Source of the DNA: Variovorax boronicumulans NBRC 103145
GTDB lineage: Bacteria; Pseudomonadota; Gammaproteobacteria; Burkholderiales; Burkholderiaceae_C
Direction of reading: 5' to 3'
Assembly (NCBI RefSeq): GCF_001591345.1
Contig: NZ_BCUS01000025.1
Coordinates: 1 to 64,000, forward strand
Length of the DNA: 64,000 nt
The position numbers and the translations under genes are program-made. Numbering within the stretch: the stretch's first letter is position 1; each line of letters begins with the position of its first letter. The notes beneath the pieces were generated by a model that was not told the origin of the DNA, did not search any database, and saw nothing but the letters and a program-made list of their open reading frames with translations. Below are positions 1 through 64,000 of the stretch, one piece after another.

Positions 1-684
1 GTCGATGGCCGCACCGGACTCTTCGAACACCGCGAGCTCACCCGTGCCGATGGGGCCGCCGGTGCCGTCGCCCGCGTCGAGCCGGCCCGCGTTCACCGCC
101 ACCCAGCCCACCATGTGACCGGCGGGCGGCGTGTAGCGCCAGCGTTCGCCGTCCTTCAACTGCACGGCCAGGTAGTTCATCGGCGAGGGCGCCGGAATGG
201 GGCTCTGCGCCGCGCCGTAGCGCCCGAGCAGCACGCGCGCCGGGCCTTCCTGCGGCACCTGCGAAGGCGCGAGGTAGATGCTCTGCGCGGGCGCGTTTTC
301 TTCGGCGGCCGGCAGCGCCACCCAGAGCTGGAAGCCCTGCACGCGCGTCACGCCCGGCGCCGGTGCGCCCGTGTGCCACACGCCGTTGCCGGCGCGCATC
401 CACTCGACGCCGCCGCCGCGCAGCACGCCCTGTTCGCCGGTCGTGTCCTCGTAGAGCGTGTCGCCTTCGATGAGCCAGGTCAGCGTGGCGATGCCCGAGT
501 GCGGGTGCAGGCCGAAGCCCTTGTGGCCGCCATCGACATCGAAGCCGAACAGGTCGAGGAACACGAAGGGCTTGAGATATTCGCCCAGGTCGCCCGGGCT
601 CATGAGCCGCGTGATCGGCCCGTGCCTGGCGCCGCGTGTGCGGTAAACGATGGCGCGGGTGTCCGTTGCAACAGCGGTGGTCAT
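1..684 (-). CDS. Pirin family protein (3' end outside window)
   Basis: Bicupin of the pirin family; reading the minus strand from the ATG at 684 gives 228 codons still open at base 1, so the C-terminus is missing. The N-terminal cupin shows the pirin signature around LHPHSG, supplying the two histidine metal ligands. The usual later His-x-Glu pair reads VWHTGAP here, so the Glu ligand seems replaced by Gly; metal binding and any quercetinase-like activity are therefore uncertain. The start codon overlaps the stop of the flavin reductase upstream (ATGA, 681-684), indicating translational coupling and a two-gene operon. Family assignment is secure, function is not. A second, more canonical pirin lies at 5232-6314. 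Confidence 0.9.
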   Translation of the reverse strand, partial: MTTAVATDTRAIVYRTRGARHGPITRLMSPGDLGEYLKPFVFLDLFGFDVDGGHKGFGLHPHSGIATLTWLIEGDTLYEDTTGEQGVLRGGGVEWMRAGNGVWHTGAPAPGVTRVQGFQLWVALPAAEENAPAQSIYLAPSQVPQEGPARVLLGRYGAAQSPIPAPSPMNYLAVQLKDGERWRYTPPAGHMVGWVAVNAGRLDAGDGTGGPIGTGELAVFEESGAAID

Positions 685-1271
685 GCGGCCTCCCTCGCGG
701 TCTTCAGTGCGCGGGTCCACCACGCCATGTCGTCGAGCAGGCCCGTGGCCGACTGCGCCAGGTGCGGGAAGTCGTCGAAGGACTTGCCCTGCTGCCAGAT
801 GCCCAGGAACTCGACCATGCCGATGTGCACCGCGTGGCGCACGGGCGCCATCTGCATCTCGACCGCGACCAGCCGCAGCTGCTCCACCGCCCGCGCCGCG
901 CCCACGCCGCCGTAGCCCACGAAGCCGATCGGCTTGCGGATGAACTCCTTGTAGGCCCAGTCGATCGCGTTCTTCAGCACCGCGCTCGGGCCGTGGTTGT
1001 ACTCGGGCGTGACGATGATCAGCCCGTCGAAGGTGGCCAGCTTGGCCTGCCAGCGCTGTGCGGCCTCGTTCTTCACCGGGCCCCAGGCGGGCGCGCCGGC
1101 TTCGTTGAAAAAGGGCAGCGGGTGCTCGCGCAGGTCGACCAGCTCGAAGGCGAGGTCGGTGCGCTGCTTCGCGATCTCGTGAATCCAGTGCGCGGGCTTC
1201 TCGCCGAAACGGCCTTCGCGGGTCGAGCCGATGACGATGCCGATGCGGGGTTGTTGTTGCTGTCCGGTCAT
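681..1271 (-). CDS. NADPH-dependent FMN reductase family protein
   Basis: Flavodoxin-like flavoprotein of about 196 residues, expected to reduce FMN or quinones with NAD(P)H in the cytosol. Seen in the sequence: an N-terminal GSTREGRFGEKPAHW phosphate-binding loop for FMN, and the family motif PEYNHGPSAVLKNAIDW in the middle. I start it at the ATG at 1271 (MTGQQQQPRIG), because the upstream in-frame extension to 1322 lacks family similarity. Its stop overlaps the pirin start, so the two are probably co-transcribed. A LysR gene diverges from it across 139 bases, a layout typical for a regulator and its target. Enzyme class is confident, substrate unknown. Confidence 0.92.
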   Translation of the reverse strand: MTGQQQQPRIGIVIGSTREGRFGEKPAHWIHEIAKQRTDLAFELVDLREHPLPFFNEAGAPAWGPVKNEAAQRWQAKLATFDGLIIVTPEYNHGPSAVLKNAIDWAYKEFIRKPIGFVGYGGVGAARAVEQLRLVAVEMQMAPVRHAVHIGMVEFLGIWQQGKSFDDFPHLAQSATGLLDDMAWWTRALKTAREAA

Positions 1272-1352
1272 GGGGTGCGTGCTCCTGAATGAAATGAGGT
1301 GGTCGAAGGCCGGAAAGGCCATGGACTAAAGGTTAGGCACGCACGCATTGAT

Positions 1353-1371
1353 CGACTAGACGGTAGAGTCG
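1353..1371. promoter_or_regulatory. Candidate LysR operator (inverted repeat CGACT-N9-AGTCG)
   Basis: In the 139-base divergent spacer between the flavin reductase and the LysR gene there is an interrupted palindrome with 5-base arms (CGACT at 1353-1357, AGTCG at 1367-1371). LysR proteins usually bind such short dyads around T-N11-A in the shared promoter region. The position fits; the arms are short, so chance occurrence in GC-rich DNA cannot be excluded. Confidence 0.35.
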
Positions 1372-1410
1372 GATTGCACTCGTCCACGAACAGAAGGAAT
1401 AGGCCTCGCC

Positions 1411-2340
1411 ATGCTCGACCTCAACGACATCGCCGTCTTCGTGCAGGTGGTGCGCCACGGCAGCTTCGCCGAGGCCGGCCGCCGGCTGGGCCTGCCGCCC
1501 AACACCGTGAGCCGGCGCATCCAGCAGCTGGAGGCGCAGCTCGGCACCCGGCTGCTGCAGCGCTCGACGCGCAAGCTCACGCTCACCGGCGCCGGGCAGG
1601 CGTTTCACGAACAGTGCGCCGAGGCGGTCGATGGGCTGGTCGAGGCCGGGCAGGCGCTCATCACCGGCAGCCAGGAACCCAGCGGCCGCGTGCGCGTGGC
1701 GGCCACGGCCGATTTCTTCGACTTCTTCCCCATGGCCTGGGTGGCCGATTTCCTGGCCGCGTACCCGCTGGTGCGCGTCGAGTTCGTGCTCAGCGACGCG
1801 AAGGCCGACCTGATCGCCGAGCAGATCGACATCGCCTTCCGCGGCGGCGCGCTGGCCGACTCGGGGTACGTCGCCCGCCAGCTGCTCGGCCCGCGCACCG
1901 ACGGCCTCGTCGCCAGCCCCGCCTACCTGGCCGCGCGCGGCACGCCCGCCACCCTGCCTGAGCTGGCCGACCACGACTGCGTGACTCCCGCCCACCCGAG
2001 CGGCCGCACCACCTGGCGCCTGACCGGGCCCGGCGGGAAGGAAGAAGAAGTGCAGGTGGGCGGCCGCTTCAGCGGCAACACGGCGCAGGCTTTGCGCAAG
2101 GCCGCCATCGCCGGCCTGGGCATCGCGCTGCTGCCGCCCGCCATGGGTCGGCTCGACGTGGAGGCGGGGCGGCTGGTGCCGGTGCTGCCGCAGTACCAGC
2201 GCACCGGGCACGGGCTCAGCGTGGTCTACCCGAGCCGCAAGCACCTGCCGCGGGCGGTGTCGGCGTTCATCGGGATGGTGACGCAGAAGCTGCGGGAGGA
2301 GGAGGCGTTGCCGGATGTGTGGCGGGCGCGGATGACCTGA
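1411..2340 (+). CDS. LysR family transcriptional regulator
   Basis: 309-residue LysR-type regulator. An N-terminal winged helix-turn-helix runs from the start (MLDLNDIAVFVQVVRHGSFAEAG) to about residue 60, with the recognition helix in NTVSRRIQQLEAQLG, followed by the effector-binding periplasmic-binding-like domain to the C-terminus. An AAGGAATAGG ribosome site precedes the ATG. It is transcribed divergently from the flavin reductase-pirin pair, its most likely target. The family resembles the DNA-binding part of CrgA/DmlR-like regulators; the inducer cannot be told from sequence. Confidence 0.94.
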   Translation: MLDLNDIAVFVQVVRHGSFAEAGRRLGLPPNTVSRRIQQLEAQLGTRLLQRSTRKLTLTGAGQAFHEQCAEAVDGLVEAGQALITGSQEPSGRVRVAATADFFDFFPMAWVADFLAAYPLVRVEFVLSDAKADLIAEQIDIAFRGGALADSGYVARQLLGPRTDGLVASPAYLAARGTPATLPELADHDCVTPAHPSGRTTWRLTGPGGKEEEVQVGGRFSGNTAQALRKAAIAGLGIALLPPAMGRLDVEAGRLVPVLPQYQRTGHGLSVVYPSRKHLPRAVSAFIGMVTQKLREEEALPDVWRARMT

Positions 2341-2378
2341 CTTCGGACGCGGATCGATTTCCACAGAAAATGCCCGCC

Positions 2379-2855
2379 ATGAAAATCGAAAAAGACACCG
2401 TCGTCACCCTCAAGTACAAAGTCGCCGACGCCCAGGGCAAGCTCATCGAAGCCAGCCCCGAGCCGATGGCCTACCTGCATGGCGGTTACGAAAACACCCT
2501 GCCCAAGATCGAGCAGGCGCTCGACGGCCAGGAAAAGGGCTACCAGACCACGCTGAACCTCGCCCCCGAAGACGCCTTCGGCCTGCGCGACGAGGCGTTG
2601 GTGCGCACCATTCCCAAGACCGAGTTCCCGCCCGGCGTGAAGGTCGGCGGCCAGCTGCAGGGCCGGCTCGACGACGGCACCGAGCACGTCTTCACCGTGA
2701 CCAAGATCAAGGGCCCGGTCGTGCTGCTCGACGGCAACCACCCGTGGGCCGGCAAGGCGCTGAAGTTCAGCCTGCAGGTGACGGACGTGCGCGCGGCACT
2801 GCCGGTGGAGATCGAGCACCGGCATGTGCATGGGGCGCATGGCCACCATCACTGA
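2379..2855 (+). CDS. slyD: SlyD-type FKBP peptidyl-prolyl isomerase
   Basis: Cytosolic FKBP-fold prolyl isomerase and chaperone of about 158 residues. The start MKIEKDTVVTLKYKV matches the family start, and an insert-in-flap chaperone domain occupies roughly residues 70-130 (PKTEFPPGVKVGGQL region). The C-terminus is histidine-rich (EIEHRHVHGAHGHHH), a short version of the SlyD metal-binding tail that delivers nickel in enterobacteria. E. coli SlyD is longer (196 residues) with more cysteines, which are absent here. A second ATG nine bases upstream (2370) is an alternative start. Placed alone after the LysR gene, with no obvious operon partner. Confidence 0.93.
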   Translation: MKIEKDTVVTLKYKVADAQGKLIEASPEPMAYLHGGYENTLPKIEQALDGQEKGYQTTLNLAPEDAFGLRDEALVRTIPKTEFPPGVKVGGQLQGRLDDGTEHVFTVTKIKGPVVLLDGNHPWAGKALKFSLQVTDVRAALPVEIEHRHVHGAHGHHH

Positions 2856-2923
2856 GTGACAGGGTCGGTGACGAACGCCGAGGGCCGCGTGGCCCGGCGT
2901 TCGCTTCGCCAGTTGCTTCCTGG

Positions 2924-4501
2924 TTACTTCTTCTTCCAGAACCTCGGCGCCTCGCCGATTCTCTCCAGCGCCTGGCGACACGCCGTCGCCCCCGCCGCAC
3001 GGCGCGCGCTGAACCAGCCCACCGCGAACCACGCACGCGGGTCGCGCGATGCGACCTCGCGGTACAGCGCGAGCGCCACGGCCTCGTCGTTGAACGCGCC
3101 CAGCGCGTCCTGCGCGGGGCGCAGGGCCTTCAGGTAGCGCTCGGCCGCGTCCTTCTTCTTTTTGCCGCCTTCCGTCTCGGCGAACAGCGGCGCCGCGAAC
3201 TCCGCCAGGTAGCGCAGGCGCTTGAGCCGCTTGCGCGCGCGGTGCTGGTGTTCGGTGGCGAGCGATTCGAAACGCCGGCCGTCGCGCACGGCCTGTTTGT
3301 GCAGGCGCTGGAGCCGCTCGCGCAGCAGCTGAAGGGCCGCGTCGGCAGCGAGCGGCGTCGGGCCCGTCGACTCGGGTGCGGCAGCGGTGAAGCCGATCAG
3401 CGACACGAGCACGTCCTGGAACGCGGCGGCGCGCACGATGTCGCCGGGTGTCAGCGCCGGCGCGGCAGCCGCATCGCTGGCATCGCCCGCCAGCGGATCG
3501 ACCTCCGGCGCGCCCGCCTCACGCAGCCGTGGCTGCGCGAGCTTCACGACCTGTTCACGGTCGCGCAGTTCGCCGAGCGCGCGGAAGGCGTCGACCAGCG
3601 GCGGCTCCCAGGTGGCGGCGTCGAAGCGGCTCGTGTCGGCGTCGAGCCCCGCCAGTTCGCGCAGCGCGGTGCGCAGGCGGCGGATGCCGATGCGCAGCTG
3701 GTGGATCTGCTCTTCGTCGGTGCTGCCCGCGGCGATCTCGCTGGCGTTGGGCAGCATCTGGTCCAGGCACGACGCGACCACGGCCTGCTGGAGGGCGCGG
3801 CCGTCGCGGCTGTGAGCGGGGAAGCGCGGCGCTTCGGCCTTCACGGCGGGCACCGTCTCCTGTTCGGCCAGCAGGCGCATGCCGCGCTCGGCCTTCGAGA
3901 CGGTGCTGAACCACAGGCCGTGCTGCTGCGACCAGCGCCGCGCGAGCGCCACGAGCCCCTGCACGTCGCCGCTCTTGAGTTCGAGCTCCAGCTCGCACAC
4001 GGGCGAGGTGCGCTGCGCAGGCGTGCCCGCGTGCACGACGACCTTGCCGACGTCGAGCGCCATCTCGACGACGGCGCCGCCCGGACCGCTCACGCGCAGG
4101 TCGCGCGTGAGCCGCACGATGTCGGTCGACTGGCGTTCGACCAGCGGCACCGGAGCGCCATCGGCCAGTTGCAGCAGGCGGGCCAGCCGCTCGCCGACGG
4201 GCGTGCCGGCGTGGCGCGCGGGGTCGATGGCGGGCGCGGCGGCGCCGGTGCCCAGGTCGACGTTGTGCTCGAGCCGGTGCAGCGCGTTGTCGCCGGCGGC
4301 CTTGACGGTCTGCACCCAGCGCCGGCCCTCCTTGCGCAGCCGCAGCACCATGCCGTCAGCCACGAGGCGCTGGTCGGCAGTGTCGAAATAGCGGGCCTGG
4401 AGGCGCGTGCGCACGACGGCGCCGCGCCGCAAGGCGGCTTCGACGGCCTTCAGGCGGCCGGCGGGAATGCAGAACTTGAACTCGATTTCCATGGTGTTCA
4501 T
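2924..4501 (-). CDS. CYTH-CHAD domain protein, probable inorganic triphosphatase
   Basis: 525-residue two-domain protein like E. coli YgiF. The N-terminal CYTH domain (residues about 4-210) carries the ExExK signature (Glu5, Glu7, Lys9 in MEIEFKF), the Mg-dependent triphosphate tunnel that hydrolyses inorganic triphosphate. The C-terminal CHAD helical domain (about 225-520) has conserved histidines and an arginine-rich stretch (EEQIHQLRIGIRRLRTALREL) expected to bind polyphosphate. A second ATG at 4492 is equally plausible. Transcribed divergently from the VOC gene; the shared spacer holds two related operators. Confidence 0.9.
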   Translation of the reverse strand: MNTMEIEFKFCIPAGRLKAVEAALRRGAVVRTRLQARYFDTADQRLVADGMVLRLRKEGRRWVQTVKAAGDNALHRLEHNVDLGTGAAAPAIDPARHAGTPVGERLARLLQLADGAPVPLVERQSTDIVRLTRDLRVSGPGGAVVEMALDVGKVVVHAGTPAQRTSPVCELELELKSGDVQGLVALARRWSQQHGLWFSTVSKAERGMRLLAEQETVPAVKAEAPRFPAHSRDGRALQQAVVASCLDQMLPNASEIAAGSTDEEQIHQLRIGIRRLRTALRELAGLDADTSRFDAATWEPPLVDAFRALGELRDREQVVKLAQPRLREAGAPEVDPLAGDASDAAAAPALTPGDIVRAAAFQDVLVSLIGFTAAAPESTGPTPLAADAALQLLRERLQRLHKQAVRDGRRFESLATEHQHRARKRLKRLRYLAEFAAPLFAETEGGKKKKDAAERYLKALRPAQDALGAFNDEAVALALYREVASRDPRAWFAVGWFSARRAAGATACRQALERIGEAPRFWKKK

Positions 4502-4566
4502 GATGCCCGCTCTTTTTTCCCCTCAGCGAGGTGGTGCCGGCCGATTTCCGGTGCTTCGAAAAATCA

Positions 4567-4616
4567 TGTGGACACCGTCCATTTTCTTTGATATCTTTTG
4601 TGGACGGCGTACACAA
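4567..4616 (+). promoter_or_regulatory. Promoter with tandem operator-like palindromes upstream of the VOC gene
   Basis: Two copies of TGTGGACNNCGTNCA start at 4567 and 4599, exactly 32 bases apart (three helical turns). The second is a near-perfect 19-base palindrome (4598-4616, TTGTGGACGGCGTACACAA, 7 of 8 arm positions paired). A promoter TGGACA (4569-4574), 17-base spacer, TATCTT (4592-4597) fits between them, so copy one covers the -35 box and copy two the transcription start. This is the geometry of a repressor such as a TetR or PadR protein; no such regulator gene is in this window. Confidence 0.6.
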
Positions 4617-4666
4617 AGACGTCGGCAAACACCCCATTCACCCTTCATCAGCACAGGAAAGACACC

Positions 4667-5083
4667 ATGGCCACCAAGCAGATCTTCGTGAACCTCCCCG
4701 TCCGGAACCTCGACAAGAGCAAGGCCTTCTTCGGCGCGCTGGGCTACACCTTCAACCCGCAGTTCACCGACGCGAACGCCGCCTGCATGGTCATCCACGA
4801 AGGCAGCATCCACGCGATGCTGCTGATGGAGGACTACTTCAAGACCTTCACGAACCAGGGCATCGCGGACGCCCGCAAGGAGAACGAGGTGCTGGTGTGC
4901 CTGTCGTGCGAGAGCCGCGCCGAGGTCGACGAACTGGTCGCCAAGGCTGTGGCCGCCGGCGGCACGACGCCGCGCGAGCCGAAGGACTACGGCTTCATGT
5001 ACGGCCACGGCTTCCAGGACCTGGACGGCCACATCTGGGAACTGGTCTACATGGACCCGAACGCCGAGATGCCCGGGCAGTGA
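4667..5083 (+). CDS. VOC family (glyoxalase/bleomycin-resistance fold) protein
   Basis: 138-residue vicinal-oxygen-chelate protein beginning MATKQIFVNLPVRNLDKSKAF after an AGGAAAG ribosome site at 4655-4661. The C-terminal end FQDLDGHIWELVYMDPNA has the conserved Glu of the second metal-binding half, as in lactoylglutathione-lyase-like proteins. One chain has two beta-alpha-beta-beta-beta modules; VOC proteins usually form dimers. The reaction is not identifiable. Its own promoter is flanked by two operator-like repeats, so expression is likely induced by a small molecule. Family call secure, role unknown. Confidence 0.9.
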   Translation: MATKQIFVNLPVRNLDKSKAFFGALGYTFNPQFTDANAACMVIHEGSIHAMLLMEDYFKTFTNQGIADARKENEVLVCLSCESRAEVDELVAKAVAAGGTTPREPKDYGFMYGHGFQDLDGHIWELVYMDPNAEMPGQ

Positions 5084-5231
5084 ACGTGGGGGCCGGACGA
5101 TGCCCATCGTTCCATATGCGCTCTTGATCGTTGCGCGGAAGGCACCTACCGAAAGGCGGCGGCGCCCCGATATTCCTGGTTCCGGCGCGGCCCGCATGGC
5201 GGCCGTGCCTGCCTCACCAAGGAATACCGAC

Positions 5232-6314
5232 ATGCCCGACAGCAACGACAACAGCAAGAGCAGCAGCCCGTCTCCCATCGTCCAGGTCCAGCCACTCGGC
5301 TTCCCGTGGCAGACCCTTGATCCGTTCCTGTTCTGCGTCTACCACGACGACGCGTACCCGAAGGCCAACGGCCGCATGGGCCCCGAGGCCTCGCTGGCCG
5401 GCCGCCAGATCGGCCAGGACTTCAGCCGCAAGGACGGCTGGAGCATGTACCACGGCGAGACGGTGCCGGGCTTTCCCTCGCACCCGCACCGCGGCTTCGA
5501 GACGGTGACCATCGTGCGCAAGGGCCTGGTCGACCATTCCGACTCGCTGGGCGCCACGGCGCGCTTCGGCGGCGGCGACGTGCAGTGGCTCACGGCCGGC
5601 AAGGGCATCGTGCATTCGGAGATGTTCCCGCTGCTGGACGCCGGCGCGCCCAATCCGCTGGAGCTGTTCCAGATCTGGCTCAACCTGCCGGCGAAGAACA
5701 AGATGGCCGAGCCGCACTTCACGATGTTCTGGTCGGAGGCGATTCCGCGCTTCGCCTCGGACGACGCGCAGGGCGGCCGCACCGAGGTGGCGGTGATCGC
5801 CGGGCGCTTCGGCGGCGATGACGCGCAGGCCCAGGCGGCCATCGACCCGCTCGCGCCGCCGCCCGATTCGTGGGCCGCGCAGGCCGGCGCCGACCTGGCG
5901 ATCTGGACGCTGCGCATGACGCCCGGCGCGCGCTGGACGCTGCCGCCCGCCGCCAGCGAGGGCACGCGGCGCATGCTGTATTTCTTCAAGGGTGCGACCG
6001 CGCAGGTGGCGGGTCGGCGCGTGGACGGGCCGGCGGCCATCGAGCTGCGCGCCGACGCAGCGGTGGAGCTGTGCAACGGCCCCGAAGGCGACGGCGAGTT
6101 CCTGCTGCTGCAGGGCCGCCCGATCGGCGAGCCGGTGGCGCAGTACGGCCCCTTCGTGATGAACACGCAGGCCGAGATCGCCCAGACGATGGCCGACTAC
6201 CGCCGCACGCAGTTCGGCGGCTGGCCCTGGGCCGACCCGGCGCCGGTGCATGGCGCCGAGGCCGCGCGCTTTGCGCGGCACCCGGACGGGCGCGAGGAAG
6301 TGCCGGGAGCCTGA
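5232..6314 (+). CDS. Pirin family protein (canonical metal site)
   Basis: 360-residue pirin-like bicupin, longer than the usual 230-290 residues because of a serine-rich N-terminus and a C-terminal tail (GGWPWADPAP and onward). The metal ligands of pirin are all visible: His84 and His86 in SHPHRGF, His128 and Glu130 in GIVHSEMF. Bacterial relatives such as YhaK/YhhW have iron-dependent quercetin dioxygenase-like or redox-sensing roles. I start it at the ATG at 5232, which has an AAGGAA ribosome site just upstream, not at 5100. It follows the VOC gene by 148 bases; an operon is possible but not shown. Confidence 0.92.
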   Translation: MPDSNDNSKSSSPSPIVQVQPLGFPWQTLDPFLFCVYHDDAYPKANGRMGPEASLAGRQIGQDFSRKDGWSMYHGETVPGFPSHPHRGFETVTIVRKGLVDHSDSLGATARFGGGDVQWLTAGKGIVHSEMFPLLDAGAPNPLELFQIWLNLPAKNKMAEPHFTMFWSEAIPRFASDDAQGGRTEVAVIAGRFGGDDAQAQAAIDPLAPPPDSWAAQAGADLAIWTLRMTPGARWTLPPAASEGTRRMLYFFKGATAQVAGRRVDGPAAIELRADAAVELCNGPEGDGEFLLLQGRPIGEPVAQYGPFVMNTQAEIAQTMADYRRTQFGGWPWADPAPVHGAEAARFARHPDGREEVPGA

Positions 6315-6344
6315 TCTACATCGGCTTCCGGGGTTGCGCGGTTC

Positions 6345-6635
6345 TCAGTAGCCGCGCAGCACCTCGACGCTCAGCGCGGTCATGCTCGGGATGAACTCGA
6401 TCACGTCAGTGCGCGCGACGCCGCCCTGCACGAAGGGGTCGCGCGCCAGCACCGCCTCGAGCCCCTCGCGGTCGCCCGAGCGCGCGAGGATCACGCCGCC
6501 CTTGCGCGGCACCTGGCGCCCCGACGCCACGAACAGGCCGCTGGCGTAGTGCTTCTTGAGCCAGGTGACATGCGCATCCATCAGCGCGTCGAGTTCCTCG
6601 AGCGGACGGATGTAGGTCAGGGTGACGATGAACAT
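6345..6635 (-). CDS. YciI family protein
   Basis: Small 96-residue ferredoxin-like-fold protein starting MFIVTLTYIRPLEEL, with the family pattern of a His after the first helix (MDAHVTWLKKHYASG) and an acidic residue near ARDPFV. YciI relatives have weak hydrolase or muconolactone-isomerase-like activity and are often fused to regulators; no specific substrate can be given. It faces the preceding pirin gene tail to tail with 30 bases between the stops. The 220 bases to the next gene contain only an unexplained 16-base palindrome at 6680-6695. Confidence 0.88.
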   Translation of the reverse strand: MFIVTLTYIRPLEELDALMDAHVTWLKKHYASGLFVASGRQVPRKGGVILARSGDREGLEAVLARDPFVQGGVARTDVIEFIPSMTALSVEVLRGY

Positions 6636-6855
6636 GGCAAAGGCCGGTCGATGCGGAAGATGACCCGATCCTATGACCTCGCCACGACCGTGGCGGGGCG
6701 AGAGTGTGTCTCGCGGGTAACTGTCGCATGCGGCATGTGCATGCGCGGCCGACCGGCGGCCTTGTCGCCCACCGGACCTGCGCGGCGGCGTGCGATCTCG
6801 TAGATTCGGTCGTTCCATTCCTCAGTTCATGTCACTTCACCGGAGACCCTGTTCC

Positions 6856-7164
6856 ATGATCCAAGTCGTTGCCGTCATCACCGCCAAGCCCGGCCAGCGC
6901 GCCCTGCTGCTCGAAGCCTTCAAGGCCAACCGCGCCGCCGTGCTGGCCGAAGAGGGCTGCATCGAGTACGCCGCCACGATCGACGCGCAGGGCATTCCCC
7001 CGTCCAAGGCCAGCTTCGGGCCCGACACCTTCGTGGTGATCGAGAAGTGGGCCTCGCTGCCGGCCCTGCAGGCGCACGCGGTCGCGCCGCACATGGCGGC
7101 CTTCAGCGCCCAGACCAGGGAGCTCACCGAGAGCAAGCGCATCCACGTGCTCGAACCGATCTGA
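6856..7164 (+). CDS. Antibiotic biosynthesis monooxygenase (ABM/YgiN-like) family protein
   Basis: 102-residue dimeric alpha-beta barrel protein (MIQVVAVITAKPGQRALLLEAF) of the ABM family, which includes the quinol monooxygenase YgiN. Typical family segments are GCIEYAATID and the F-V-V-I-E-K-W strand, followed by the conserved His in HMAAF. These enzymes oxidise quinols without cofactors; the actual substrate is not predictable. The ATG at 6856 fits the family start, and a CCGGAGA ribosome site lies about 12 bases upstream. Stands alone, 88 bases before the lipoprotein pair. Confidence 0.88.
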   Translation: MIQVVAVITAKPGQRALLLEAFKANRAAVLAEEGCIEYAATIDAQGIPPSKASFGPDTFVVIEKWASLPALQAHAVAPHMAAFSAQTRELTESKRIHVLEPI

Positions 7165-7252
7165 GTCTTTCGCGCCGCCTTCGCGCGCGGCGCGATGCCT
7201 GCTACCCTCGCGCCGGGGAGAGGAAGACATCTCGGACGAGGGGGTTCAAGAC

Positions 7253-7843
7253 ATGGCGATCGTCTCCAGACCGCAGGGCGTGCGCTGGCGCACTGGCGCG
7301 CTCCTGCTGGCGGCACTGGCCACGGGCTGCGCGCAGCTCGGCGCGCCGCCCTATGCCGCCGACTACGAGGCGCTCGACCGGCTCGAGGCCCACAACCCCG
7401 GCAAGGTCGCGGTGGCCAAGGTGCAGCCCACCGACCCCAACGACAGGATCAACACCCTGGGCCTGCGCCGCGCCAGGCTCGTGTCGCCCAGCGGCACCTT
7501 CGCCCAGTACCTCGAAGACGCGCTGATGCGCGACCTGAGCGAGATCTCCGTCTACGACCCCAAGGCACCGACCCGCATCGCGGCGCGCATCCTCGTCAAC
7601 GAGCTCGACCTGGGCGTGATCAACGGCTCTGGCCGCATGGACGTCGAAGTCACCGTCACGCGCAACGCTGCGCAGACGCTGCGCAAGACCTACCGCGGCG
7701 AGATCGCCTTCGATTCGAGCTACGCGAACATCGTGGCCGTGCCCGCCGGGCAGGCCGCGTACCCGCGCTTGGTACGGGCGTTGCTGCGGCAGGTGTATGC
7801 CGATCCGCAATTCGTCGCGGCCATCGCGCCGTCTGCGCAGTAA
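7253..7843 (+). CDS. Putative lipoprotein of unknown function
   Basis: 196-residue protein with a lipoprotein signal peptide (RWRTGALLLAALATGC), lipobox LATGC with the modified Cys near residue 26, so it should be anchored in a membrane facing the periplasm. The mature part has a stretch that looks like a folded domain (YLEDALMRDLSEISVYDP, then IAARILVNELDLG) but I recognise no family. The aspartate after the lipobox that would keep it in the inner membrane is absent (Ala-Gln follow), which favours the outer membrane. A second lipoprotein gene follows after 15 bases, probably in the same operon. Confidence 0.8.
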   Translation: MAIVSRPQGVRWRTGALLLAALATGCAQLGAPPYAADYEALDRLEAHNPGKVAVAKVQPTDPNDRINTLGLRRARLVSPSGTFAQYLEDALMRDLSEISVYDPKAPTRIAARILVNELDLGVINGSGRMDVEVTVTRNAAQTLRKTYRGEIAFDSSYANIVAVPAGQAAYPRLVRALLRQVYADPQFVAAIAPSAQ

Positions 7844-7858
7844 GGCCGGGGACGCACC

Positions 7859-8455
7859 ATGACGCTTCTTTCTTTCCTGACGCCCCGGCTGGCTGCCGTG
7901 CTGGCAACCGCCGTGCTGCTGGCGGGCTGCGCCCACCCGATCACGATGATCACCGAGACCGCACCGCCGCGGTCGGCCGCCCACCTCATTCCCAAGAAGG
8001 TGGCCTACGTGATGACCGACGCGCAGCGCGACTTGCAAGTGACCACCGCCGGCGGCAGCGGCGACCGCGTGAGCTACTACCCGTACCGCGACCTCGAAAA
8101 ATCGATCCGCGACGCACTGCGCGCGGTCTACCGCAACGTGGTCGTGCTGCGCACCGCCGGCGATGCCAAGGCCAACGAGGCAGCGGGCGTGTCGCTGGTG
8201 TTCACGCCGCAGATCAAGACCGATTCGAGCTCGTCCTCGTGGATCACCTGGCCGCCCACCGCGTTCACGGCCGAGGTGGCCTGCGTGGTGACCGACACCG
8301 CGGGCGCCGAAGTCACGCGCGTGCGCGCGGTCGGCAACGGCACGGCGGAGTTCGGCGAGTTCAACGGCGACTACGGCCTGGCCGCCCGGCGCGCGGCCAC
8401 GCGGATGACGGCGCAGCTCAGCAGCGAGATACGGCGCAACGAAAAGCTGCGCTGA
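7859..8455 (+). CDS. Putative lipoprotein of unknown function
   Basis: 198 residues with signal peptide and lipobox (VLATAVLLAGC, Cys near residue 24). The rest is soluble, with a serine run DSSSSSW and a core that ends in EIRRNEKLR. It looks like a distant relative of the lipoprotein just upstream in layout (both about 197 residues, both with a late AxxAxRMTAQL-type helix), suggesting paired envelope proteins. It is the last gene before a strong bidirectional terminator at 8481-8508. Function not recognised. Confidence 0.8.
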   Translation: MTLLSFLTPRLAAVLATAVLLAGCAHPITMITETAPPRSAAHLIPKKVAYVMTDAQRDLQVTTAGGSGDRVSYYPYRDLEKSIRDALRAVYRNVVVLRTAGDAKANEAAGVSLVFTPQIKTDSSSSSWITWPPTAFTAEVACVVTDTAGAEVTRVRAVGNGTAEFGEFNGDYGLAARRAATRMTAQLSSEIRRNEKLR

Positions 8456-8480
8456 GCCGTTCGACGACCACTCGCCCAAT

Positions 8481-8508
8481 AAAAAACGCGCCCGAGGGCG
8501 CGTTTTTT
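8481..8508. terminator. Bidirectional intrinsic terminator
   Basis: A-run, GC-rich hairpin (ACGCGCCC-GAG-GGCGCGT) and T-run of six between the converging lipoprotein and gap genes. The A-tract on the left and T-tract on the right let it stop transcription from both sides. Confidence 0.92.
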
Positions 8509-8525
8509 GTGGGAGCCGCGAAGTC

Positions 8526-11696
<3,171 letters not shown>

Positions 11697-11845
11697 GGGC
11701 AGTGGGCTTTCGGGGGAAAAGGGTGGGTGGGGGATACGGGAGAACCCGAGATTTTACCGGGCGAGCCGCGCCCGGCCTCGATACAGGGCCAACACCCCGC
11801 TGATGCTCTCTTGTGTCGCAGGCCCGGCTGCTAGAGTTGCCCCCC

Positions 11846-12235
11846 ATGCAAGGGCTGCACCTCACCGCCGATCTCCACGACTGCCAATGCGGCCTCCAAT
11901 GGCTCACCGACGGGCGCGCGCTCGGCGAGGTCTGCACCAAGGCCGTGGCCGCCGCCGGGCTGCAGGCCGTGGGCAAGCTGGTCCACGGCTTTCCGGCCAC
12001 GCCGCAGGGGCCGGGCGGCGTGACGGCCACGCTGCTGCTGGCCGAATCGCACCTGTGCATCCACACCTGGCCGGAGCAGCGCGGCGTGACGCTCGACGTG
12101 TACGTCTGCAACTTCGGCGCCGACCACTCGGCCAAGGCGCATGCGCTGATGGCCTGCCTGGTGGCGCTGTTCCAGCCCCGCCACAGCGAGCGCAACGAAC
12201 TGCAACGCGGCCGTGTGGCCGGGTCGGTGCAGTGA
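11846..12235 (+). CDS. speD: S-adenosylmethionine decarboxylase proenzyme (SpeD, prokaryotic class 1B)
   Basis: 129-residue pyruvoyl enzyme that makes decarboxylated SAM, the aminopropyl donor for spermidine. The self-cleavage site is Glu67-Ser68 in LAESHLCIHTWPE; Ser68 becomes the pyruvoyl group. Processing and catalytic residues His73 and Cys88 keep the same spacing as Ser63/His68/Cys83 of the Thermotoga enzyme. Start at ATG 11846 (MQGLHLTADL) rather than 11813. The stop overlaps the murU start (TGATG). No speE next to it; the membrane spermidine-synthase-like gene at 31398-32954 is the nearest potential partner. Confidence 0.93.
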   Translation: MQGLHLTADLHDCQCGLQWLTDGRALGEVCTKAVAAAGLQAVGKLVHGFPATPQGPGGVTATLLLAESHLCIHTWPEQRGVTLDVYVCNFGADHSAKAHALMACLVALFQPRHSERNELQRGRVAGSVQ

Positions 12236-12978
12236 TGGCGGTGCGCGCGATGATCCTGGCCGCCGGCCGCGGCGAACGCATGCGGCCGCTGACCGACGCC
12301 ACGCCCAAGCCCCTGCTCGAAGTGCGCGGCAAGCCGCTGATGCAGTGGCCGATGGAGGCGCTGGCCGACGGCGGCTTCACCGAGCTGGTGGTCAACACCG
12401 ACTGGCTGGGCGCGCAGGTCGCCGCCCGGTTCGGCGCGCGCCCCGTGCTGGACGGGCGTGGTGCGCTGTCCATTTCGTATTCCGACGAGGGCCGCGACTT
12501 CGGCGGCGCGCTTGAAACAGCCGGTGGCATCGTGCGCGCGCTGCCGCTGCTGGGTGAGGTGTTCTGGGTGGCGGCGGGCGACGTGTTCGCACCGGGCTTT
12601 CGCTTCACCCAGGCCGCGGTCGACCGCTTCCTGGCCAGCGGCAAGCTCGCCCACCTGTGGCTGGTGCCGAATCCGGCGCACAACCCCAAGGGCGACTTCG
12701 GCCTCTCGCCCGACGGGCTCGCGCTGAACCAGGCGGCCGAGAAGTACACCTTCTCGACCATCGGCCTGTACCGCGCCGCGCTGTTCGCGCCGCCGTACTG
12801 CGACATCCCGGCCGGCAATCCGGACGGCATCAAGGCCCCGCTGGCACCGATCCTGCGCGCGGCCATGGACAACCAGCAGGTGAGCGCCGAGCTCTACACC
12901 GGCGACTGGACCGACGTGGGCACGCCGCAGCGCCTGCAGCAACTCAACGCCGGGGTCGCGCCGGCAGCGGGCGCATGA
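12235..12978 (+). CDS. murU: N-acetylmuramate alpha-1-phosphate uridylyltransferase (MurU-like)
   Basis: 247-residue sugar-1-phosphate nucleotidyltransferase with the G-x-G-x-R-M nucleotide loop (MILAAGRGERMRPLTD) and the KPLLEVRGKPLM segment typical of MurU. In Pseudomonas, MurU turns MurNAc-1-phosphate into UDP-MurNAc, bypassing de novo synthesis (and fosfomycin). The anomeric kinase AmgK that feeds it is usually next door; here the AmgK candidate is 32 kb away beside lptD (44690-45787). The gene starts inside the speD stop and ends inside the start of the next gene, so three genes are translationally coupled. Other sugar nucleotidyltransferase roles remain possible. Confidence 0.85.
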   Translation: MAVRAMILAAGRGERMRPLTDATPKPLLEVRGKPLMQWPMEALADGGFTELVVNTDWLGAQVAARFGARPVLDGRGALSISYSDEGRDFGGALETAGGIVRALPLLGEVFWVAAGDVFAPGFRFTQAAVDRFLASGKLAHLWLVPNPAHNPKGDFGLSPDGLALNQAAEKYTFSTIGLYRAALFAPPYCDIPAGNPDGIKAPLAPILRAAMDNQQVSAELYTGDWTDVGTPQRLQQLNAGVAPAAGA

Positions 12979-13940
12979 CAACGCTCGCGCCGCTGCCCGA
13001 CGCCCTGCGCCTGCTGCCGCAGCGCCTGCACGACCTGGCCCTGGCCACCGCCGCCGAACGCAATGACGGCGCGCCCGAAGACCCGCTGACCGTGCCGCTC
13101 TACGTGAGCGACTTCACGCGCCTGAGCCTCGCGCCCATGCGCCAGGGCTGGCACGTCGAATACTTCGGCGACACCTGGGGCGACGCCTTCGACGAAACCC
13201 TCGCCTGCCTGAGCCGGCAGGACGTGGCCGACTGCCTCACCTCGCTGTCGTTCAGCGGCCCCGACAGCGGCGCCAACGGCTCGCGCGAATGGATGTTCAC
13301 GCCGCTGCTCGAGAGCCCGGTGATGTTTCCCCGCCTGCGCTCGCTGTTCATCAAGCCGACGCAGCCCGAGGACCACAACCAGTCGCTCGTCTGCACCAGC
13401 GACGGCATCCTCGAGGAAGGCGGCGACATCGCGCGCTGGGTGCGCAAGACGCCGCACCTGAGCGAACTGACGGTGCCGAACGCGCCGAACGCCGACTTCT
13501 TCGCCGTGCCGCTGCCGCAACTGACCAGCCTGTGCGTCGGCGCGCATTTCGCCACGCAGCACTTCATCCGCCACCTGGCCGCCGCAACGCAGCTGCCGGG
13601 CCTCAGGCTGCTGGATTTTTCCGAATCCACCGAGCAGCAGATGGCGTGGCCGGCCGACCGGACGCCCGGCGGCATCACGGCCTTCGAAGACTACGAGGCC
13701 TTGCTGCACAGCCCCGTGGGCGCGCAGCTGCGCGTGCTGAGGCTGCGCAACACCTGCCTCGACCTGGCCCAGCTGCAGCAGCTGCAGCAGCTGCAGCAGC
13801 TGCAGGGCGTGCGGCAGCGGCTGCAATTCATGGTCATCCAGTCAACGATCGGCGGCTACGTCAGCCACTTTGCACAGGATGTGTTCCCATGGCGGCATCT
13901 GGTACCCGCGGACCCCGGACTTGCACCGTATCGAAAGTGA
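12975..13940 (+). CDS. Uncharacterised leucine/glutamine-rich protein
   Basis: 321-residue protein, cytosolic by appearance (no signal peptide or membrane helix). It is coupled to murU by an ATGA overlap. The central part has a leucine-rich-repeat-like rhythm (LTSLSFSG, LRSLFIKP, LSELTVPN, LTSLCVGAHF, LRLLDFSE, LRVLRLRN), each about 30-50 residues apart, suggesting a solenoid. Near the C-terminus a nine-base unit is repeated four times and codes QLQ units (13770-13805). I do not recognise a named family. The end FAQDVFPWRHLVPADPG runs up to the pepP ribosome site. Confidence 0.8.
   Translation: MTTLAPLPDALRLLPQRLHDLALATAAERNDGAPEDPLTVPLYVSDFTRLSLAPMRQGWHVEYFGDTWGDAFDETLACLSRQDVADCLTSLSFSGPDSGANGSREWMFTPLLESPVMFPRLRSLFIKPTQPEDHNQSLVCTSDGILEEGGDIARWVRKTPHLSELTVPNAPNADFFAVPLPQLTSLCVGAHFATQHFIRHLAAATQLPGLRLLDFSESTEQQMAWPADRTPGGITAFEDYEALLHSPVGAQLRVLRLRNTCLDLAQLQQLQQLQQLQGVRQRLQFMVIQSTIGGYVSHFAQDVFPWRHLVPADPGLAPYRK
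13770..13805 (+). repeat. Four tandem copies of the 9-mer CAGCTGCAG inside a gene
   Basis: In-frame coding microsatellite giving Gln-Leu-Gln units in the uncharacterised protein at 12975-13940. Each unit is itself palindromic in part (CTGCAG). Slipped-strand changes would add or remove three residues without breaking the frame. Confidence 0.9.
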
Positions 13941-13946
13941 AATCCC

Positions 13947-15338
13947 ATGCTCAATGACACCACGATCTACGCCGAGCGCCGCGCGCGCCTCGCTTCGCAA
14001 CTGGGCAAGGACGGCATCGCCATCGTCCCGACCGCGCCCGAGCGCCAGCGCAACCGCGACAGCGACTTCCTGTTCCGCCACGACAGCTACTTCTACTACC
14101 TGACCGGCTTCACCGAGCCCAACGCCTGGCTGGTGCTGGCGGGCGACGGCCGCGCCACGTTGTTCTGCGCGCCGAAAGACCTCGAACGCGAGATCTGGGA
14201 CGGCTACCGCCTCGGCCCCGACGCCGCCCCCGCCGCGCTGGGCGTGGACGAGGCCTTCTCGGTGAACGACCTCGACGCCAAGCTGCCGAAGCTGCTCGAG
14301 AACCGCTCGACCGTGTGGTTCCCCTTCGCCACCCACAAGGGCCTGGAAACCCGCATCGACGGCTGGCTGCAGTCGGTGCGTGCGCGCGTGCGCTACGGTG
14401 CGCTGTGCCCCGAAGAACAACGCGACCTGTGCGGCCCGCTCGACGAGATGCGCCTCGTGAAGGACGCGCACGAGCAGGACATCATGCGCCGCGCCGCGCA
14501 GATCAGCGCCCGCGCCCACATCCGCGCGATGCAGCTGTCGGCGCGCATGCTGCGCGAGGGCAAGGACGTGCGCGAGTACCACCTCGACGCCGAGCTGCTG
14601 CACGAGTTCCGCCTGGGCGGTTCGCAGTACCCGGCCTACGGTTCCATCGTCGCGGCCGGCGCCAATGCCTGCGTGCTGCATTACCGCGCCGACGCCGCGC
14701 CCGTGCGCAAGGGCGAGCTGGTGCTGATCGACGCCGGCTGCGAGCTCGACGGCTACGCCAGCGACATCACCCGCACCTTCCCGGCCGACGGCAAGTTCAG
14801 CGGCCCGCAGCGCGCGCTGTACGACCTGGTGCTCGCCAGCCAGGACGCCTCGGCCGCCGCCACCAAGGCCGGCAACCGCTTCAACGACCCGCACGACGCG
14901 GCCGTGAAAGTGCTGGCGCAGGGCATGCTCGACCTGGGCCTGCTCGACGGCAACAAGGTCGGCAGCGTCGACGACGTGATCGACTCGCGCGCCTACTTCC
15001 AGTTCTACATGCACCGCACCGGCCACTGGCTGGGCATGGACGTGCACGACTGCGGCAGCTATGTCGAACCCACGCAGGTGGGCGAAGTGAGCGAGCGCAA
15101 GGACCCGCTGTCCAACGAACTCATCAAGAACCGCCCGAGCCGCATCCTGCACCCGGGCATGGTGCTGACGCTGGAGCCCGGCATCTACGTGCGGCCCGGC
15201 GAAGGCGTGCCCGAGAAATTCCACAACATCGGCATCCGCATCGAGGACGACGCGATCGTCACGGCCACGGGCTGCGAACTGATTTCGCGGGGGGTGCCGG
15301 TGAAGGCGGATGAGATCGAGGCGTTGATGCGCGCCTGA
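13947..15338 (+). CDS. pepP: Xaa-Pro aminopeptidase (PepP)
   Basis: 463-residue M24 metallopeptidase removing N-terminal residues next to proline. The creatinase-like N-terminal domain (residues about 1-170) contains the family segment SDFLFRHDSYFYYLTGF. The pita-bread domain carries all five dinuclear metal ligands: Asp262 and Asp273 (LIDAGCELDGYASDITRTF), His360 (TGHWLG), Glu410 (TLEPGIYV) and Glu433 (IRIEDD). Compared with E. coli PepP there are about 20 extra residues between His360 and Glu410 (EVSERKDPLSNELIKNR). Six bases separate it from the previous gene, so it likely ends the speD-murU operon. Confidence 0.96.
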   Translation: MLNDTTIYAERRARLASQLGKDGIAIVPTAPERQRNRDSDFLFRHDSYFYYLTGFTEPNAWLVLAGDGRATLFCAPKDLEREIWDGYRLGPDAAPAALGVDEAFSVNDLDAKLPKLLENRSTVWFPFATHKGLETRIDGWLQSVRARVRYGALCPEEQRDLCGPLDEMRLVKDAHEQDIMRRAAQISARAHIRAMQLSARMLREGKDVREYHLDAELLHEFRLGGSQYPAYGSIVAAGANACVLHYRADAAPVRKGELVLIDAGCELDGYASDITRTFPADGKFSGPQRALYDLVLASQDASAAATKAGNRFNDPHDAAVKVLAQGMLDLGLLDGNKVGSVDDVIDSRAYFQFYMHRTGHWLGMDVHDCGSYVEPTQVGEVSERKDPLSNELIKNRPSRILHPGMVLTLEPGIYVRPGEGVPEKFHNIGIRIEDDAIVTATGCELISRGVPVKADEIEALMRA

Positions 15339-15345
15339 GCGCGGA

Positions 15346-15693
15346 TCAGCCGGGCAGCGCGCAGAACAGCGCCTGCCCGATCGCGAGCACCGCGGCGCCC
15401 ATGGCAATGCGCGGAAAACGGTGCGGCAGCCCGCTCAACAACCCGACCGTCGCCAGCGCCGCCGCAGTGAGCGCTCCGAGCCACAGCACCCATCCCACCG
15501 ACCCGCCCGCAGCCTCCAGGCTGGCCCACAGCGACAGGCACAGCAGCGCCGTGCCCCCGAGCTGCAGCCATCGGCGCCAGGCGCCCGGCGTGCTGCCGCG
15601 GCCGAAGACGTCTTCGCTGTGGCGGTCCATCGCGAGGCTCAGCGCGCAGAAGCCGGCCAGCGAGGCGGCGAACACCAACCCGAGCAGCGGCAT
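15346..15693 (-). CDS. DUF3325 domain inner-membrane protein
   Basis: 115-residue hydrophobic protein with about four predicted membrane helices (for example LVFAASLAGFCALSLAMD and WLGALTAAALATVGLLSG). DUF3325 proteins occur beside PepSY membrane reductase-like proteins in iron-regulated loci. Start ATG at 15693 overlaps the PepSY stop by one base (TGATG), so it is the third gene of the Fur-controlled operon. The exact function is unknown; the context points to siderophore iron release or uptake across the inner membrane. Confidence 0.85.
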   Translation of the reverse strand: MPLLGLVFAASLAGFCALSLAMDRHSEDVFGRGSTPGAWRRWLQLGGTALLCLSLWASLEAAGGSVGWVLWLGALTAAALATVGLLSGLPHRFPRIAMGAAVLAIGQALFCALPG

Positions 15694-17342
15694 CACGACC
15701 CCTGGCCCGACGCAGCGAGTTCTGTCGGCGGCGACTTGACGGCTTTCTTCGGCGCGGCCAGCGCCTTGCGGCGCTTGCGCTCCACCAGCCAGGTCGCACC
15801 CGCCAACCCCAGGCCGAGCGCGATCGCCACGAGGTCGAAGCCCGCCACCGAACTCGGGCCGGTGCGCAGGCTCACGGTGAGCGGCGCGGGGCCGGTGAAG
15901 GCATTGAGCACCGGCAGCAGCGCGAACAGCAGCGCGCCGAGCGCGAGCTGCGCCTGCCACATGCGCAGGGTCGGGCGCAGCAGGCCCAGCACGGCGGTGG
16001 CGCCCCAGACGATGAAGAACCAGCGGATCTCGGCCTCGTTGCGGCCGGCCACGTCGACCGGCAGCAGGCGGTTGGCCCAGAAGAAGGCAGCCATCGCCAC
16101 GGGCAGGCCGGCGATCGCGCCGAGATTCAGCCCGTCAACCAGCCGCAGGCCGAAGCCGATGCGTCCGCCCTGCTTGAGGGTCTTGGCGTATTTCTGGCGC
16201 TCCTTCACGGCCCACAGCAAGAGGCCCGTGGCCACCATCAGGCAGCCCGCCAGGCCCGAGACGAAGAACAGCGCGCGCAGCAGCGGATCGGCAAAGCGGC
16301 CGATGTGCAGGCCGTAGAGCACGCCGCGCGTTTCGGCCGCGGCCTTGGGCACGTCGCCGAAGCTGCCGATGAGCGCGCCGGTCGTGCCGTTGAACTGCAT
16401 GCTGGGCTGGTCGTACGACAGGTGCCGGCCTTCGGCCCGCGTGAGCGAGACCACGGCGTTGGCGTCGTTGGGCTGGTGCACCACGATGCGGCCGACGGGC
16501 GCGCCGTCCCAGTGGGCCGTGGCCTGCGCCACCATGGGTGCGAGGGGCGCCAGCGCGGCCTTGGTGCCCGAGGCCTTGATCTGCGTGCGCACGCCGCCCG
16601 GGAAGGCCTCGGCGAAGAAGGTGTCGTTGCCGCCGTGCGCCTTGTAGGCCACCTGCGGGCCCCACGGCATGTACATGAACATCAGCGTGACCAGCCCGGT
16701 GTAGGTGATCATGGCGTGGTACGGCAGCGCGAGCACGGCGGTGACGTTGTGCGCGTCGAGCCACGAGCGCTGGCCCTTCTTCGGGCGGAAGGTGAAGAAG
16801 TCCTTGAAGATGCGCTTGTGCGTGACGATGCCGCTGACGATGGCCACGAGCATGAACATCGCGCAGAAGCCGACGATCCAGCGTGCCCAGAGCGCGGGCA
16901 TGTAGTGCAGGTCGAAGTGCAGGCGGTAGAAGAACTCGCCGCCGCGCGTCTCGCGCGGCGCGGTGATCGCCTGGCCCGTGGCCGGGTCGAGCATGGCGCG
17001 GTCGAAGCTGCGGCGCCGGTCCACGGGCGGCGAGCCGGGTGGCGGCGGCGGCTTGGCCCACAGCAGGCTCACGCCGGGCTCGCGCTCGGTGGGCAGGGTG
17101 ATGAACCAGCGCGTGGCATCGGGCGCGTGGCGCTGCATGAAAGCCAGCGCGTTGTCGGCGGCCACCGGCTGCGGCACCGTGCCCGGCGTCACGGCGTGCA
17201 GCTCCGGCTTCATCCAGAAGGTGATCTCGTCCTTGAAGTACGAGGCCGTGCCGGCCGCGAACACCATGAAGAGCACCCAGCCGACCAGCAGGCCCGACCA
17301 GGTGTGCAGCCAGGCCATCGACTGACGGAATCCTTCCTTCAT
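15693..17342 (-). CDS. PepSY-associated transmembrane protein (iron-regulated)
   Basis: 549-residue integral membrane protein of the PepSY_TM family. It opens with MKEGFRQSMAWLHTWSGLLVGWVLF, the characteristic first helix with conserved His that can hold heme, followed by a large periplasmic PepSY region (about residues 40-180), two central helices around residues 190-260, another periplasmic section, and four C-terminal helices. FoxB/PiuB-type relatives reduce ferric siderophores in the inner membrane. It is preceded by DUF3649 (ATGA overlap) and a Fur box. I start at 17342 rather than 17453 because this matches the family N-terminus. No TonB receptor is in view. Confidence 0.9.
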   Translation of the reverse strand: MKEGFRQSMAWLHTWSGLLVGWVLFMVFAAGTASYFKDEITFWMKPELHAVTPGTVPQPVAADNALAFMQRHAPDATRWFITLPTEREPGVSLLWAKPPPPPGSPPVDRRRSFDRAMLDPATGQAITAPRETRGGEFFYRLHFDLHYMPALWARWIVGFCAMFMLVAIVSGIVTHKRIFKDFFTFRPKKGQRSWLDAHNVTAVLALPYHAMITYTGLVTLMFMYMPWGPQVAYKAHGGNDTFFAEAFPGGVRTQIKASGTKAALAPLAPMVAQATAHWDGAPVGRIVVHQPNDANAVVSLTRAEGRHLSYDQPSMQFNGTTGALIGSFGDVPKAAAETRGVLYGLHIGRFADPLLRALFFVSGLAGCLMVATGLLLWAVKERQKYAKTLKQGGRIGFGLRLVDGLNLGAIAGLPVAMAAFFWANRLLPVDVAGRNEAEIRWFFIVWGATAVLGLLRPTLRMWQAQLALGALLFALLPVLNAFTGPAPLTVSLRTGPSSVAGFDLVAIALGLGLAGATWLVERKRRKALAAPKKAVKSPPTELAASGQGS

Positions 17343-17647
17343 GCGGCACCTCCGCCGCCCTGGGTCCACAGCAGCAACAGCAGGCCCTGCAGGGCCGCCG
17401 CGATGGCAAGGCCGGTCCAGGCGCGCCACGCCGAGCGCGCCGCGAAGACCCACATCACGGCCACGGCGTAGACGAGGAAGGAGGCCAGCGTGCCGGTCAG
17501 CGCGGCTTCGCTGCGCGCCATGCCGAAGAGGGCGGGCAGGCCCAGCGCGAGCACGGCGGCCGACAGCGCAGCCACGCCGTAGCCGCCCGCGATGGCGGCG
17601 ACGGCCCGCGACGCGACGCCCATCCGGTAGCGGAGGCCGGCGCTCAC
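17339..17647 (-). CDS. DUF3649 domain inner-membrane protein
   Basis: Small hydrophobic protein with three predicted helices (RAVAAIAGGYGVAALSAAVLAL, LTGTLASFLVYAVAVMWVFA, WTGLAIAAALQGLLLLLW), the first gene of the Fur-regulated set. The longest frame begins with an ATG at 17734, but that codon lies inside the Fur box, so the real start must be downstream. I choose the GTG at 17647 (VSAGLRYRMGVASRAV, 102 codons); the ATG at 17623 is the alternative. Its stop overlaps the PepSY start (ATGA). Confidence 0.8.
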   Translation of the reverse strand: MSAGLRYRMGVASRAVAAIAGGYGVAALSAAVLALGLPALFGMARSEAALTGTLASFLVYAVAVMWVFAARSAWRAWTGLAIAAALQGLLLLLWTQGGGGAA

Positions 17648-17713
17648 GACGGGCGCCGGACGACGTGCAAGGTCGTTCGGAAATTCATGGGACAGAGGGA
17701 GAGGAGAAACCTG

Positions 17714-17732
17714 GAGAATGAGAATCATACTC
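17714..17732 (-). promoter_or_regulatory. Fur box
   Basis: The 19 bases GAGAATGAGAATCATACTC match 15 of 19 positions of the classical Fur consensus GATAATGATAATCATTATC, and show its repeating GA-AAT hexamer architecture. It sits 67 bases upstream of the chosen DUF3649 start and points to iron repression of the DUF3649-PepSY-DUF3325 operon. Confidence 0.88.
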
Positions 17733-17797
17733 ATCTTCTGGGTTTTTCTCGCCCCCCGCCCATCCCGCGAGCGGGGCCTTGAAAGGCGCGCGGCGCC

Positions 17798-19150
17798 TTA
17801 CTTCGCCTGCAGCAACGCGCCGGCTTCGAGCAGCACCAGCTCGTTGTCGTCGGCCTTGTTCGGCTCGCGGCTGCTGGAGAACGGCAGGTTGTTGTCGTTG
17901 CCGACCACGATGTGCGTGGCATCGACCACGTCGACGTTCTCGATGGTGAAGAACGGGAACTTGAGCACGCCGTCGTTCAGCGGCTTGCGCGCGAGCTTGT
18001 CCGGGTCGGCGATGTTCAGCAGGTCGATGTAGCCGATCTTGCGCACCGCGCCGCCCACGTTCGCGTCGCTGAGCTCGACCTTGTAGACGCGCTTGAACTT
18101 CGCGATGTCGTGGAAGCAGTCGGTGCGCTTCTGGCCTTCGGGGCAGGCCTTGTCGCTCGTGCCTTCGCCGTTGTCGCGCTCGATGATGAGGCCGGTGGTG
18201 CCGTCGATCATGTTGAAGTCGCCGATGGCGTGGCCGTTGGCTTCGAGCACGTACTTCCAGTGACGGCCCGTCCATTTTTCGGAGGCCACGTCGAACTCCA
18301 GCACGCGCAGGGCTTCCTTGCCTTCAACCTTCTCGTAGTCCTTGGCCTCGGCGTTCCACACCGGGCCTTCGAGCAGCGCATAGAGCTTGCTGCCGTCCTT
18401 CGACGAGGCCATGCCTTCGAAGCCCTTCGAGCGCTTGACCTGGAAATCGACAGCGCCGCCTGGTGCGCCCGGTGTGGTGACCGCGGGGTGATCGGGCGAG
18501 CGCACGGCCTTGCCGTCGACCTGCGTGTCGAACACCGCGAGCACCTTGCCCTTCAGGTCGGCCTTGATCAGGAAGGGGCCGAACTCCTCGCCGATCCACA
18601 GCGCGCCGCCGGCGAACTGGAAGCTCTCGGGATCGAAGTCCGAACCCGTCAGGTAGCGCTGCTTCGTGCCTTCGTGAACGATGCGGAACGGCACCTTCTT
18701 GTCGGGGTCGTGCAGGAAGATGGTGTTGATGCGATTGAACTTGCCGCTCTTGAAGTCCACCTTGTAGTGGTTCAGGTAGAGCATGAAGTCGGGCGAGTTG
18801 GCCTTCGCGCCGGCGCCGTTGTCGGTGAGGATCCAGAACGAGCCGTCGTCCATCTTCTTGATGCCCGAGTGCCCCTGCAGCGGCTGGCCCTTGAAGGGCA
18901 CCGACACGCCGGTACCGCGGCCGCCCGAAAGCCCTTCGATCGTGCCCAGTGCCTCGACGCGCTTGCCCGAAGTGAACTTGCCGCTCACCTGCAGGTCGGC
19001 CGGCGCGTCTTTCGGTGCGGCGACGAAACTCTGCGCAGGCAGCACGGCGTGGCCGGAGAGCGTGGCGGGGAAGGCGGTCTGTGCGGCCGCGCCGCCGCAG
19101 GCGAGTGCGGTGGCCAGGGCGATGAAGGAGAGGGAGGCGAGACGCGTCAT
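17798..19150 (-). CDS. Esterase-like activity of phytase family protein, exported
   Basis: 450-residue periplasmic protein with a Sec signal peptide (MTRLASLSFIALATALACGGAAAQ). The body is the beta-propeller-like 'esterase-like activity of phytase' domain: EGLSGGRGTGV, HSGIKKMDDGSFWILTDNGAG, FDPESFQFAGGALWIGEEFGPFLI, GFEGMASSKDGSKLYALLEGP. Relatives hydrolyse phosphoester-like substrates with calcium, but substrates are rarely proven. Start chosen at 19150; the extension to 19216 is positively charged and not needed. It precedes the Fur operon on the same strand without clear sharing of a promoter; a role in phosphate or iron release is a guess. Confidence 0.88.
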   Translation of the reverse strand: MTRLASLSFIALATALACGGAAAQTAFPATLSGHAVLPAQSFVAAPKDAPADLQVSGKFTSGKRVEALGTIEGLSGGRGTGVSVPFKGQPLQGHSGIKKMDDGSFWILTDNGAGAKANSPDFMLYLNHYKVDFKSGKFNRINTIFLHDPDKKVPFRIVHEGTKQRYLTGSDFDPESFQFAGGALWIGEEFGPFLIKADLKGKVLAVFDTQVDGKAVRSPDHPAVTTPGAPGGAVDFQVKRSKGFEGMASSKDGSKLYALLEGPVWNAEAKDYEKVEGKEALRVLEFDVASEKWTGRHWKYVLEANGHAIGDFNMIDGTTGLIIERDNGEGTSDKACPEGQKRTDCFHDIAKFKRVYKVELSDANVGGAVRKIGYIDLLNIADPDKLARKPLNDGVLKFPFFTIENVDVVDATHIVVGNDNNLPFSSSREPNKADDNELVLLEAGALLQAK

Positions 19151-19225
19151 GGGCAGAAGAAAGGTTTCAGTCGAAACGCGAGACCATGCCCAGCCTGCGT
19201 GACGGCGCCGTGACATCCGTTCAGC

Positions 19226-21547
19226 TCAAGGTGCGATGTCCACCGTCACCTCGCGCGACTCGGCGCGGCCCTGGTCATCGACCGCGCGCAGCACATAGCG
19301 CCGGCCTGAATCGGCCATGTCGGGCATCCACGTGATGCCTTCGCCGGGCGCGGCCTTGCCGACCAGTGCGTCATCGGCAAACCAGTAGATCGTCTGCGTG
19401 CCCGCCGCCGCTTCGGCGCGCAGCACGAGCGGCTCGGGCTTCTTCACGCGCAGCGTGTGCCGCACGCCGCGCAAGGGCGAGGTGATGAGCGGCGCCGTCT
19501 CCGAAGCCTCGCCCTTCTCGCAGCCGTCGGTCGGCAGGCTCGCACGCGGCAGGCCCGCCTGGCGGAACAGCCGGCGCATGTCGCTGCCCCATTGCTCGAC
19601 CACCTGCTGGCGCGCATTGGGTTGCGGCCCGCACACCACCTTGCCGGTCGTTTCATCGACCCACACGGCACGGTGCAGGTTGCTCACCTGGATCGGCGAC
19701 TTGCCGGCGATGAACCATGTGGTGGTGCGCACCGGGCACAGCGCATCGGGCAGTCCGCCCGTCGCGGTGCACACCTCGACCTGGCGCAGGTCCGCCGGCT
19801 GGCGCGTCGCGATCTCGCCGGGATCGAGCCGCTCCGCGCGCAGCGCATCGACCATGCGCAGGAACAGCGGCGCGGCCGCATCGACGCCCACGAGCGCAGG
19901 GTTGCTCGTGCCATCGAAGTTGCCGACCCACACCACGAGCACATGGCGGCCGAACACGCCCGCGGTCCACGCATCGCGAAAGCCCCATGACGTGCCCGTC
20001 TTCCATGCGATGGCGGGGCGCGCGGGCAGCGTGGTGTCGGGGCGCGGCGTGTGGCGCAGCATGTCGAGCGTGATGAACGAGGCCTCTTCGCTCAAGAGGC
20101 GCAACGGCTGCGCCGGCCGCTCGTCGGGCGCGGGCTGCGTGTAGCGCAGCGGCTGCGAGATGCCGCCGTTCGCCAGCGTGGCGTAGAGGCCCGCGAGCTC
20201 CTCGGGCGTGACCTCGCCGCCGCCCAGCACCAGCGCGAGGCCGTAGTGCGATTCGCTCTGCAGCTTCTGCACGCCCGCGAGCCGCATGAAGTCGTAGAGC
20301 CCCGGCTTCGACAGCTTCGCAGCGACGGCCACCGCGGGGATGTTGCGGCTGCGGATCAACGCTTCCTGCGCAGGCAGCGGGCCGGCGAAGCGGTGGTCGA
20401 AGTTCTCGGGTGTGTAGGGGCCGAAGGAGGTGGGTGCGTCCTTCAGCATCGTCTTCGGATGCAGCAAGCCCTGGTCGAGCGCGAGTGCGTAGATGAAGGG
20501 CTTGAGCGTAGAGCCCGGCGAACGCTTGGCCTGCGTGCCGTTGACCTGCCCCGCGATCGCGTCGTTGTGCCAGTCGGCCGAACCGATCAGCGCGCGCACC
20601 TGCATGGTCGAAGCGTCGAGCAGCAGCGCGCTCGCGTTGGTCATGCCGACGTCGGCATGCGTGCGCAGGTACTGGCCCATCACGCGTTCGAGCGTGCCCT
20701 GCATGCGCAGGTCGATGGTGGTGCGCACTTCCTGCACACCGCGCTCCTGCGCGAGCAGCATGTCGGTGGCGTGCGGTGCGAGAAAGGGGAGGCTGCCGCG
20801 CGACTGTGCCGAGAGCGCGAGTTGCGCATCGGGCGCGTGCTGCTTCGCGGTGGGATCGCGCTCGGCCCACAGCGCCCACAAACGTTCGCGCGCCGACTGC
20901 AACTCGGCATTGCGACCGCGCTCGGCGATGCGCTTGACCGGGTTCTGCGGAATCACCGCGAGCGTCAGCGCCTCGGGCAGGCTGAGCTTGGCGGCGTCCT
21001 TGCGGAAGTAGATGAGGCTCGCGGCCTGCACGCCTTCGATGTTGCCGCCGTAGGGCGCGGTGTTGAGGTACGCCTCGAGGATCTCGCGCTTGCCGAAGCG
21101 CACCTCGAGCCAGAGCGCCGCGCCGATCTGCGCGATCTTGCCCATGGCCGTGCGGCTGTCGATGCCGTAGACGCGCCGCGCGAGTTGCATCGTGAGCGTC
21201 GAGCCGCCCTGCCGGCGCTCGCCGCTCGCAATGCGCCACGCGCTGCGCACGAGCGCGGCGGGGTTGACGCCGGGGTGCGCGTAGAAGCGGCGGTCTTCGT
21301 ACAGCAGCACGGCATCGACCAGCGTGGGCGAGATGCGGTCGAGCGGCACCCAGAGGCGGTATTGCTCGTCGCTTGCGAGGGTGAGGCGCAGCAGCTCTCC
21401 GCCTTGCGCATACACGGCACGCGAGCTGCCGACGGTTTCGCTGAGCGGGGCGTGCGGCCACAGGCGCAGCAAGGCGAGCAGGAAGGCGACCGCCAGCGCC
21501 CACAGCGCTGGCCTGCGGAGCCTTCCCAACTTCACGCTCAAGCGCAT
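19226..21547 (-). CDS. pbpC: Penicillin-binding protein 1C
   Basis: 773-residue class A PBP. One membrane anchor near the N-terminus (LWALAVAFLLALLRLW), then a GT51 transglycosylase domain (catalytic Glu in LYEDRRFYAHPGV near residue 83; QGGSTLTMQLAR motif) and a transpeptidase domain with Ser near residue 345 in GSTLKPF, SRN motif (SRNIPAV) and KTGTS (near 516). A C-terminal BiPBP_C Ig-like domain follows (from about 680). In many proteobacteria pbpC is coupled with an alpha-2-macroglobulin gene, exactly as here (21 bases downstream of it). Likely peptidoglycan repair at sites guarded by the macroglobulin. Confidence 0.96.
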   Translation of the reverse strand: MRLSVKLGRLRRPALWALAVAFLLALLRLWPHAPLSETVGSSRAVYAQGGELLRLTLASDEQYRLWVPLDRISPTLVDAVLLYEDRRFYAHPGVNPAALVRSAWRIASGERRQGGSTLTMQLARRVYGIDSRTAMGKIAQIGAALWLEVRFGKREILEAYLNTAPYGGNIEGVQAASLIYFRKDAAKLSLPEALTLAVIPQNPVKRIAERGRNAELQSARERLWALWAERDPTAKQHAPDAQLALSAQSRGSLPFLAPHATDMLLAQERGVQEVRTTIDLRMQGTLERVMGQYLRTHADVGMTNASALLLDASTMQVRALIGSADWHNDAIAGQVNGTQAKRSPGSTLKPFIYALALDQGLLHPKTMLKDAPTSFGPYTPENFDHRFAGPLPAQEALIRSRNIPAVAVAAKLSKPGLYDFMRLAGVQKLQSESHYGLALVLGGGEVTPEELAGLYATLANGGISQPLRYTQPAPDERPAQPLRLLSEEASFITLDMLRHTPRPDTTLPARPAIAWKTGTSWGFRDAWTAGVFGRHVLVVWVGNFDGTSNPALVGVDAAAPLFLRMVDALRAERLDPGEIATRQPADLRQVEVCTATGGLPDALCPVRTTTWFIAGKSPIQVSNLHRAVWVDETTGKVVCGPQPNARQQVVEQWGSDMRRLFRQAGLPRASLPTDGCEKGEASETAPLITSPLRGVRHTLRVKKPEPLVLRAEAAAGTQTIYWFADDALVGKAAPGEGITWMPDMADSGRRYVLRAVDDQGRAESREVTVDIAP

Positions 21548-21568
21548 GACGGCCTCCGCTGCCTGGCG

Positions 21569-24500
21569 TCAGTTCGCGACGACCTGAAAGCGCGCACCCG
21601 CAGAGCGCGAATACACGCGCCGGTCGTACATCGCCTCGCCGTACGCGGCCGGCACCACGAAGTCGCCGACGTTGGTCGCCCGCGCCTTGTAGGTCACCTC
21701 GAGCAGGTTCTTGTCGACGGCGCCGTAGAACACCACGCGGTCTTCGCGGATGTCGGCGTACTGCACCTTCCACGAGCCGCCGCCACCGAGGCGCTTCTTC
21801 CAGATCGGCGCATCGGCATTGGCTTCCTGGTCGTCGCCCACGGCCTGCAGCACCGGCTCCAGGCCGCCGGGCAGCAGGTCGACCAACGCGACGTCGTTGA
21901 GTTGTGCACGCTCCAGGCTGCGCACGCGCACCCGCACAGTGACCTCTTCGCCGAGCTTGGCCTTGGTGATCGGGTTGCCCTTGGCATCGAGCACTTCATG
22001 GAAGATCTCCAGGCCCTGGTTCACCGGCGTGCTGGGCACGTTGCGCTCGAAGCCCTGCTCGGCCCAGCTGTAATAGAGGTTGAAGTCGCTGTCGTTCGAC
22101 AGCTTGAGCTTGGCCGTGCCGGCGGGCACCGCGGCGCGCGTGATCGGATTCACCGAGCCCAGTGCGAGCGCCGCGGCCTGGCCTTGCGCATTGACGGTCT
22201 GCGCCGTGAGCTTGCCTTCGGCGTTCTGCGCCACCGCTTCGAAGTACGCATCGACCGCGAGCAGCATCGAGGCCGACGACAGGCTGTTGTACCAGCCGTC
22301 GCGCACCATCGCGCCCATGCCTTCCCACACTTCGGGCTTCAGCGTCTTCAGGCGCGAAGGGAAGTGGCGGCCCACCAGGTGCAGCGTCATGCTGTCGTGC
22401 ACCAGCGGGTCGTAATACGCGCCCCACACGTTGCGGCGCTGCTTTTTCTCGGTGCGCGCGAGGAGGTCGGACCACACCGGGTTGAGCAGCTCGTTGGCGA
22501 CCTGCTCCTGCTTCACGAGCTGGTAGCTCGCAGCGAGGTACACGGCGCCCAGGTCGTCGCTCCAGCCTTGGGTCTGCTTGTTGCGCCACGCTTCGCGCAG
22601 GTTGGCCAGTGCGGCCGGCGCGATGATGCCCTGGCGCGTGAGCAGGTAGGCCGCCTGCGTGCGCTGGCGCCAGCCGTCGAGCGAGGTGTCGCCGCTGCCG
22701 AGCCAGCCCTGCAGATACGTGTTCGCCTTTTGCAGCAGGTCTTGCGGCACGGGCAGCTTGTGGTCCTTGGCTTCGATGAGCAGGTGCACCGCGTAGAGCG
22801 TGGCGAAGGCATCGGTGCCCGCGCCGGGCCAGAGCGAGAAGCCGCCGTCGGCCGTCTGCCGTGCGCGCAGCTGCACGAGGTAGCGCTCGAAGGTCTTGCG
22901 CGCCTCGGGCATCGGGCCCTGCTCGGGCGTGCGGCCGCGCGCCATTTCCTTCACCAGCTCAGGGCGGCCCGACAGCAGCACCGCCGGGAAGGTCTGGCTC
23001 GTGATCTGCTCGGTGCAGCCGTGCGGGTACACCTCCAGGTACTGCATGAGGCCGGTCGCGAAGGCCCATGGCGCGGCGGACACCGCGACATCGCTCTTGC
23101 GGAAGTTCGGATACAGGTCGGCCTTGCTGCTCAACTCGCCCGCGCGCTGGAAGCTGCCCGCCTGCACCAGCGTGACGAACGGCGATGCGGGCCGCACGCT
23201 CACTTCGGTCGAGAGGCGCGCGCTGAAGGTCTTGTGCGTCGAGGTGAACACCAGCGCCGATGAACCCAGCACTGCCTGCTCGCCCGGCTTGGCGCGCACG
23301 TTGAACCTGGTGCTCGCTTCGCCGCGCTCGTTGACCTTCAGCGTCTGCGTGGCATCGCCCACCACTTCGAGCCCGCCCGAGGCGGTGAGCGTGAGCGCAA
23401 TGGGCACGTCCTTGCCCGAACCCACGATGTTGTTCGCAAGGCCCACGCCCACTTCGACGGTGTCGCCCGGCGCCATCGCGAGCGGCGCGTTCGGCAGGAT
23501 GACCATGTCGCCGCGCACCACGGTGCGGGTGCTCTTGGCGGCGGTGGTCTCGTCGTTCACCGCGACGGCCATCACGCGCAGGCTGCCGTTGAAGCTCTCG
23601 GGCACGGTGTAGCTGAACTCGCGGCTGCCGTTCACATCGACGAGGCCCGACCAGTACGCCACCGGCTTGTCGCGCTTGCGCTTGAACGGATTCAGGTGCT
23701 TGCCGAGTTCGCCTTCGCCGTCGCCGCCGGGCGCCGCGCCCTGCATGAGTTTCTTGAACTCCGGCAGGATCAGGTCGAGCGTCTGCAATGTGCCCACTTC
23801 GAGCGCGCGCTTCTGGAAGAAGTGCTTGAGCGGATCGGGCGTCTTGTAGCGCGCCACCTGAAGGATGCCTTCGTCCACCGCGAAGAGCACGGCGCGCGTG
23901 GGCTTGTCGCTGGTGAGCTTCATCTTCACCGTCTGCCCGGGCTTGATCAGTTCGCTGCTGGTGAGCTGCAGGTTCGCGGTGCGCTTGGCCAGGCTGGTGG
24001 CGAAGGGAATGACGCCGTACGACAGCGGGCTCATGTAGACCTCGTCCGAGGCCGGGTCGCGCACGAAGTGCACGTTGATGTAGCCCGTGCCCTCGAAGTC
24101 CTTGGGCAGCGTGATCTTCTGCACCGAGGCGGTCTTGTCGGTCTTGAACCATGCGTGGGCATAGACCTTGTCGCGCTCGATGGTGATAAGGCCGGCGCCG
24201 ACATACGGCGCGCGGATGCTCACCTCGATCTCCTGGCCCGGCTCGTAGTCCTTGCGGTCGAGCGTGAGCTGCAGTTCGGCGTTGCGGTCCAGCGAGCGCG
24301 AGACGTTCGCGTTGCCCGCCACGCTGTACTCGACGCGGTTCAGCTCCAGTCCGCCGGCATTGCGCACCACGTAGGCGAAGTTGCCGGGCGTGGCGGTGTT
24401 CAGCGCAATGGTGTTGCCGGCCGCGACGATGGCCAGCGGCTTCTCGTCGATCACGATTTCCTTCTTGCGCGATTCGTAGCGGTACAGGCCGTTGTCCTGC

Positions 24501-27500
24501 TTCACGAGCACCGACAGCACCTTGCGCTCCACGCGCTCGATCTTCAGGGCGTCCACGGCCGTCTTCTTCGCCTGCGGGTCGATCGCGATCACGGTGGCAT
24601 TGCGCACGGCGCCCTTGCTCACATAGCTGGTGTCGCCGTCGACCTTCACGCCCACGAGGTAGGGCATGTCGCTCACCAACGTCTGCGCCTCGGCCGAGAC
24701 ACTGCGCCCGCCCTCGGGCTCGAAGGCCTTGGCGAGCACGTGCACCTGGTAGGTGGCCGCATCGAAGCGCGAGAGGCGCAGGTCGAACTCGGCCTTGCCC
24801 TCGGCGCTGGTCTGCACGCTGCCCAGGTCGTCGACCTGCTTCTCGGTGGCGCGCTGCGGATCGAAGAAGGCGTAGTCGGCGAACGCGCGGAACACCGGGA
24901 AGGCCGGGCTCAGCGTGAGCGTGCCTTCGACCTTGCGGTCGGGCGCAGGCGTGCCGAAGAGGTTCTGCACGTCGATGAGCGCCTTCAGGTCCTTGGGCTT
25001 GACCCAGCCCTCGGCCACTTCGCTGCTGAGCTTGGTGACGACCTTGGTGCGGTCGGGCAAGAACTCCTGCACCTTCACCGTCGTGCTGCCGATGAGCAGG
25101 CCCTGCACCTCGGGGTTGCCGGGCGAGGATTCGCGCGGCAGGTAGAGGTTGACGGTGTAGTTGCCGGTGGGCGAGGTGTCCTGCGTGGCGTGGGCGATTT
25201 CCGCCGCGCCGCCGGGGCCGAGCTTGAGCTTCTCGCGGCGCACGCTGAGGCCGCGCGCATCGATGATCTCGGCCTCGAGCGGCAGGTCGCGCAGCGACGT
25301 GGCCCAGTTGCCGGCCTTGACCATCATCGCGATGTGCATGGTGTCGCCCGGGCGATAGATGCCGCGGTCGCTGAACACGTAGGCGGTCATCTGGTTCGGC
25401 ACGCCGGCCGCGCGCAGGCCGCCGACGTCGAAACGCGAGATGTCGAGCGTGCGGTCGCTGCGGTTGAAGGGAAGGAAGCTCAGGTCGCCGTCCTTGCGCA
25501 CCACCAGCACCACGGGCGCCTTCTCGCGCTGGTAGCCGGCGAGATTGGGCAGCTTGGCGGCGCCCGTGGCGTCGGTGGATTGCGACGCGACGATCATGCC
25601 GTTGCGGCCCCACACCTCGACCAGTGCACCGGCCACCGGCTGGCCATTGGCGATGCTCTGCACGAACACGTCGCGCGTGCCGTCGAGCGACTTCTTGGCG
25701 ACGATGCCCAGGTCGGTGACGAGCACCAGGCGCTGGTCCTTCTGGTCTTCGGGGTTGCCGCTTTCGGGGTCGCCTTCGCCTTCCGATTGCTGTTCTTCCT
25801 GTTGCTCTTCTTCGGGCTGCGCCTGCGTCGCATCGCCCTCGGCCTTCTTCTTGGCCTTGGGGTCGTAGCCCTGCACCTTGAGCAGGAACACGCCGCGGCG
25901 GTCGGCCACGTCGCTGCGCAGGTACTGCGCGAAGTCGACGGTCTCGTAGTGCGCCTTGCCGGCGGGGATGCTGAGCGGGATCTCCTTCTGGAAGCGGTCG
26001 ACGAGGTTGTCCGACTGCAGGCCGCTGTTGAACTGCGGATGCGCGAAGTCACCGTTGGTCTGCGTGACCAGGTGCTGCAGCTGCTGCGGCAGCAGGCGTC
26101 CGATTTCCAGACGGATGCCCGGCAGGTCGCGCACCAGGATCGGCAGCTTGCGCTCACCCGACAGCGCGAGCAGCGAGCCCTGGCTCATGATGGTGAGCTC
26201 GGGCGCGAAGGTCTTGAGCAATCGAACGTCTTGCCGCGCCGCGCCGAGCTGGTAGCCGCCCGGCGTCTTCAGGCCCTTGGCCACGCGCACCAGCAGGTAG
26301 CGGCCGCCTTCGGCTTGCGGGAGGCGGAAGCTGACCATCTCGGTCACTTCGCGTTCGCTGGCGATGGGCTGCAGACTGATCTTCTTCGCGCGACGCAGCA
26401 CCGCGTCGGTGACCTTCGAGGGGTCGGCGGACCAGTCGAACTTTTCTTCGGGGTCGCCCTTGGCTTCTTCCGTGGCGGGCAGCAGCCAGGCCTGCACCAC
26501 GCGCGCCATTTCGCGCTCGTGGACCGGCATCGAGGCGGTGACGTGCATCACATGCTCGGGCTCGCCGTTCTCGCCGGTGACGATGGTGGGGTCGATGCTC
26601 GAGATGTCGAGGCTGAAGAGGCCGGGGATGTCGACCGCGCGCGAGATGTCGCTGCGCTGGCCGGGGCCGCCCTTCTGCGCGACCGCACCGGAGGTAAGGC
26701 TGAGCACCACGGGGCGTGTCTTCTCGGGAATGGGCAGCGGCTCGGACTGGAGGGTGGCGGTGAGGCGCAGCTTGTCGTAGCTGACGGTGAACTTCTCGCT
26801 CGCGCACTTGCCCACGCTGAAGATCGAAGTGCCGCAGGCCTGGTCATGGGTCAGCACCAGGCGCTTTTCGAACTCGGCCGTGTTGACGGGGTGCGAGAAG
26901 CGCACCTGGAAGAGCGCGCGCCGCACGTTGGCCTGCACCGGGTCCTGGTAGAACTCCGCGCCCGCGATGCGCGCGCTGAATTCGGGCGAGGTGAACTCGT
27001 ACTTGCGCTGCTCGATCTCGATGTGCGGCGCGAGCGCGTCCTTCGCCAGCTGCACCTTGTAGGGTTGGCCGACCGGCCAGTCCTGCGCGGGAAGGAATTC
27101 GAGCTTCTTCTGGCTGCTCCACGACCAGCGCCCGGCAATGGCGGGCTCGATGCTGACGCCGGTCGCCTCCTGGCCGATGCGCGCGATCGGCGCGACCGAG
27201 GCGGAGAAGTTGATGACGACCGGGTTGGGCCCCTTGTCGTTCTCGATCTGCGTGCGCGGCGGCGGCACGATCTGGGCGGTGGAAACGACGGGCTCGACGC
27301 GATCGGGCGTGAGGCCGTGCCACCACTTCAGCACATGCGGGCTCGCGAACCAGCCGGCCAGCACCAGCAGCGCCAGCAACACCACCCAGGCCAGCCGTTG
27401 CTGCAGCCACTGCAGCCCGAAGAGAAGAAAGGCGCCCACGATGCGCAGCCACCCCGGGGGTCGCCAGGAACCGATGAGCCCGCGTGCCAGCGGACGCAGG

Positions 27501-27577
27501 AACCCGAGCACACGGCCCAGCCCCGTGAAGAGCACGTCGCTCAGCGACGCGAGTTTTCGATTGGCAACTTGAAGCAT
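21569..27577 (-). CDS. Bacterial alpha-2-macroglobulin (YfhM type)
   Basis: Giant 2002-residue protease trap of the periplasm. Near the N-terminus is a membrane helix (LAWVVLLALLVLAGWF) rather than a lipobox, unlike E. coli YfhM (1653 residues, lipoprotein), so it is presumably an inner-membrane-anchored protein. MG domains follow, then the thioester motif CTEQ with Cys near residue 1521 (YPHGCTEQITSQTFP), the toroid TED domain and a receptor-like end. An acidic, glutamine-rich insert occupies residues about 574-614 (PEEEQQEEQQSEGEGD). Start at 27577 has a GGGGGAGCG ribosome site; the ATG at 27637 is possible. Operon with pbpC. Confidence 0.94.
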   Translation of the reverse strand: MLQVANRKLASLSDVLFTGLGRVLGFLRPLARGLIGSWRPPGWLRIVGAFLLFGLQWLQQRLAWVVLLALLVLAGWFASPHVLKWWHGLTPDRVEPVVSTAQIVPPPRTQIENDKGPNPVVINFSASVAPIARIGQEATGVSIEPAIAGRWSWSSQKKLEFLPAQDWPVGQPYKVQLAKDALAPHIEIEQRKYEFTSPEFSARIAGAEFYQDPVQANVRRALFQVRFSHPVNTAEFEKRLVLTHDQACGTSIFSVGKCASEKFTVSYDKLRLTATLQSEPLPIPEKTRPVVLSLTSGAVAQKGGPGQRSDISRAVDIPGLFSLDISSIDPTIVTGENGEPEHVMHVTASMPVHEREMARVVQAWLLPATEEAKGDPEEKFDWSADPSKVTDAVLRRAKKISLQPIASEREVTEMVSFRLPQAEGGRYLLVRVAKGLKTPGGYQLGAARQDVRLLKTFAPELTIMSQGSLLALSGERKLPILVRDLPGIRLEIGRLLPQQLQHLVTQTNGDFAHPQFNSGLQSDNLVDRFQKEIPLSIPAGKAHYETVDFAQYLRSDVADRRGVFLLKVQGYDPKAKKKAEGDATQAQPEEEQQEEQQSEGEGDPESGNPEDQKDQRLVLVTDLGIVAKKSLDGTRDVFVQSIANGQPVAGALVEVWGRNGMIVASQSTDATGAAKLPNLAGYQREKAPVVLVVRKDGDLSFLPFNRSDRTLDISRFDVGGLRAAGVPNQMTAYVFSDRGIYRPGDTMHIAMMVKAGNWATSLRDLPLEAEIIDARGLSVRREKLKLGPGGAAEIAHATQDTSPTGNYTVNLYLPRESSPGNPEVQGLLIGSTTVKVQEFLPDRTKVVTKLSSEVAEGWVKPKDLKALIDVQNLFGTPAPDRKVEGTLTLSPAFPVFRAFADYAFFDPQRATEKQVDDLGSVQTSAEGKAEFDLRLSRFDAATYQVHVLAKAFEPEGGRSVSAEAQTLVSDMPYLVGVKVDGDTSYVSKGAVRNATVIAIDPQAKKTAVDALKIERVERKVLSVLVKQDNGLYRYESRKKEIVIDEKPLAIVAAGNTIALNTATPGNFAYVVRNAGGLELNRVEYSVAGNANVSRSLDRNAELQLTLDRKDYEPGQEIEVSIRAPYVGAGLITIERDKVYAHAWFKTDKTASVQKITLPKDFEGTGYINVHFVRDPASDEVYMSPLSYGVIPFATSLAKRTANLQLTSSELIKPGQTVKMKLTSDKPTRAVLFAVDEGILQVARYKTPDPLKHFFQKRALEVGTLQTLDLILPEFKKLMQGAAPGGDGEGELGKHLNPFKRKRDKPVAYWSGLVDVNGSREFSYTVPESFNGSLRVMAVAVNDETTAAKSTRTVVRGDMVILPNAPLAMAPGDTVEVGVGLANNIVGSGKDVPIALTLTASGGLEVVGDATQTLKVNERGEASTRFNVRAKPGEQAVLGSSALVFTSTHKTFSARLSTEVSVRPASPFVTLVQAGSFQRAGELSSKADLYPNFRKSDVAVSAAPWAFATGLMQYLEVYPHGCTEQITSQTFPAVLLSGRPELVKEMARGRTPEQGPMPEARKTFERYLVQLRARQTADGGFSLWPGAGTDAFATLYAVHLLIEAKDHKLPVPQDLLQKANTYLQGWLGSGDTSLDGWRQRTQAAYLLTRQGIIAPAALANLREAWRNKQTQGWSDDLGAVYLAASYQLVKQEQVANELLNPVWSDLLARTEKKQRRNVWGAYYDPLVHDSMTLHLVGRHFPSRLKTLKPEVWEGMGAMVRDGWYNSLSSASMLLAVDAYFEAVAQNAEGKLTAQTVNAQGQAAALALGSVNPITRAAVPAGTAKLKLSNDSDFNLYYSWAEQGFERNVPSTPVNQGLEIFHEVLDAKGNPITKAKLGEEVTVRVRVRSLERAQLNDVALVDLLPGGLEPVLQAVGDDQEANADAPIWKKRLGGGGSWKVQYADIREDRVVFYGAVDKNLLEVTYKARATNVGDFVVPAAYGEAMYDRRVYSRSAGARFQVVAN

Positions 27578-27698
27578 GGACGCTCCCCCGATGTTTTTGT
27601 TGGCGCCTGACAGTCTCTGCCCGGTCTGTGAAGCCATGGCGCTGTGTGTGAAGTCTGCGTGAAAACCGCACAGGGCCCGCGCACCGGCCCGGTTCAGA

Positions 27699-28175
27699 TC
27701 AAAACGGAATCGCGGGCTTGTTCACCATCAGCCAGAACACGATGGCCATGGCCACGAAGGCCGGGTAGCCAAGCAGCTCCCAGTAGCGCTGGTAGCGCAG
27801 ATACAGCGACGGCAGCGCGGTGCTCTCGCGATGCGCCTGCCCCGCCAGGGCCGCCATGCGGATCTGCAGCCACACCACCGGCAGCCAGCACGCCCCCGCG
27901 AACGCGAACAGCCCCAGCGAGAGCGCCAACCACGGCGTCGACAGCGGCCAGCCCGCCAGGTGCGCCAGCGCGAAGCCGGTGACCGGCTGCAGGATCACCG
28001 TGGGCGTGGTGAACCACCAGTCGGCCCGCACCACCAGCCGGCTCACCACCGCCTGCGCCGGCACGCTGCCGCTGCGGTTGGCAAAGAACATGTAGAAGGC
28101 CGACCCCAACCCCGTGCCGACCATCAGCACGCTGGAGACGATGTGCAGCCACTTGAGGACGAGGTAGGTGTTCAT
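27699..28175 (-). CDS. DUF2269 family inner-membrane protein
   Basis: 158 residues, starting MNTYLVLKWLHIVSSVLMVGTGLGSAFYMF, with four membrane helices, ending in YWELLGYPAFVAMAIVFWLMVNKPAIPF. DUF2269 proteins are of unknown function, often next to redox or DoxX-like proteins. It overlaps the DoxX-like gene (ATGA) and is the last gene of the minus-strand run. 121 bases separate it from the macroglobulin start. Confidence 0.9.
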   Translation of the reverse strand: MNTYLVLKWLHIVSSVLMVGTGLGSAFYMFFANRSGSVPAQAVVSRLVVRADWWFTTPTVILQPVTGFALAHLAGWPLSTPWLALSLGLFAFAGACWLPVVWLQIRMAALAGQAHRESTALPSLYLRYQRYWELLGYPAFVAMAIVFWLMVNKPAIPF

Positions 28176-28558
28176 GGCGTGGCGCGTCGGTACAAATGCC
28201 AGAGCAGCGCGGCGATGGGCAGGTTCTTGAGCAGCGGGCCCAGCGGGTGCAGCCACAGGCCCGGCTGCAGCGCGGTTGCCACGAGCGTCATGGCGAGCAT
28301 CAAGGCGAAGGCGGCCAGGTAAACGGTGCGGCCGGGTCGCAGCCACAGCGCCAGGCCGACCGCAAGATCGGCCGCCGCGCCGCCGACGATCAGCGCCTGC
28401 ACCAGCCATGGCGGCGAGGTGATGCCCGCATCGGCCAGCACACGGCGGCTCTGGCCGTCGAGTTCGACGGTGCTGGCGACGGCGGTGAAGAGCCAGACGG
28501 CGACGAGGCTCAGGCGCAGCAGGCGGTCGTCGCCGTCGGCAGCAGCAGGGCGCGTCAT
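28172..28558 (-). CDS. DoxX-like family inner-membrane protein
   Basis: 128-residue four-helix protein (LRLSLVAVWLFTAVASTVEL, WLVQALIVGGAAADLAVGLAL, VYLAAFALMLAMTLVATAL, LKNLPIAALLWHLY). DoxX-like proteins have been linked to thiol/quinone redox chemistry in membranes, but none is proven for this subfamily. It overlaps both neighbours by four bases (ATGA), tying it to the saccharopine-dehydrogenase-like protein upstream and DUF2269 downstream. Confidence 0.87.
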   Translation of the reverse strand: MTRPAAADGDDRLLRLSLVAVWLFTAVASTVELDGQSRRVLADAGITSPPWLVQALIVGGAAADLAVGLALWLRPGRTVYLAAFALMLAMTLVATALQPGLWLHPLGPLLKNLPIAALLWHLYRRATP

Positions 28559-29673
28559 GGCGTGGGCGCCCCTTCGTCGATCACATCCGTCACCATGCCC
28601 CAGCGCGCGAACTCGGGGTCGAACTCGGGCAGCGTGAGCAGGCCGGCGCAGGCGTGCGCGCCCACCGGCAACGCCTCGCCGCGCGCGAGCCGGCGCGCCA
28701 GCAGGATGGCGGCCATGCAGGGAATCTCGGGACCGTGGTTGTCGTCGGCCGCGACGTGCCAGGCGCGGCGCGCGATGGCGCCGTGTGCATCGATGCCTTC
28801 GACGCGCACCACCATGCCACCCAGCGCGGTGCCGAACGCATCGAACACGCCGCCCGTCGCGTGCAGCAGCGGCGCCAGCTTCTGCGGTGCGCGCAGCAGG
28901 CCCGTGCGGCGCAGGAACGCCAGGAAGGCGAAGGCCTGCTGGGTCAGGCCGACTTCGAGTGCGGCGCGGAACATGACCGACTGCACGCCGGCGTAGCGCG
29001 CGGGAAAGAGTTCGAGATCGGGGATGTCGCACAAGGCGCCGCGGCGCGGCTTCATGCGCGCGAACTGCACTTTCGCGGGATGGGCCCAGCCGGGCTGCTC
29101 GGTCCACCGTCCGCCCTGCCAGACGCGGATCGGCGCACCGCAGTAGGCGAGCACGCCCGCGAGCGTGGCTTCGCCGCGCGGCGCGCCCTGTGCCGGCGCG
29201 ATGCAGATGTCGATGCTGCGGATGCCTTGCCAGCTGGCGGCGAGGTGATCGACCACCGCCGACGACAGCGCCGGCACGGTGCTGGCGCCAGTCACGGCGG
29301 TGCGGCCTGCGCGGCGGAAGGCAGCGTCCATCGCGGCGGGAAAGTCGCAGACAAAGCGCCGGCCGTCGGCCAGGTCGATGTAGTGCGCGCCGGCGGCTGC
29401 CACGGCCTGCGGCACGCGGTAGTCCTGGCCCTGGAACGGGCCGGCGGTGTGGATGACGAGGTCGACGCCCAGGAAGCCCAGGCCCTGCGCGAGGTCGGGC
29501 GACTGCGCATCGACGCGTACACCGCGCGCGTTGCCGCCCAGCGATTGCGCAAAGGCCGTGGCCCGTTCGAGGTCGCGCCCGCCGACGTACAACTCGATGC
29601 CCGGGTCCTGCGCCAGCGCGCGGCTGATGCGCGCGCCGAAGTTGCCGTAGCCGCCAAGCACCAGCGTCTTCAT
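28555..29673 (-). CDS. Saccharopine dehydrogenase-like NAD(P)-binding protein
   Basis: 372-residue Rossmann protein with MKTLVLGGYGNFGARISRAL as dinucleotide motif and the family segments DLVIHTAGPFQG and HYIDLADGRRFVCDF. Related saccharopine-reductase-like proteins act on amino or keto compounds with NAD(P)H, or only use the fold for other reactions; substrate unknown. The order FAD oxidoreductase, this gene, DoxX-like, DUF2269 is held by ATGA overlaps at every junction, so they act together. An alternative is a membrane-peripheral lipid-modifying role as in trans-acting enoyl reductases. Confidence 0.88.
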   Translation of the reverse strand: MKTLVLGGYGNFGARISRALAQDPGIELYVGGRDLERATAFAQSLGGNARGVRVDAQSPDLAQGLGFLGVDLVIHTAGPFQGQDYRVPQAVAAAGAHYIDLADGRRFVCDFPAAMDAAFRRAGRTAVTGASTVPALSSAVVDHLAASWQGIRSIDICIAPAQGAPRGEATLAGVLAYCGAPIRVWQGGRWTEQPGWAHPAKVQFARMKPRRGALCDIPDLELFPARYAGVQSVMFRAALEVGLTQQAFAFLAFLRRTGLLRAPQKLAPLLHATGGVFDAFGTALGGMVVRVEGIDAHGAIARRAWHVAADDNHGPEIPCMAAILLARRLARGEALPVGAHACAGLLTLPEFDPEFARWGMVTDVIDEGAPTP

Positions 29674-31280
29674 GCGACGCTGGCTCCGGCGATGTGGCCG
29701 CGCGTGAAGGCTTCCTCGAAGATCGAATAGCCCGACCAGTCCGCGTGCGCGAACGACAGCCGGCCCGCGGCCACGCGGTCACCGTGCGCGCCGATCTGCG
29801 CGAGCAGACCGGGCCGCGGGATCGACATGGCGTGTCCGTAGCGCGTGATTTCGACGCGCGTGGCGAGCGCGGGCAGGTCGGGGTGCGGCACCGACAGCTC
29901 GGCCAGCAGCTCGTCGCGCCATGCGGTCCACGGGCGCTCGAGCAGCAGCTGGCGGCCGTCGCCGGTGTCGTAGCCACTCGGGCCCAGCGGGCGGTACCAG
30001 CTGAGCACGGTGCCGCGCGGCGTGGGGTCGAGCGTCTGGTGGCGCGCATCGACGTAGCCGAGGCCGCGCGTGCCGTAGATCACGTTGTCCCAGCTCGGCG
30101 CGGCGCCGACGCGATCGGCCAGCGGGCCGCGCAGGTGCACGTTGGCGACCAGCCAGGGCGCGTAGCGCACGTGCGCGGCAGCGCTCGTCAGCAGCGAGGG
30201 CGGGTTCTCGACCACGCGCGCGGCGATGAAGACGGGCAGCGCGACGATGCAGCGCTCGGCCTGCCAGCGCACCATGGATTTCGAGGCGGCGTCCCACGCA
30301 TCGACCTCGACACCGCCGCGCCCTTCGGCGATGCGCGTGACGACCTGGCCGGTGTGCAGGCGCTCGCCCAGCGGCGCGGCCAGCTGCTTCGTGAGCCAGC
30401 CGTTGCCTTCGGGCCAGGTGAGCACGCCGTCGCGATCGGGGTTGGTGTCATTGACGCTGCCGCTCGCGTCGCCGGGCGCATGAAAGCCGTGCCGGCTTGC
30501 AAAGTAGTGGATACCGGCCCAGGCCGACACCTGCGCGATGCCGGCGCCGTAGTCGTCGCGGCAGCAGTAGTCGAGGTACCAGCGCAGGTGGGCGTCGTCG
30601 AAGCCTTCGCGGTCGAGCCAGCCCGCGAAGGGCACGGCGTCGAGCGCGAGCAGTTCGGGCGTGACGGCGAAGCGCAGCGTGGGAATGGCGAAATGGGCGG
30701 CGTGCTGCAACGCGTCGATGCGCTGCGCAAAGCGGCGGTATTGGGCGTGCGTGCCATCGCCCACGTCGTGCACGGGCAGCAACCCATCCTGCCACTCGCC
30801 GCGGAAGAACAGGCGCTCCTGCGGGCTGTGACACAGGTGGCGCTCGTCGTAGGTCCAGCGGCCGGCCACGCGGCGGCGCAGGCCGAGTTCTTCGAGCAGG
30901 TCCTGCACCTCGTGCGCGTCGTCGCCGGGCGTGGGCAGGTAGTGCGCGCCGAGCGGGCAGGCAATGCCGCCGACCGAGCCGCCGCGCGCGTTGCCGCCGG
31001 CGGTGTCTTCGAGTTCGAGCAGCGCGAAGTCGTCGATGCCCGCGAGGCGCAGCGCGCGCGCCGCCGCCAGGCCAGCGACGCCACCACCCGCGATGACGAC
31101 GCGGGTGCGTTTGACGGTGGCCGGGGCCTGCGACTTGAGCGTGGCGTCGCGCATGGCGTGGCCGCGCGCGACATCGATGCCGGTGAAGCCACCTTCGATG
31201 ACCGGCGGTGGCGCCTCGCAGCCGGCCAGCGCCAGGGCGCCTGCACCGGCAGCGACGCCAAGAAAGCCGCGACGCCTCAT
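29670..31280 (-). CDS. FAD-dependent amine-oxidase-like protein, exported (twin Arg, lipobox)
   Basis: 536 residues. The N-terminus MRRRGFLGVAAGAGALALAGC has a twin-arginine motif and also a lipobox (LAGC), so it should be exported folded by Tat and lipidated. Then comes an FAD Rossmann motif (VVIAGGGVAGLAAARALRLAG) and a flavin amine oxidase-like body, with ADWSGYSIFEEAFTRGHIAG as the C-terminal FAD-closing strand. The nearest upstream gene is the membrane spermidine-synthase-like protein, hinting at an amine substrate such as a polyamine (inference). ATGA overlap with the next gene. The start at 31280 is fixed by the signal sequence. Confidence 0.88.
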   Translation of the reverse strand: MRRRGFLGVAAGAGALALAGCEAPPPVIEGGFTGIDVARGHAMRDATLKSQAPATVKRTRVVIAGGGVAGLAAARALRLAGIDDFALLELEDTAGGNARGGSVGGIACPLGAHYLPTPGDDAHEVQDLLEELGLRRRVAGRWTYDERHLCHSPQERLFFRGEWQDGLLPVHDVGDGTHAQYRRFAQRIDALQHAAHFAIPTLRFAVTPELLALDAVPFAGWLDREGFDDAHLRWYLDYCCRDDYGAGIAQVSAWAGIHYFASRHGFHAPGDASGSVNDTNPDRDGVLTWPEGNGWLTKQLAAPLGERLHTGQVVTRIAEGRGGVEVDAWDAASKSMVRWQAERCIVALPVFIAARVVENPPSLLTSAAAHVRYAPWLVANVHLRGPLADRVGAAPSWDNVIYGTRGLGYVDARHQTLDPTPRGTVLSWYRPLGPSGYDTGDGRQLLLERPWTAWRDELLAELSVPHPDLPALATRVEITRYGHAMSIPRPGLLAQIGAHGDRVAAGRLSFAHADWSGYSIFEEAFTRGHIAGASVA

Positions 31281-31335
31281 GGCACACGGCTCCTTCGTGA
31301 AACACCGCGGAACCGGCTTTGCCGGGCCGCAGGTG

Positions 31336-31390
31336 TTGCCCCCGGCAGGGGGTTGGCGAAGCGACACGAAGTGCGCGCAGCCTGGGGGCG
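31336..31390 (+). repeat. Degenerate Comamonadaceae-type intergenic repeat, copy 1
   Basis: A hairpin (CCCCCGGCAGGGGG) followed by GGCGAAGCGACACGAAGTGC and a CCTGGGGGCG end, in the 117-base gap between two minus-strand genes. A second, diverged element with the same hairpin plus GCGA-rich plus TTGGGGCG plan occurs at 50816-50857 in the same orientation. Both lie between genes. Confidence 0.5.
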
Positions 31391-31397
31391 AGCCATA

Positions 31398-32954
31398 TCA
31401 GTGAGCCATGACCTTGCCCCACTCCTGCTCGTAGGTGGTGACGAGGGTCTGGTTCGACAGGCGGTTCACTTCGGTCGGCACGCGTGCCATGTCGAGCGGA
31501 AAGTCGAACATCAGGGGCAGCGTCGCCGGTGTGAGAAAGCGCATGCCGCCCGGCAGCGCGTCGGGCTGCCGGTAGGGCCGATGGCTGGCGATGATGTAGC
31601 CCCATTCGCCGAAGCTGGGCACGTGCGCGTGGTACGGCGTGGCCTTCAGGCCGACCGACTCGATGGTGCTTGCCACGGTCCAGTAGCTCTTGCGCGCCAC
31701 CAGCGGCGAGGTGGTCTGGATCACGGCGTAGCCGCTGGCCGACAGGCGCCGGTCGAGCAGCGCGTAGAAGCTGTTGGTGTAGAGCTTGCCGATGGCGAAG
31801 TTGGTGGGATCGGGAAAGTCGACCACGATGACGTCGAAGGTGTCGCCCTCCTGCTGCAGCCACTGGAACGCGTCGGTGTTGACCACCTTCACCTTCGGCG
31901 ACGACAGCGCGTGCCCGTTGAGCGCGGCCAGCGTCTCGTGCGTGGTGAAGAGCTGCGTCATGTTCGGATCGAGCTCCACCAGCGTGACCGACTCGACCGA
32001 GGGGTACTTGAGGATCTCGCGCACCGCCATGCCGTCGCCGCCGCCGAGCACGGCGACTTTCTTGGGCGCGCCGTGCGCGGCCATCGCGGGGTGCACCAGC
32101 GCCTCGTGGTAGCGGTACTCGTCGCGCTCGGCGAACTGCAGGTTGCCGTTGAGGAACAGCCGGTGGCCCAGCGCGCCGCGCGTGACCACGATGCGCTGGT
32201 AGGGCGAGCTGGCGCTGAAGACGATGCGGTCCTGGTAGAACTTGTCTTCCGCCAGCGTGGTGATGTGGTCGGCGCCCCAGAAGGCGCCGATGAGCGCGGC
32301 CAGCGTGAGAAAGCAGGCCACCGCGTGCGCGCCGGCGCGGCGCAGCTCATGGCGGAACAGCCACAGCGCCCACACGGCCACCGCGGCGTTCATCACGCCG
32401 AACAGCAGGCCGGTGCGGATCATGCCCAGCTGCGGCACGAGGATCAGCGGGAACGCGACCGACACGGCAAGCGCGCCCAGGTAGTCGAAGGTCAGCACCT
32501 GCGACACGAGGTCCTTGAGCACGATGTTGCGCTTGAGGATGCGCATCACCAGCGGAATCTCGAGCCCCACCAGCGTGCCCACCACCACCACGAGGCCGTA
32601 CAGCAGCAGCCGGAACGCGCCCGGCACGTAGGCGTTGGCCAGGAACAGGATCGCCGGCAGCGCGCCGCCGATCAGCGCCACGAGCAGCTCGATGCGAAGG
32701 AAGTGCGCCGGCAGCTGCCGATCGAAGTAGCGCGAGAGCCACGAGCCGACGCCCATGGCGAACAGGTAGGTGCCGATGATGGTGCTGAACTGCAGCACCG
32801 AGTCGCCGAGCAGGTAGGAGCTCAGCGCGGCCGCGCTCAGTTCGTAGACGAGGCCGCAGGCCGCGACGACGAACACGCTGGCGAGCAGCGCGATCTCCAC
32901 GGGTTGCGGCCCCCGCGCATCCGGGGTGCGCGCGGGCAGGGCCGCGTCGCTCAA
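31398..32954 (-). CDS. Membrane-anchored spermidine synthase-like protein
   Basis: About 518 residues. N-terminal half: six or more helices (VEIALLASVFVVAACGLVYELS through WALWLFRHELRR). C-terminal half: aminopropyltransferase fold with the SAM-type loop VLGGGDGMAVREIL and acidic VELDPNM; the substrate gate reads FAERDEYRYHEALVHP. The usual catalytic DSTDP is DFPDP, so substrate choice may differ. I start at a TTG (32954) that overlaps the DUF350 stop (TTGA), the only start giving direct coupling; the longer frame to 33050 runs through DUF350. Uses decarboxylated SAM, possibly from speD at 11846. Part of the SPFH-DUF4178-DUF350 set. Confidence 0.85.
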   Translation of the reverse strand: MSDAALPARTPDARGPQPVEIALLASVFVVAACGLVYELSAAALSSYLLGDSVLQFSTIIGTYLFAMGVGSWLSRYFDRQLPAHFLRIELLVALIGGALPAILFLANAYVPGAFRLLLYGLVVVVGTLVGLEIPLVMRILKRNIVLKDLVSQVLTFDYLGALAVSVAFPLILVPQLGMIRTGLLFGVMNAAVAVWALWLFRHELRRAGAHAVACFLTLAALIGAFWGADHITTLAEDKFYQDRIVFSASSPYQRIVVTRGALGHRLFLNGNLQFAERDEYRYHEALVHPAMAAHGAPKKVAVLGGGDGMAVREILKYPSVESVTLVELDPNMTQLFTTHETLAALNGHALSSPKVKVVNTDAFQWLQQEGDTFDVIVVDFPDPTNFAIGKLYTNSFYALLDRRLSASGYAVIQTTSPLVARKSYWTVASTIESVGLKATPYHAHVPSFGEWGYIIASHRPYRQPDALPGGMRFLTPATLPLMFDFPLDMARVPTEVNRLSNQTLVTTYEQEWGKVMAH

Positions 32955-33169
32955 TGGATTGCTGCGGCCACGATGACGCTGATGCCGAGGCACATGGCGG
33001 CCACGACGAGCGCCAGCGCCCTGTTCTGCTTCTCGACGATCTCGCCCCACAGGTCATAGGGGGTGATCTTGTCGATGATCAGAAAGCAGATCCAGAAGAC
33101 CACCACGCCGATCAGCGCATACACGAGCGATCCGAGGACCACGCCCGGTTTCAGCCATTCAATTCCCAT
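32951..33169 (-). CDS. DUF350 domain inner-membrane protein
   Basis: 72-residue protein with two predicted helices (VVLGSLVYALIGVVVFWICFLIIDKITPY and ALALVVAAMCLGISVIVAAAIH), i.e. a single DUF350 unit, where YjfL of E. coli has two. The conserved KITPYDLWGEIVEKQN linker lies between the helices. A GGAGG ribosome site precedes the ATG at 33169. It is directly coupled to the spermidine-synthase-like gene. DUF350 genes recur beside PspA-, SPFH- and polyamine-related genes in many bacteria (established pattern), but molecular function is unknown. Confidence 0.88.
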   Translation of the reverse strand: MGIEWLKPGVVLGSLVYALIGVVVFWICFLIIDKITPYDLWGEIVEKQNRALALVVAAMCLGISVIVAAAIH

Positions 33170-33229
33170 GGGGACCTCCAGTCGTAGCAATAAAGAGAGA
33201 AACAAGAGAGCGCCTGCGCGCGATCTTCG

Positions 33230-34711
33230 TCATTTGTGGCCGCCGCCGCTCGAGTAGCCGCCGTACGAACCGCCCGAACTGCGGTACCCGCTCGAGGAGC
33301 CGCCGCTGCAGTTGCTCATCATGATCAGCACGAAGAGGATGACCACGATGACGAGGATGATCGTGCCGCAGCCCATGCCCGACGCGGCGCTCACGGGCAG
33401 CGCGTCGCCGCGCGAGAACAGGTCCTTCTTGGCGTCGAGCTTGAAGGCCGTGGCCACGGCGCCGCTGTCAATCTTGCTGCCCGAGGACCAGGTCAGCTCG
33501 TTGGCCGAGCGCTCCATCGAGAGCAGCGCGCCGCCGCTGGCGAAGTCGCGGTTGAAGGTCTTCTGCCCGCGCTCGACCTGCCAGTAGAACTCGCCGGCCA
33601 CGTAGGTGGTCTCGGCGTTGTAGGCGTACTGCTGCTGGTAGCGCTTGTTGAGGTAGGTGGCGGTGGTGCCGTTCTCGGCCATCACGGGCGCGCCGGTGGT
33701 CGGCTTGACCATGCTCCAGCCGTCTTCGGCATCGACGAGGAAACTGAAGCCGCGCTTCTTGTTGTACAGCAGGTACTCGTCCCAGCCGAACTGCTCGTCG
33801 TCGCCGGGCTCCTGGCCCATGCGGTGCTGGAAGCCCACCACCTGCCACTGCGCGCCCTGCAGCTGGCCCACGCTGCCCAGCGCGATGAGCGGGCGCACCG
33901 GCTCGTTCTGCTCGGCGTGCTTGAGCTCGCCGCCGATGCCTTGCGACAGGTCGATGATGCTGTTGCACGAACCGCAGGTGATGCTCTTGCTGTCGGCCAG
34001 GTTGACCGTGACGGGCGAGCCGCAATTGGGGCAGTTGAAGCTGCGGCCCTTTTCGTCCTTCGCGGATTCGTCGCGCAGGCCGGTGAGCTGCAGATCGTCC
34101 AGCTGCACCGAGCGGCCGAGGTAGGCCGTGGGCGGGGCGGTGCCGTAGTCGATGCTGAGCACCAGCCCCTTGTCGTTGCGCAGTTCGACCATCGCGAACG
34201 CTTGGCCGAGCGCGGGCAGGTGCGGCAACTCGCCCTGCGCGGAGGTCAGCGCCACCTGTTCGTTGGAGGCGACGGTGTAGCTCTGGCCGGCGAAGGCGGT
34301 GGTGGCGCCCACGCGCAGGTCGGCGGGCGGCGGCGCGGCGCGCTGCAGGTCGAAGGGCAGCGCGAAGACGTAGGCGCCGTTGTCCTCGCTGAGGACGCCG
34401 GTGCGGTCGCCGTCGAGCGCGGCGATCCACTCGGTCCAGCGCCCGCCGGGGTAGGTGTACTGCAGCCGGCCGATCAGCGTGAAGGACTTGTCCTGGATGC
34501 GGCCGGCGGCGAACAGCTGCAGCGGGCTGAAGTCGTCGAACAGCTCGGCCATCTTGCCGGTGCGCGCGAGCGTGTCGCCCTGGCGCACGACGGTGCTCTG
34601 GCAATACGGGCAGACCGCGTGCGTCGATTGCGCCGAGCGGAATTCGACCGGCGCGCCGCAGCCGGGGCAGGGCGCGCGGTAGTAGCGTTGGGAGCCGGTT
34701 TCCTCAGCCAT
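33230..34711 (-). CDS. DUF4178 protein with zinc ribbons and membrane anchor
   Basis: 493 residues. Two zinc ribbons: CPGC/CPYC at residues 15-18 and 34-37, and CPNC/CGSC near 230-250. Each is followed by a DUF4178 beta domain (residues about 55-200 and 270-425, the second with VGFQHRMGQEPGDDEQFGWDEYLLY). A membrane helix IILVIVVILFVLIMMS then leads into a Gly/Ser/Tyr-rich tail (CSGGSSSGYRSSGGSYGGYSS). Cytoplasmic sensor-like proteins of this kind occur with SPFH and DUF350 genes. Lies 60 bases upstream of DUF350, same strand. Confidence 0.9.
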   Translation of the reverse strand: MAEETGSQRYYRAPCPGCGAPVEFRSAQSTHAVCPYCQSTVVRQGDTLARTGKMAELFDDFSPLQLFAAGRIQDKSFTLIGRLQYTYPGGRWTEWIAALDGDRTGVLSEDNGAYVFALPFDLQRAAPPPADLRVGATTAFAGQSYTVASNEQVALTSAQGELPHLPALGQAFAMVELRNDKGLVLSIDYGTAPPTAYLGRSVQLDDLQLTGLRDESAKDEKGRSFNCPNCGSPVTVNLADSKSITCGSCNSIIDLSQGIGGELKHAEQNEPVRPLIALGSVGQLQGAQWQVVGFQHRMGQEPGDDEQFGWDEYLLYNKKRGFSFLVDAEDGWSMVKPTTGAPVMAENGTTATYLNKRYQQQYAYNAETTYVAGEFYWQVERGQKTFNRDFASGGALLSMERSANELTWSSGSKIDSGAVATAFKLDAKKDLFSRGDALPVSAASGMGCGTIILVIVVILFVLIMMSNCSGGSSSGYRSSGGSYGGYSSGGGHK

Positions 34712-34768
34712 GGCGCACCGGGTGCGATGGCGCGGCCGGCCACGAATGATTCAAGCCCAAAAGGCCTC

Positions 34769-34791
34769 TGACGCCCGCTGGGCGGGCGTCA
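34769..34791 (-). terminator. Hairpin between SPFH and DUF4178 genes (terminator or attenuator)
   Basis: Perfect 10-bp stem TGACGCCCGC/GCGGGCGTCA with a TGG loop. On the minus strand the downstream side is AGAGGCCTTTTGGG, only a short T-run, so it may be a weak terminator that lowers expression of the downstream genes rather than a full stop. Confidence 0.55.
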
Positions 34792-34817
34792 GTCGCTATC
34801 GAAAACATTGCGACGGA

Positions 34818-35867
34818 TCAGACGAGCTTTTTCAGCAGTTCGGCCTTCTTGGCGTCGAACTCTTCCTGCGTGAGGATGCCCTTGGTCTTGAGTTCGCCGA
34901 GCTTCTCGAGCGTGGTCATCACGTCGGCGGCGCTCACCACGGCCACGGCCGGCTGCTGCGTCGTGGCCGCGGCCTGGGCCGCGGCGTTCGGGCTCAGGCC
35001 CTGCGCGAGGTTCTGCGCCAGCACCTGGCCGAGCGCCACGCCGGCACCCAGGCCCATCGCGTCGCCCGCGATGCCGCTGCCACCCGCTGCGCCTTCGGCG
35101 AACTTGGGGATGGCCTGCGCCGTCTGGTACTGCATGAACTTGCCCATGTCGTTGCCGACCATGCCCATGCCGATCTTCTGGTCGAGGATCTTCTGCAGCT
35201 CTTCGGGCAGCGAGACGTTCTGGACCGTGATGTTCTCGAGCTTGATGCCGATCTTCTCGAACTCGGGCACCAGCTGGGTCGCCAGCGCGGTCGCGAACTG
35301 GATCTGGTTGGCCGCCAGGTCCAGGAAGGGCAGGCCGCTGGAGGCGATGGCGTTGCTGATGTTCTGCAGCACCAGGCCGCGCAGCTGGCCGTCCAGGTCG
35401 GCCACGGAATAGATGTCGCGCGTGCCGGAGATTTCGGTGTGGAACAGCTTCGGGTCGCCGATGCGGAAGCTGTAGTTGCCGAAGGCGCGCAGGCGCACGG
35501 CGCCGAAGTCCTTGTCGCGGATCGTGATCGGCTGGGGCGTGCCCCACTTCTGGTCGACCTGCTGGCGCGTGCTGAAGAAATAGACGTCGCTCTTGAAGGG
35601 GGATTCGAAGAGCTTGTCCCAGTTCTTCAGGTACGTGAGCACGGGCAGCGTCTGCGTCGTGAGCTTGTACATGCCGGGGCCGAACACGTCGGCCACCTGG
35701 CCTTCGTTGACGAACACGGCCATCTGCGACTCGCGCACGGTGAGCGAGGCGCCGTTCTGGATTTCCATCTCGGCCATCGGGAAACGCCAGGCCAGCGTGC
35801 CATCGCCGGACTCGGTCCACTGGATGATGTCGATGAACTGTTTCTTGATGAAATCCATCAGGGCCAT
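34818..35867 (-). CDS. SPFH domain protein with C-terminal SHOCT
   Basis: 349-residue membrane-associated scaffold like B. subtilis YdjI. It begins MALMDFIKKQFIDIIQWTES, continues with a virion-core-like SPFH domain (MAVFVNEGQVADVFGPGMYKL and later ITVQNVSLPEELQKILDQKIGM), a glycine/alanine-rich linker and a SHOCT motif (TTLEKLGELKTKGILTQEEFDAKKAELLKKL). YdjI anchors the PspA phage-shock protein to membrane patches; a similar scaffolding role for its DUF350/DUF4178 neighbours is inferred. Start at 35867 chosen over 36062. Divergent from maeB. Confidence 0.92.
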   Translation of the reverse strand: MALMDFIKKQFIDIIQWTESGDGTLAWRFPMAEMEIQNGASLTVRESQMAVFVNEGQVADVFGPGMYKLTTQTLPVLTYLKNWDKLFESPFKSDVYFFSTRQQVDQKWGTPQPITIRDKDFGAVRLRAFGNYSFRIGDPKLFHTEISGTRDIYSVADLDGQLRGLVLQNISNAIASSGLPFLDLAANQIQFATALATQLVPEFEKIGIKLENITVQNVSLPEELQKILDQKIGMGMVGNDMGKFMQYQTAQAIPKFAEGAAGGSGIAGDAMGLGAGVALGQVLAQNLAQGLSPNAAAQAAATTQQPAVAVVSAADVMTTLEKLGELKTKGILTQEEFDAKKAELLKKLV

Positions 35868-36043
35868 GGTCGTTCCTCTCGAGATGTTGTCGGTTTGTGT
35901 CCCAGCCACACATATTGCCACAGGGCCTTGACGGCGCCCCGTGCTTTTGGTCATGCCTGCCACCGGCCATGCGGCGTAGGGCGGGATGGACCGAGGTCTA
36001 CAATCGGCGCCCCCAGAAGAAGCGCCACCAGGAGCAACGGCAC

Positions 36044-38392
<2,349 letters not shown>

Positions 38393-38441
38393 GCCATTTG
38401 GCGAGAGTGGACGCCAACTTAAGGCGTCGCTTTCTGCCCCC

Positions 38442-38475
38442 GCGACTGCTCAAACTTTGGGCAGTCGCTTGCTAT
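38442..38475 (+). terminator. Intrinsic terminator downstream of maeB
   Basis: Stem GCGACTGC...GCAGTCGC (38442-38449 and 38461-38468), the inner CAAA/TTTG also able to pair, followed by TTGCTATTTT. A smaller hairpin GACGCC-AACTTAA-GGCGTC lies just upstream (38410-38428). Confidence 0.78.
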
Positions 38476-38572
38476 TTTCGCCAGCGTGGTGCACACTCGC
38501 GGGCTTGAATTTGCGGGTTAACCCCGAGGTTGAGCGCAATTCAAACCCCCCGCTCTTTTCTTGTGGTGCCCC

Positions 38573-38986
38573 ATGGCGGCTTACGCCTCGATCACGTCCT
38601 CTGTCACTAAGTTTGCGCTCACCAGCTTGATGCTGGTGGCTCTGACGACGGGGGCCGAGGCCCGCGGATGGTTCGGCGCCGACAAAACGTCCTCCGAGGC
38701 ATCGATTGCCCTGACCGATCTGCCGGTCCAGGGCCAGCGAACCTACCAGGCCATCCTTGACGGTGGCCCCTTCCGGTACGACAAAGACGGCACGGTATTC
38801 GGCAATCGCGAACGCATCCTGCCAGCGGCACGCCGCGGGCATTACCGCGAGTACACGGTGCCAACGCCCGGCGCGCGCAACCGCGGTGCCCGGCGGATCG
38901 TTTGCGGTGGCGAGCAGCGCACGGCGCCCGAAGCCTGCTGGTACACGGCGGACCACTATGCGAGTTTCAGACGGATTGCGCCATGA
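38573..38986 (+). CDS. Secreted barnase/RNase Sa-type ribonuclease
   Basis: 137-residue guanyl-specific RNase with a signal peptide (about residues 1-30, ending TTGAEA). The catalytic layout of barnase is visible: Glu93 (YREY), Arg107, and His128 (CWYTADHYASF), with the fold-start GTVFGNRERILP. Two cysteines (111 and 122) could form a disulphide, which suits an exported enzyme. Its stop overlaps the barstar start (ATGA), so immunity is made from the same transcript. Possibly a competition toxin or a nutritional nuclease; no secretion apparatus genes are nearby. Confidence 0.92.
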   Translation: MAAYASITSSVTKFALTSLMLVALTTGAEARGWFGADKTSSEASIALTDLPVQGQRTYQAILDGGPFRYDKDGTVFGNRERILPAARRGHYREYTVPTPGARNRGARRIVCGGEQRTAPEACWYTADHYASFRRIAP

Positions 38987-39462
38987 GCGATGACAACGAC
39001 CTGAGCGGCGCCCCGAAGCGCCCCGACGAGATGATGATGACTATGGAAAGACCAGCGGATATGACCTTATCCCTTCGAGCCGTACGCCCGAACATCGTGC
39101 AATCGATCCGCGCGTTCCGCGTGAACGACCTGCAGGATGCAGCCAACGCGGCCGGCCAGCACTTCCTGTACGCCAACCTGGGCAACGCCCAGACCAAGCA
39201 GGACGTGCTCGACCTGATTGCCCAGCAGTTCACCTTCCCGGCGCACTTCGGCAAGAACTTCGACGCGCTGTACGACTGCATGACCGACCCGTTGCATAAA
39301 TCGGGCCCGCAGCCTGGTTTCGTCATCGTGCTCGAACAGATCCCGGCCAACGCCAAGTTCGACAAGGAAGCGCGCGAGCAACTGCTCGACATCTTCCGCG
39401 ACGCTTCGGACTACTGGGGCGATCGCAAGGTCCCGTTCCGCTGCTTCTATTCTTTTCTGTAG
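38983..39462 (+). CDS. Barstar family RNase inhibitor
   Basis: 159-residue cytoplasmic barstar-fold immunity protein. The barstar core is DLIAQQFTFPAHFGKNFDALYDCMTD with the conserved NFDAL inhibitor acid. The N-terminus (MSDDNDLSGAPKRPDEMMMTM) is a longer, charged extension than in classical barstar (89 residues). Directly coupled to the RNase gene by ATGA. Keeps any unexported RNase silent in the producer. Confidence 0.92.
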   Translation: MSDDNDLSGAPKRPDEMMMTMERPADMTLSLRAVRPNIVQSIRAFRVNDLQDAANAAGQHFLYANLGNAQTKQDVLDLIAQQFTFPAHFGKNFDALYDCMTDPLHKSGPQPGFVIVLEQIPANAKFDKEAREQLLDIFRDASDYWGDRKVPFRCFYSFL

Positions 39463-39718
39463 CCCGTTCTGCATCCACCAGCCAAGCAGAACGGGCGAAC
39501 GAGGCTCAGCCGACCGCTGAAACCCTCGATGGCATCGAAGTCAACACCACCGCCACGGCAGCCGCCGCGGCCACGCCCGCCGCCAGCACCGAGCCGGCCG
39601 GCGAGAAAATGCCGACCGACAAGCTCGTCGACGTGTCGCCCCTGGCGCTGCGCATGAGCAGCCCCTTCAACGCGGGGTACTGGCTGGCAGCTGCGTAACT
39701 GCAACCGCTCGCCGTCAC
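39463..39718 (+). other. Intergenic stretch with a start-less open frame
   Basis: Between barstar and the terminator at 39719 no gene can be called with confidence. One plus-strand frame ending with TAA at 39696-39698 is open across the whole stretch and reads as protein-like (NEAQPTAETLDGIEVNTTAT and, after ATG at 39609, MPTDKLVDVSPLALRMSSPF and on), but lacks an upstream start codon. It may be a decayed or frameshifted downstream gene, or a 29-residue small protein starting at 39609. Confidence 0.3.
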
Positions 39719-39749
39719 AAAAAAAGCCCGTCATCGACGGGCTTTTTTT
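39719..39749. terminator. Bidirectional intrinsic terminator
   Basis: Seven A, hairpin GCCCGTC-ATC-GACGGGC, seven T. Serves the barstar side (plus) and rsmA (minus), whose stop codon overlaps its right edge. Confidence 0.93.
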
Positions 39750-40516
39750 CATGGGGGAACGGCCTGGGCCAGTGCAACGTATTCGGCCACCGGCACCTCC
39801 TCGGCCCGGCGCTGGATGTCGAACTCGCCGGTGAAGCCGTGCTCCCCCAGCCACTTGCCCAGCGTGTGCCGCAGGATCTTGCGGCGCTGGCTGAAGGCGA
39901 CCTGCACGATCTCGCCGAGCCGCGCCGCATCGACCACCGGCGGCTGCGCGAGCGGCACCATGCGCACCACGGCGCTGTCCACACGCGGCGGCGGGTCGAA
40001 GCTCTCGGGCGGTACGAACAGCACGTTCTCCATGTCGTAGCGCCACTGCAGCATCACGCTCAGGCGGCTGTAGTCCGAGGTGGCGGGTCGGGCCACCATG
40101 CGGTCGATCACTTCCTTTTGCAGCATGAAGTGCTGGTCGGCGATCAGGTGGGCATAGCCCAGCAGGTGGAACAGGATCGGCGTGGAGATGTTGTAGGGCA
40201 GGTTGCCCACCACGCGCAGCGGTTTCGGTTCGGCCTTGGCCGCGAGTTCGGCGAAGTCGACCTTGAGCACGTCCGACTCGATGACGTCGAGCTGCGGATG
40301 CTCGCGCAGCCGCTTGGCCAGATCGCGGTCGAGCTCGATGACCGTCAGGCGGCCAAGCCGCTCGACCAGCGGCTGCGTGAGCGCCGCCAACCCCGGCCCG
40401 ATCTCGACCATCGCATCGCCGGGCTGCGGCGCGATCGCCTGCACGATCCCGTCGATGATCCCGCCGTCGGACAGGAAGTGCTGTCCGAACCGCTTTCTTG
40501 CAATGTGCTGTGCCAT
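39749..40516 (-). CDS. rsmA: 16S rRNA dimethyladenosine transferase (RsmA/KsgA)
   Basis: 255-residue SAM-dependent methylase that dimethylates two adjacent adenines in the 16S rRNA 3' end during 30S maturation. Motifs: [11 protein letters not shown] at the N-terminus, motif [16 protein letters not shown], catalytic NLPYNIS (motif IV, near residue 103), and the C-terminal helices with [12 protein letters not shown]. Located downstream of surA (26 bases), as in many proteobacteria, but without pdxA between them. Confidence 0.97.
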
Positions 40517-40542
40517 CGCGGCCTAAGACGCTGCCGCGGCCA

Positions 40543-41946
40543 TCAGGACTGCGGCGTCTCGCGGTATTCGACGTAGGCGCGCGCGCGCACTTCCTGCACC
40601 CAGGTGGTGAAGGCTTCTTCGACACGCTGTTCGCGCAGCGCGGCACGCGCGGCTTCGCGCTGCTCCGACTGGCTCAGCTTGGCTTCGCGGCGGCCGACCA
40701 CCTGGATCAGGTGGACACCGAAGCGCGACACCACGGGGTCGCTGATCTGGCCAGGCGTGAGCCGGTCCATGGCTTCCTCGAACTCGGGCACGAACTGGCC
40801 GGGGCGCGACCAGCCGAGGTCGCCGCCTTCCTTGGCGCTCGCGTCCTGCGAGTTGTCGCGCGCCAGGCCGGCGAAGTCGGCGGTACCGGCCTGCACGCGG
40901 CGCTTGAATTCCTGCAGCTGGGCCACCGCCTGCGCGGTCGTGCGCTTGGGGTCGTTCAGCAGCAGGATGTGGCGCACCTGGGTCTGGGTGATGGACGCAT
41001 CCGACGAACCCACCTGCGCCTTGGTCAGCACCTTGAGCACGTGGAAGCCGGCGCCCGAGCGCACGGGTCCGGCGATGCCGTTCACCGCGGTCGATTGCGT
41101 GGCCTCGACGAACACCGGCGGGTAGCGGTCGGCGCTGCGCAGGCCGAGCGCGCCGCCGTTGGCACGGTCGGGCGAGTCGGAGTTCTCGCGTACCAGCTTG
41201 GCGAAGTCTTCGCCGCTGCGCGCGCGCTGTGCGAGGTCGGTTGCCTTCTTCTGTGCGGTCGCGACCTGCGCCTCGGTGGCGTTCTCGGGCACGGCCACCA
41301 GCAGCTGAGCGATGTTGAGGTTGAGCAGGGCGTTGTTCTTGACGGCGCTCTCGCGCTGGTCGCGCAGGTACTCGTCGGCCTCGGTGTCGCTGATCTTGAC
41401 CTTGGACTCGACCTCGCGGTCGCGCAGGCGCGTGAGCAGCAACTGGTCGCGCAGGTCGTTGCGGAATTCGCGCGGCGAGATGCCTTCGGCCGCGACGCGG
41501 CTGCGCAGTTCGGTGAGGCTGATCTCGTTCTGGCGGGCCACGGTCTGCTCGGCCTGGTCGATCGCCACGTCATCGACCTTGATGCCGTTTTCCTTCGCCA
41601 GCTGCAGCTGCGCACGCTCGGTGATCAGGCGCTCCAGCACGAGGCGCGTGAGTTCGGCGCGCGGCACGCGCTCGGCGTCCGGGTTCTCGCGGATCAGACG
41701 GGTGACACGCGACTGCACCTCGGTGTTGGTGATCGGCTCGGAGTTGACCAGCGCCACGATGTACTCGGCCGCGCGCTGCACCGGCGCCGCCGCGGGACCG
41801 GCCGGGCGCGCCGCCGGCGGCACGATCCGGGGACCGGCACGCATGATGTCCGTGATGCCGCTGCCGGAACGAAAGCCCTGTGCGCCAGCCGTTGCGGCGA
41901 TGGCCGCAAGGCAACCCAGGGTGATGAGGGAACGGATGTGTTTCAT
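40543..41946 (-). CDS. surA: Periplasmic chaperone and PPIase SurA
   Basis: 467-residue outer-membrane-protein chaperone with signal peptide (MKHIRSLITLGCLAAIAATAGAQ), an N-terminal chaperone domain (YIVALVNSEPITNTEVQSRV), and two parvulin domains (about residues 220-310 and 325-420; the second contains VRHILLLNDPKR and GGDLGWSRPGQFVPEF). Length exceeds E. coli SurA (428) by a proline-rich insert after the signal (PRIVPPAARPAGPAAAPV). Acts with LptD, whose gene is 20 bases upstream. Confidence 0.96.
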   Translation of the reverse strand: MKHIRSLITLGCLAAIAATAGAQGFRSGSGITDIMRAGPRIVPPAARPAGPAAAPVQRAAEYIVALVNSEPITNTEVQSRVTRLIRENPDAERVPRAELTRLVLERLITERAQLQLAKENGIKVDDVAIDQAEQTVARQNEISLTELRSRVAAEGISPREFRNDLRDQLLLTRLRDREVESKVKISDTEADEYLRDQRESAVKNNALLNLNIAQLLVAVPENATEAQVATAQKKATDLAQRARSGEDFAKLVRENSDSPDRANGGALGLRSADRYPPVFVEATQSTAVNGIAGPVRSGAGFHVLKVLTKAQVGSSDASITQTQVRHILLLNDPKRTTAQAVAQLQEFKRRVQAGTADFAGLARDNSQDASAKEGGDLGWSRPGQFVPEFEEAMDRLTPGQISDPVVSRFGVHLIQVVGRREAKLSQSEQREAARAALREQRVEEAFTTWVQEVRARAYVEYRETPQS

Positions 41947-41965
41947 GGCGTGGACGGTCGTCGTT

Positions 41966-44557
41966 TCAGTCGTAATTGGTGAAGCGGCTCGGGGCTTCGG
42001 TCGGTTGACGCAGCGGCTGGTAGCGCTGGATGTTCTGTCGCAGCGCCTGCATCGGGCTCGAGCCGATGCTGGAGAAACCGACGAATTCGAGCTGGAACAT
42101 GATGCGGGTGTTGGCCGTCACCTGGCCGGTGGTGATGCGCTGCAGCACCACACGGCTGATCCAGCAGCAGCCGTCGTACTCGACCCCGAGCACGCCGTCC
42201 GTGAGCTTCTTGTCCTGCAGGCTGTAGTTCAGGCGACCCACGGCGTACCAGCGTCCACCGCCTTCGCCCTTGCCCGGCCCGAGGTCCTTGCCCTTGTCGC
42301 CCCACAGGTCGTTGAGCGGCCATTGCCAGCCGAAGTCGATCGACTTGTTGCCGTCGGTGGCCGTGGGCGTGCTCGGCGCCTGGTAGCGGAAGGCGGCGCT
42401 GAGGTTGCGGTACGGGCCCGGGTTGTAGCGCGCGCTGATCGCGCTGCGCGTGGAGCGGCGCGAATCGGGGTTGTACTGGAGCAGCGTGTCCAGGCTCCAC
42501 TTGGGCGTCCAGTTGATCTGGGCGCCCAGCAGCAGGTCGCTGGTGCGGTCGGTGACCGGCGCGACGCCCGGCAGCGTGACCTTCTGGTCGGCGAAGCGGA
42601 AGCGCTGCGCGATGCCGAAGCGCACGGCTTCGACGCCGGTGCCCGGATCGATCAGGCGGGACGTGACGCCCAGCGTGAGCGCGTTGGTGTCCGAGATGCG
42701 GTCCGCGCCCGAGAACGCGTTCTCGGTGTAGATGGTCGCAAAGCTGAAGTCGTTGGCGGCCGAGTCGTAGTTCGGCAGCATGCTCTGGTTGCGGTACGGC
42801 GTGTACACGTAGTACGCGCGCGGCTCCAGCGTCTGGCGGAAGGCGCGGCCGAAGTAGCTGGCGTCGCGCTCGAAGACCAGGCCGCTGTCCAGGCTGAAGG
42901 TCGGCACGACGCGGTTCGACGAGGTCGGGAAGAAGTACAGCTGGCTCGGGTTGTACGGCATCCCGTTCACGTAGTCGATGCCGTTGACCGACACCTTCGG
43001 AATGGACGACTGCGGCAGGTAGTAGTTGTACGAGGTCGCGTGCAGCTGCAGCTTGGGGATGACGAACGAACTCGGCGTGAGGAACGGCCGGCTGATCGCC
43101 GCCTGCGCGAACACGCGGTCGCCGTCGGGCTGCGACTGCTGGATGAGGTCGAAGCCGGGCTGGCCGGCCAGGATGCTGTTGACGCGAAAACGCGAGTAGT
43201 CGGTGTTCAGCGAAACGTCGAAGCCGTGCCAGTCGTACTTGGCGTAGTTGGCCGTGATCTGCGGCACGCGGTCGTACGAGGGCACGACCGGCGACAGGTT
43301 GTACTGCAGCGTCTGGTAGCGCAGGGCGCGCACCGCGCCGCTCCAGTCGCCCTTGGTCCAGTTCAGCGAGGCATCGTTCGGCAGTTGGCGCTGCGCCAGC
43401 GTCGGCGTGCGCGTGAAGTCGCGCCAGTAGTCGTTGTCGCTGACGCGGTTGATGTTGAGGCTGGCGGACAGAGAGTCGAGCCCCAGCGCCTTGGCGTCGA
43501 AGTCGTGGTGGTGGTTGAGCCACAGGCCCCAGCGCTTGCTGCTGTCGGGCGGCTTGCCGAAGTTCAGGTCCTTGAGCGCGATCTCGCCGTTGTTCAGCTT
43601 CTGCAGCTGCTCGGCGCGCGCCTCGTTGTAGCGCTGGCCCACGAGGCGGTCGCTGCCCATCAGGTCCAGGCGGATGCTGCCGCTGTAGTCCTTCTCGAGA
43701 TAGCGGAACTCACTGGCCAAGTTGAGCCCGCGCTTGCTCATCAGCGTGGGCGTGAAGGTGGCGTCGCGGTTGGGCGCGATGTTCCAGTAGTAGGGCTGTG
43801 CGACCTCGAAGCCGTTGGTGTTGTCCAGCCCGATGGTGGGCGGCAGCAGGCCGCTCTTGCGCTCGTTGGACAGCGGGAAGGTCACGCGCGGGATCGGCGG
43901 CGTCGTGATGCCCATGAAGCTCATGCGCGCATCGATGGCCACGCCCTCGTTTTCCTCGGTGTCGGTGGTCAGCGTGGCGGCGGTCAGCAGCCAGGCCGGC
44001 ATCCAGCCGGGAAAGTCCTCGCGGCGGCAGGTGGTGTAGCTGGCGCGCCGCGCGATCGAGACGTTGGAGTCGACGAAGTCGATGCGCTCGGCCTCGCCGT
44101 GGCCACCGGTCGCGAGGAAGCGGTAGCGCACGTTGTTGAAGAAGCCCTCGAAGGTCTCGAGCTTGAGTTCCAGCTCGGGGCCTTCGTACACGTTGCCGGC
44201 CTGGTTGACCCGCACGTTGCCGGTGGCCTTGGCGCGGTCGTCCGGCTGGTAATACTCGAGGCGGTCGGCCGTGATGGCGACCGGGCCACGGCGCAGCGTG
44301 GCGTTGCCCTCGACCACGGTCTCGAGGTCGGGGCGGCCGGAAATGCGGTCGCCGGTGACGAGGCTGGGCAGCTGGCTGCGTTGCACGGGCGTCAGCGTCT
44401 CGGTGAGCAGCGGCGTGCGCTTCAGCGTGAGCGGTCCCTCAAGCACACCGGCTTGCTGGGCGAGGGCGCCATGCGCGTGCAGCAGCGCCAGCGACAGCAC
44501 GGCCAGTGGCAGCGGCGGGCTCGAACGTCGCAAGGCAGCGCGTGGGGTCGTAGGCAT
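41966..44557 (-). CDS. lptD: LPS assembly outer-membrane protein LptD
   Basis: 863-residue beta-barrel that inserts lipopolysaccharide in the outer leaflet with LptE. Signal peptide MPTTPRAALRRSSPPLPLAVLSLAL..., then the OstA jellyroll (TLRRGPVAITADRLEYYQPDD), and a barrel to the C-terminus. Conserved cysteines seen: TTCRREDF and the C-terminal GCCW pair; the N-terminal cysteine equivalent to E. coli Cys31 is absent, so only the reduced disulphide set exists. Start chosen at 44557 by the signal peptide rather than at 44623. Divergent from amgK. Confidence 0.95.
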   Translation of the reverse strand: MPTTPRAALRRSSPPLPLAVLSLALLHAHGALAQQAGVLEGPLTLKRTPLLTETLTPVQRSQLPSLVTGDRISGRPDLETVVEGNATLRRGPVAITADRLEYYQPDDRAKATGNVRVNQAGNVYEGPELELKLETFEGFFNNVRYRFLATGGHGEAERIDFVDSNVSIARRASYTTCRREDFPGWMPAWLLTAATLTTDTEENEGVAIDARMSFMGITTPPIPRVTFPLSNERKSGLLPPTIGLDNTNGFEVAQPYYWNIAPNRDATFTPTLMSKRGLNLASEFRYLEKDYSGSIRLDLMGSDRLVGQRYNEARAEQLQKLNNGEIALKDLNFGKPPDSSKRWGLWLNHHHDFDAKALGLDSLSASLNINRVSDNDYWRDFTRTPTLAQRQLPNDASLNWTKGDWSGAVRALRYQTLQYNLSPVVPSYDRVPQITANYAKYDWHGFDVSLNTDYSRFRVNSILAGQPGFDLIQQSQPDGDRVFAQAAISRPFLTPSSFVIPKLQLHATSYNYYLPQSSIPKVSVNGIDYVNGMPYNPSQLYFFPTSSNRVVPTFSLDSGLVFERDASYFGRAFRQTLEPRAYYVYTPYRNQSMLPNYDSAANDFSFATIYTENAFSGADRISDTNALTLGVTSRLIDPGTGVEAVRFGIAQRFRFADQKVTLPGVAPVTDRTSDLLLGAQINWTPKWSLDTLLQYNPDSRRSTRSAISARYNPGPYRNLSAAFRYQAPSTPTATDGNKSIDFGWQWPLNDLWGDKGKDLGPGKGEGGGRWYAVGRLNYSLQDKKLTDGVLGVEYDGCCWISRVVLQRITTGQVTANTRIMFQLEFVGFSSIGSSPMQALRQNIQRYQPLRQPTEAPSRFTNYD

Positions 44558-44689
44558 CGATTCGGAACGAAAAATCGTCGGGACGGCGCGGCAAGCCGGC
44601 GGGTTGCGGGGTCCGGCAGCCACCCCGCCCGGTCGGATCGACCTCGAGCAGGGGTGCCGCGCCAGGCGGATTTGTAGAATTGATTATCC

Positions 44690-45787
44690 ATGACAGCACC
44701 TTCGACCCCGGCGTCCACGACCCCACACCCCGCCCAGGCCATTCTCTGGACAGATCCGCAGCGGGCCGAAGCGTTCCGGGGCTGGCTGGCCGGCATTGCC
44801 GACGCCCGGCAACTGCGCCCGGACACCGTCCGGCTGGCCTCGGCCGACGCGAGCTTTCGCCGCTACTTCCGCCTCGACACCACCGACGGCCGCACGCGCA
44901 TCGTGATGGATGCGCCGCCCGACAAGGAAAACAGCGCCCCCTTCGTGCAGGTGGCGCAGCTGATGACCGAGGCCGGCGTGACGGCGCCGCAGGTGCTCGA
45001 ATGGGACCGCGACCACGGCTTCCTGCTGCTCGACGACCTGGGCCGCCAGACCATGCTCGACGTGATCGACCCGGCCCGCCCGGACGCCAACCGGCCGCTC
45101 TACGACCTGGCCATCGACGCGCTGATCCGCTGGCAGCTGGCCTCCAGGCCCGGCGTGCTGCCGCCCTACGACCGCGCGCTGCTCGAGCGTGAACTGGCGC
45201 TCTTTCCCGAGTGGTACATCGGCAAGCACCGCGGCGTGGCCGTGGAAGGCCAGCTGAAAGAGCGCCTGGACCGCGCCTTCGCGCTGATCGTCGAGAACAA
45301 CCTCGCGTCGCCGAGCGTCTACGTGCACCGCGACTTCATGCCGCGCAACCTGATGGTGGGCGACGATGCCGGCCAGCCGTTGGGCGTGCTCGACTTCCAG
45401 GACGCCGTCTACGGCCCGATCACTTACGACATCGCCAGCCTGATGCGCGACGCCTTCCTGAGCTGGGACGAGGAGTTCGTGCTCGACATCACCATCCGCT
45501 ACTGGACCGCCGCGCGCAAGGCCGGGCTGCCGGTCGACGAGGACTTCGGCGCCTTCTACCGCGCGGTCGAATGGATGGGCCTGCAGCGCCACCTCAAGGT
45601 GGCCGGCATCTTCGCGCGCCTCACGCTGCGCGACGGCAAGCCGCGCTACCTGGCCGACACACCTCGCTTCATCGCTTACATCCGCGCCACCGCCAGCCGC
45701 TACATCGAGCTGAAGCCGCTGCTGCGCGTGATCGACGAGGTCGAGGGCACCACGGCCGTCACCGGCTTCGCCTACGGCCGAGTCTGA
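44690..45787 (+). CDS. amgK: N-acetylmuramate/N-acetylglucosamine kinase, AmgK-type phosphotransferase
   Basis: 365-residue aminoglycoside-phosphotransferase-fold kinase. Nucleotide loop in LASADASFRRYFRLDT, catalytic HRDFMPRNLMVGDD (Brenner motif) and DFQDAVYGPITYDIASLMRD with the metal-binding Asp. In Pseudomonas, AmgK phosphorylates the anomeric carbon of MurNAc in peptidoglycan recycling and lies near lptD-surA, as it does here; its usual partner murU is instead at 12235-12978. A TAGAAT -10-like box lies at 44675-44680, only 10 bases before the start, so the mRNA may be nearly leaderless. Confidence 0.9.
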   Translation: MTAPSTPASTTPHPAQAILWTDPQRAEAFRGWLAGIADARQLRPDTVRLASADASFRRYFRLDTTDGRTRIVMDAPPDKENSAPFVQVAQLMTEAGVTAPQVLEWDRDHGFLLLDDLGRQTMLDVIDPARPDANRPLYDLAIDALIRWQLASRPGVLPPYDRALLERELALFPEWYIGKHRGVAVEGQLKERLDRAFALIVENNLASPSVYVHRDFMPRNLMVGDDAGQPLGVLDFQDAVYGPITYDIASLMRDAFLSWDEEFVLDITIRYWTAARKAGLPVDEDFGAFYRAVEWMGLQRHLKVAGIFARLTLRDGKPRYLADTPRFIAYIRATASRYIELKPLLRVIDEVEGTTAVTGFAYGRV

Positions 45788-45825
45788 AGAGAAACTGAAA
45801 AAAGCCAAAAAAGAAAATCGCTGTA

Positions 45826-45844
45826 GCGCCCGTACCACGGGCGC
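45826..45844. repeat. Hairpin between amgK and rsmE
   Basis: Perfect stem GCGCCCGT-ACC-ACGGGCGC in the 79-base gap. The left flank is A-rich (read on the minus strand, T-rich), so as a terminator it works toward the left, where no gene ends. Likely a repeat-family remnant or mRNA-stabilising hairpin. Confidence 0.5.
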
Positions 45845-45866
45845 CATCAGCTCCTGATCTCATCGC

Positions 45867-46598
45867 ATGCCCCGTTTTCACTGCTCCGTGCCGCTGACCG
45901 CCGGCGCCAGCCTGGCGCTGCCGCCGGGCGCCGCGCGCCATGTGCAGGTGCTGCGCATGCAGCCCGGCGACACGCTCACCCTGTTCGACGGCGCGGGCGG
46001 CGAGTACGCCGCGACGGTCGAGCGCATGGGCCGCAGCGAGGTCGCGGTGACGGTGGGGGCCCACACGCCCATCGAGCGCGAAGCGGCCCGCGCCGTGCAC
46101 CTCGCGGTCGGCATGCCGGCCAACGAGCGCATGGACTGGCTGGTCGAGAAGGCCACCGAGCTCGGCGTGGCCAGCATCCAGCCGCTGGCCACGGCGCACG
46201 GCGTGCTGCGCCTGTCGGGCGAGCGCGCCGAGAAGAAACGGGCGCACTGGGAAGCCATCGCCGTCGCGGCCTGCGAGCAATGCGGTCGCAATCGCGTGCC
46301 GGTGATCCATCCGGTGCAGTCCTTCGCGGGTTGGCTCGGCGGTGCTGCCGCCGCAGATACGACAACGACGCGACTCGTGCTGAGCCTGGCCGAGGGCACG
46401 CGCGCTGTCACCGCCGTGGCCGCAGAGACACCCACCGCACAACCGGCGCTCGTGCTCAGCGGCCCCGAAGGCGGCCTCAGCGCCACCGAGGAACAGGACG
46501 CCATCGCGCGCGGCTTCGCACCGGCCACGCTCGGCGCGCGGGTGCTGCGCGCCGAAACCGCGGCGCTCGCGGCGCTGGTGTCGCTCGTCGGCGCCTGA
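45867..46598 (+). CDS. rsmE: 16S rRNA m3U1498 methyltransferase (RsmE)
   Basis: 243-residue SPOUT methylase. N-terminal PUA-like domain (MPRFHCSVPLTAG, RHVQVLRMQPGDTLTLFDGAGGEY), then the trefoil-knot core with KATELGVASIQPL and the SAM-binding loop VLSGPEGGLSATEEQ, LGARVLRAETAAL. Methylates U1498 of 16S rRNA. It has a somewhat divergent middle (GGAAAADTTTTRLV). Spacing to amgK 79 bases. Confidence 0.95.
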   Translation: MPRFHCSVPLTAGASLALPPGAARHVQVLRMQPGDTLTLFDGAGGEYAATVERMGRSEVAVTVGAHTPIEREAARAVHLAVGMPANERMDWLVEKATELGVASIQPLATAHGVLRLSGERAEKKRAHWEAIAVAACEQCGRNRVPVIHPVQSFAGWLGGAAAADTTTTRLVLSLAEGTRAVTAVAAETPTAQPALVLSGPEGGLSATEEQDAIARGFAPATLGARVLRAETAALAALVSLVGA

Positions 46599-46704
46599 GC
46601 GGTTCGGGGGGTGTTTTCCGCGAGGCGCACACCGGGCGCCTGCGGAACAATGGCCGCTTCGTTTTTTCTTGTTCAATCCGCCTCCCGGAAGGACCGCTCT
46701 CCCC

Positions 46705-48060
46705 ATGCCTCGTTCATCCCGCGCGCTTCGTCTCGCCCCCCTCGTCCTGGCCGCGCTGTGCGCCATGCCCGCCGTTCACGCCCAGAGCCAGGCCGTTGCG
46801 CCCACGCCGGCGCAAGTCAGCCCCGCGGTCGACCAGGCCTACACCCAGCTCATGGCCTCGCCCGCGATCCGCAAGCTGCTGGAATCGGTCAAGGCCGACC
46901 ACGAACGCACGGTCGAAGAACTGAAGACGCTGACCGAGATCGAAGCGCCGCCCTTCAAGGAACAGAAGCGCGCCGAAGCCTTCCTGGCGCGCCTGAAAGC
47001 CCTCGGCCTGCCCGACGCGAAGATCGACGCCGAAGGCAACGTGATCGGCCTGCGCAAGGGCACGGGCAACGGCCCCAAGCTGCTGATCTCGGCGCACCTC
47101 GATACGGTCTTTCCGGCCGGCACCGATGTGAAGGTGAAGGAGCGCGACGGCAAGCTCTTCGCGCCCGGCATCGGTGACGACACGCGCGGCCTGTCGGTGC
47201 TGCTGTCGTGGCTCAAGGTGCTCAACGACAACAAGATCCAGACCGTGGGCGACCTGATGATCGTTGCCAACGTCGGCGAGGAAGAACTGGGCAACCTGCG
47301 CGGCATGAAGGCCATCTTCCGCGACCACCTGGACATCGACGGCATGGTCGGCCTGGAGCCCTCGCCCGACGGCCACGTGCTGGTGCTCGGTACCGCGAGC
47401 CACCGCTACGAAGTCACCTTCAAGGGCCCGGGCGGCCACAGCTTCGGCGCCTTCGGCCAGGTGCCCAGCGCGATCCACGGCATGGGCCGCGCCATCGCCA
47501 AGATCGCCGAGGTGCGCACGCCGAGTTTCCCCAAGACCACCTTCACCGTCGGCACCGTCGGCGGCGGCACCTCGGTGAACACCATCGCGCCCGATGCGCG
47601 CATGGCCATCGACATCCGCTCGGACGACATGGCCTCGCTGCTGGAGACCGAGAAGAAGATCCTCGCCACGCTCGACGAGGCCGTGGCGGAAGAGAACAAG
47701 CGCTGGAACGTGAGCAGCCTGAGCGTGAGCACCAAGCTCATCGGCGACCGCCCGGGCGGCCGCACGGCGCCCGACTCGGTGATCGTCGAGGCCGCCACGC
47801 GTGCCAACAGTGCGTTCGGCCACAAGACGCTGCTGCGCGGCGGCAGCACGGATGCGAACGTTCCCATTTCGCTGGGCATCCCGGCCATCATCATCGGCGG
47901 CGGCGGCAAGTCGGGCGGATTCCACTCGCTGGCCGAGTCGATTGACGTGACAGATGCATGGAAAGGCGCGCAGAATTCGCTCGTCACCGTGCTCGGTCTG
48001 GTCGGCGTGCAGGGCGTCAGCCCCGCGCTCCTGCCGAAACGCGCAGCACGCAGCAAGTAA
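46705..48060 (+). CDS. Exported M20 family metallopeptidase
   Basis: 451-residue M20/M25/M40 peptidase with signal peptide (MPRSSRALRLAPLVLAALCAMPAVHA). Zinc-binding and catalytic positions seen: HLDTVF (His and catalytic Asp), GDDTRG (bridging Asp), EEELG (catalytic base Glu and ligand Glu), GLEPSPDG, and the last His in GFHSLAES. A dimerisation lid domain sits between (SHRYEVTFKGPGGHSFGAFG). Likely a periplasmic amino-acid-releasing peptidase. The start at 46705 is chosen for the signal peptide. Confidence 0.92.
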   Translation: MPRSSRALRLAPLVLAALCAMPAVHAQSQAVAPTPAQVSPAVDQAYTQLMASPAIRKLLESVKADHERTVEELKTLTEIEAPPFKEQKRAEAFLARLKALGLPDAKIDAEGNVIGLRKGTGNGPKLLISAHLDTVFPAGTDVKVKERDGKLFAPGIGDDTRGLSVLLSWLKVLNDNKIQTVGDLMIVANVGEEELGNLRGMKAIFRDHLDIDGMVGLEPSPDGHVLVLGTASHRYEVTFKGPGGHSFGAFGQVPSAIHGMGRAIAKIAEVRTPSFPKTTFTVGTVGGGTSVNTIAPDARMAIDIRSDDMASLLETEKKILATLDEAVAEENKRWNVSSLSVSTKLIGDRPGGRTAPDSVIVEAATRANSAFGHKTLLRGGSTDANVPISLGIPAIIIGGGGKSGGFHSLAESIDVTDAWKGAQNSLVTVLGLVGVQGVSPALLPKRAARSK

Positions 48061-48160
48061 TTTGTCACGTTGCCAGTTCGAAAGTGGCCGCGCCACTTTC
48101 GGCAAGCGGGTCGCCACATTGGAAAATGTGAGCGTTTCTGTCACACACCAAGGAATGGTC

Positions 48161-48625
48161 ATGGGGTTGCTCGATTCGGTACTCGGTCAGGTGCTAGGAG
48201 GCGCTGCACAACAGCAGCAACCGCAAGGCGGTGGCCTCGGGGGATTGGGAGATCTCGGAGGCCTCGCCGGCGCCCTGGGCGGCCTGCTTGCCAACAACGG
48301 CGGGCAGGGCGGCCTCGGCGGCATGGTCTCGAAATTCGAGCAGGCGGGCATGGGCGACGTGATCGGCTCGTGGATCGGCAACGGTGAAAACAAGCCGGTG
48401 TCGGGCGATCAGTTGCAGAACGCGCTGGGCGGCGACACGATCGCCGCCATCGCCTCCAAGCTCGGCATCAACGCACAAATGCTGCTGCCGATGCTGGCCA
48501 CCATGCTGCCGGCCCTCATCAACCAGCTCACGCCGCAGGGCAAGGTGCCCGAGCAAGGCCTCGGCAACCAGGACGACCTGCTGGGCTCGCTCAGCGGACT
48601 GCTTCAAGGCAACAAGCCGACCTGA
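48161..48625 (+). CDS. YidB-like DUF937 protein
   Basis: 154 residues, MGLLDSVLGQVLGGAAQQQQ, then a Gly/Leu/Gln-rich linker and a helical domain MVSKFEQAGMGDVIGSWIGNGENKPVSGDQLQNALG typical for YidB. The function of YidB is unproven. Ribosome site AAGGA at 48150-48154 supports this ATG. Ends before a strong terminator. The repeated GGLGG units are glycine-rich flexible linkers. Confidence 0.88.
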   Translation: MGLLDSVLGQVLGGAAQQQQPQGGGLGGLGDLGGLAGALGGLLANNGGQGGLGGMVSKFEQAGMGDVIGSWIGNGENKPVSGDQLQNALGGDTIAAIASKLGINAQMLLPMLATMLPALINQLTPQGKVPEQGLGNQDDLLGSLSGLLQGNKPT

Positions 48626-48660
48626 CCTGCCACCCGGCGAATTTCATTCTCAGAATTCCG

Positions 48661-48684
48661 GCGCCCGCGAGGGCGCTTTTTTTT
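48661..48684 (+). terminator. Intrinsic terminator downstream of the YidB-like gene
   Basis: Stem GCGCCC-GCGA-GGGCGC followed by eight T. Classic rho-independent terminator. Confidence 0.94.
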
Positions 48685-48730
48685 GGCCGGCGCCTTGCCT
48701 TCGTCGCCCAATCGCGTAGAACCGCGCCCC

Positions 48731-49909
48731 ATGAATCGCAATCTGTGGCTCCTGGCCATCTGCCAGGGCCTGCTCCTGACCAACAACGTCACCTTCATCG
48801 CCATCAACGGTCTCGTGGGCCTGGGCATCGCACCACAGGGCTGGATGGCCACGCTGCCCGTGATGGGCTATGTGGTGGGCGGCGCGTTGAGCACAGGGCT
48901 GGTGGCGCGCACACAGCAGCGCTTCGGCCGCCGCGGTTCGTTTCAGATCGGGCTGGCGGTGGCGGTCGGCTCGGCGCTGCTGTGCGCCTACGCGGCGTTC
49001 TCGAAGAACTTCTGGCTGCTGTGCTTCGCCACCCTGGTCGCCGGCTACTACAACGCCAACGCCGGGCTCTACCGTTTCGCAGCGGCCGAACTGGCACTGC
49101 CGGCCTGGCGCGAGAAGGCCGTGTCGATGGTGATGGTCGGCGGCCTGATCGGCGCGGTGGCGGGGCCGAACCTGGCGACCTTCACGCGCGAAGCGCTCTC
49201 CGTGCCCTTCGCCGGCGCCTACATCGCGCTGGCGGCGGTGGCGCTGCTCTCGATGGCGGTGATGCACTTCATCGAATTCCCGCCCTCGCCGACCCGCAAG
49301 GAAGCCGGCGGCGGCAGGCCGCTGGGCGAGATCATGCGCCAGCCCGTGTTCATCGTGTCGGCCGCCGCGGGCGCGCTGAGCTACGGCGTGATGAACCTGC
49401 TGATGGCCGCCACGCCCATCGCGATGCAGATCTGCAGCCTGCCGTTTTCCGACGCGGCGCTGGTGCTCGAATGGCACGTGATCGGCATGTTCGCGCCAGG
49501 CTTCTTCACCGGCCACCTGATCCGCCGCTTCGGCGCGCTGCCGGTGATGGGGGTGGGGCTGGCGCTCAACCTCGGCTGCATCGTGGTGGCGTTGTCGGGC
49601 GTGGACCTGCACCACTTCCTGGTGGCGCTGTTCCTGCTCGGCGTGGGCTGGAATTTCCTGTTCACCGGCAGCACGACGCTGTCGCTCACGGCCTACACGG
49701 CCGAGGAGCGCGACCGCGCCCAGGGCGCGCTCAACTTCTGCGTGTTCGCGACGCTGGCGCTGACCTCATTCGCCTCGGGCGTATTGGTGACCACGCAGGG
49801 CTGGCAGCTGTTGAACTACGGCTCGCTGGTGCCGGTGGCCCTGACCGGCGCCGCGCTGCTCTGGCTCGCGCAGACGCAACGCCGGCGCGCGCCGGTGGCC
49901 AAGGCCTGA
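48731..49909 (+). CDS. MFS transporter
   Basis: 392-residue major facilitator with about 12 helices; the first (MNRNLWLLAICQGLLLTNNVTFIAI) and the sixth/seventh junction (FIEFPPSPTRKEAGGGRPLGE) mark the two halves. Motif A-like R-x-G-R-R occurs in RTQQRFGRRGSFQIGL after helix 2. Direction and substrate not predictable. It faces the lipase-like hydrolase tail to tail with three bases between stops. Confidence 0.92.
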   Translation: MNRNLWLLAICQGLLLTNNVTFIAINGLVGLGIAPQGWMATLPVMGYVVGGALSTGLVARTQQRFGRRGSFQIGLAVAVGSALLCAYAAFSKNFWLLCFATLVAGYYNANAGLYRFAAAELALPAWREKAVSMVMVGGLIGAVAGPNLATFTREALSVPFAGAYIALAAVALLSMAVMHFIEFPPSPTRKEAGGGRPLGEIMRQPVFIVSAAAGALSYGVMNLLMAATPIAMQICSLPFSDAALVLEWHVIGMFAPGFFTGHLIRRFGALPVMGVGLALNLGCIVVALSGVDLHHFLVALFLLGVGWNFLFTGSTTLSLTAYTAEERDRAQGALNFCVFATLALTSFASGVLVTTQGWQLLNYGSLVPVALTGAALLWLAQTQRRRAPVAKA

Positions 49910-49912
49910 GCC

Positions 49913-50788
49913 TCAGGCCACGCGCGCGGGAACAGTCGCCGCCGGAAAGCGCCGGTCGAGCCAGCGCTGCAGCATGTCGAACACGGGCTCCGCATCGAGC
50001 TCGTTGAAGAGCTCGTGGTACAGCGCGTCGAAGCACTTCGCCTCGACGTTGCCGCTGGGCGCCGCAGCGGCCGCGAAGGCGCGGCTCGCAGCCGGCCGCA
50101 CGAGCCGGTCGTCGCCCGCGTAGATCAGCAGCGTGGGCACCGGCCAGCGCGCCGCGTGCTGCTGCACCGTGACGCCTTCGTACGCGAGGAAGCGCGCCAG
50201 CCGGCTGCCGATGCGGTCGTGCGTGAGCGGATCATCGCGGTAGGCCTGCACCACCACCGGGTCGTGCGAGAGGTAGTTGTCGTCGAGCCCGTTGCCCACG
50301 CGCAGGTTGGGCGCGATGCGCGGCAGCACCGCCAGCAGCATCTTCTGAAAGCCGTTCAGCCCCGGATCGAGCCCCGGCGACGAGAGCACCAACGCATCGA
50401 CCGGCCGCACGCCGCGCGCCACCAGGCTCGCGGCGACCAGGCCGCCCAGGCTGTGGCCCAGCAGCACCAGCGGCACACCGGGGTTCTCGCGGCGCGCATC
50501 GTCGATCACCAGGGCCAGGTCGTCGACCAGCCGCAGCTCGCTGGGCAGGCCGCCGCGCGCACCGGTGGACTCGCCGTGCCCGTGGTGGTCGTGCGCCCAG
50601 ACCGCGAAGCCCCAGCCGTGCAACTGCTTGGCCAGGCCGTGGTAGCGCCCCGCGTGCTCGCCCAGCCCGTGCACCACGACCACCACGGCGCGGGGCCTGC
50701 CAGCGGCGGGCAGCCGCCGCAGCGCCAGCGTCTCGCCGTCCGGCGTGGACAGCGCCACGCGATGTGGCAAGGGCAGCGCGTCGCTCAT
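49913..50788 (-). CDS. Alpha/beta hydrolase, monoacylglycerol lipase-like
   Basis: 291-residue serine hydrolase. Oxyanion HGLGEHAGRYHGLA and nucleophile elbow GHSLGGLVA (Ser near residue 120), acid Asp in IYAGDDRLV, and catalytic His in ALYHELFNELD fit the monoglyceride lipase/lysophospholipase family. Cytosolic. No obvious operon with its neighbours; the spacer upstream contains a repeat copy (50816-50857). Confidence 0.9.
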   Translation of the reverse strand: MSDALPLPHRVALSTPDGETLALRRLPAAGRPRAVVVVVHGLGEHAGRYHGLAKQLHGWGFAVWAHDHHGHGESTGARGGLPSELRLVDDLALVIDDARRENPGVPLVLLGHSLGGLVAASLVARGVRPVDALVLSSPGLDPGLNGFQKMLLAVLPRIAPNLRVGNGLDDNYLSHDPVVVQAYRDDPLTHDRIGSRLARFLAYEGVTVQQHAARWPVPTLLIYAGDDRLVRPAASRAFAAAAAPSGNVEAKCFDALYHELFNELDAEPVFDMLQRWLDRRFPAATVPARVA

Positions 50789-50815
50789 GGGTGCACCCTT
50801 GGCGCTGCGCGCCTT

Positions 50816-50857
50816 CCCGCCAAGCGGGAGCGAGCTAGCTTGGGGCGGCCCGGCGCG
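50816..50857 (+). repeat. Degenerate Comamonadaceae-type intergenic repeat, copy 2
   Basis: CCCGC-CAA-GCGGG hairpin then AGCGAGCTAGCTTGGGGCGG and CCCGGCG. Same plan as the element at 31336-31390, between two minus-strand genes. Confidence 0.5.
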
Positions 50858-50861
50858 GCGC

Positions 50862-52373
<1,512 letters not shown>

Positions 52374-52465
52374 CGGGGGATTCTCCGCGGGGACGAAAAA
52401 ACGCATTTTGCGCCTCGCGGCGCGCGCGCGTAGAGTGCGGGCGATCTCAAAACCCGGAGCGCAAT

Positions 52466-53320
52466 GTGAGCAAGGCAACATCGACGCGGATCAAGGTGGG
52501 GATCGGCGGCTGGACCTACGAGCCCTGGCGCGACAACTTCTACCCGAAGGGCCTGGCCCACGCGAAGGAGTTGAACCACGCCAGCCGGCAGGTCAGCGCC
52601 ATCGAGATCAACGGCACCTACTACAGCACCTTCAAGCCCGAGACCTTCCGCAAGTGGCGCGACGACACGCCCGACGACTTCATGTTCTCGATGAAGGCCT
52701 CGCGCTTCACCACCAACCGCAAGGTGCTGGCGACCGCGGGCGAGTCGATCCAGCGCTTCATCGACAGCGGCGTGGCCGAGCTGGGCGACAAGCTCGGGCC
52801 GATCGTGTGGCAGTTCATGCCGACCAAACAGTTCGATGCAGAAGACTTCGAAGCCTTCCTGGAGCTGCTGCCCAAGAAGGAAGGCAGCCGCGCGCTGCGC
52901 CACGTGATGGACGTGCGCCACGAGAGCTTCATCGTGCCCGCCTACAAGGCGCTCGCGAAGAAGCACAAGGTGTCGACCGTGTTCACCGACGCCGACAAGT
53001 TTCCATCGTTCGAGGAGCCCGAAGGCGACGTCGCCTATGCGCGGCTCATGATGGCCGACGCGTCGCTCGCGACTGGCTACGCGCCCAAGGCGCTGGACAC
53101 CTGGGCCGCGCGCGCGCAAGGCTGGACCACGACGCCGAAGGCGCGCGACGTGTTCGTGTATTTCATCAACGGCGCCAAGGAGAGAGCACCGGCCGCGGCC
53201 GGTGCCTTGCTGCAGCGCCTGGGGTGGGCGCCGCCGGCTGCAGACGCAGCAATGGCCGCCGCCGCGGACAAGCCGAAGCCGGCGGCCAAAAAGGCCCCAC
53301 CGAAAAAGAAAGCGCCCTGA
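52466..53320 (+). CDS. DUF72 family protein
   Basis: 284 residues beginning with a GTG (52466) after CGGAGC. TIM-barrel-like DUF72 domain: VGIGGWTYEPWRDNFYPKG, EINGTYYSTFKPETF, SMKASRFTTN, VMDVRHESF. DUF72 has no firm reaction; relatives (YecE) were linked to iron-sulfur or nucleotide processing. The C-terminus has an Ala/Lys/Pro-rich tail (KPKPAAKKAPPKKKAP) that looks like a nucleic-acid or membrane-charge tether, not part of the fold. Confidence 0.92.
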   Translation: MSKATSTRIKVGIGGWTYEPWRDNFYPKGLAHAKELNHASRQVSAIEINGTYYSTFKPETFRKWRDDTPDDFMFSMKASRFTTNRKVLATAGESIQRFIDSGVAELGDKLGPIVWQFMPTKQFDAEDFEAFLELLPKKEGSRALRHVMDVRHESFIVPAYKALAKKHKVSTVFTDADKFPSFEEPEGDVAYARLMMADASLATGYAPKALDTWAARAQGWTTTPKARDVFVYFINGAKERAPAAAGALLQRLGWAPPAADAAMAAAADKPKPAAKKAPPKKKAP

Positions 53321-53353
53321 TCGACGGTCGTCAGACCGGGCGCGTCAGGTGCC

Positions 53354-53869
53354 TCAGGCGGCGGCCTGCAGCGACGGCTTGGCGCCGAAGCTGATTTCGC
53401 CCGACAGCTGGCCGCCTTCTTCGATCACGATCTTGCCGTAGCGGATCTTGCCGGTGACCTTGCCGGTCGAGTGGATGACGAGCTTCTCGCGCACGGTGAG
53501 GTTGCCGTCGAACACGCCGCGGATCTCGGCGATGTCGATCTCGGCCGAGCCCTTGAACTCGCCCTGCTCGGCGATCTGCATCAGGCGCGAATCCATCGTC
53601 GCCTCGACCAGGCCTTCGACCACGAGCGTGTCGCAATCGGTGATCTCGACGCCCTTGAGCTTGATGTTCGGGCCGACGGTGAGCTTGCTGCCGCCTTCCT
53701 TGGCGGCAGGCGCAGCCGCCGGGGCCAGGCCGGCCTGTGCGGTCAACGAGGAGGGATTGACGGGAGTGCCCGAGAGATTGGTGCCCGAACCAACCAGCGG
53801 TGCGGGACGGGACGTCAGCGAATCGGTGTCACGATCACGCTTGCCGAAAAAGGGGGACTGTGTGGCCAA
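53354..53869 (-). CDS. Bactofilin (polymer-forming cytoskeletal protein)
   Basis: 171 residues with a DUF583 right-handed beta-helix (about residues 60-160: LTVGPNIKLKGVEITDCDTLVVEG through GKIVIEEGGQLSGEIS) flanked by flexible tails. Bactofilins form filaments that localise cell-wall enzymes and shape stalks or poles. The start is a TTG (53869, LATQSPFFGKR) behind a GAGGAG ribosome site with 7-base spacing; the frame extends 15 bases further to another TTG. Confidence 0.93.
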   Translation of the reverse strand: MATQSPFFGKRDRDTDSLTSRPAPLVGSGTNLSGTPVNPSSLTAQAGLAPAAAPAAKEGGSKLTVGPNIKLKGVEITDCDTLVVEGLVEATMDSRLMQIAEQGEFKGSAEIDIAEIRGVFDGNLTVREKLVIHSTGKVTGKIRYGKIVIEEGGQLSGEISFGAKPSLQAAA

Positions 53870-53975
53870 TGGGGAGCTCCTCAAGAAAGGGGACTATCGT
53901 AAGAACGCACTCACGGCATGCGGCACTTCATTGCGCAATAAGCGTAACTGAATAAGTCGCCCGGGGCCCCTGACA

Positions 53976-54917
53976 ATGCCCCGCATGACCCGCCTGATCC
54001 GCCCGAACATCGAAGCCCTGTCCACGCCCGCCGCCACCGACTCGCGGTTCGACAAGCCCGCGCGCGGCTGGCGGCGCACGCTGTTCACCGTGATCTTCGA
54101 GGCCGACACGCCCGCCGGCCTGTGGTTCGACCTGACGCTAATCGCGGTGATCGTGATGAGCGTGCTGGTCGTCATCCTGGACAGCGTGCAATCGATCCGC
54201 GACCAGTGGCGGCCTCTGTTCAATGCGCTCGAGTGGGTGTTCACGATTCTCTTCACGCTGGAGTACATCGCGCGGCTGTGCTGCGTGAACAAGCCGCTGC
54301 GCTACGCGCTGAGCTTCTACGGCGTGATCGACCTGCTGGCGCTGCTGCCGACCTTTCTCGTGGCCTTCGCGCCCGAGCTGGCGTACCTGATCGACGTGCG
54401 CATCCTGCGGCTGTTGCGCGTGTTCCGCATCTTCAAGCTGTCGCGCTATTCGGTGGAGTACCGCGCGCTGGTGTCGGCGGTGGCATCGAGCCGCCGCAAG
54501 ATCACGGTGTTCGTGGGCTTCGTGATGCTCGTGGTGTTGGTGATGGGCACGCTGATGTACGTGGTCGAGGGCCCGACGCACGGCTTCACCAGCATTCCGG
54601 TGGCGATCTACTGGGCGATTTCCACCATGGCCACGGTCGGCTTCGGCGACCTCGTGCCCAAGACCGACCTGGGCCGCGCGATCGCCTCGGTGATGATGCT
54701 GCTGGGCTGGGGCGTGCTGGCCGTGCCCACCGGCATCGTCACGGCCGAGATGACGCGGCGCGGCGTCGACGACGACCTGGCGGAGCCGATCGCGCTCGCC
54801 TCGCGCGGCGTGCTCGCCCTGGCGGCGGAGCCGGCCCCGGGCAAGGCGCCAGCGAAGCGGCTCACGCCGTCGGCCAGACGACGCGCCCTTGCGCAGCATC
54901 GTCGAGGCGCGCGATGA
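53976..54917 (+). CDS. Voltage-gated potassium channel family protein
   Basis: 313-residue six-helix channel. S1 LWFDLTLIAVIVMSVLVVIL, S4 with regularly spaced arginines (DVRILRLLRVFRIFKLSRYSVEYR), pore helix and selectivity filter TVGFGD (in YWAISTMATVGFGDLVP), S6 VMMLLGWGVLAVPTGIVTAE. The filter is GFG rather than GYG, a common bacterial variant. Two starts, 53976 and 53985, are possible. The last 56 bases overlap the antisense end of the YigZ-like gene. Confidence 0.93.
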   Translation: MPRMTRLIRPNIEALSTPAATDSRFDKPARGWRRTLFTVIFEADTPAGLWFDLTLIAVIVMSVLVVILDSVQSIRDQWRPLFNALEWVFTILFTLEYIARLCCVNKPLRYALSFYGVIDLLALLPTFLVAFAPELAYLIDVRILRLLRVFRIFKLSRYSVEYRALVSAVASSRRKITVFVGFVMLVVLVMGTLMYVVEGPTHGFTSIPVAIYWAISTMATVGFGDLVPKTDLGRAIASVMMLLGWGVLAVPTGIVTAEMTRRGVDDDLAEPIALASRGVLALAAEPAPGKAPAKRLTPSARRRALAQHRRGAR

Positions 54918-55449
54918 AGGCGTCGGCCTCGGGCGCGGGCAGCGCGAAGGCCATGCGCACGTCATCGCCGTGCTGCACGTCTTCGAGCACCGCACCGATG
55001 GCGGCCAGCTCGCGCCGCACCAGCCCCTCGAGCGCGTAGGGCACGGCGCACTGCAGGTGACGCTGGCGCACGAGCGGCACCAGCGTGGCACCGAGCAGGG
55101 CCTGCGCCACGGCGTCGGTGTAGGCGCGCACAAGGCCGCCGGCGCCGAGCTTCACGCCGCCGAAGTAGCGCACCACGGTGGCAAGCGCGCCTTCGACCTG
55201 CTGGTGGCGCAGCACCTCGAGCATGGGGCGCCCGGCCGTGCCGCCGGGCTCGCCGTCGTCGTTCGCGGCCGACTGGCCGCCGGCCATCAGGGCCCAGCAC
55301 ACGTGCGCGGCACCCGGGTGTTCCGCGCGCAGCGAGGCGACCACCGCCAGCGCGGCCGCGCGGTCGGGCACCGGTTGCACGCAGCCGATGAAGCGGCTTT
55401 TCTTGATGAGCAGGTCGCTGTGAACCGGCTGCGCGAGCGTGAAGCTCAT
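54862..55449 (-). CDS. IMPACT/YigZ family protein (UPF0029)
   Basis: 195 residues. N-terminal UPF0029 domain: KKSRFIGCVQPVPDRAAALAV, CWALMAGGQSAANDDGEPGGTAGRPML, TVVRYFGGVKLGAGGLVRAYTDAV. The C-terminal DUF1949 domain covers about residues 130-190. Possibly a ribosome- or tRNA-associated modulator; no biochemical role is firmly known. Its 3' end overlaps the channel gene convergently by 56 bases. Confidence 0.92.
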   Translation of the reverse strand: MSFTLAQPVHSDLLIKKSRFIGCVQPVPDRAAALAVVASLRAEHPGAAHVCWALMAGGQSAANDDGEPGGTAGRPMLEVLRHQQVEGALATVVRYFGGVKLGAGGLVRAYTDAVAQALLGATLVPLVRQRHLQCAVPYALEGLVRRELAAIGAVLEDVQHGDDVRMAFALPAPEADAFIARLDDAAQGRVVWPTA

Positions 55450-55486
55450 TCCGACCCGATGTCCGTGCGGTGCAGGGGCGGCGTGC

Positions 55487-56074
55487 TCAGCCGCCCCGCT
55501 CGAACTTGAACACCGCCGTGCTGGCGCGCGCGTTGGGCAGCCAGCGCACGTCGCGGCCGTTCTGCAGGCCGAAGGCGTCGAGCACGCGCAGGTTGTTCTT
55601 GCCGGCCAGCACCTCGAAGTCCTTGTAGGTGCCGACGCGGATGTTGGGCGTGTCGTACCACTGGTAGGGCAGGCGGCGCGTCACGGGCATGCGCCCGCGC
55701 GCCACGCTCAAGCGGTTGGGCCAGTGCGCGAAATTGGGAAAGGCGACGATGCCGAAGCGGCCCACGCGCGCGGTCTCGCGCAGCATGACCTCGGCATTGC
55801 GCAGGTGCTGCAGCGTGTCGATCTGCAGCACCACGTCGAAGGTGGCGTCGTCGAACATCGCCAGGCCTTCGTCGAGGTTGAGCTGGATCACGTCGACGCC
55901 GCGGCGGATGCACTGCAGCACGTTGCCGTCGGCGATCTCCACGCCATAGCCGGTGCAGCCGCGCTCGCGCTGCAGCAGGTCGAGCAGGGCGCCGTCGCCG
56001 CAGCCCAGGTCGAGCACGCGCGAGCCCTTCGGCACGAGCTCGGCGATCAGTCGTTGGTGTGCAAGGTCGCTCAT
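55487..56074 (-). CDS. metW: Methionine biosynthesis protein MetW
   Basis: 195-residue SAM methyltransferase-fold protein ([47 protein letters not shown]), always coupled with metX in proteobacteria. It is thought to activate or assist the MetX acyltransferase. Start overlaps the metX stop (ATGA, 56071-56074). Confidence 0.94.
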
Positions 56075-57231
56075 TGGAATTCCTTGGCGACGCGTTCGAA
56101 GTACGAGCGCACCACGCCCATGTAGCGCACGTCGTCGAGCAGGAAGGCGTCGTGGCCGTGCGGCGCGTCGATCTCGGCGTAGCTCACGTTGCGGCGGTTG
56201 TCGAGCAGCGCCTTCACGATCTCGCGGCTGCGCGCGGGCGAGAAGCGCCAGTCGGTCTTGAAGCTCACGAGCAGGAACTTGGCCGTGGCCTGCGCCAGCG
56301 CGGTGCTGAGCTGGCCGCCGTGGTGGCGCGCGGGGTCGAAGTAGTCGAGCGCGCGGGTGATCAGCAGGTAGGTGTTGGCGTCGAAGTACTCGCTGAACTT
56401 GTCGCCCTGGTAGCGCAGGTAGCTTTCGATCTGGAACTCGATGTCCTGCGTGGAATAGCGGTAGTCGAGCCCCGCCACCTCGCCCTCGACGGCGCTGCGC
56501 AGGATGCGCCCGAACTTGGCGTTCATCACGTCGTCGCTCAGGTAGGTGATGTGGCCGATCATGCGGGCGATGCGCAGGCCGCGCTTGGGCACCACGCCGT
56601 ATTCGTAGAAATGGCCACCGTGGAAGTCGGGGTCGGTCACGATGGCGCGGCGCGCCACCTCGTTGAAGGCGATGTTCTCGGCCGTGAGGTTGGGCGCGCT
56701 GGCCACCACCACGGCATGCCGCACGCGGTCGGGGTACTGCAGCGTCCACGACAGCGCCTGCATGCCGCCGAGGCTGCCGCCCATCACCGCAGCGAGCGTC
56801 CGGATGCCGAGCGCGTCGAGCAGCGCCGCCTGGGCGTCGACCCAGTCTTCGACCGTGACCACCGGGAAGTCCGCGCCGTAGACGCGGCCGTTGGCGGGGT
56901 TCACGTGCATCGGGCCGGTCGAGCCGAAGCAGGAGCCGAGGTTGTTGACGCCGATCACGAAGAAGCGGTCGGTGTCCAGCGGCTTGCCCGGGCCCACCAT
57001 GTTGTCCCACCAGCCCTCGGAGCGGGCCTGGCCCTCGTACACGCCCGCGACGTGGTGCGAGGCGTTGAGCGCATGGCACACCAGCACCGCATTGCTGCGC
57101 TCGGCATTGAGGGTGCCGTAGGTTTCGTAGGCGAGCGTGTAGCCGCTGATCGAGGCGCCGCTGCGCAGGGCCAGCGGGCCTGCGAACTGCATCGACTGCG
57201 GGGTGACGACCAAAGGTGACGACGACGACAT
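56071..57231 (-). CDS. metX: Homoserine O-acyltransferase MetX
   Basis: 386-residue alpha/beta hydrolase-fold acyltransferase starting the methionine branch. Nucleophile elbow [12 protein letters not shown] (Ser near residue 155), acid in the HG-D and catalytic His in [21 protein letters not shown] oxyanion region. MetX acylates homoserine; betaproteobacterial members with metW are mostly succinyl-type (MetXS) by family evidence, but acetyl versus succinyl specificity cannot be read safely here. Translationally coupled to metW and preceded by a SAM-II riboswitch plus terminator. Confidence 0.95.
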
Positions 57232-57236
57232 GAATG

Positions 57237-57270
57237 AAAAAACCCGGCCTCGCCAAAAACGAGCCGGGTT
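57237..57270 (-). terminator. Intrinsic terminator directly before metX
   Basis: On the minus strand AACCCGGC-TCG-TTTTTGG-CGA-G-GCCGGGTT then a T-run of six, ending only a few bases before the metX ATG. Sits between the SAM-II aptamer and the gene, so could be the expression platform (transcription attenuation) of the riboswitch, and also leaves no free Shine-Dalgarno. Confidence 0.85.
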
Positions 57271-57274
57271 CGGC

Positions 57275-57332
57275 AGCCGTCTTTAGCAGAATTTATAAAG
57301 CGCCCGCAAGCTGAAGCAAATCGGCGCAGGGC
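57275..57332 (-). ncRNA. SAM-II (metA/metX) riboswitch
   Basis: Minus-strand RNA with the SAM-II pattern: P1 stem GCGCC/GGGCGC, GATTTG after the first arm, GCTTGC, then TTATAAA and GCTAAAG near the 3' end that pairs back with the loop CTTCAGC (pseudoknot, one mismatch). A TATACT -10 box (57334-57339) sits right before it, so transcription starts at the aptamer. It controls metX-metW by SAM feedback. No Rfam search was run. Confidence 0.75.
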
Positions 57333-57358
57333 AAGTATAGCCCCGTGACTTTTTCCTG

Positions 57359-57922
57359 CTACCAGCCGACGATCATCACGACGCCCAGCACCAGGAAGAT
57401 CGCCGCCGAGATGCCGTGCACCAGCTTGATCGGCACGCGCCGCACGATCTTGTCGCCCAGCCACACGACCGGCGCATTGGCCAGCATCATGCCCAGCGTG
57501 GTGCCGACGACGACCCAAGCGTAGTCCTGCGTGAAGCGGGCGGCCAGCATGACGGTGGCGATCTGGGTCTTGTCGCCCATCTCGGCCAGGAAGAAGGCGA
57601 TCACGGTGGTGCCGAAGACGCCGAACTTCGAGACGCCGGGGGCGTCGTCTTCATCGAGCTTGTCGGGAATCAGCATCCAGACGGCCATGGCGATGAACGA
57701 GCCGCCCAGGATCCAGCGCAGCACCTCGGGGCCGAGCCAGCGCGTGATGTAGTTGCCGACCGCGCCGGCCAGCGCGTGGTTGATGACCGTGGCGACAAAG
57801 ATGCCGAACACGATCGGCCAGGGTTTCCTGAAGCGCGCGGCCAGCAGAAGGGCCAGGAGTTGGGTCTTGTCGCCCATTTCGGCGAGCGCGACCACGCCCG
57901 TTGCAACGAGAAAAGCTTCCAT
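57359..57922 (-). CDS. TMEM165/GDT1 (UPF0016) family manganese exporter
   Basis: 187-residue six-helix cation transporter with the family signature twice: EMGDKTQLLALLLAARF (residues about 15-31) and EMGDKTQIATVMLAARF. The acidic pair and threonines form the metal site. Bacterial members (for example MneA of Vibrio) export manganese. This fits a yybP-ykoY manganese riboswitch just upstream. Start at 57922 chosen by the first helix. Confidence 0.92.
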   Translation of the reverse strand: MEAFLVATGVVALAEMGDKTQLLALLLAARFRKPWPIVFGIFVATVINHALAGAVGNYITRWLGPEVLRWILGGSFIAMAVWMLIPDKLDEDDAPGVSKFGVFGTTVIAFFLAEMGDKTQIATVMLAARFTQDYAWVVVGTTLGMMLANAPVVWLGDKIVRRVPIKLVHGISAAIFLVLGVVMIVGW

Positions 57923-57957
57923 GATGGATGTGGGGTTCCTTGGGCCGAAGGACGCAA

Positions 57958-58004
57958 TTGACCGCACAACACCTTCGGCCATATTCCCGAAGTTGTGCGG
58001 TCAA
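57958..58004 (-). promoter_or_regulatory. Expression-platform hairpin of the manganese riboswitch
   Basis: Outer stem TTGACCGCACAAC/GTTGTGCGGTCAA (13 bp, perfect) with an inner CTTCGG/CCGAAG stem, between the aptamer and the exporter gene. The 5' part overlaps the aptamer's terminal GAGACCTTTGA, so aptamer and hairpin can exclude each other. No clear T-run, so control may be translational or Rho-based. Confidence 0.6.
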
Positions 58005-58110
58005 AGGTCTCGCCAGGTGTGTTCACTGCACGCGCCATGTCCTCGTGGGGCAAGGACAAGTCTGTTGACGCGGGCCCTTCTCGTATGCGGAAGGCGGCTA
58101 CTCCCCAATG
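58003..58110 (-). ncRNA. yybP-ykoY manganese riboswitch
   Basis: On the minus strand the RNA opens with the family hallmark GGGGAGTAGCCGCC and ends with GAGACCTTTGA, with AGACTTGTCC/GAGGACATGGCG helices in between, the conserved loops that hold Mn2+. It precedes a GDT1-family exporter, its known kind of target. A TACAAT -10-like box (58119-58124) lies just upstream. Not checked against Rfam. Confidence 0.87.
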
Positions 58111-58137
58111 ACCGGCAAATTGTAGCCGCATCGTCAA

Positions 58138-58377
58138 TTCCCCCGGCTCAAACAGGTAGGCGTGCGCTAACTTCTACTAGTTTCGAAAGGTGCTACCTCA
58201 AGACGCAAATTCCTGCTTGCTTTTTTGATATTTCACCCATAATGCACGAGCATCCCTCTTGATTTTGGGTGGGAGCAATTCGGTGATCGGTCAGTTTCGC
58301 GCGGCTCGGCGGCTCTCGTTTGAGTGATGCTTTCGGGACTCCATCGCTTTTCTTGATGTGTTTATAGGAGTCCCTTG
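58138..58377 (+). promoter_or_regulatory. Promoter and structured 5'UTR of the RNA-binding protein gene
   Basis: A promoter TTGCTT (58217-58222), 17-base spacer, TAATGC (58240-58245) gives an about 125-base leader. In it an 8-bp stem GGGACTCC (58335-58342) / GGAGTCCC (58367-58374) with a 24-base loop covers the Shine-Dalgarno AGGAG (58366-58370) just before the ATG. Likely a conformational switch (cold, or protein binding). The stretch 58138-58216 shows nothing else I recognise. Confidence 0.65.
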
Positions 58378-58899
58378 ATGGGCAACAAACTCTACGTCGG
58401 CAACCTGCCTTACTCGGTGCGCGACGGTGATCTCGAGCAGGCCTTCGGCCAGTTCGGCGCAGTGACCAGCGCCAAGGTCATGATGGAGCGCGACACGGGT
58501 CGCTCGAAGGGCTTCGGCTTCGTCGAGATGGGCAGTGACGCGGAAGCACAGGCCGCCATCAACGGCATGAACGGCCAACCCCTGGGCGGCCGCAGCGTGG
58601 TCGTCAACGAAGCACGTCCCATGGAAGCACGCCCCCCCCGCAGCGGTGGCGGCGGCTACGGCGGCGGCGGTGGTGGTTATGGCGGCGGTGGTGGCGGTGG
58701 CTACGGCGGCGGCGGTGGTGGCGGCTACGGTGGTGGCGGCGGTGGCCGTTCCGGCGGTGGCGGCGGCTACGGCGGCGGTGGTGGTCGTTCGGGTGGCGGC
58801 GGTGGCGATGGCGGTTTCCGCAGCCCCTACGGCGCAGGTCCCCGTGGCGGCGGCGGTGGTCGTGGCGGCTACGGCGGCGGCGGCAACGGTGGGTACTGA
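58378..58899 (+). CDS. RRM domain, glycine-rich RNA-binding protein
   Basis: 173 residues. One RRM (residues 1-80) with RNP2 LYVGNL and RNP1 KGFGFVEM, then a long Gly/Tyr/Arg tail (GGGGYGGGG units, RGGYGGGGNGGY at the end) like cyanobacterial and plant cold-induced Rbp proteins. The tail aids RNA binding or phase separation. ATG 58378 with AGGAG 8 bases upstream; start buried by a leader hairpin. Terminated at 58941-58965. Confidence 0.94.
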   Translation: MGNKLYVGNLPYSVRDGDLEQAFGQFGAVTSAKVMMERDTGRSKGFGFVEMGSDAEAQAAINGMNGQPLGGRSVVVNEARPMEARPPRSGGGGYGGGGGGYGGGGGGGYGGGGGGGYGGGGGGRSGGGGGYGGGGGRSGGGGGDGGFRSPYGAGPRGGGGGRGGYGGGGNGGY

Positions 58900-58940
58900 A
58901 CCCCGTTCACTCCTTCGCATGCCTCACGGCACACAAACAC

Positions 58941-58965
58941 AAAAGGCTCCCTCGGGAGCCTTTTT
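58941..58965 (+). terminator. Intrinsic terminator downstream of the RNA-binding protein gene
   Basis: AAAAGGCTCCC-TC-GGGAGCC then TTTTT. A-run and T-run on both sides allow bidirectional use with the convergent SDR gene. Confidence 0.9.
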
Positions 58966-59008
58966 CTTTGCCTGCGCGCTGTGCCCGCTGTGCAATCGGC
59001 AATGAAGC

Positions 59009-59794
59009 TCAGGCTTCGCCGCTGCGCTTCTTGCGCGCCCGGCCCTGCACCGCGCGGTCGAGCACGGCATTGGGCAACAGGCGCATGACCTTGGCGACCA
59101 CGCCCATCTGCCACGGAATCACGCGGTAGCTCGTGCCGGCCTCGATGGCGCGCAGCGCCTGGGCCGCAAAGTCCTCGGGCTGCATGAGAAAGGGCATGCC
59201 GTAGCGGTTGCCCTGCGTCAGCGGCGTGTCGATGTAGCCCGGGCAGAGCGTGACGACCTTCACCCCGCTGTTGTGCAGTTCCCCGCGCAGGCTCTCGCAG
59301 TACGCGACCACGCCCGCCTTGCTCGCGCAGTAGGCGCCGTGCCCCGGCAGCCCGCGGATGGCGGCGACGCTGCCGATGCCCACGAGCCGCCCGCTGCCGC
59401 GCTGCACCATGGCCTGCACGAAGGGATGGAAGGTGGCGGCCAGCCCCACGTTGTTGACAGCGAAGGTGCGCGCCAGCACGTCGAGGTCCGAACGCTCGGC
59501 CGTGTCGATGCCGATGCTGATGCCGGCGTTGGCGATCACCACGTCGGGCACGCCCTGGCGCGCGATGCAGTCGGCGCCGGCGGCCACGATGCTGTCGGTG
59601 TCGGCCACGTCGGCGCCGTAGACCTGGTAGCGGCCCGCGTCCAGCTGGCGGCCCGCCGCCCAGGTGTCGATCTCGCCCGTGCGCCGCGCGACCAGCGCCA
59701 GCCGGTAGCCGGCGTCGTAGAAGCGCGCGGCCAAGGCCTGGCCGATGCCGCTGGAGGCGCCGGTGATGAAGACGAGCGGTGCGGCGGTGGTCAT
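59009..59794 (-). CDS. Short-chain dehydrogenase/reductase
   Basis: 261-residue classical SDR. NAD(P) motif TGASSGIGQALA, NAGIS, catalytic Ser in GIGSVAA and Tyr-x-x-x-Lys in YCASKAGV. The C-terminal extension ends in a basic tail (RAVQGRARKKRSGEA), perhaps peripheral membrane contact. Substrate unknown. Upstream lies lptC with 43 bases between; whether in the same operon is unclear. Confidence 0.93.
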   Translation of the reverse strand: MTTAAPLVFITGASSGIGQALAARFYDAGYRLALVARRTGEIDTWAAGRQLDAGRYQVYGADVADTDSIVAAGADCIARQGVPDVVIANAGISIGIDTAERSDLDVLARTFAVNNVGLAATFHPFVQAMVQRGSGRLVGIGSVAAIRGLPGHGAYCASKAGVVAYCESLRGELHNSGVKVVTLCPGYIDTPLTQGNRYGMPFLMQPEDFAAQALRAIEAGTSYRVIPWQMGVVAKVMRLLPNAVLDRAVQGRARKKRSGEA

Positions 59795-59837
59795 GCGTGG
59801 ATCGTCTCCCGGGAACTTGTTCTTGTGTGGCAGCCGC

Positions 59838-60488
59838 TCAACGCGGCTTGCCTGCGGCGGCCGACGGCACCAGCACGCCGCGCACGCGGCCCGTGAGGTT
59901 GGCCACGCCGCTCAGGTTGTCATAGTCGAGCGTATCGCCCGTGAACTGGTCGCTGCCGCGGATGAGCGTGACCGGCTTGTTCGACTGCACCTTCTCGGTG
60001 TCGAGGAACGCATGCAGGAACTCGCCGCGAAACTCCAGCCGCGGCGTGGCCTTGCCGCTGGCGCTCACCGCGGGTTCGCGGATCACGATCGCGTTGCCGA
60101 ACAGCTGGATCTCGCTGCCGTCGGAATTCGACAGGCCCCGGTTCGCCGACGAGCGCGTGACCAGCCCCTCGGGCGACACCGAGCGCATGCGCACCTGGTC
60201 GACCTCGATGGTGTCGGTGTCCGGGTAATGCCGCCCCTCGGTGCCGTGCAGCTCGCTGCGCAAGTCGCCGTTGGGCAGGAAGTTCTTGATGACGAAGTCC
60301 CGCATGAAGTAGTCGGGCTCGTGCGTGGGCGCCGCCTTGACGGTGGGCTCCAACAGCTTTGGCGCATTGCGCACCAGCCAGTAGGTGCCCAGCGCCACGC
60401 CCGCCATCAGGATGATCGGCAGGTAGATGGTGGTGCGGTCGAGCACATCGCGCGTGAGGTGCCAGGCGCGTCGCAGCTGCGGGCTCAT
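59838..60488 (-). CDS. lptC: LPS export protein LptC
   Basis: 216 residues; N-terminal membrane helix (TIYLPIILMAGVALGTYWLV) and a periplasmic jellyroll (HEPDYFMRDFVIKNFLPNGDLRSEL, LTGRVRGVLVPSAAAG) that passes LPS from the LptB2FG transporter to LptA. Start overlaps the kdsC stop (ATGA). lptA and lptB are not in the window; they are normally next, so here the SDR breaks the usual order. Confidence 0.94.
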   Translation of the reverse strand: MSPQLRRAWHLTRDVLDRTTIYLPIILMAGVALGTYWLVRNAPKLLEPTVKAAPTHEPDYFMRDFVIKNFLPNGDLRSELHGTEGRHYPDTDTIEVDQVRMRSVSPEGLVTRSSANRGLSNSDGSEIQLFGNAIVIREPAVSASGKATPRLEFRGEFLHAFLDTEKVQSNKPVTLIRGSDQFTGDTLDYDNLSGVANLTGRVRGVLVPSAAAGKPR

Positions 60489-61033
60489 GGTCGGGGGCCC
60501 AGGGCGGCGTCGAGCAGCGGGCGGTACTGGCCGCAGGCCGTCAACAGCAGGTCGCAGAATTCGCGTGCCGCGCCTTCGCCGCCACGCGCGGTGGTGACGT
60601 AGCGCGCCACCGCGCGCACCTCGGCGTGCGCGTTGGCCGGCGCCGCAGCGAAGCCGACGCGGGTCAGCACCGGCAGGTCGGGCCAGTCGTCGCCGATGGC
60701 GGCGGCCTGCGCCCAGGTGAAGCCCAGCTGCTTCAGCATGGCTTCGGCGGCGGGCAGCTTGTCCTCGGTGCCGTAGCGCACGTGCTCGATGCCCAGCGCC
60801 TCGAGCCGCACGCGCAGCGGCTTGGAGTCGCGCCCGGTGATCACGGCCGGCGTGATGCCGGCCTTGCGCAGCAGCTTGAGGCCGTAGCCGTCGAGGATGC
60901 TGAAGCGCTTGAGCGTCTCGCCGTGCTCGGTGAAGTACACGCCGCCGTCGGTCAACACGCCGTCGATGTCGAAGAAGACGATGCGCACGTCTTGCGCGGC
61001 CAGCAGGGTCTCGGCCTGGAAATCAAGCGGCAT
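60485..61033 (-). CDS. kdsC: 3-deoxy-D-manno-octulosonate 8-phosphate phosphatase KdsC
   Basis: 182-residue HAD phosphatase (FFDIDGVLTDGGVYFTEHGETLKRFSILDGYGLKLL, with nucleophile Asp and acid Asp in DIDG; ITGRDSKPL motif II; GDDWPDL motif III/IV). Releases Kdo from Kdo-8-phosphate. Starts at 61033, overlapping the kdsD stop (TGATG). Confidence 0.95.
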   Translation of the reverse strand: MPLDFQAETLLAAQDVRIVFFDIDGVLTDGGVYFTEHGETLKRFSILDGYGLKLLRKAGITPAVITGRDSKPLRVRLEALGIEHVRYGTEDKLPAAEAMLKQLGFTWAQAAAIGDDWPDLPVLTRVGFAAAPANAHAEVRAVARYVTTARGGEGAAREFCDLLLTACGQYRPLLDAALGPRP

Positions 61034-62034
61034 CAGATGACCTTCGCGCGCATCAGGTCGTTGGTGTTCACCGCGCCGACGATCACCCCCGCGCCGTCGA
61101 TCACGAACAGGCGGGTGATACCGCATTGCTCCATGAGTTCGGCCGCTTCCACCGCCAGCGCGTCGACGCGGATGGTGCGCGGGTCGCGGTGCATGATGTC
61201 GGCCGCCTTGGGCGTGCGCAGGTCGGCGCCGGCCTCGATCAGGCGGCGCAGGTCGCCGTCGGTGAAGATGCCCAGCGCCCGACCATCGGGCTCGACCACG
61301 GCAGCAGCGCCGAAGCCCTTGATGCTCATCGCACGCATCAGCTCGCTGACGGTGGCCGTCGGCGGCACGCACGGCACTTCGTCGCCCGAGCGCATGACAT
61401 CGCTCACGTGCGTGAGCAGCTTTCGGCCCAGCGCGCCGCCGGGGTGCGAGCGGGCGAAATCTTCGGAGCCGAAGCCGCGCGCGTCGAGCAGCGCCACAGC
61501 CAGTGCGTCGCCCATGGCGATCTGCGCGGTGGTGCTCGCGGTGGGCGCGAGGTTCAGCGGGCAGGCTTCCTTGGCGACGCCGGCGTCGATCACGATGTCG
61601 GCATGGCGCGCCAGGGTGGAATCGGGGCGGCCGGTCATGGCGATCAGGGGCACGCCCTGGCGCTTGACCACCGGCAGCAGCACGGTGAGTTCGTCGACCT
61701 CGCCGCTGTTGGAGATGGCGAGCACGAGGTCGACCGCCTTGATCATGCCGAGGTCGCCGTGGCTGGCCTCGGCCGGGTGCACGAACATCGCGGGCGTGCC
61801 GGTGGAGGCGAGGGTGGCAGCGATCTTGCGGCCGACGTGGCCACTCTTGCCCATGCCCATCACGACCACGCGGCCGCGCACTTCGAGGATCTTGCGCACG
61901 GCCTCGACGAAACTCGGGCCGACGCGGGCCTTCAGGCCGAGGACGGCTTCGGCTTCGATGTCGAATGTGACGCGTGCCCGGGCCAGGATGGCGTCGGGGT
62001 CGACCACGTGGGTCGGGGCGGGGCGGGAGCTCAT
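61033..62034 (-). CDS. kdsD: D-arabinose 5-phosphate isomerase KdsD
   Basis: 333 residues: SIS domain (about 40-180; VVMGMGKSGHVGRKIAATLASTGTPAM, HPAEASHGDLGMI) and two CBS domains (from about 200; VMRSGDEVPCVPPTATVSELMRAMSIKG; IMHRDPRTIRVDALAVEAAELMEQCGI). Supplies arabinose-5-phosphate for Kdo. First gene of kdsD-kdsC-lptC, divergent from the Kef-type antiporter (86 bases). Confidence 0.96.
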   Translation of the reverse strand: MSSRPAPTHVVDPDAILARARVTFDIEAEAVLGLKARVGPSFVEAVRKILEVRGRVVVMGMGKSGHVGRKIAATLASTGTPAMFVHPAEASHGDLGMIKAVDLVLAISNSGEVDELTVLLPVVKRQGVPLIAMTGRPDSTLARHADIVIDAGVAKEACPLNLAPTASTTAQIAMGDALAVALLDARGFGSEDFARSHPGGALGRKLLTHVSDVMRSGDEVPCVPPTATVSELMRAMSIKGFGAAAVVEPDGRALGIFTDGDLRRLIEAGADLRTPKAADIMHRDPRTIRVDALAVEAAELMEQCGITRLFVIDGAGVIVGAVNTNDLMRAKVI

Positions 62035-62120
62035 CGCCGGATTTTACGAGGCGGGCGCGGTCGGGGATCACATGGCCCGGGGAAGCCCGGGGCACGGACA
62101 TTGCTCTAGCATCGGCGCCT

Positions 62121-64000
62121 ATGTCTTCGTTCGATCTCACGCTGTTGTATCTGTTGGCCGCGGTGATCGGCGTGGTGGCCTGCCGGTCGCTCAAGCTGCC
62201 GCCGATGCTCGGCTACCTGACGGCCGGCGTGCTCATCGGTCCGCATGCGCTGGCCCTGGCGCAGAACTCCGAAGGCATCCGCCACCTGGGCGAATTCGGC
62301 GTGGTGTTCCTGATGTTCGTGATCGGGCTCGAGTTCAGCCTGCCCAAGCTGCGCGCCATGCGCAAGCACGTGTTCGGGCTGGGCATGGCGCAGGTGCTGC
62401 TGACCATGGCGCTGGCCACCGCCGGCGCGCTGCTGATCGCCACGCAGCTGCCGCCAGCCTGGCAGCTGGGGTGGCAGACCACCCTGGCGCTGTCGAGCGC
62501 GCTCACCATGAGCAGCACCGCCATCGTGGTCAAGCTGATGGCCGAGCGGCTCGAGCTGGAGAGCGAACACGGCAAGCGCGTGATGGGCGTGCTGCTGTTC
62601 CAGGATCTGGCCGTGGTGCCGCTGCTGGTGCTGATTCCCGCGCTGGGCGCGCCGCCCGAGGCGCTGGCCAAGGCGCTGGGCTTCGCGCTGGTGAAGGCCA
62701 CCTTCCTCATCGGCGTGCTGCTGTACGGCGGGCCGCGCATCATGCGCTGGTGGCTCACGCTGGTGGCGCGGCGGCGCAGCGAGGAGCTGTTCATCCTGAA
62801 TGTGCTGCTGATCACGCTGGGCCTGGCCTGGCTCACCGAGCTGGCCGGCCTGAGCCTGGCGCTGGGCGCCTTCATCGCCGGCATGCTGGTGTCGGAAACC
62901 GAATACAAGCATCAGGTCGAGACCGACATCCGCCCCTTCCACGACGTGCTGCTGGGGCTGTTCTTCATCACCGTCGGCATGTCGCTCGACTGGCACATCG
63001 TGGTCGAGCGCTGGCTGCTGGTGGCTGTGCTGCTGCTGGTGCCGCTGCTGTTCAAGCTGGGGCTGGTGACGGTGCTGGCGCGGGTGCTGGGCGCCACCTC
63101 GGGCGTGTCGCTGCGCACCGGCCTGTACCTGGCGCAGGCCGGCGAGTTCGGTTTCGTGCTGCTGGCGCTTGCGCAGGACCGCAACCTGCTGCCGCCATGG
63201 CTGGCCAACCCGGTGCTGGCGTCGATGGTGCTGTCGATGCTGGCCACGCCCTTCATCGTCATGTACAGCAACGCCATCGTGCGCAAGCTGGTGGCCAGCG
63301 ACTGGCTGCAGCAGTCGCTGCAGATGACGACCATTGCGCGCAAGACCATCAACACCGCGCAGCACGTGATCATCTGCGGCTACGGGCGCTGCGGCCAGAA
63401 CCTGGCGCGCATCCTGGAGCGCGAAGGCATCCCCTACATGGCGCTCGACCTCGACCCCGACCGCGTGCGCCAGGCCGCTGCGGCCGGCGATTCGGTGGTG
63501 TTCGGCGACGCGGCGCGGCTGCAGGCGCTGATGGCCGCGGGCCTGGCGCGCGCCAGCGCGGTGGTCGTCACCTACCTGGACGTGGGCGGCGCCATGAAGG
63601 TGCTGGCCAACACCCGCGCCCACGCGCCGCACGTGCCGGTGATCGTGCGCACCCAGGACGACCACGACCTCGAGAAGCTGCAGGCCGCCGGCGCGACCGA
63701 GGTGGTGCCGGAGGCCATCGAGGGGTCGCTGATGCTCGCCAGCCATGCGCTGGCGCTGGTCGGCGTGCCGATGCGGCGCGTGATCCGCGTGGTGCAGGAC
63801 CAGCGCGACGCGCGCTACAACCTGCTGCGCGGCTACTTCCACGGCGCCGACGACGACAACGCCGACGAGATCGACCACGAGCGCCTGAACAGCTTCACGC
63901 TCACGCCGGGCGCACGCGCCATCGGCCAGACACTCGGACGGATTGCGCTGCCGACGCTGGGCGTGCGGGTGGCCAGCCTGCGCCGCCAGGACGGCCAGGC
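62121..64000 (+). CDS. Kef-type potassium/proton antiporter with TrkA domains (3' end outside window)
   Basis: Reads from ATG 62121 (MSSFDLTLLYLLAAVIGVVACR) to the right edge, 626 codons plus two bases. CPA2 membrane domain with about 12 helices (residues 1-390), then an N-terminal TrkA Rossmann domain HVIICGYGRCGQNLARILERE with Asp at the strand end, and a TrkA-C region beginning near 600. Resembles KefB/KefC/YbaL; glutathione dependency cannot be read. C-terminus cut. Confidence 0.92.
   Translation, partial: MSSFDLTLLYLLAAVIGVVACRSLKLPPMLGYLTAGVLIGPHALALAQNSEGIRHLGEFGVVFLMFVIGLEFSLPKLRAMRKHVFGLGMAQVLLTMALATAGALLIATQLPPAWQLGWQTTLALSSALTMSSTAIVVKLMAERLELESEHGKRVMGVLLFQDLAVVPLLVLIPALGAPPEALAKALGFALVKATFLIGVLLYGGPRIMRWWLTLVARRRSEELFILNVLLITLGLAWLTELAGLSLALGAFIAGMLVSETEYKHQVETDIRPFHDVLLGLFFITVGMSLDWHIVVERWLLVAVLLLVPLLFKLGLVTVLARVLGATSGVSLRTGLYLAQAGEFGFVLLALAQDRNLLPPWLANPVLASMVLSMLATPFIVMYSNAIVRKLVASDWLQQSLQMTTIARKTINTAQHVIICGYGRCGQNLARILEREGIPYMALDLDPDRVRQAAAAGDSVVFGDAARLQALMAAGLARASAVVVTYLDVGGAMKVLANTRAHAPHVPVIVRTQDDHDLEKLQAAGATEVVPEAIEGSLMLASHALALVGVPMRRVIRVVQDQRDARYNLLRGYFHGADDDNADEIDHERLNSFTLTPGARAIGQTLGRIALPTLGVRVASLRRQDGQ

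Follow-up and report, generated by a model that had tools for sequence, protein, structure and literature searches.

The window analysed here comprises the first 64,000 nucleotides of contig NZ_BCUS01000025.1 of Variovorax boronicumulans NBRC 103145, and the locus of interest in it centers on a gene for a glycine-rich RNA-binding protein of 173 residues, which consists of a single RRM domain (PF00076, E 6e-22) and a glycine-rich tail. The best protein matches among named records are from Variovorax. Relatives of this RRM in the PDB include HuC, HuD, PUF60, and Sex-lethal, which are binders of U-rich RNA, whereas the best PDB match, a poly(A)-binding protein, is not a U-rich binder. The protein is near-universal in the family, with a match in 366 of the 399 family genomes sampled. 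The genome itself has a second RRM gene (G000:C18:50887-50986; L002 and L124), 80% identical over 92 residues and preceded by the same leader.

Downstream of the gene, a terminator-like hairpin can be read directly from the sequence (Table 1); a simple scan reports the same hairpin on the minus strand only. Divergent from the RRM gene, a manganese (yybP-ykoY) riboswitch (57932-58118, minus strand, 69.3 bits) precedes a gene for a GDT1-family divalent-cation transporter (57359-57922), which is a known pairing. The yybP-ykoY riboswitch is also found at the relative locus L038, and a SAM_alpha riboswitch lies near another RRM gene (L234, minus strand, 1163-1238).

Table 1. Features of the RRM gene and its leader in the window
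Feature	Coordinates	Strand	Basis
Promoter-like site: TTGCTT (58217-58222), CATAAT (-10-like, 58238-58243), 15-nt spacer	58217..58243	+	hexamer kept in relatives; transcription start predicted
5′ untranslated leader, about 128 nt	58250..58377	+	start predicted from -10 hexamer
Upstream box GGTGATCGGTCAGTTTCGC, GGTG core near-invariant	58282..58300	+	genome search and alignment of 209 leaders
5′ arm GGGACTCC (anti-SD)	58335..58342	+	direct reading, local fold, alignment of relatives
Hairpin loop: conserved ATCGC (58343-58347), then U-rich with TGTGTTT (58357-58363)	58343..58366	+	ATCGC in 99/105 parsed leaders
3′ arm GGAGTCCC, carries the SD	58367..58374	+	AGGAGTCCC in 97/105 parsed leaders
RRM/glycine-rich protein gene	58378..58899	+	ATG at 58378; PF00076 match
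Terminator-like hairpin GGCTCCCTCGGGAGCC, then TTTTT	58941..58965	+	read directly from sequence

In terms of layout, the leader comprises, in order, the CATAAT hexamer, a GGUG box, a hairpin with an AUCGC loop and a U-rich stretch, and the Shine-Dalgarno sequence (SD). A preliminary description of this DNA had placed the promoter at TTGCTT-17-TAATGC. Both of these hexamers are present with the 17-nt spacer (TTGCTT at 58217, TAATGC at 58240), but the hexamer retained among relatives is CATAAT, with the 15-nt spacer. Of 107 distinct leaders, 95 have a sequence of the form [CT]A[TA]AAT at positions -185 to -95, and none has one in an equal-length gene-proximal stretch, a weak control in that this stretch is itself conserved; the CATAAT/TTGCTT site is absent from the list of a simple promoter scan. 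The predicted start agrees with the leader length of about 125 nt proposed earlier. Like the CATAAT hexamer, the upstream box GGTGATCGGTCAGTTTCGC is kept among relatives. Allowing up to three mismatches, it occurs in the genome in two exact copies, each before an RRM gene, and in one 3-mismatch copy elsewhere. The columns of its GGTG core have only one or two inferred substitutions each across 209 leaders of the same type, referred to below as group I. The loops of this group are rich in U (fraction 0.54, versus 0.33 elsewhere in the leader and 0.16 in the window; 192 of 209 leaders parsed), and TGTGTTT is present in 104 of the 192.

The 8-bp perfect stem formed by GGGACTCC and GGAGTCCC was found where the preliminary description had put it; it encloses a 24-nt loop, and the ATG follows at 58378. 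That description had the stem contain AGGAG; the 3′ arm does enclose GGAG, and the first A (58366) lies just outside. A 68-nt local fold retains the stem (-20.3 kcal/mol, z -2.35; 5 of 200 shuffles do as well), and the whole 155-nt leader is of no unusual stability (z -0.19; 76 of 200 shuffles do as well). When the final 14 nt were held constant and only the 46 nt ahead of them were dinucleotide-shuffled, an 8-bp perfect stem over GGAG arose in 26 of 20,000 shuffles, and the observed stem is thus rarer than expected by chance. The concealment of the SD extends to the relatives: in 60 of the 209 group I leaders, the predicted unpaired fraction of the SD at 37 °C is 0.19, versus 0.33 with the upstream sequence shuffled, and SD accessibility falls below the mean of the leader's own shuffles in 88% of this sample. 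The GG of the SD pairs with the 5′ arm at a probability above 0.5 in 162 of 191 parsed group I leaders (of 209). These results bear out the earlier proposal that the SD is hidden; in group I it is paired in a conserved local stem, and a hairpin that locks the SD of the RRM gene is the likely reading. At one locus (L218, genome G173), the hairpin is kept as GGACTCC...GGAGTCCC, with 38 nt between the end of its 3′ arm and the start codon of the RRM gene; the hairpin may not hide the SD there.

Conservation of the leader was assessed at 111 loci that were picked by their RRM protein and not by their leader, namely the 31 best-scoring loci from whole genomes (the window gene, its paralogue, and 29 loci from that genus) together with 80 named ones, with some genomes occurring twice. 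By eye, the SD-side box or a near match is present in all 111 leaders, and at L062 most of the 5′ arm consensus is lost. Among 105 parsed leaders (of 107 distinct), AGGAGTCCC is found in 97, the loop ATCGC in 99, and the exact GGGACTCC in 60, in support of a conserved leader. The 3′ arm is nearly constant, and changes in the 5′ arm are mostly one-sided. A change of A4 to G, which keeps a G-U pair, is seen in 48 of the 209 group I leaders; the changes T6 to C (34 of 209), G2 to A (17 of 209), and G3 to A (14 of 209) break a pair.

Covariation, proposed in the preliminary description as a check on the stem, gives a mixed picture: none is seen within group I, but the helix has another sequence in the second group of leaders described below. 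In 47 distinct group I rows, no pair shows a compensatory double change, and 94.1% of cells are paired versus 93.9% with shuffled columns (48 of 500 as high). RNAalifold did not recover the stem from the group I alignment. A tree-aware test of the R-scape kind, for which we wrote the script (G-test with APC, compared with 30 simulations on the tree), gave no significant pair in group I (209 leaders) or in group II (116 leaders).

The link between this leader and RRM genes was followed with a covariance model, R1. At E ≤ 10, R1 gives two matches in its own genome, which end at the start codons of the two RRM genes and were both part of the model; no match was found on cold-shock or other genes among the 150 of 1424 first-look candidates that were scored. 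Across the family, 114 of 200 genomes drawn, in 81 of 141 genera, contain an R1 match (20 candidates scored per genome). An RRM gene lies at the match in 89 of 89 fetched loci, which are part of the matches. A rule places the RRM start codon where the match ends on its 3′ side in 87 of the 89, and reading the coordinates does so in L144 and L146, at contig ends. Within these scans the element is confined to RRM genes, and it lies in their 5′ untranslated region as defined by the predicted transcription start. At the level of the order, 11 of 399 genomes match (10 candidates scored per genome), 10 of them from the same family. The eleventh (G544, E 6e-4) belongs to another family, and the match was taken as chance after the fetched stretch proved to be without an RRM match. 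Of four RRM matches in other families of the order (L357-L360), three are readable, L360 poorly, and by eye no such leader is present. The divergent plasmid RRM genes of Aquabacterium and Variovorax likewise have no leader by eye; a Polaromonas plasmid RRM copy carries it. At several loci (e.g. L125, L126, L130, L143, and L147), a pair of RRM genes is spaced by about 600 nt, and each gene has its own leader; the second copy in L125, L126, and L130 has a shorter 5′ arm (GGGCTCC or AGGCTCC).

Genomes with poor or no R1 matches were searched for the RRM protein: 20 without a match, six with weak ones, and G130. The RRM gene is present in 22 of these 27, including 16 of the 20 without an R1 match, and in 15 of those 16 the best RRM gene is preceded by another leader with a candidate SD hairpin of different sequence, a version from other genera of the family that we call group II (the exception is L219). 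An example reads ...CTGTGTCTGGA..GCGCCTTCGCTTGAATGGTTCACGATGGGTTGAAGCTCCACATGG...AAAGGGCTTCCCC-ATG. With 80 further family stretches fetched at RRM protein matches, the set was sorted by regular expressions, a rough procedure, into 193 group I, 110 group II, and 31 unsorted leaders (334 distinct); 22 of the 31 were added to the groups by hand, except in the own-versus-permuted pairing test below. Among the leaders counted as group II are at least L111, which looks like group I, and some unrelated ones (L243, L337, L345, L347, and L350).

The SD side of group II can pair with an AGCTCC arm as GAAGCUC/GGGCUUC or GAAGCUCC/GGAGCUUC. When the latter is hand-aligned with the group I stem on the loop-side pairs, three neighbouring pairs differ on both sides (A-U to G-C, G-C to A-U, and G-C to A-U). 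Swaps of both arms were also seen by eye in single leaders: GGGAT/ATCCC in L183, GGCTC/GAGCC in L155, CGGAC/GTCCG in L216 and L217, and GGGGC/GCUCC in L241. In a subset of group II, the 3′ side AAGGCGC is matched by an upstream GCGCCTT; leaders with AAGGCGC have GCGCC in 27 of 27 cases and GCACC alone in none, and GCACC is found in 24 of the 86 other parsed leaders. Some group II leaders (e.g. L304, L308, L329, and L335) have extra inverted repeats by eye, some with GGTACC, between the 5′ arm and the SD.

The match between the two sides was evaluated by pairing each leader's 5′ segment with its own or a permuted SD segment. Own segments pair better across the full set of 334 leaders (-13.47 versus -11.85 kcal/mol), with one leader per distinct 3′ segment (-12.51 versus -11.03 kcal/mol, n = 95, p 0.001), and with one per 16-mer in group I (-14.96 versus -14.60 kcal/mol, n = 88) and group II (-11.40 versus -10.79 kcal/mol, n = 66), at p values of 0.001 to 0.004 that are uncorrected for kinship. 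Concealment of the SD is less clear in group II than in group I: its SD is no more hidden than with the upstream sequence shuffled (0.42 versus 0.44; 60 of 116 leaders), and the GG of the SD pairs with the near arm at a probability above 0.5 in only 39 of 113 parsed leaders (of 116), in a group where the position of the SD is less sure. The group II loops are also less rich in U (0.375 versus 0.279 in the rest of the leader; 110 of 116 parsed). For group II, a sequence-only model, R2, searched against 20 genomes, has its best match at the RRM start in 19 of the 19 genomes that carry group II; 14 of the 19 contributed sequence to the model, and G171, G215, G122, G137, and G112 are independent of it. 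A weaker second match (E 3.5e-4) lies at G103:C473:5409-5494, away from the RRM gene of that genome, and all remaining matches, including two in the genome of the window, have E values of at least 0.097.

The preliminary description had raised two possible roles for the hairpin, a temperature switch and an autoregulatory site. Cold-shock mRNA leaders are of a similar length to the roughly 128 nt predicted here, a likeness that speaks for a thermometer or cold-shock leader whose hairpin would open or refold with temperature, with RRM protein made independently of its own level. A melting thermometer was rejected on the outcome of equilibrium folding, in which the SD stays closed: at each of ten temperatures between 4 and 60 °C, the window leader retains its 8-bp stem with GGAG paired, and SD accessibility stays at 0.198-0.200, the value expected with the first A of AGGAG as the sole unpaired base. 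The mean accessibility in 60 group I leaders is similarly flat (0.206, 0.193, and 0.199 at 10, 37, and 50 °C), no refolding of the leader is predicted between 4 and 60 °C, and R1 marks no other gene of its own genome at E ≤ 10. By analogy with cspA, the leader may rearrange during transcription. The assignment of the protein to a "cold-induced type" rests on analogy with the cyanobacterial Rbp proteins, and no title among the literature matches listed concerns a cold response of a betaproteobacterial RRM gene. Temperature control of either kind is considered unlikely. As modelled, the closed stem needs a helper to open or acts as a standing brake.

The exclusive linkage to RRM genes, the U-rich loop, and the kinship of the RRM to binders of U-rich RNA together favour autogenous control. 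We consider it an even call that the leader is a cis-acting translational lock dedicated to the RRM (RNP-1 type) genes of the family, most simply an autogenous one; autogenous control through binding of the RRM protein, which is a prediction from sequence, we likewise place halfway between doubtful and likely, and it is consistent with the confinement of the leader to RRM genes and with its U-rich loop. In such a scheme, the default state would be translational repression, and the single-stranded GGUG box, the AUCGC loop, and the U-rich loop next to the SD would serve as recognition sites for a factor that switches the hairpin from closed to open or back. The most economical candidate for this factor would be the RRM protein itself, which when abundant would bind the U-rich loop and the box of its own mRNA and keep the hairpin shut; its titration by other RNA, under stress or in the cold, would let the SD open.

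Confinement to RRM genes is also compatible with a different regulator acting in trans, for example a small RNA with its chaperone, an RNase, a cold-shock-domain protein, or a standby ribosome on GGUGAUC. GGTG, CCATCGC, and TCCC beyond the SD are near-invariant, which is more than the stem alone needs, and by eye GGUGAUC is complementary to what we take to be the 3′ end of 16S rRNA. Only the GGTG core of that complementarity is constant across group I, with the rest varying; we regard such a factor as improbable. Alternatively, the boxes could be DNA elements or encode a leader peptide, with the hairpin a by-product. An ATG-started upstream open reading frame does span the core in 67 of 192 parsed group I leaders (of 209) and in 50 of 83 parsed group II leaders (of 116), and one frame is favoured in group II (34, 15, and 7). 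In group I, these reading frames occur in all three frames (28, 24, and 15) and most leaders are without one, and the upstream-frame reading was rejected on this lack of frame conservation. The boxes are situated past the -10 hexamer and hence within the predicted transcript, and the hairpin arms match within leaders. This last explanation appears very unlikely.

A more specific version of autogenous control can be outlined from complementarity between the box and the loop, which is GGUG with CAUC in group I and CUGUG with CACAG or CACA(U)GG in group II. In group II, matching changes of box and loop are seen in L226 and L235, and permutation gives p values of 0.022 (n = 94), 0.078 (n = 61, one per loop), and 0.048 (n = 43, deviating loops) with kinship ignored (103 of 116 leaders parsed); in group I, the box-loop columns of the 209 leaders show no covariation. 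The putative box-loop pseudoknot is suggestive only. That the leaders form a new family of autogenous riboregulators, in which the RRM protein would recognize this pseudoknot and both helices would have been re-invented between clades with the architecture kept, is a tentative idea that we hold to be rather doubtful. If true, it would make the RRM protein an autogenous translational regulator in Proteobacteria.

The arrangement is reminiscent of several known systems. ROSE and fourU are RNA thermometers that sequester the SD, and here too the SD lies in a hairpin stem near the start codon; in contrast to these elements, the stem is predicted to stay closed from 4 to 60 °C, the SD pairs with CUCC and not UUUU, and there is no Rfam match. 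Ribosomal-protein leaders exert autogenous translational repression by RNA-binding proteins, and the present leader resembles them, from sequence alone, in that a putative control element is restricted to the gene of an RNA-binding protein. The Chlorobi-RRM motif (RF01697; Weinberg et al. 2010, PMC2864571), marked "y" both as RNA and as cis-regulatory in a table of that paper, is linked to RRM genes by its name, as is the present leader by its position; it comes from a different phylum, and the RF01697 model gives no match here. Cyanobacterial rbp leaders have conserved 5′ UTR boxes for the cold response according to an excerpt of PMC9333190, and the likeness, drawn by description and not by box sequence, lies in an RRM and glycine-rich protein with conserved 5′ UTR boxes; unlike in that excerpt, an explicit SD-hiding hairpin is found here. 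No Rfam family matches the leader at the gathering threshold, or at E ≤ 5 on 58120-58450, and a search of 20 loci including relatives at the gathering threshold gave only riboswitches elsewhere. The literature covered, with most subscription journals outside its scope, holds no report of the leader among the matches listed. The RRM-specific translational leader is real and conserved; it is new as a sequence family and of a kind already known.

RRM proteins are abundant RNA-binding proteins of eukaryotes, and RbpB of Bacteroides has an RRM as well; to our knowledge, bacterial RRM proteins are much less studied in Betaproteobacteria. Elsewhere in bacteria, work has been done on RRM proteins of cyanobacteria (PMC9333190) and on RbpB of Bacteroides (PMC11697453). 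The leader, with no match in Rfam 15, could become a new family there. As it is found only on RRM genes, it offers a ready candidate binding site for the RRM protein, and a single RNA and a single protein would suffice to test directly how specific a proteobacterial RRM protein is and whether it controls itself.
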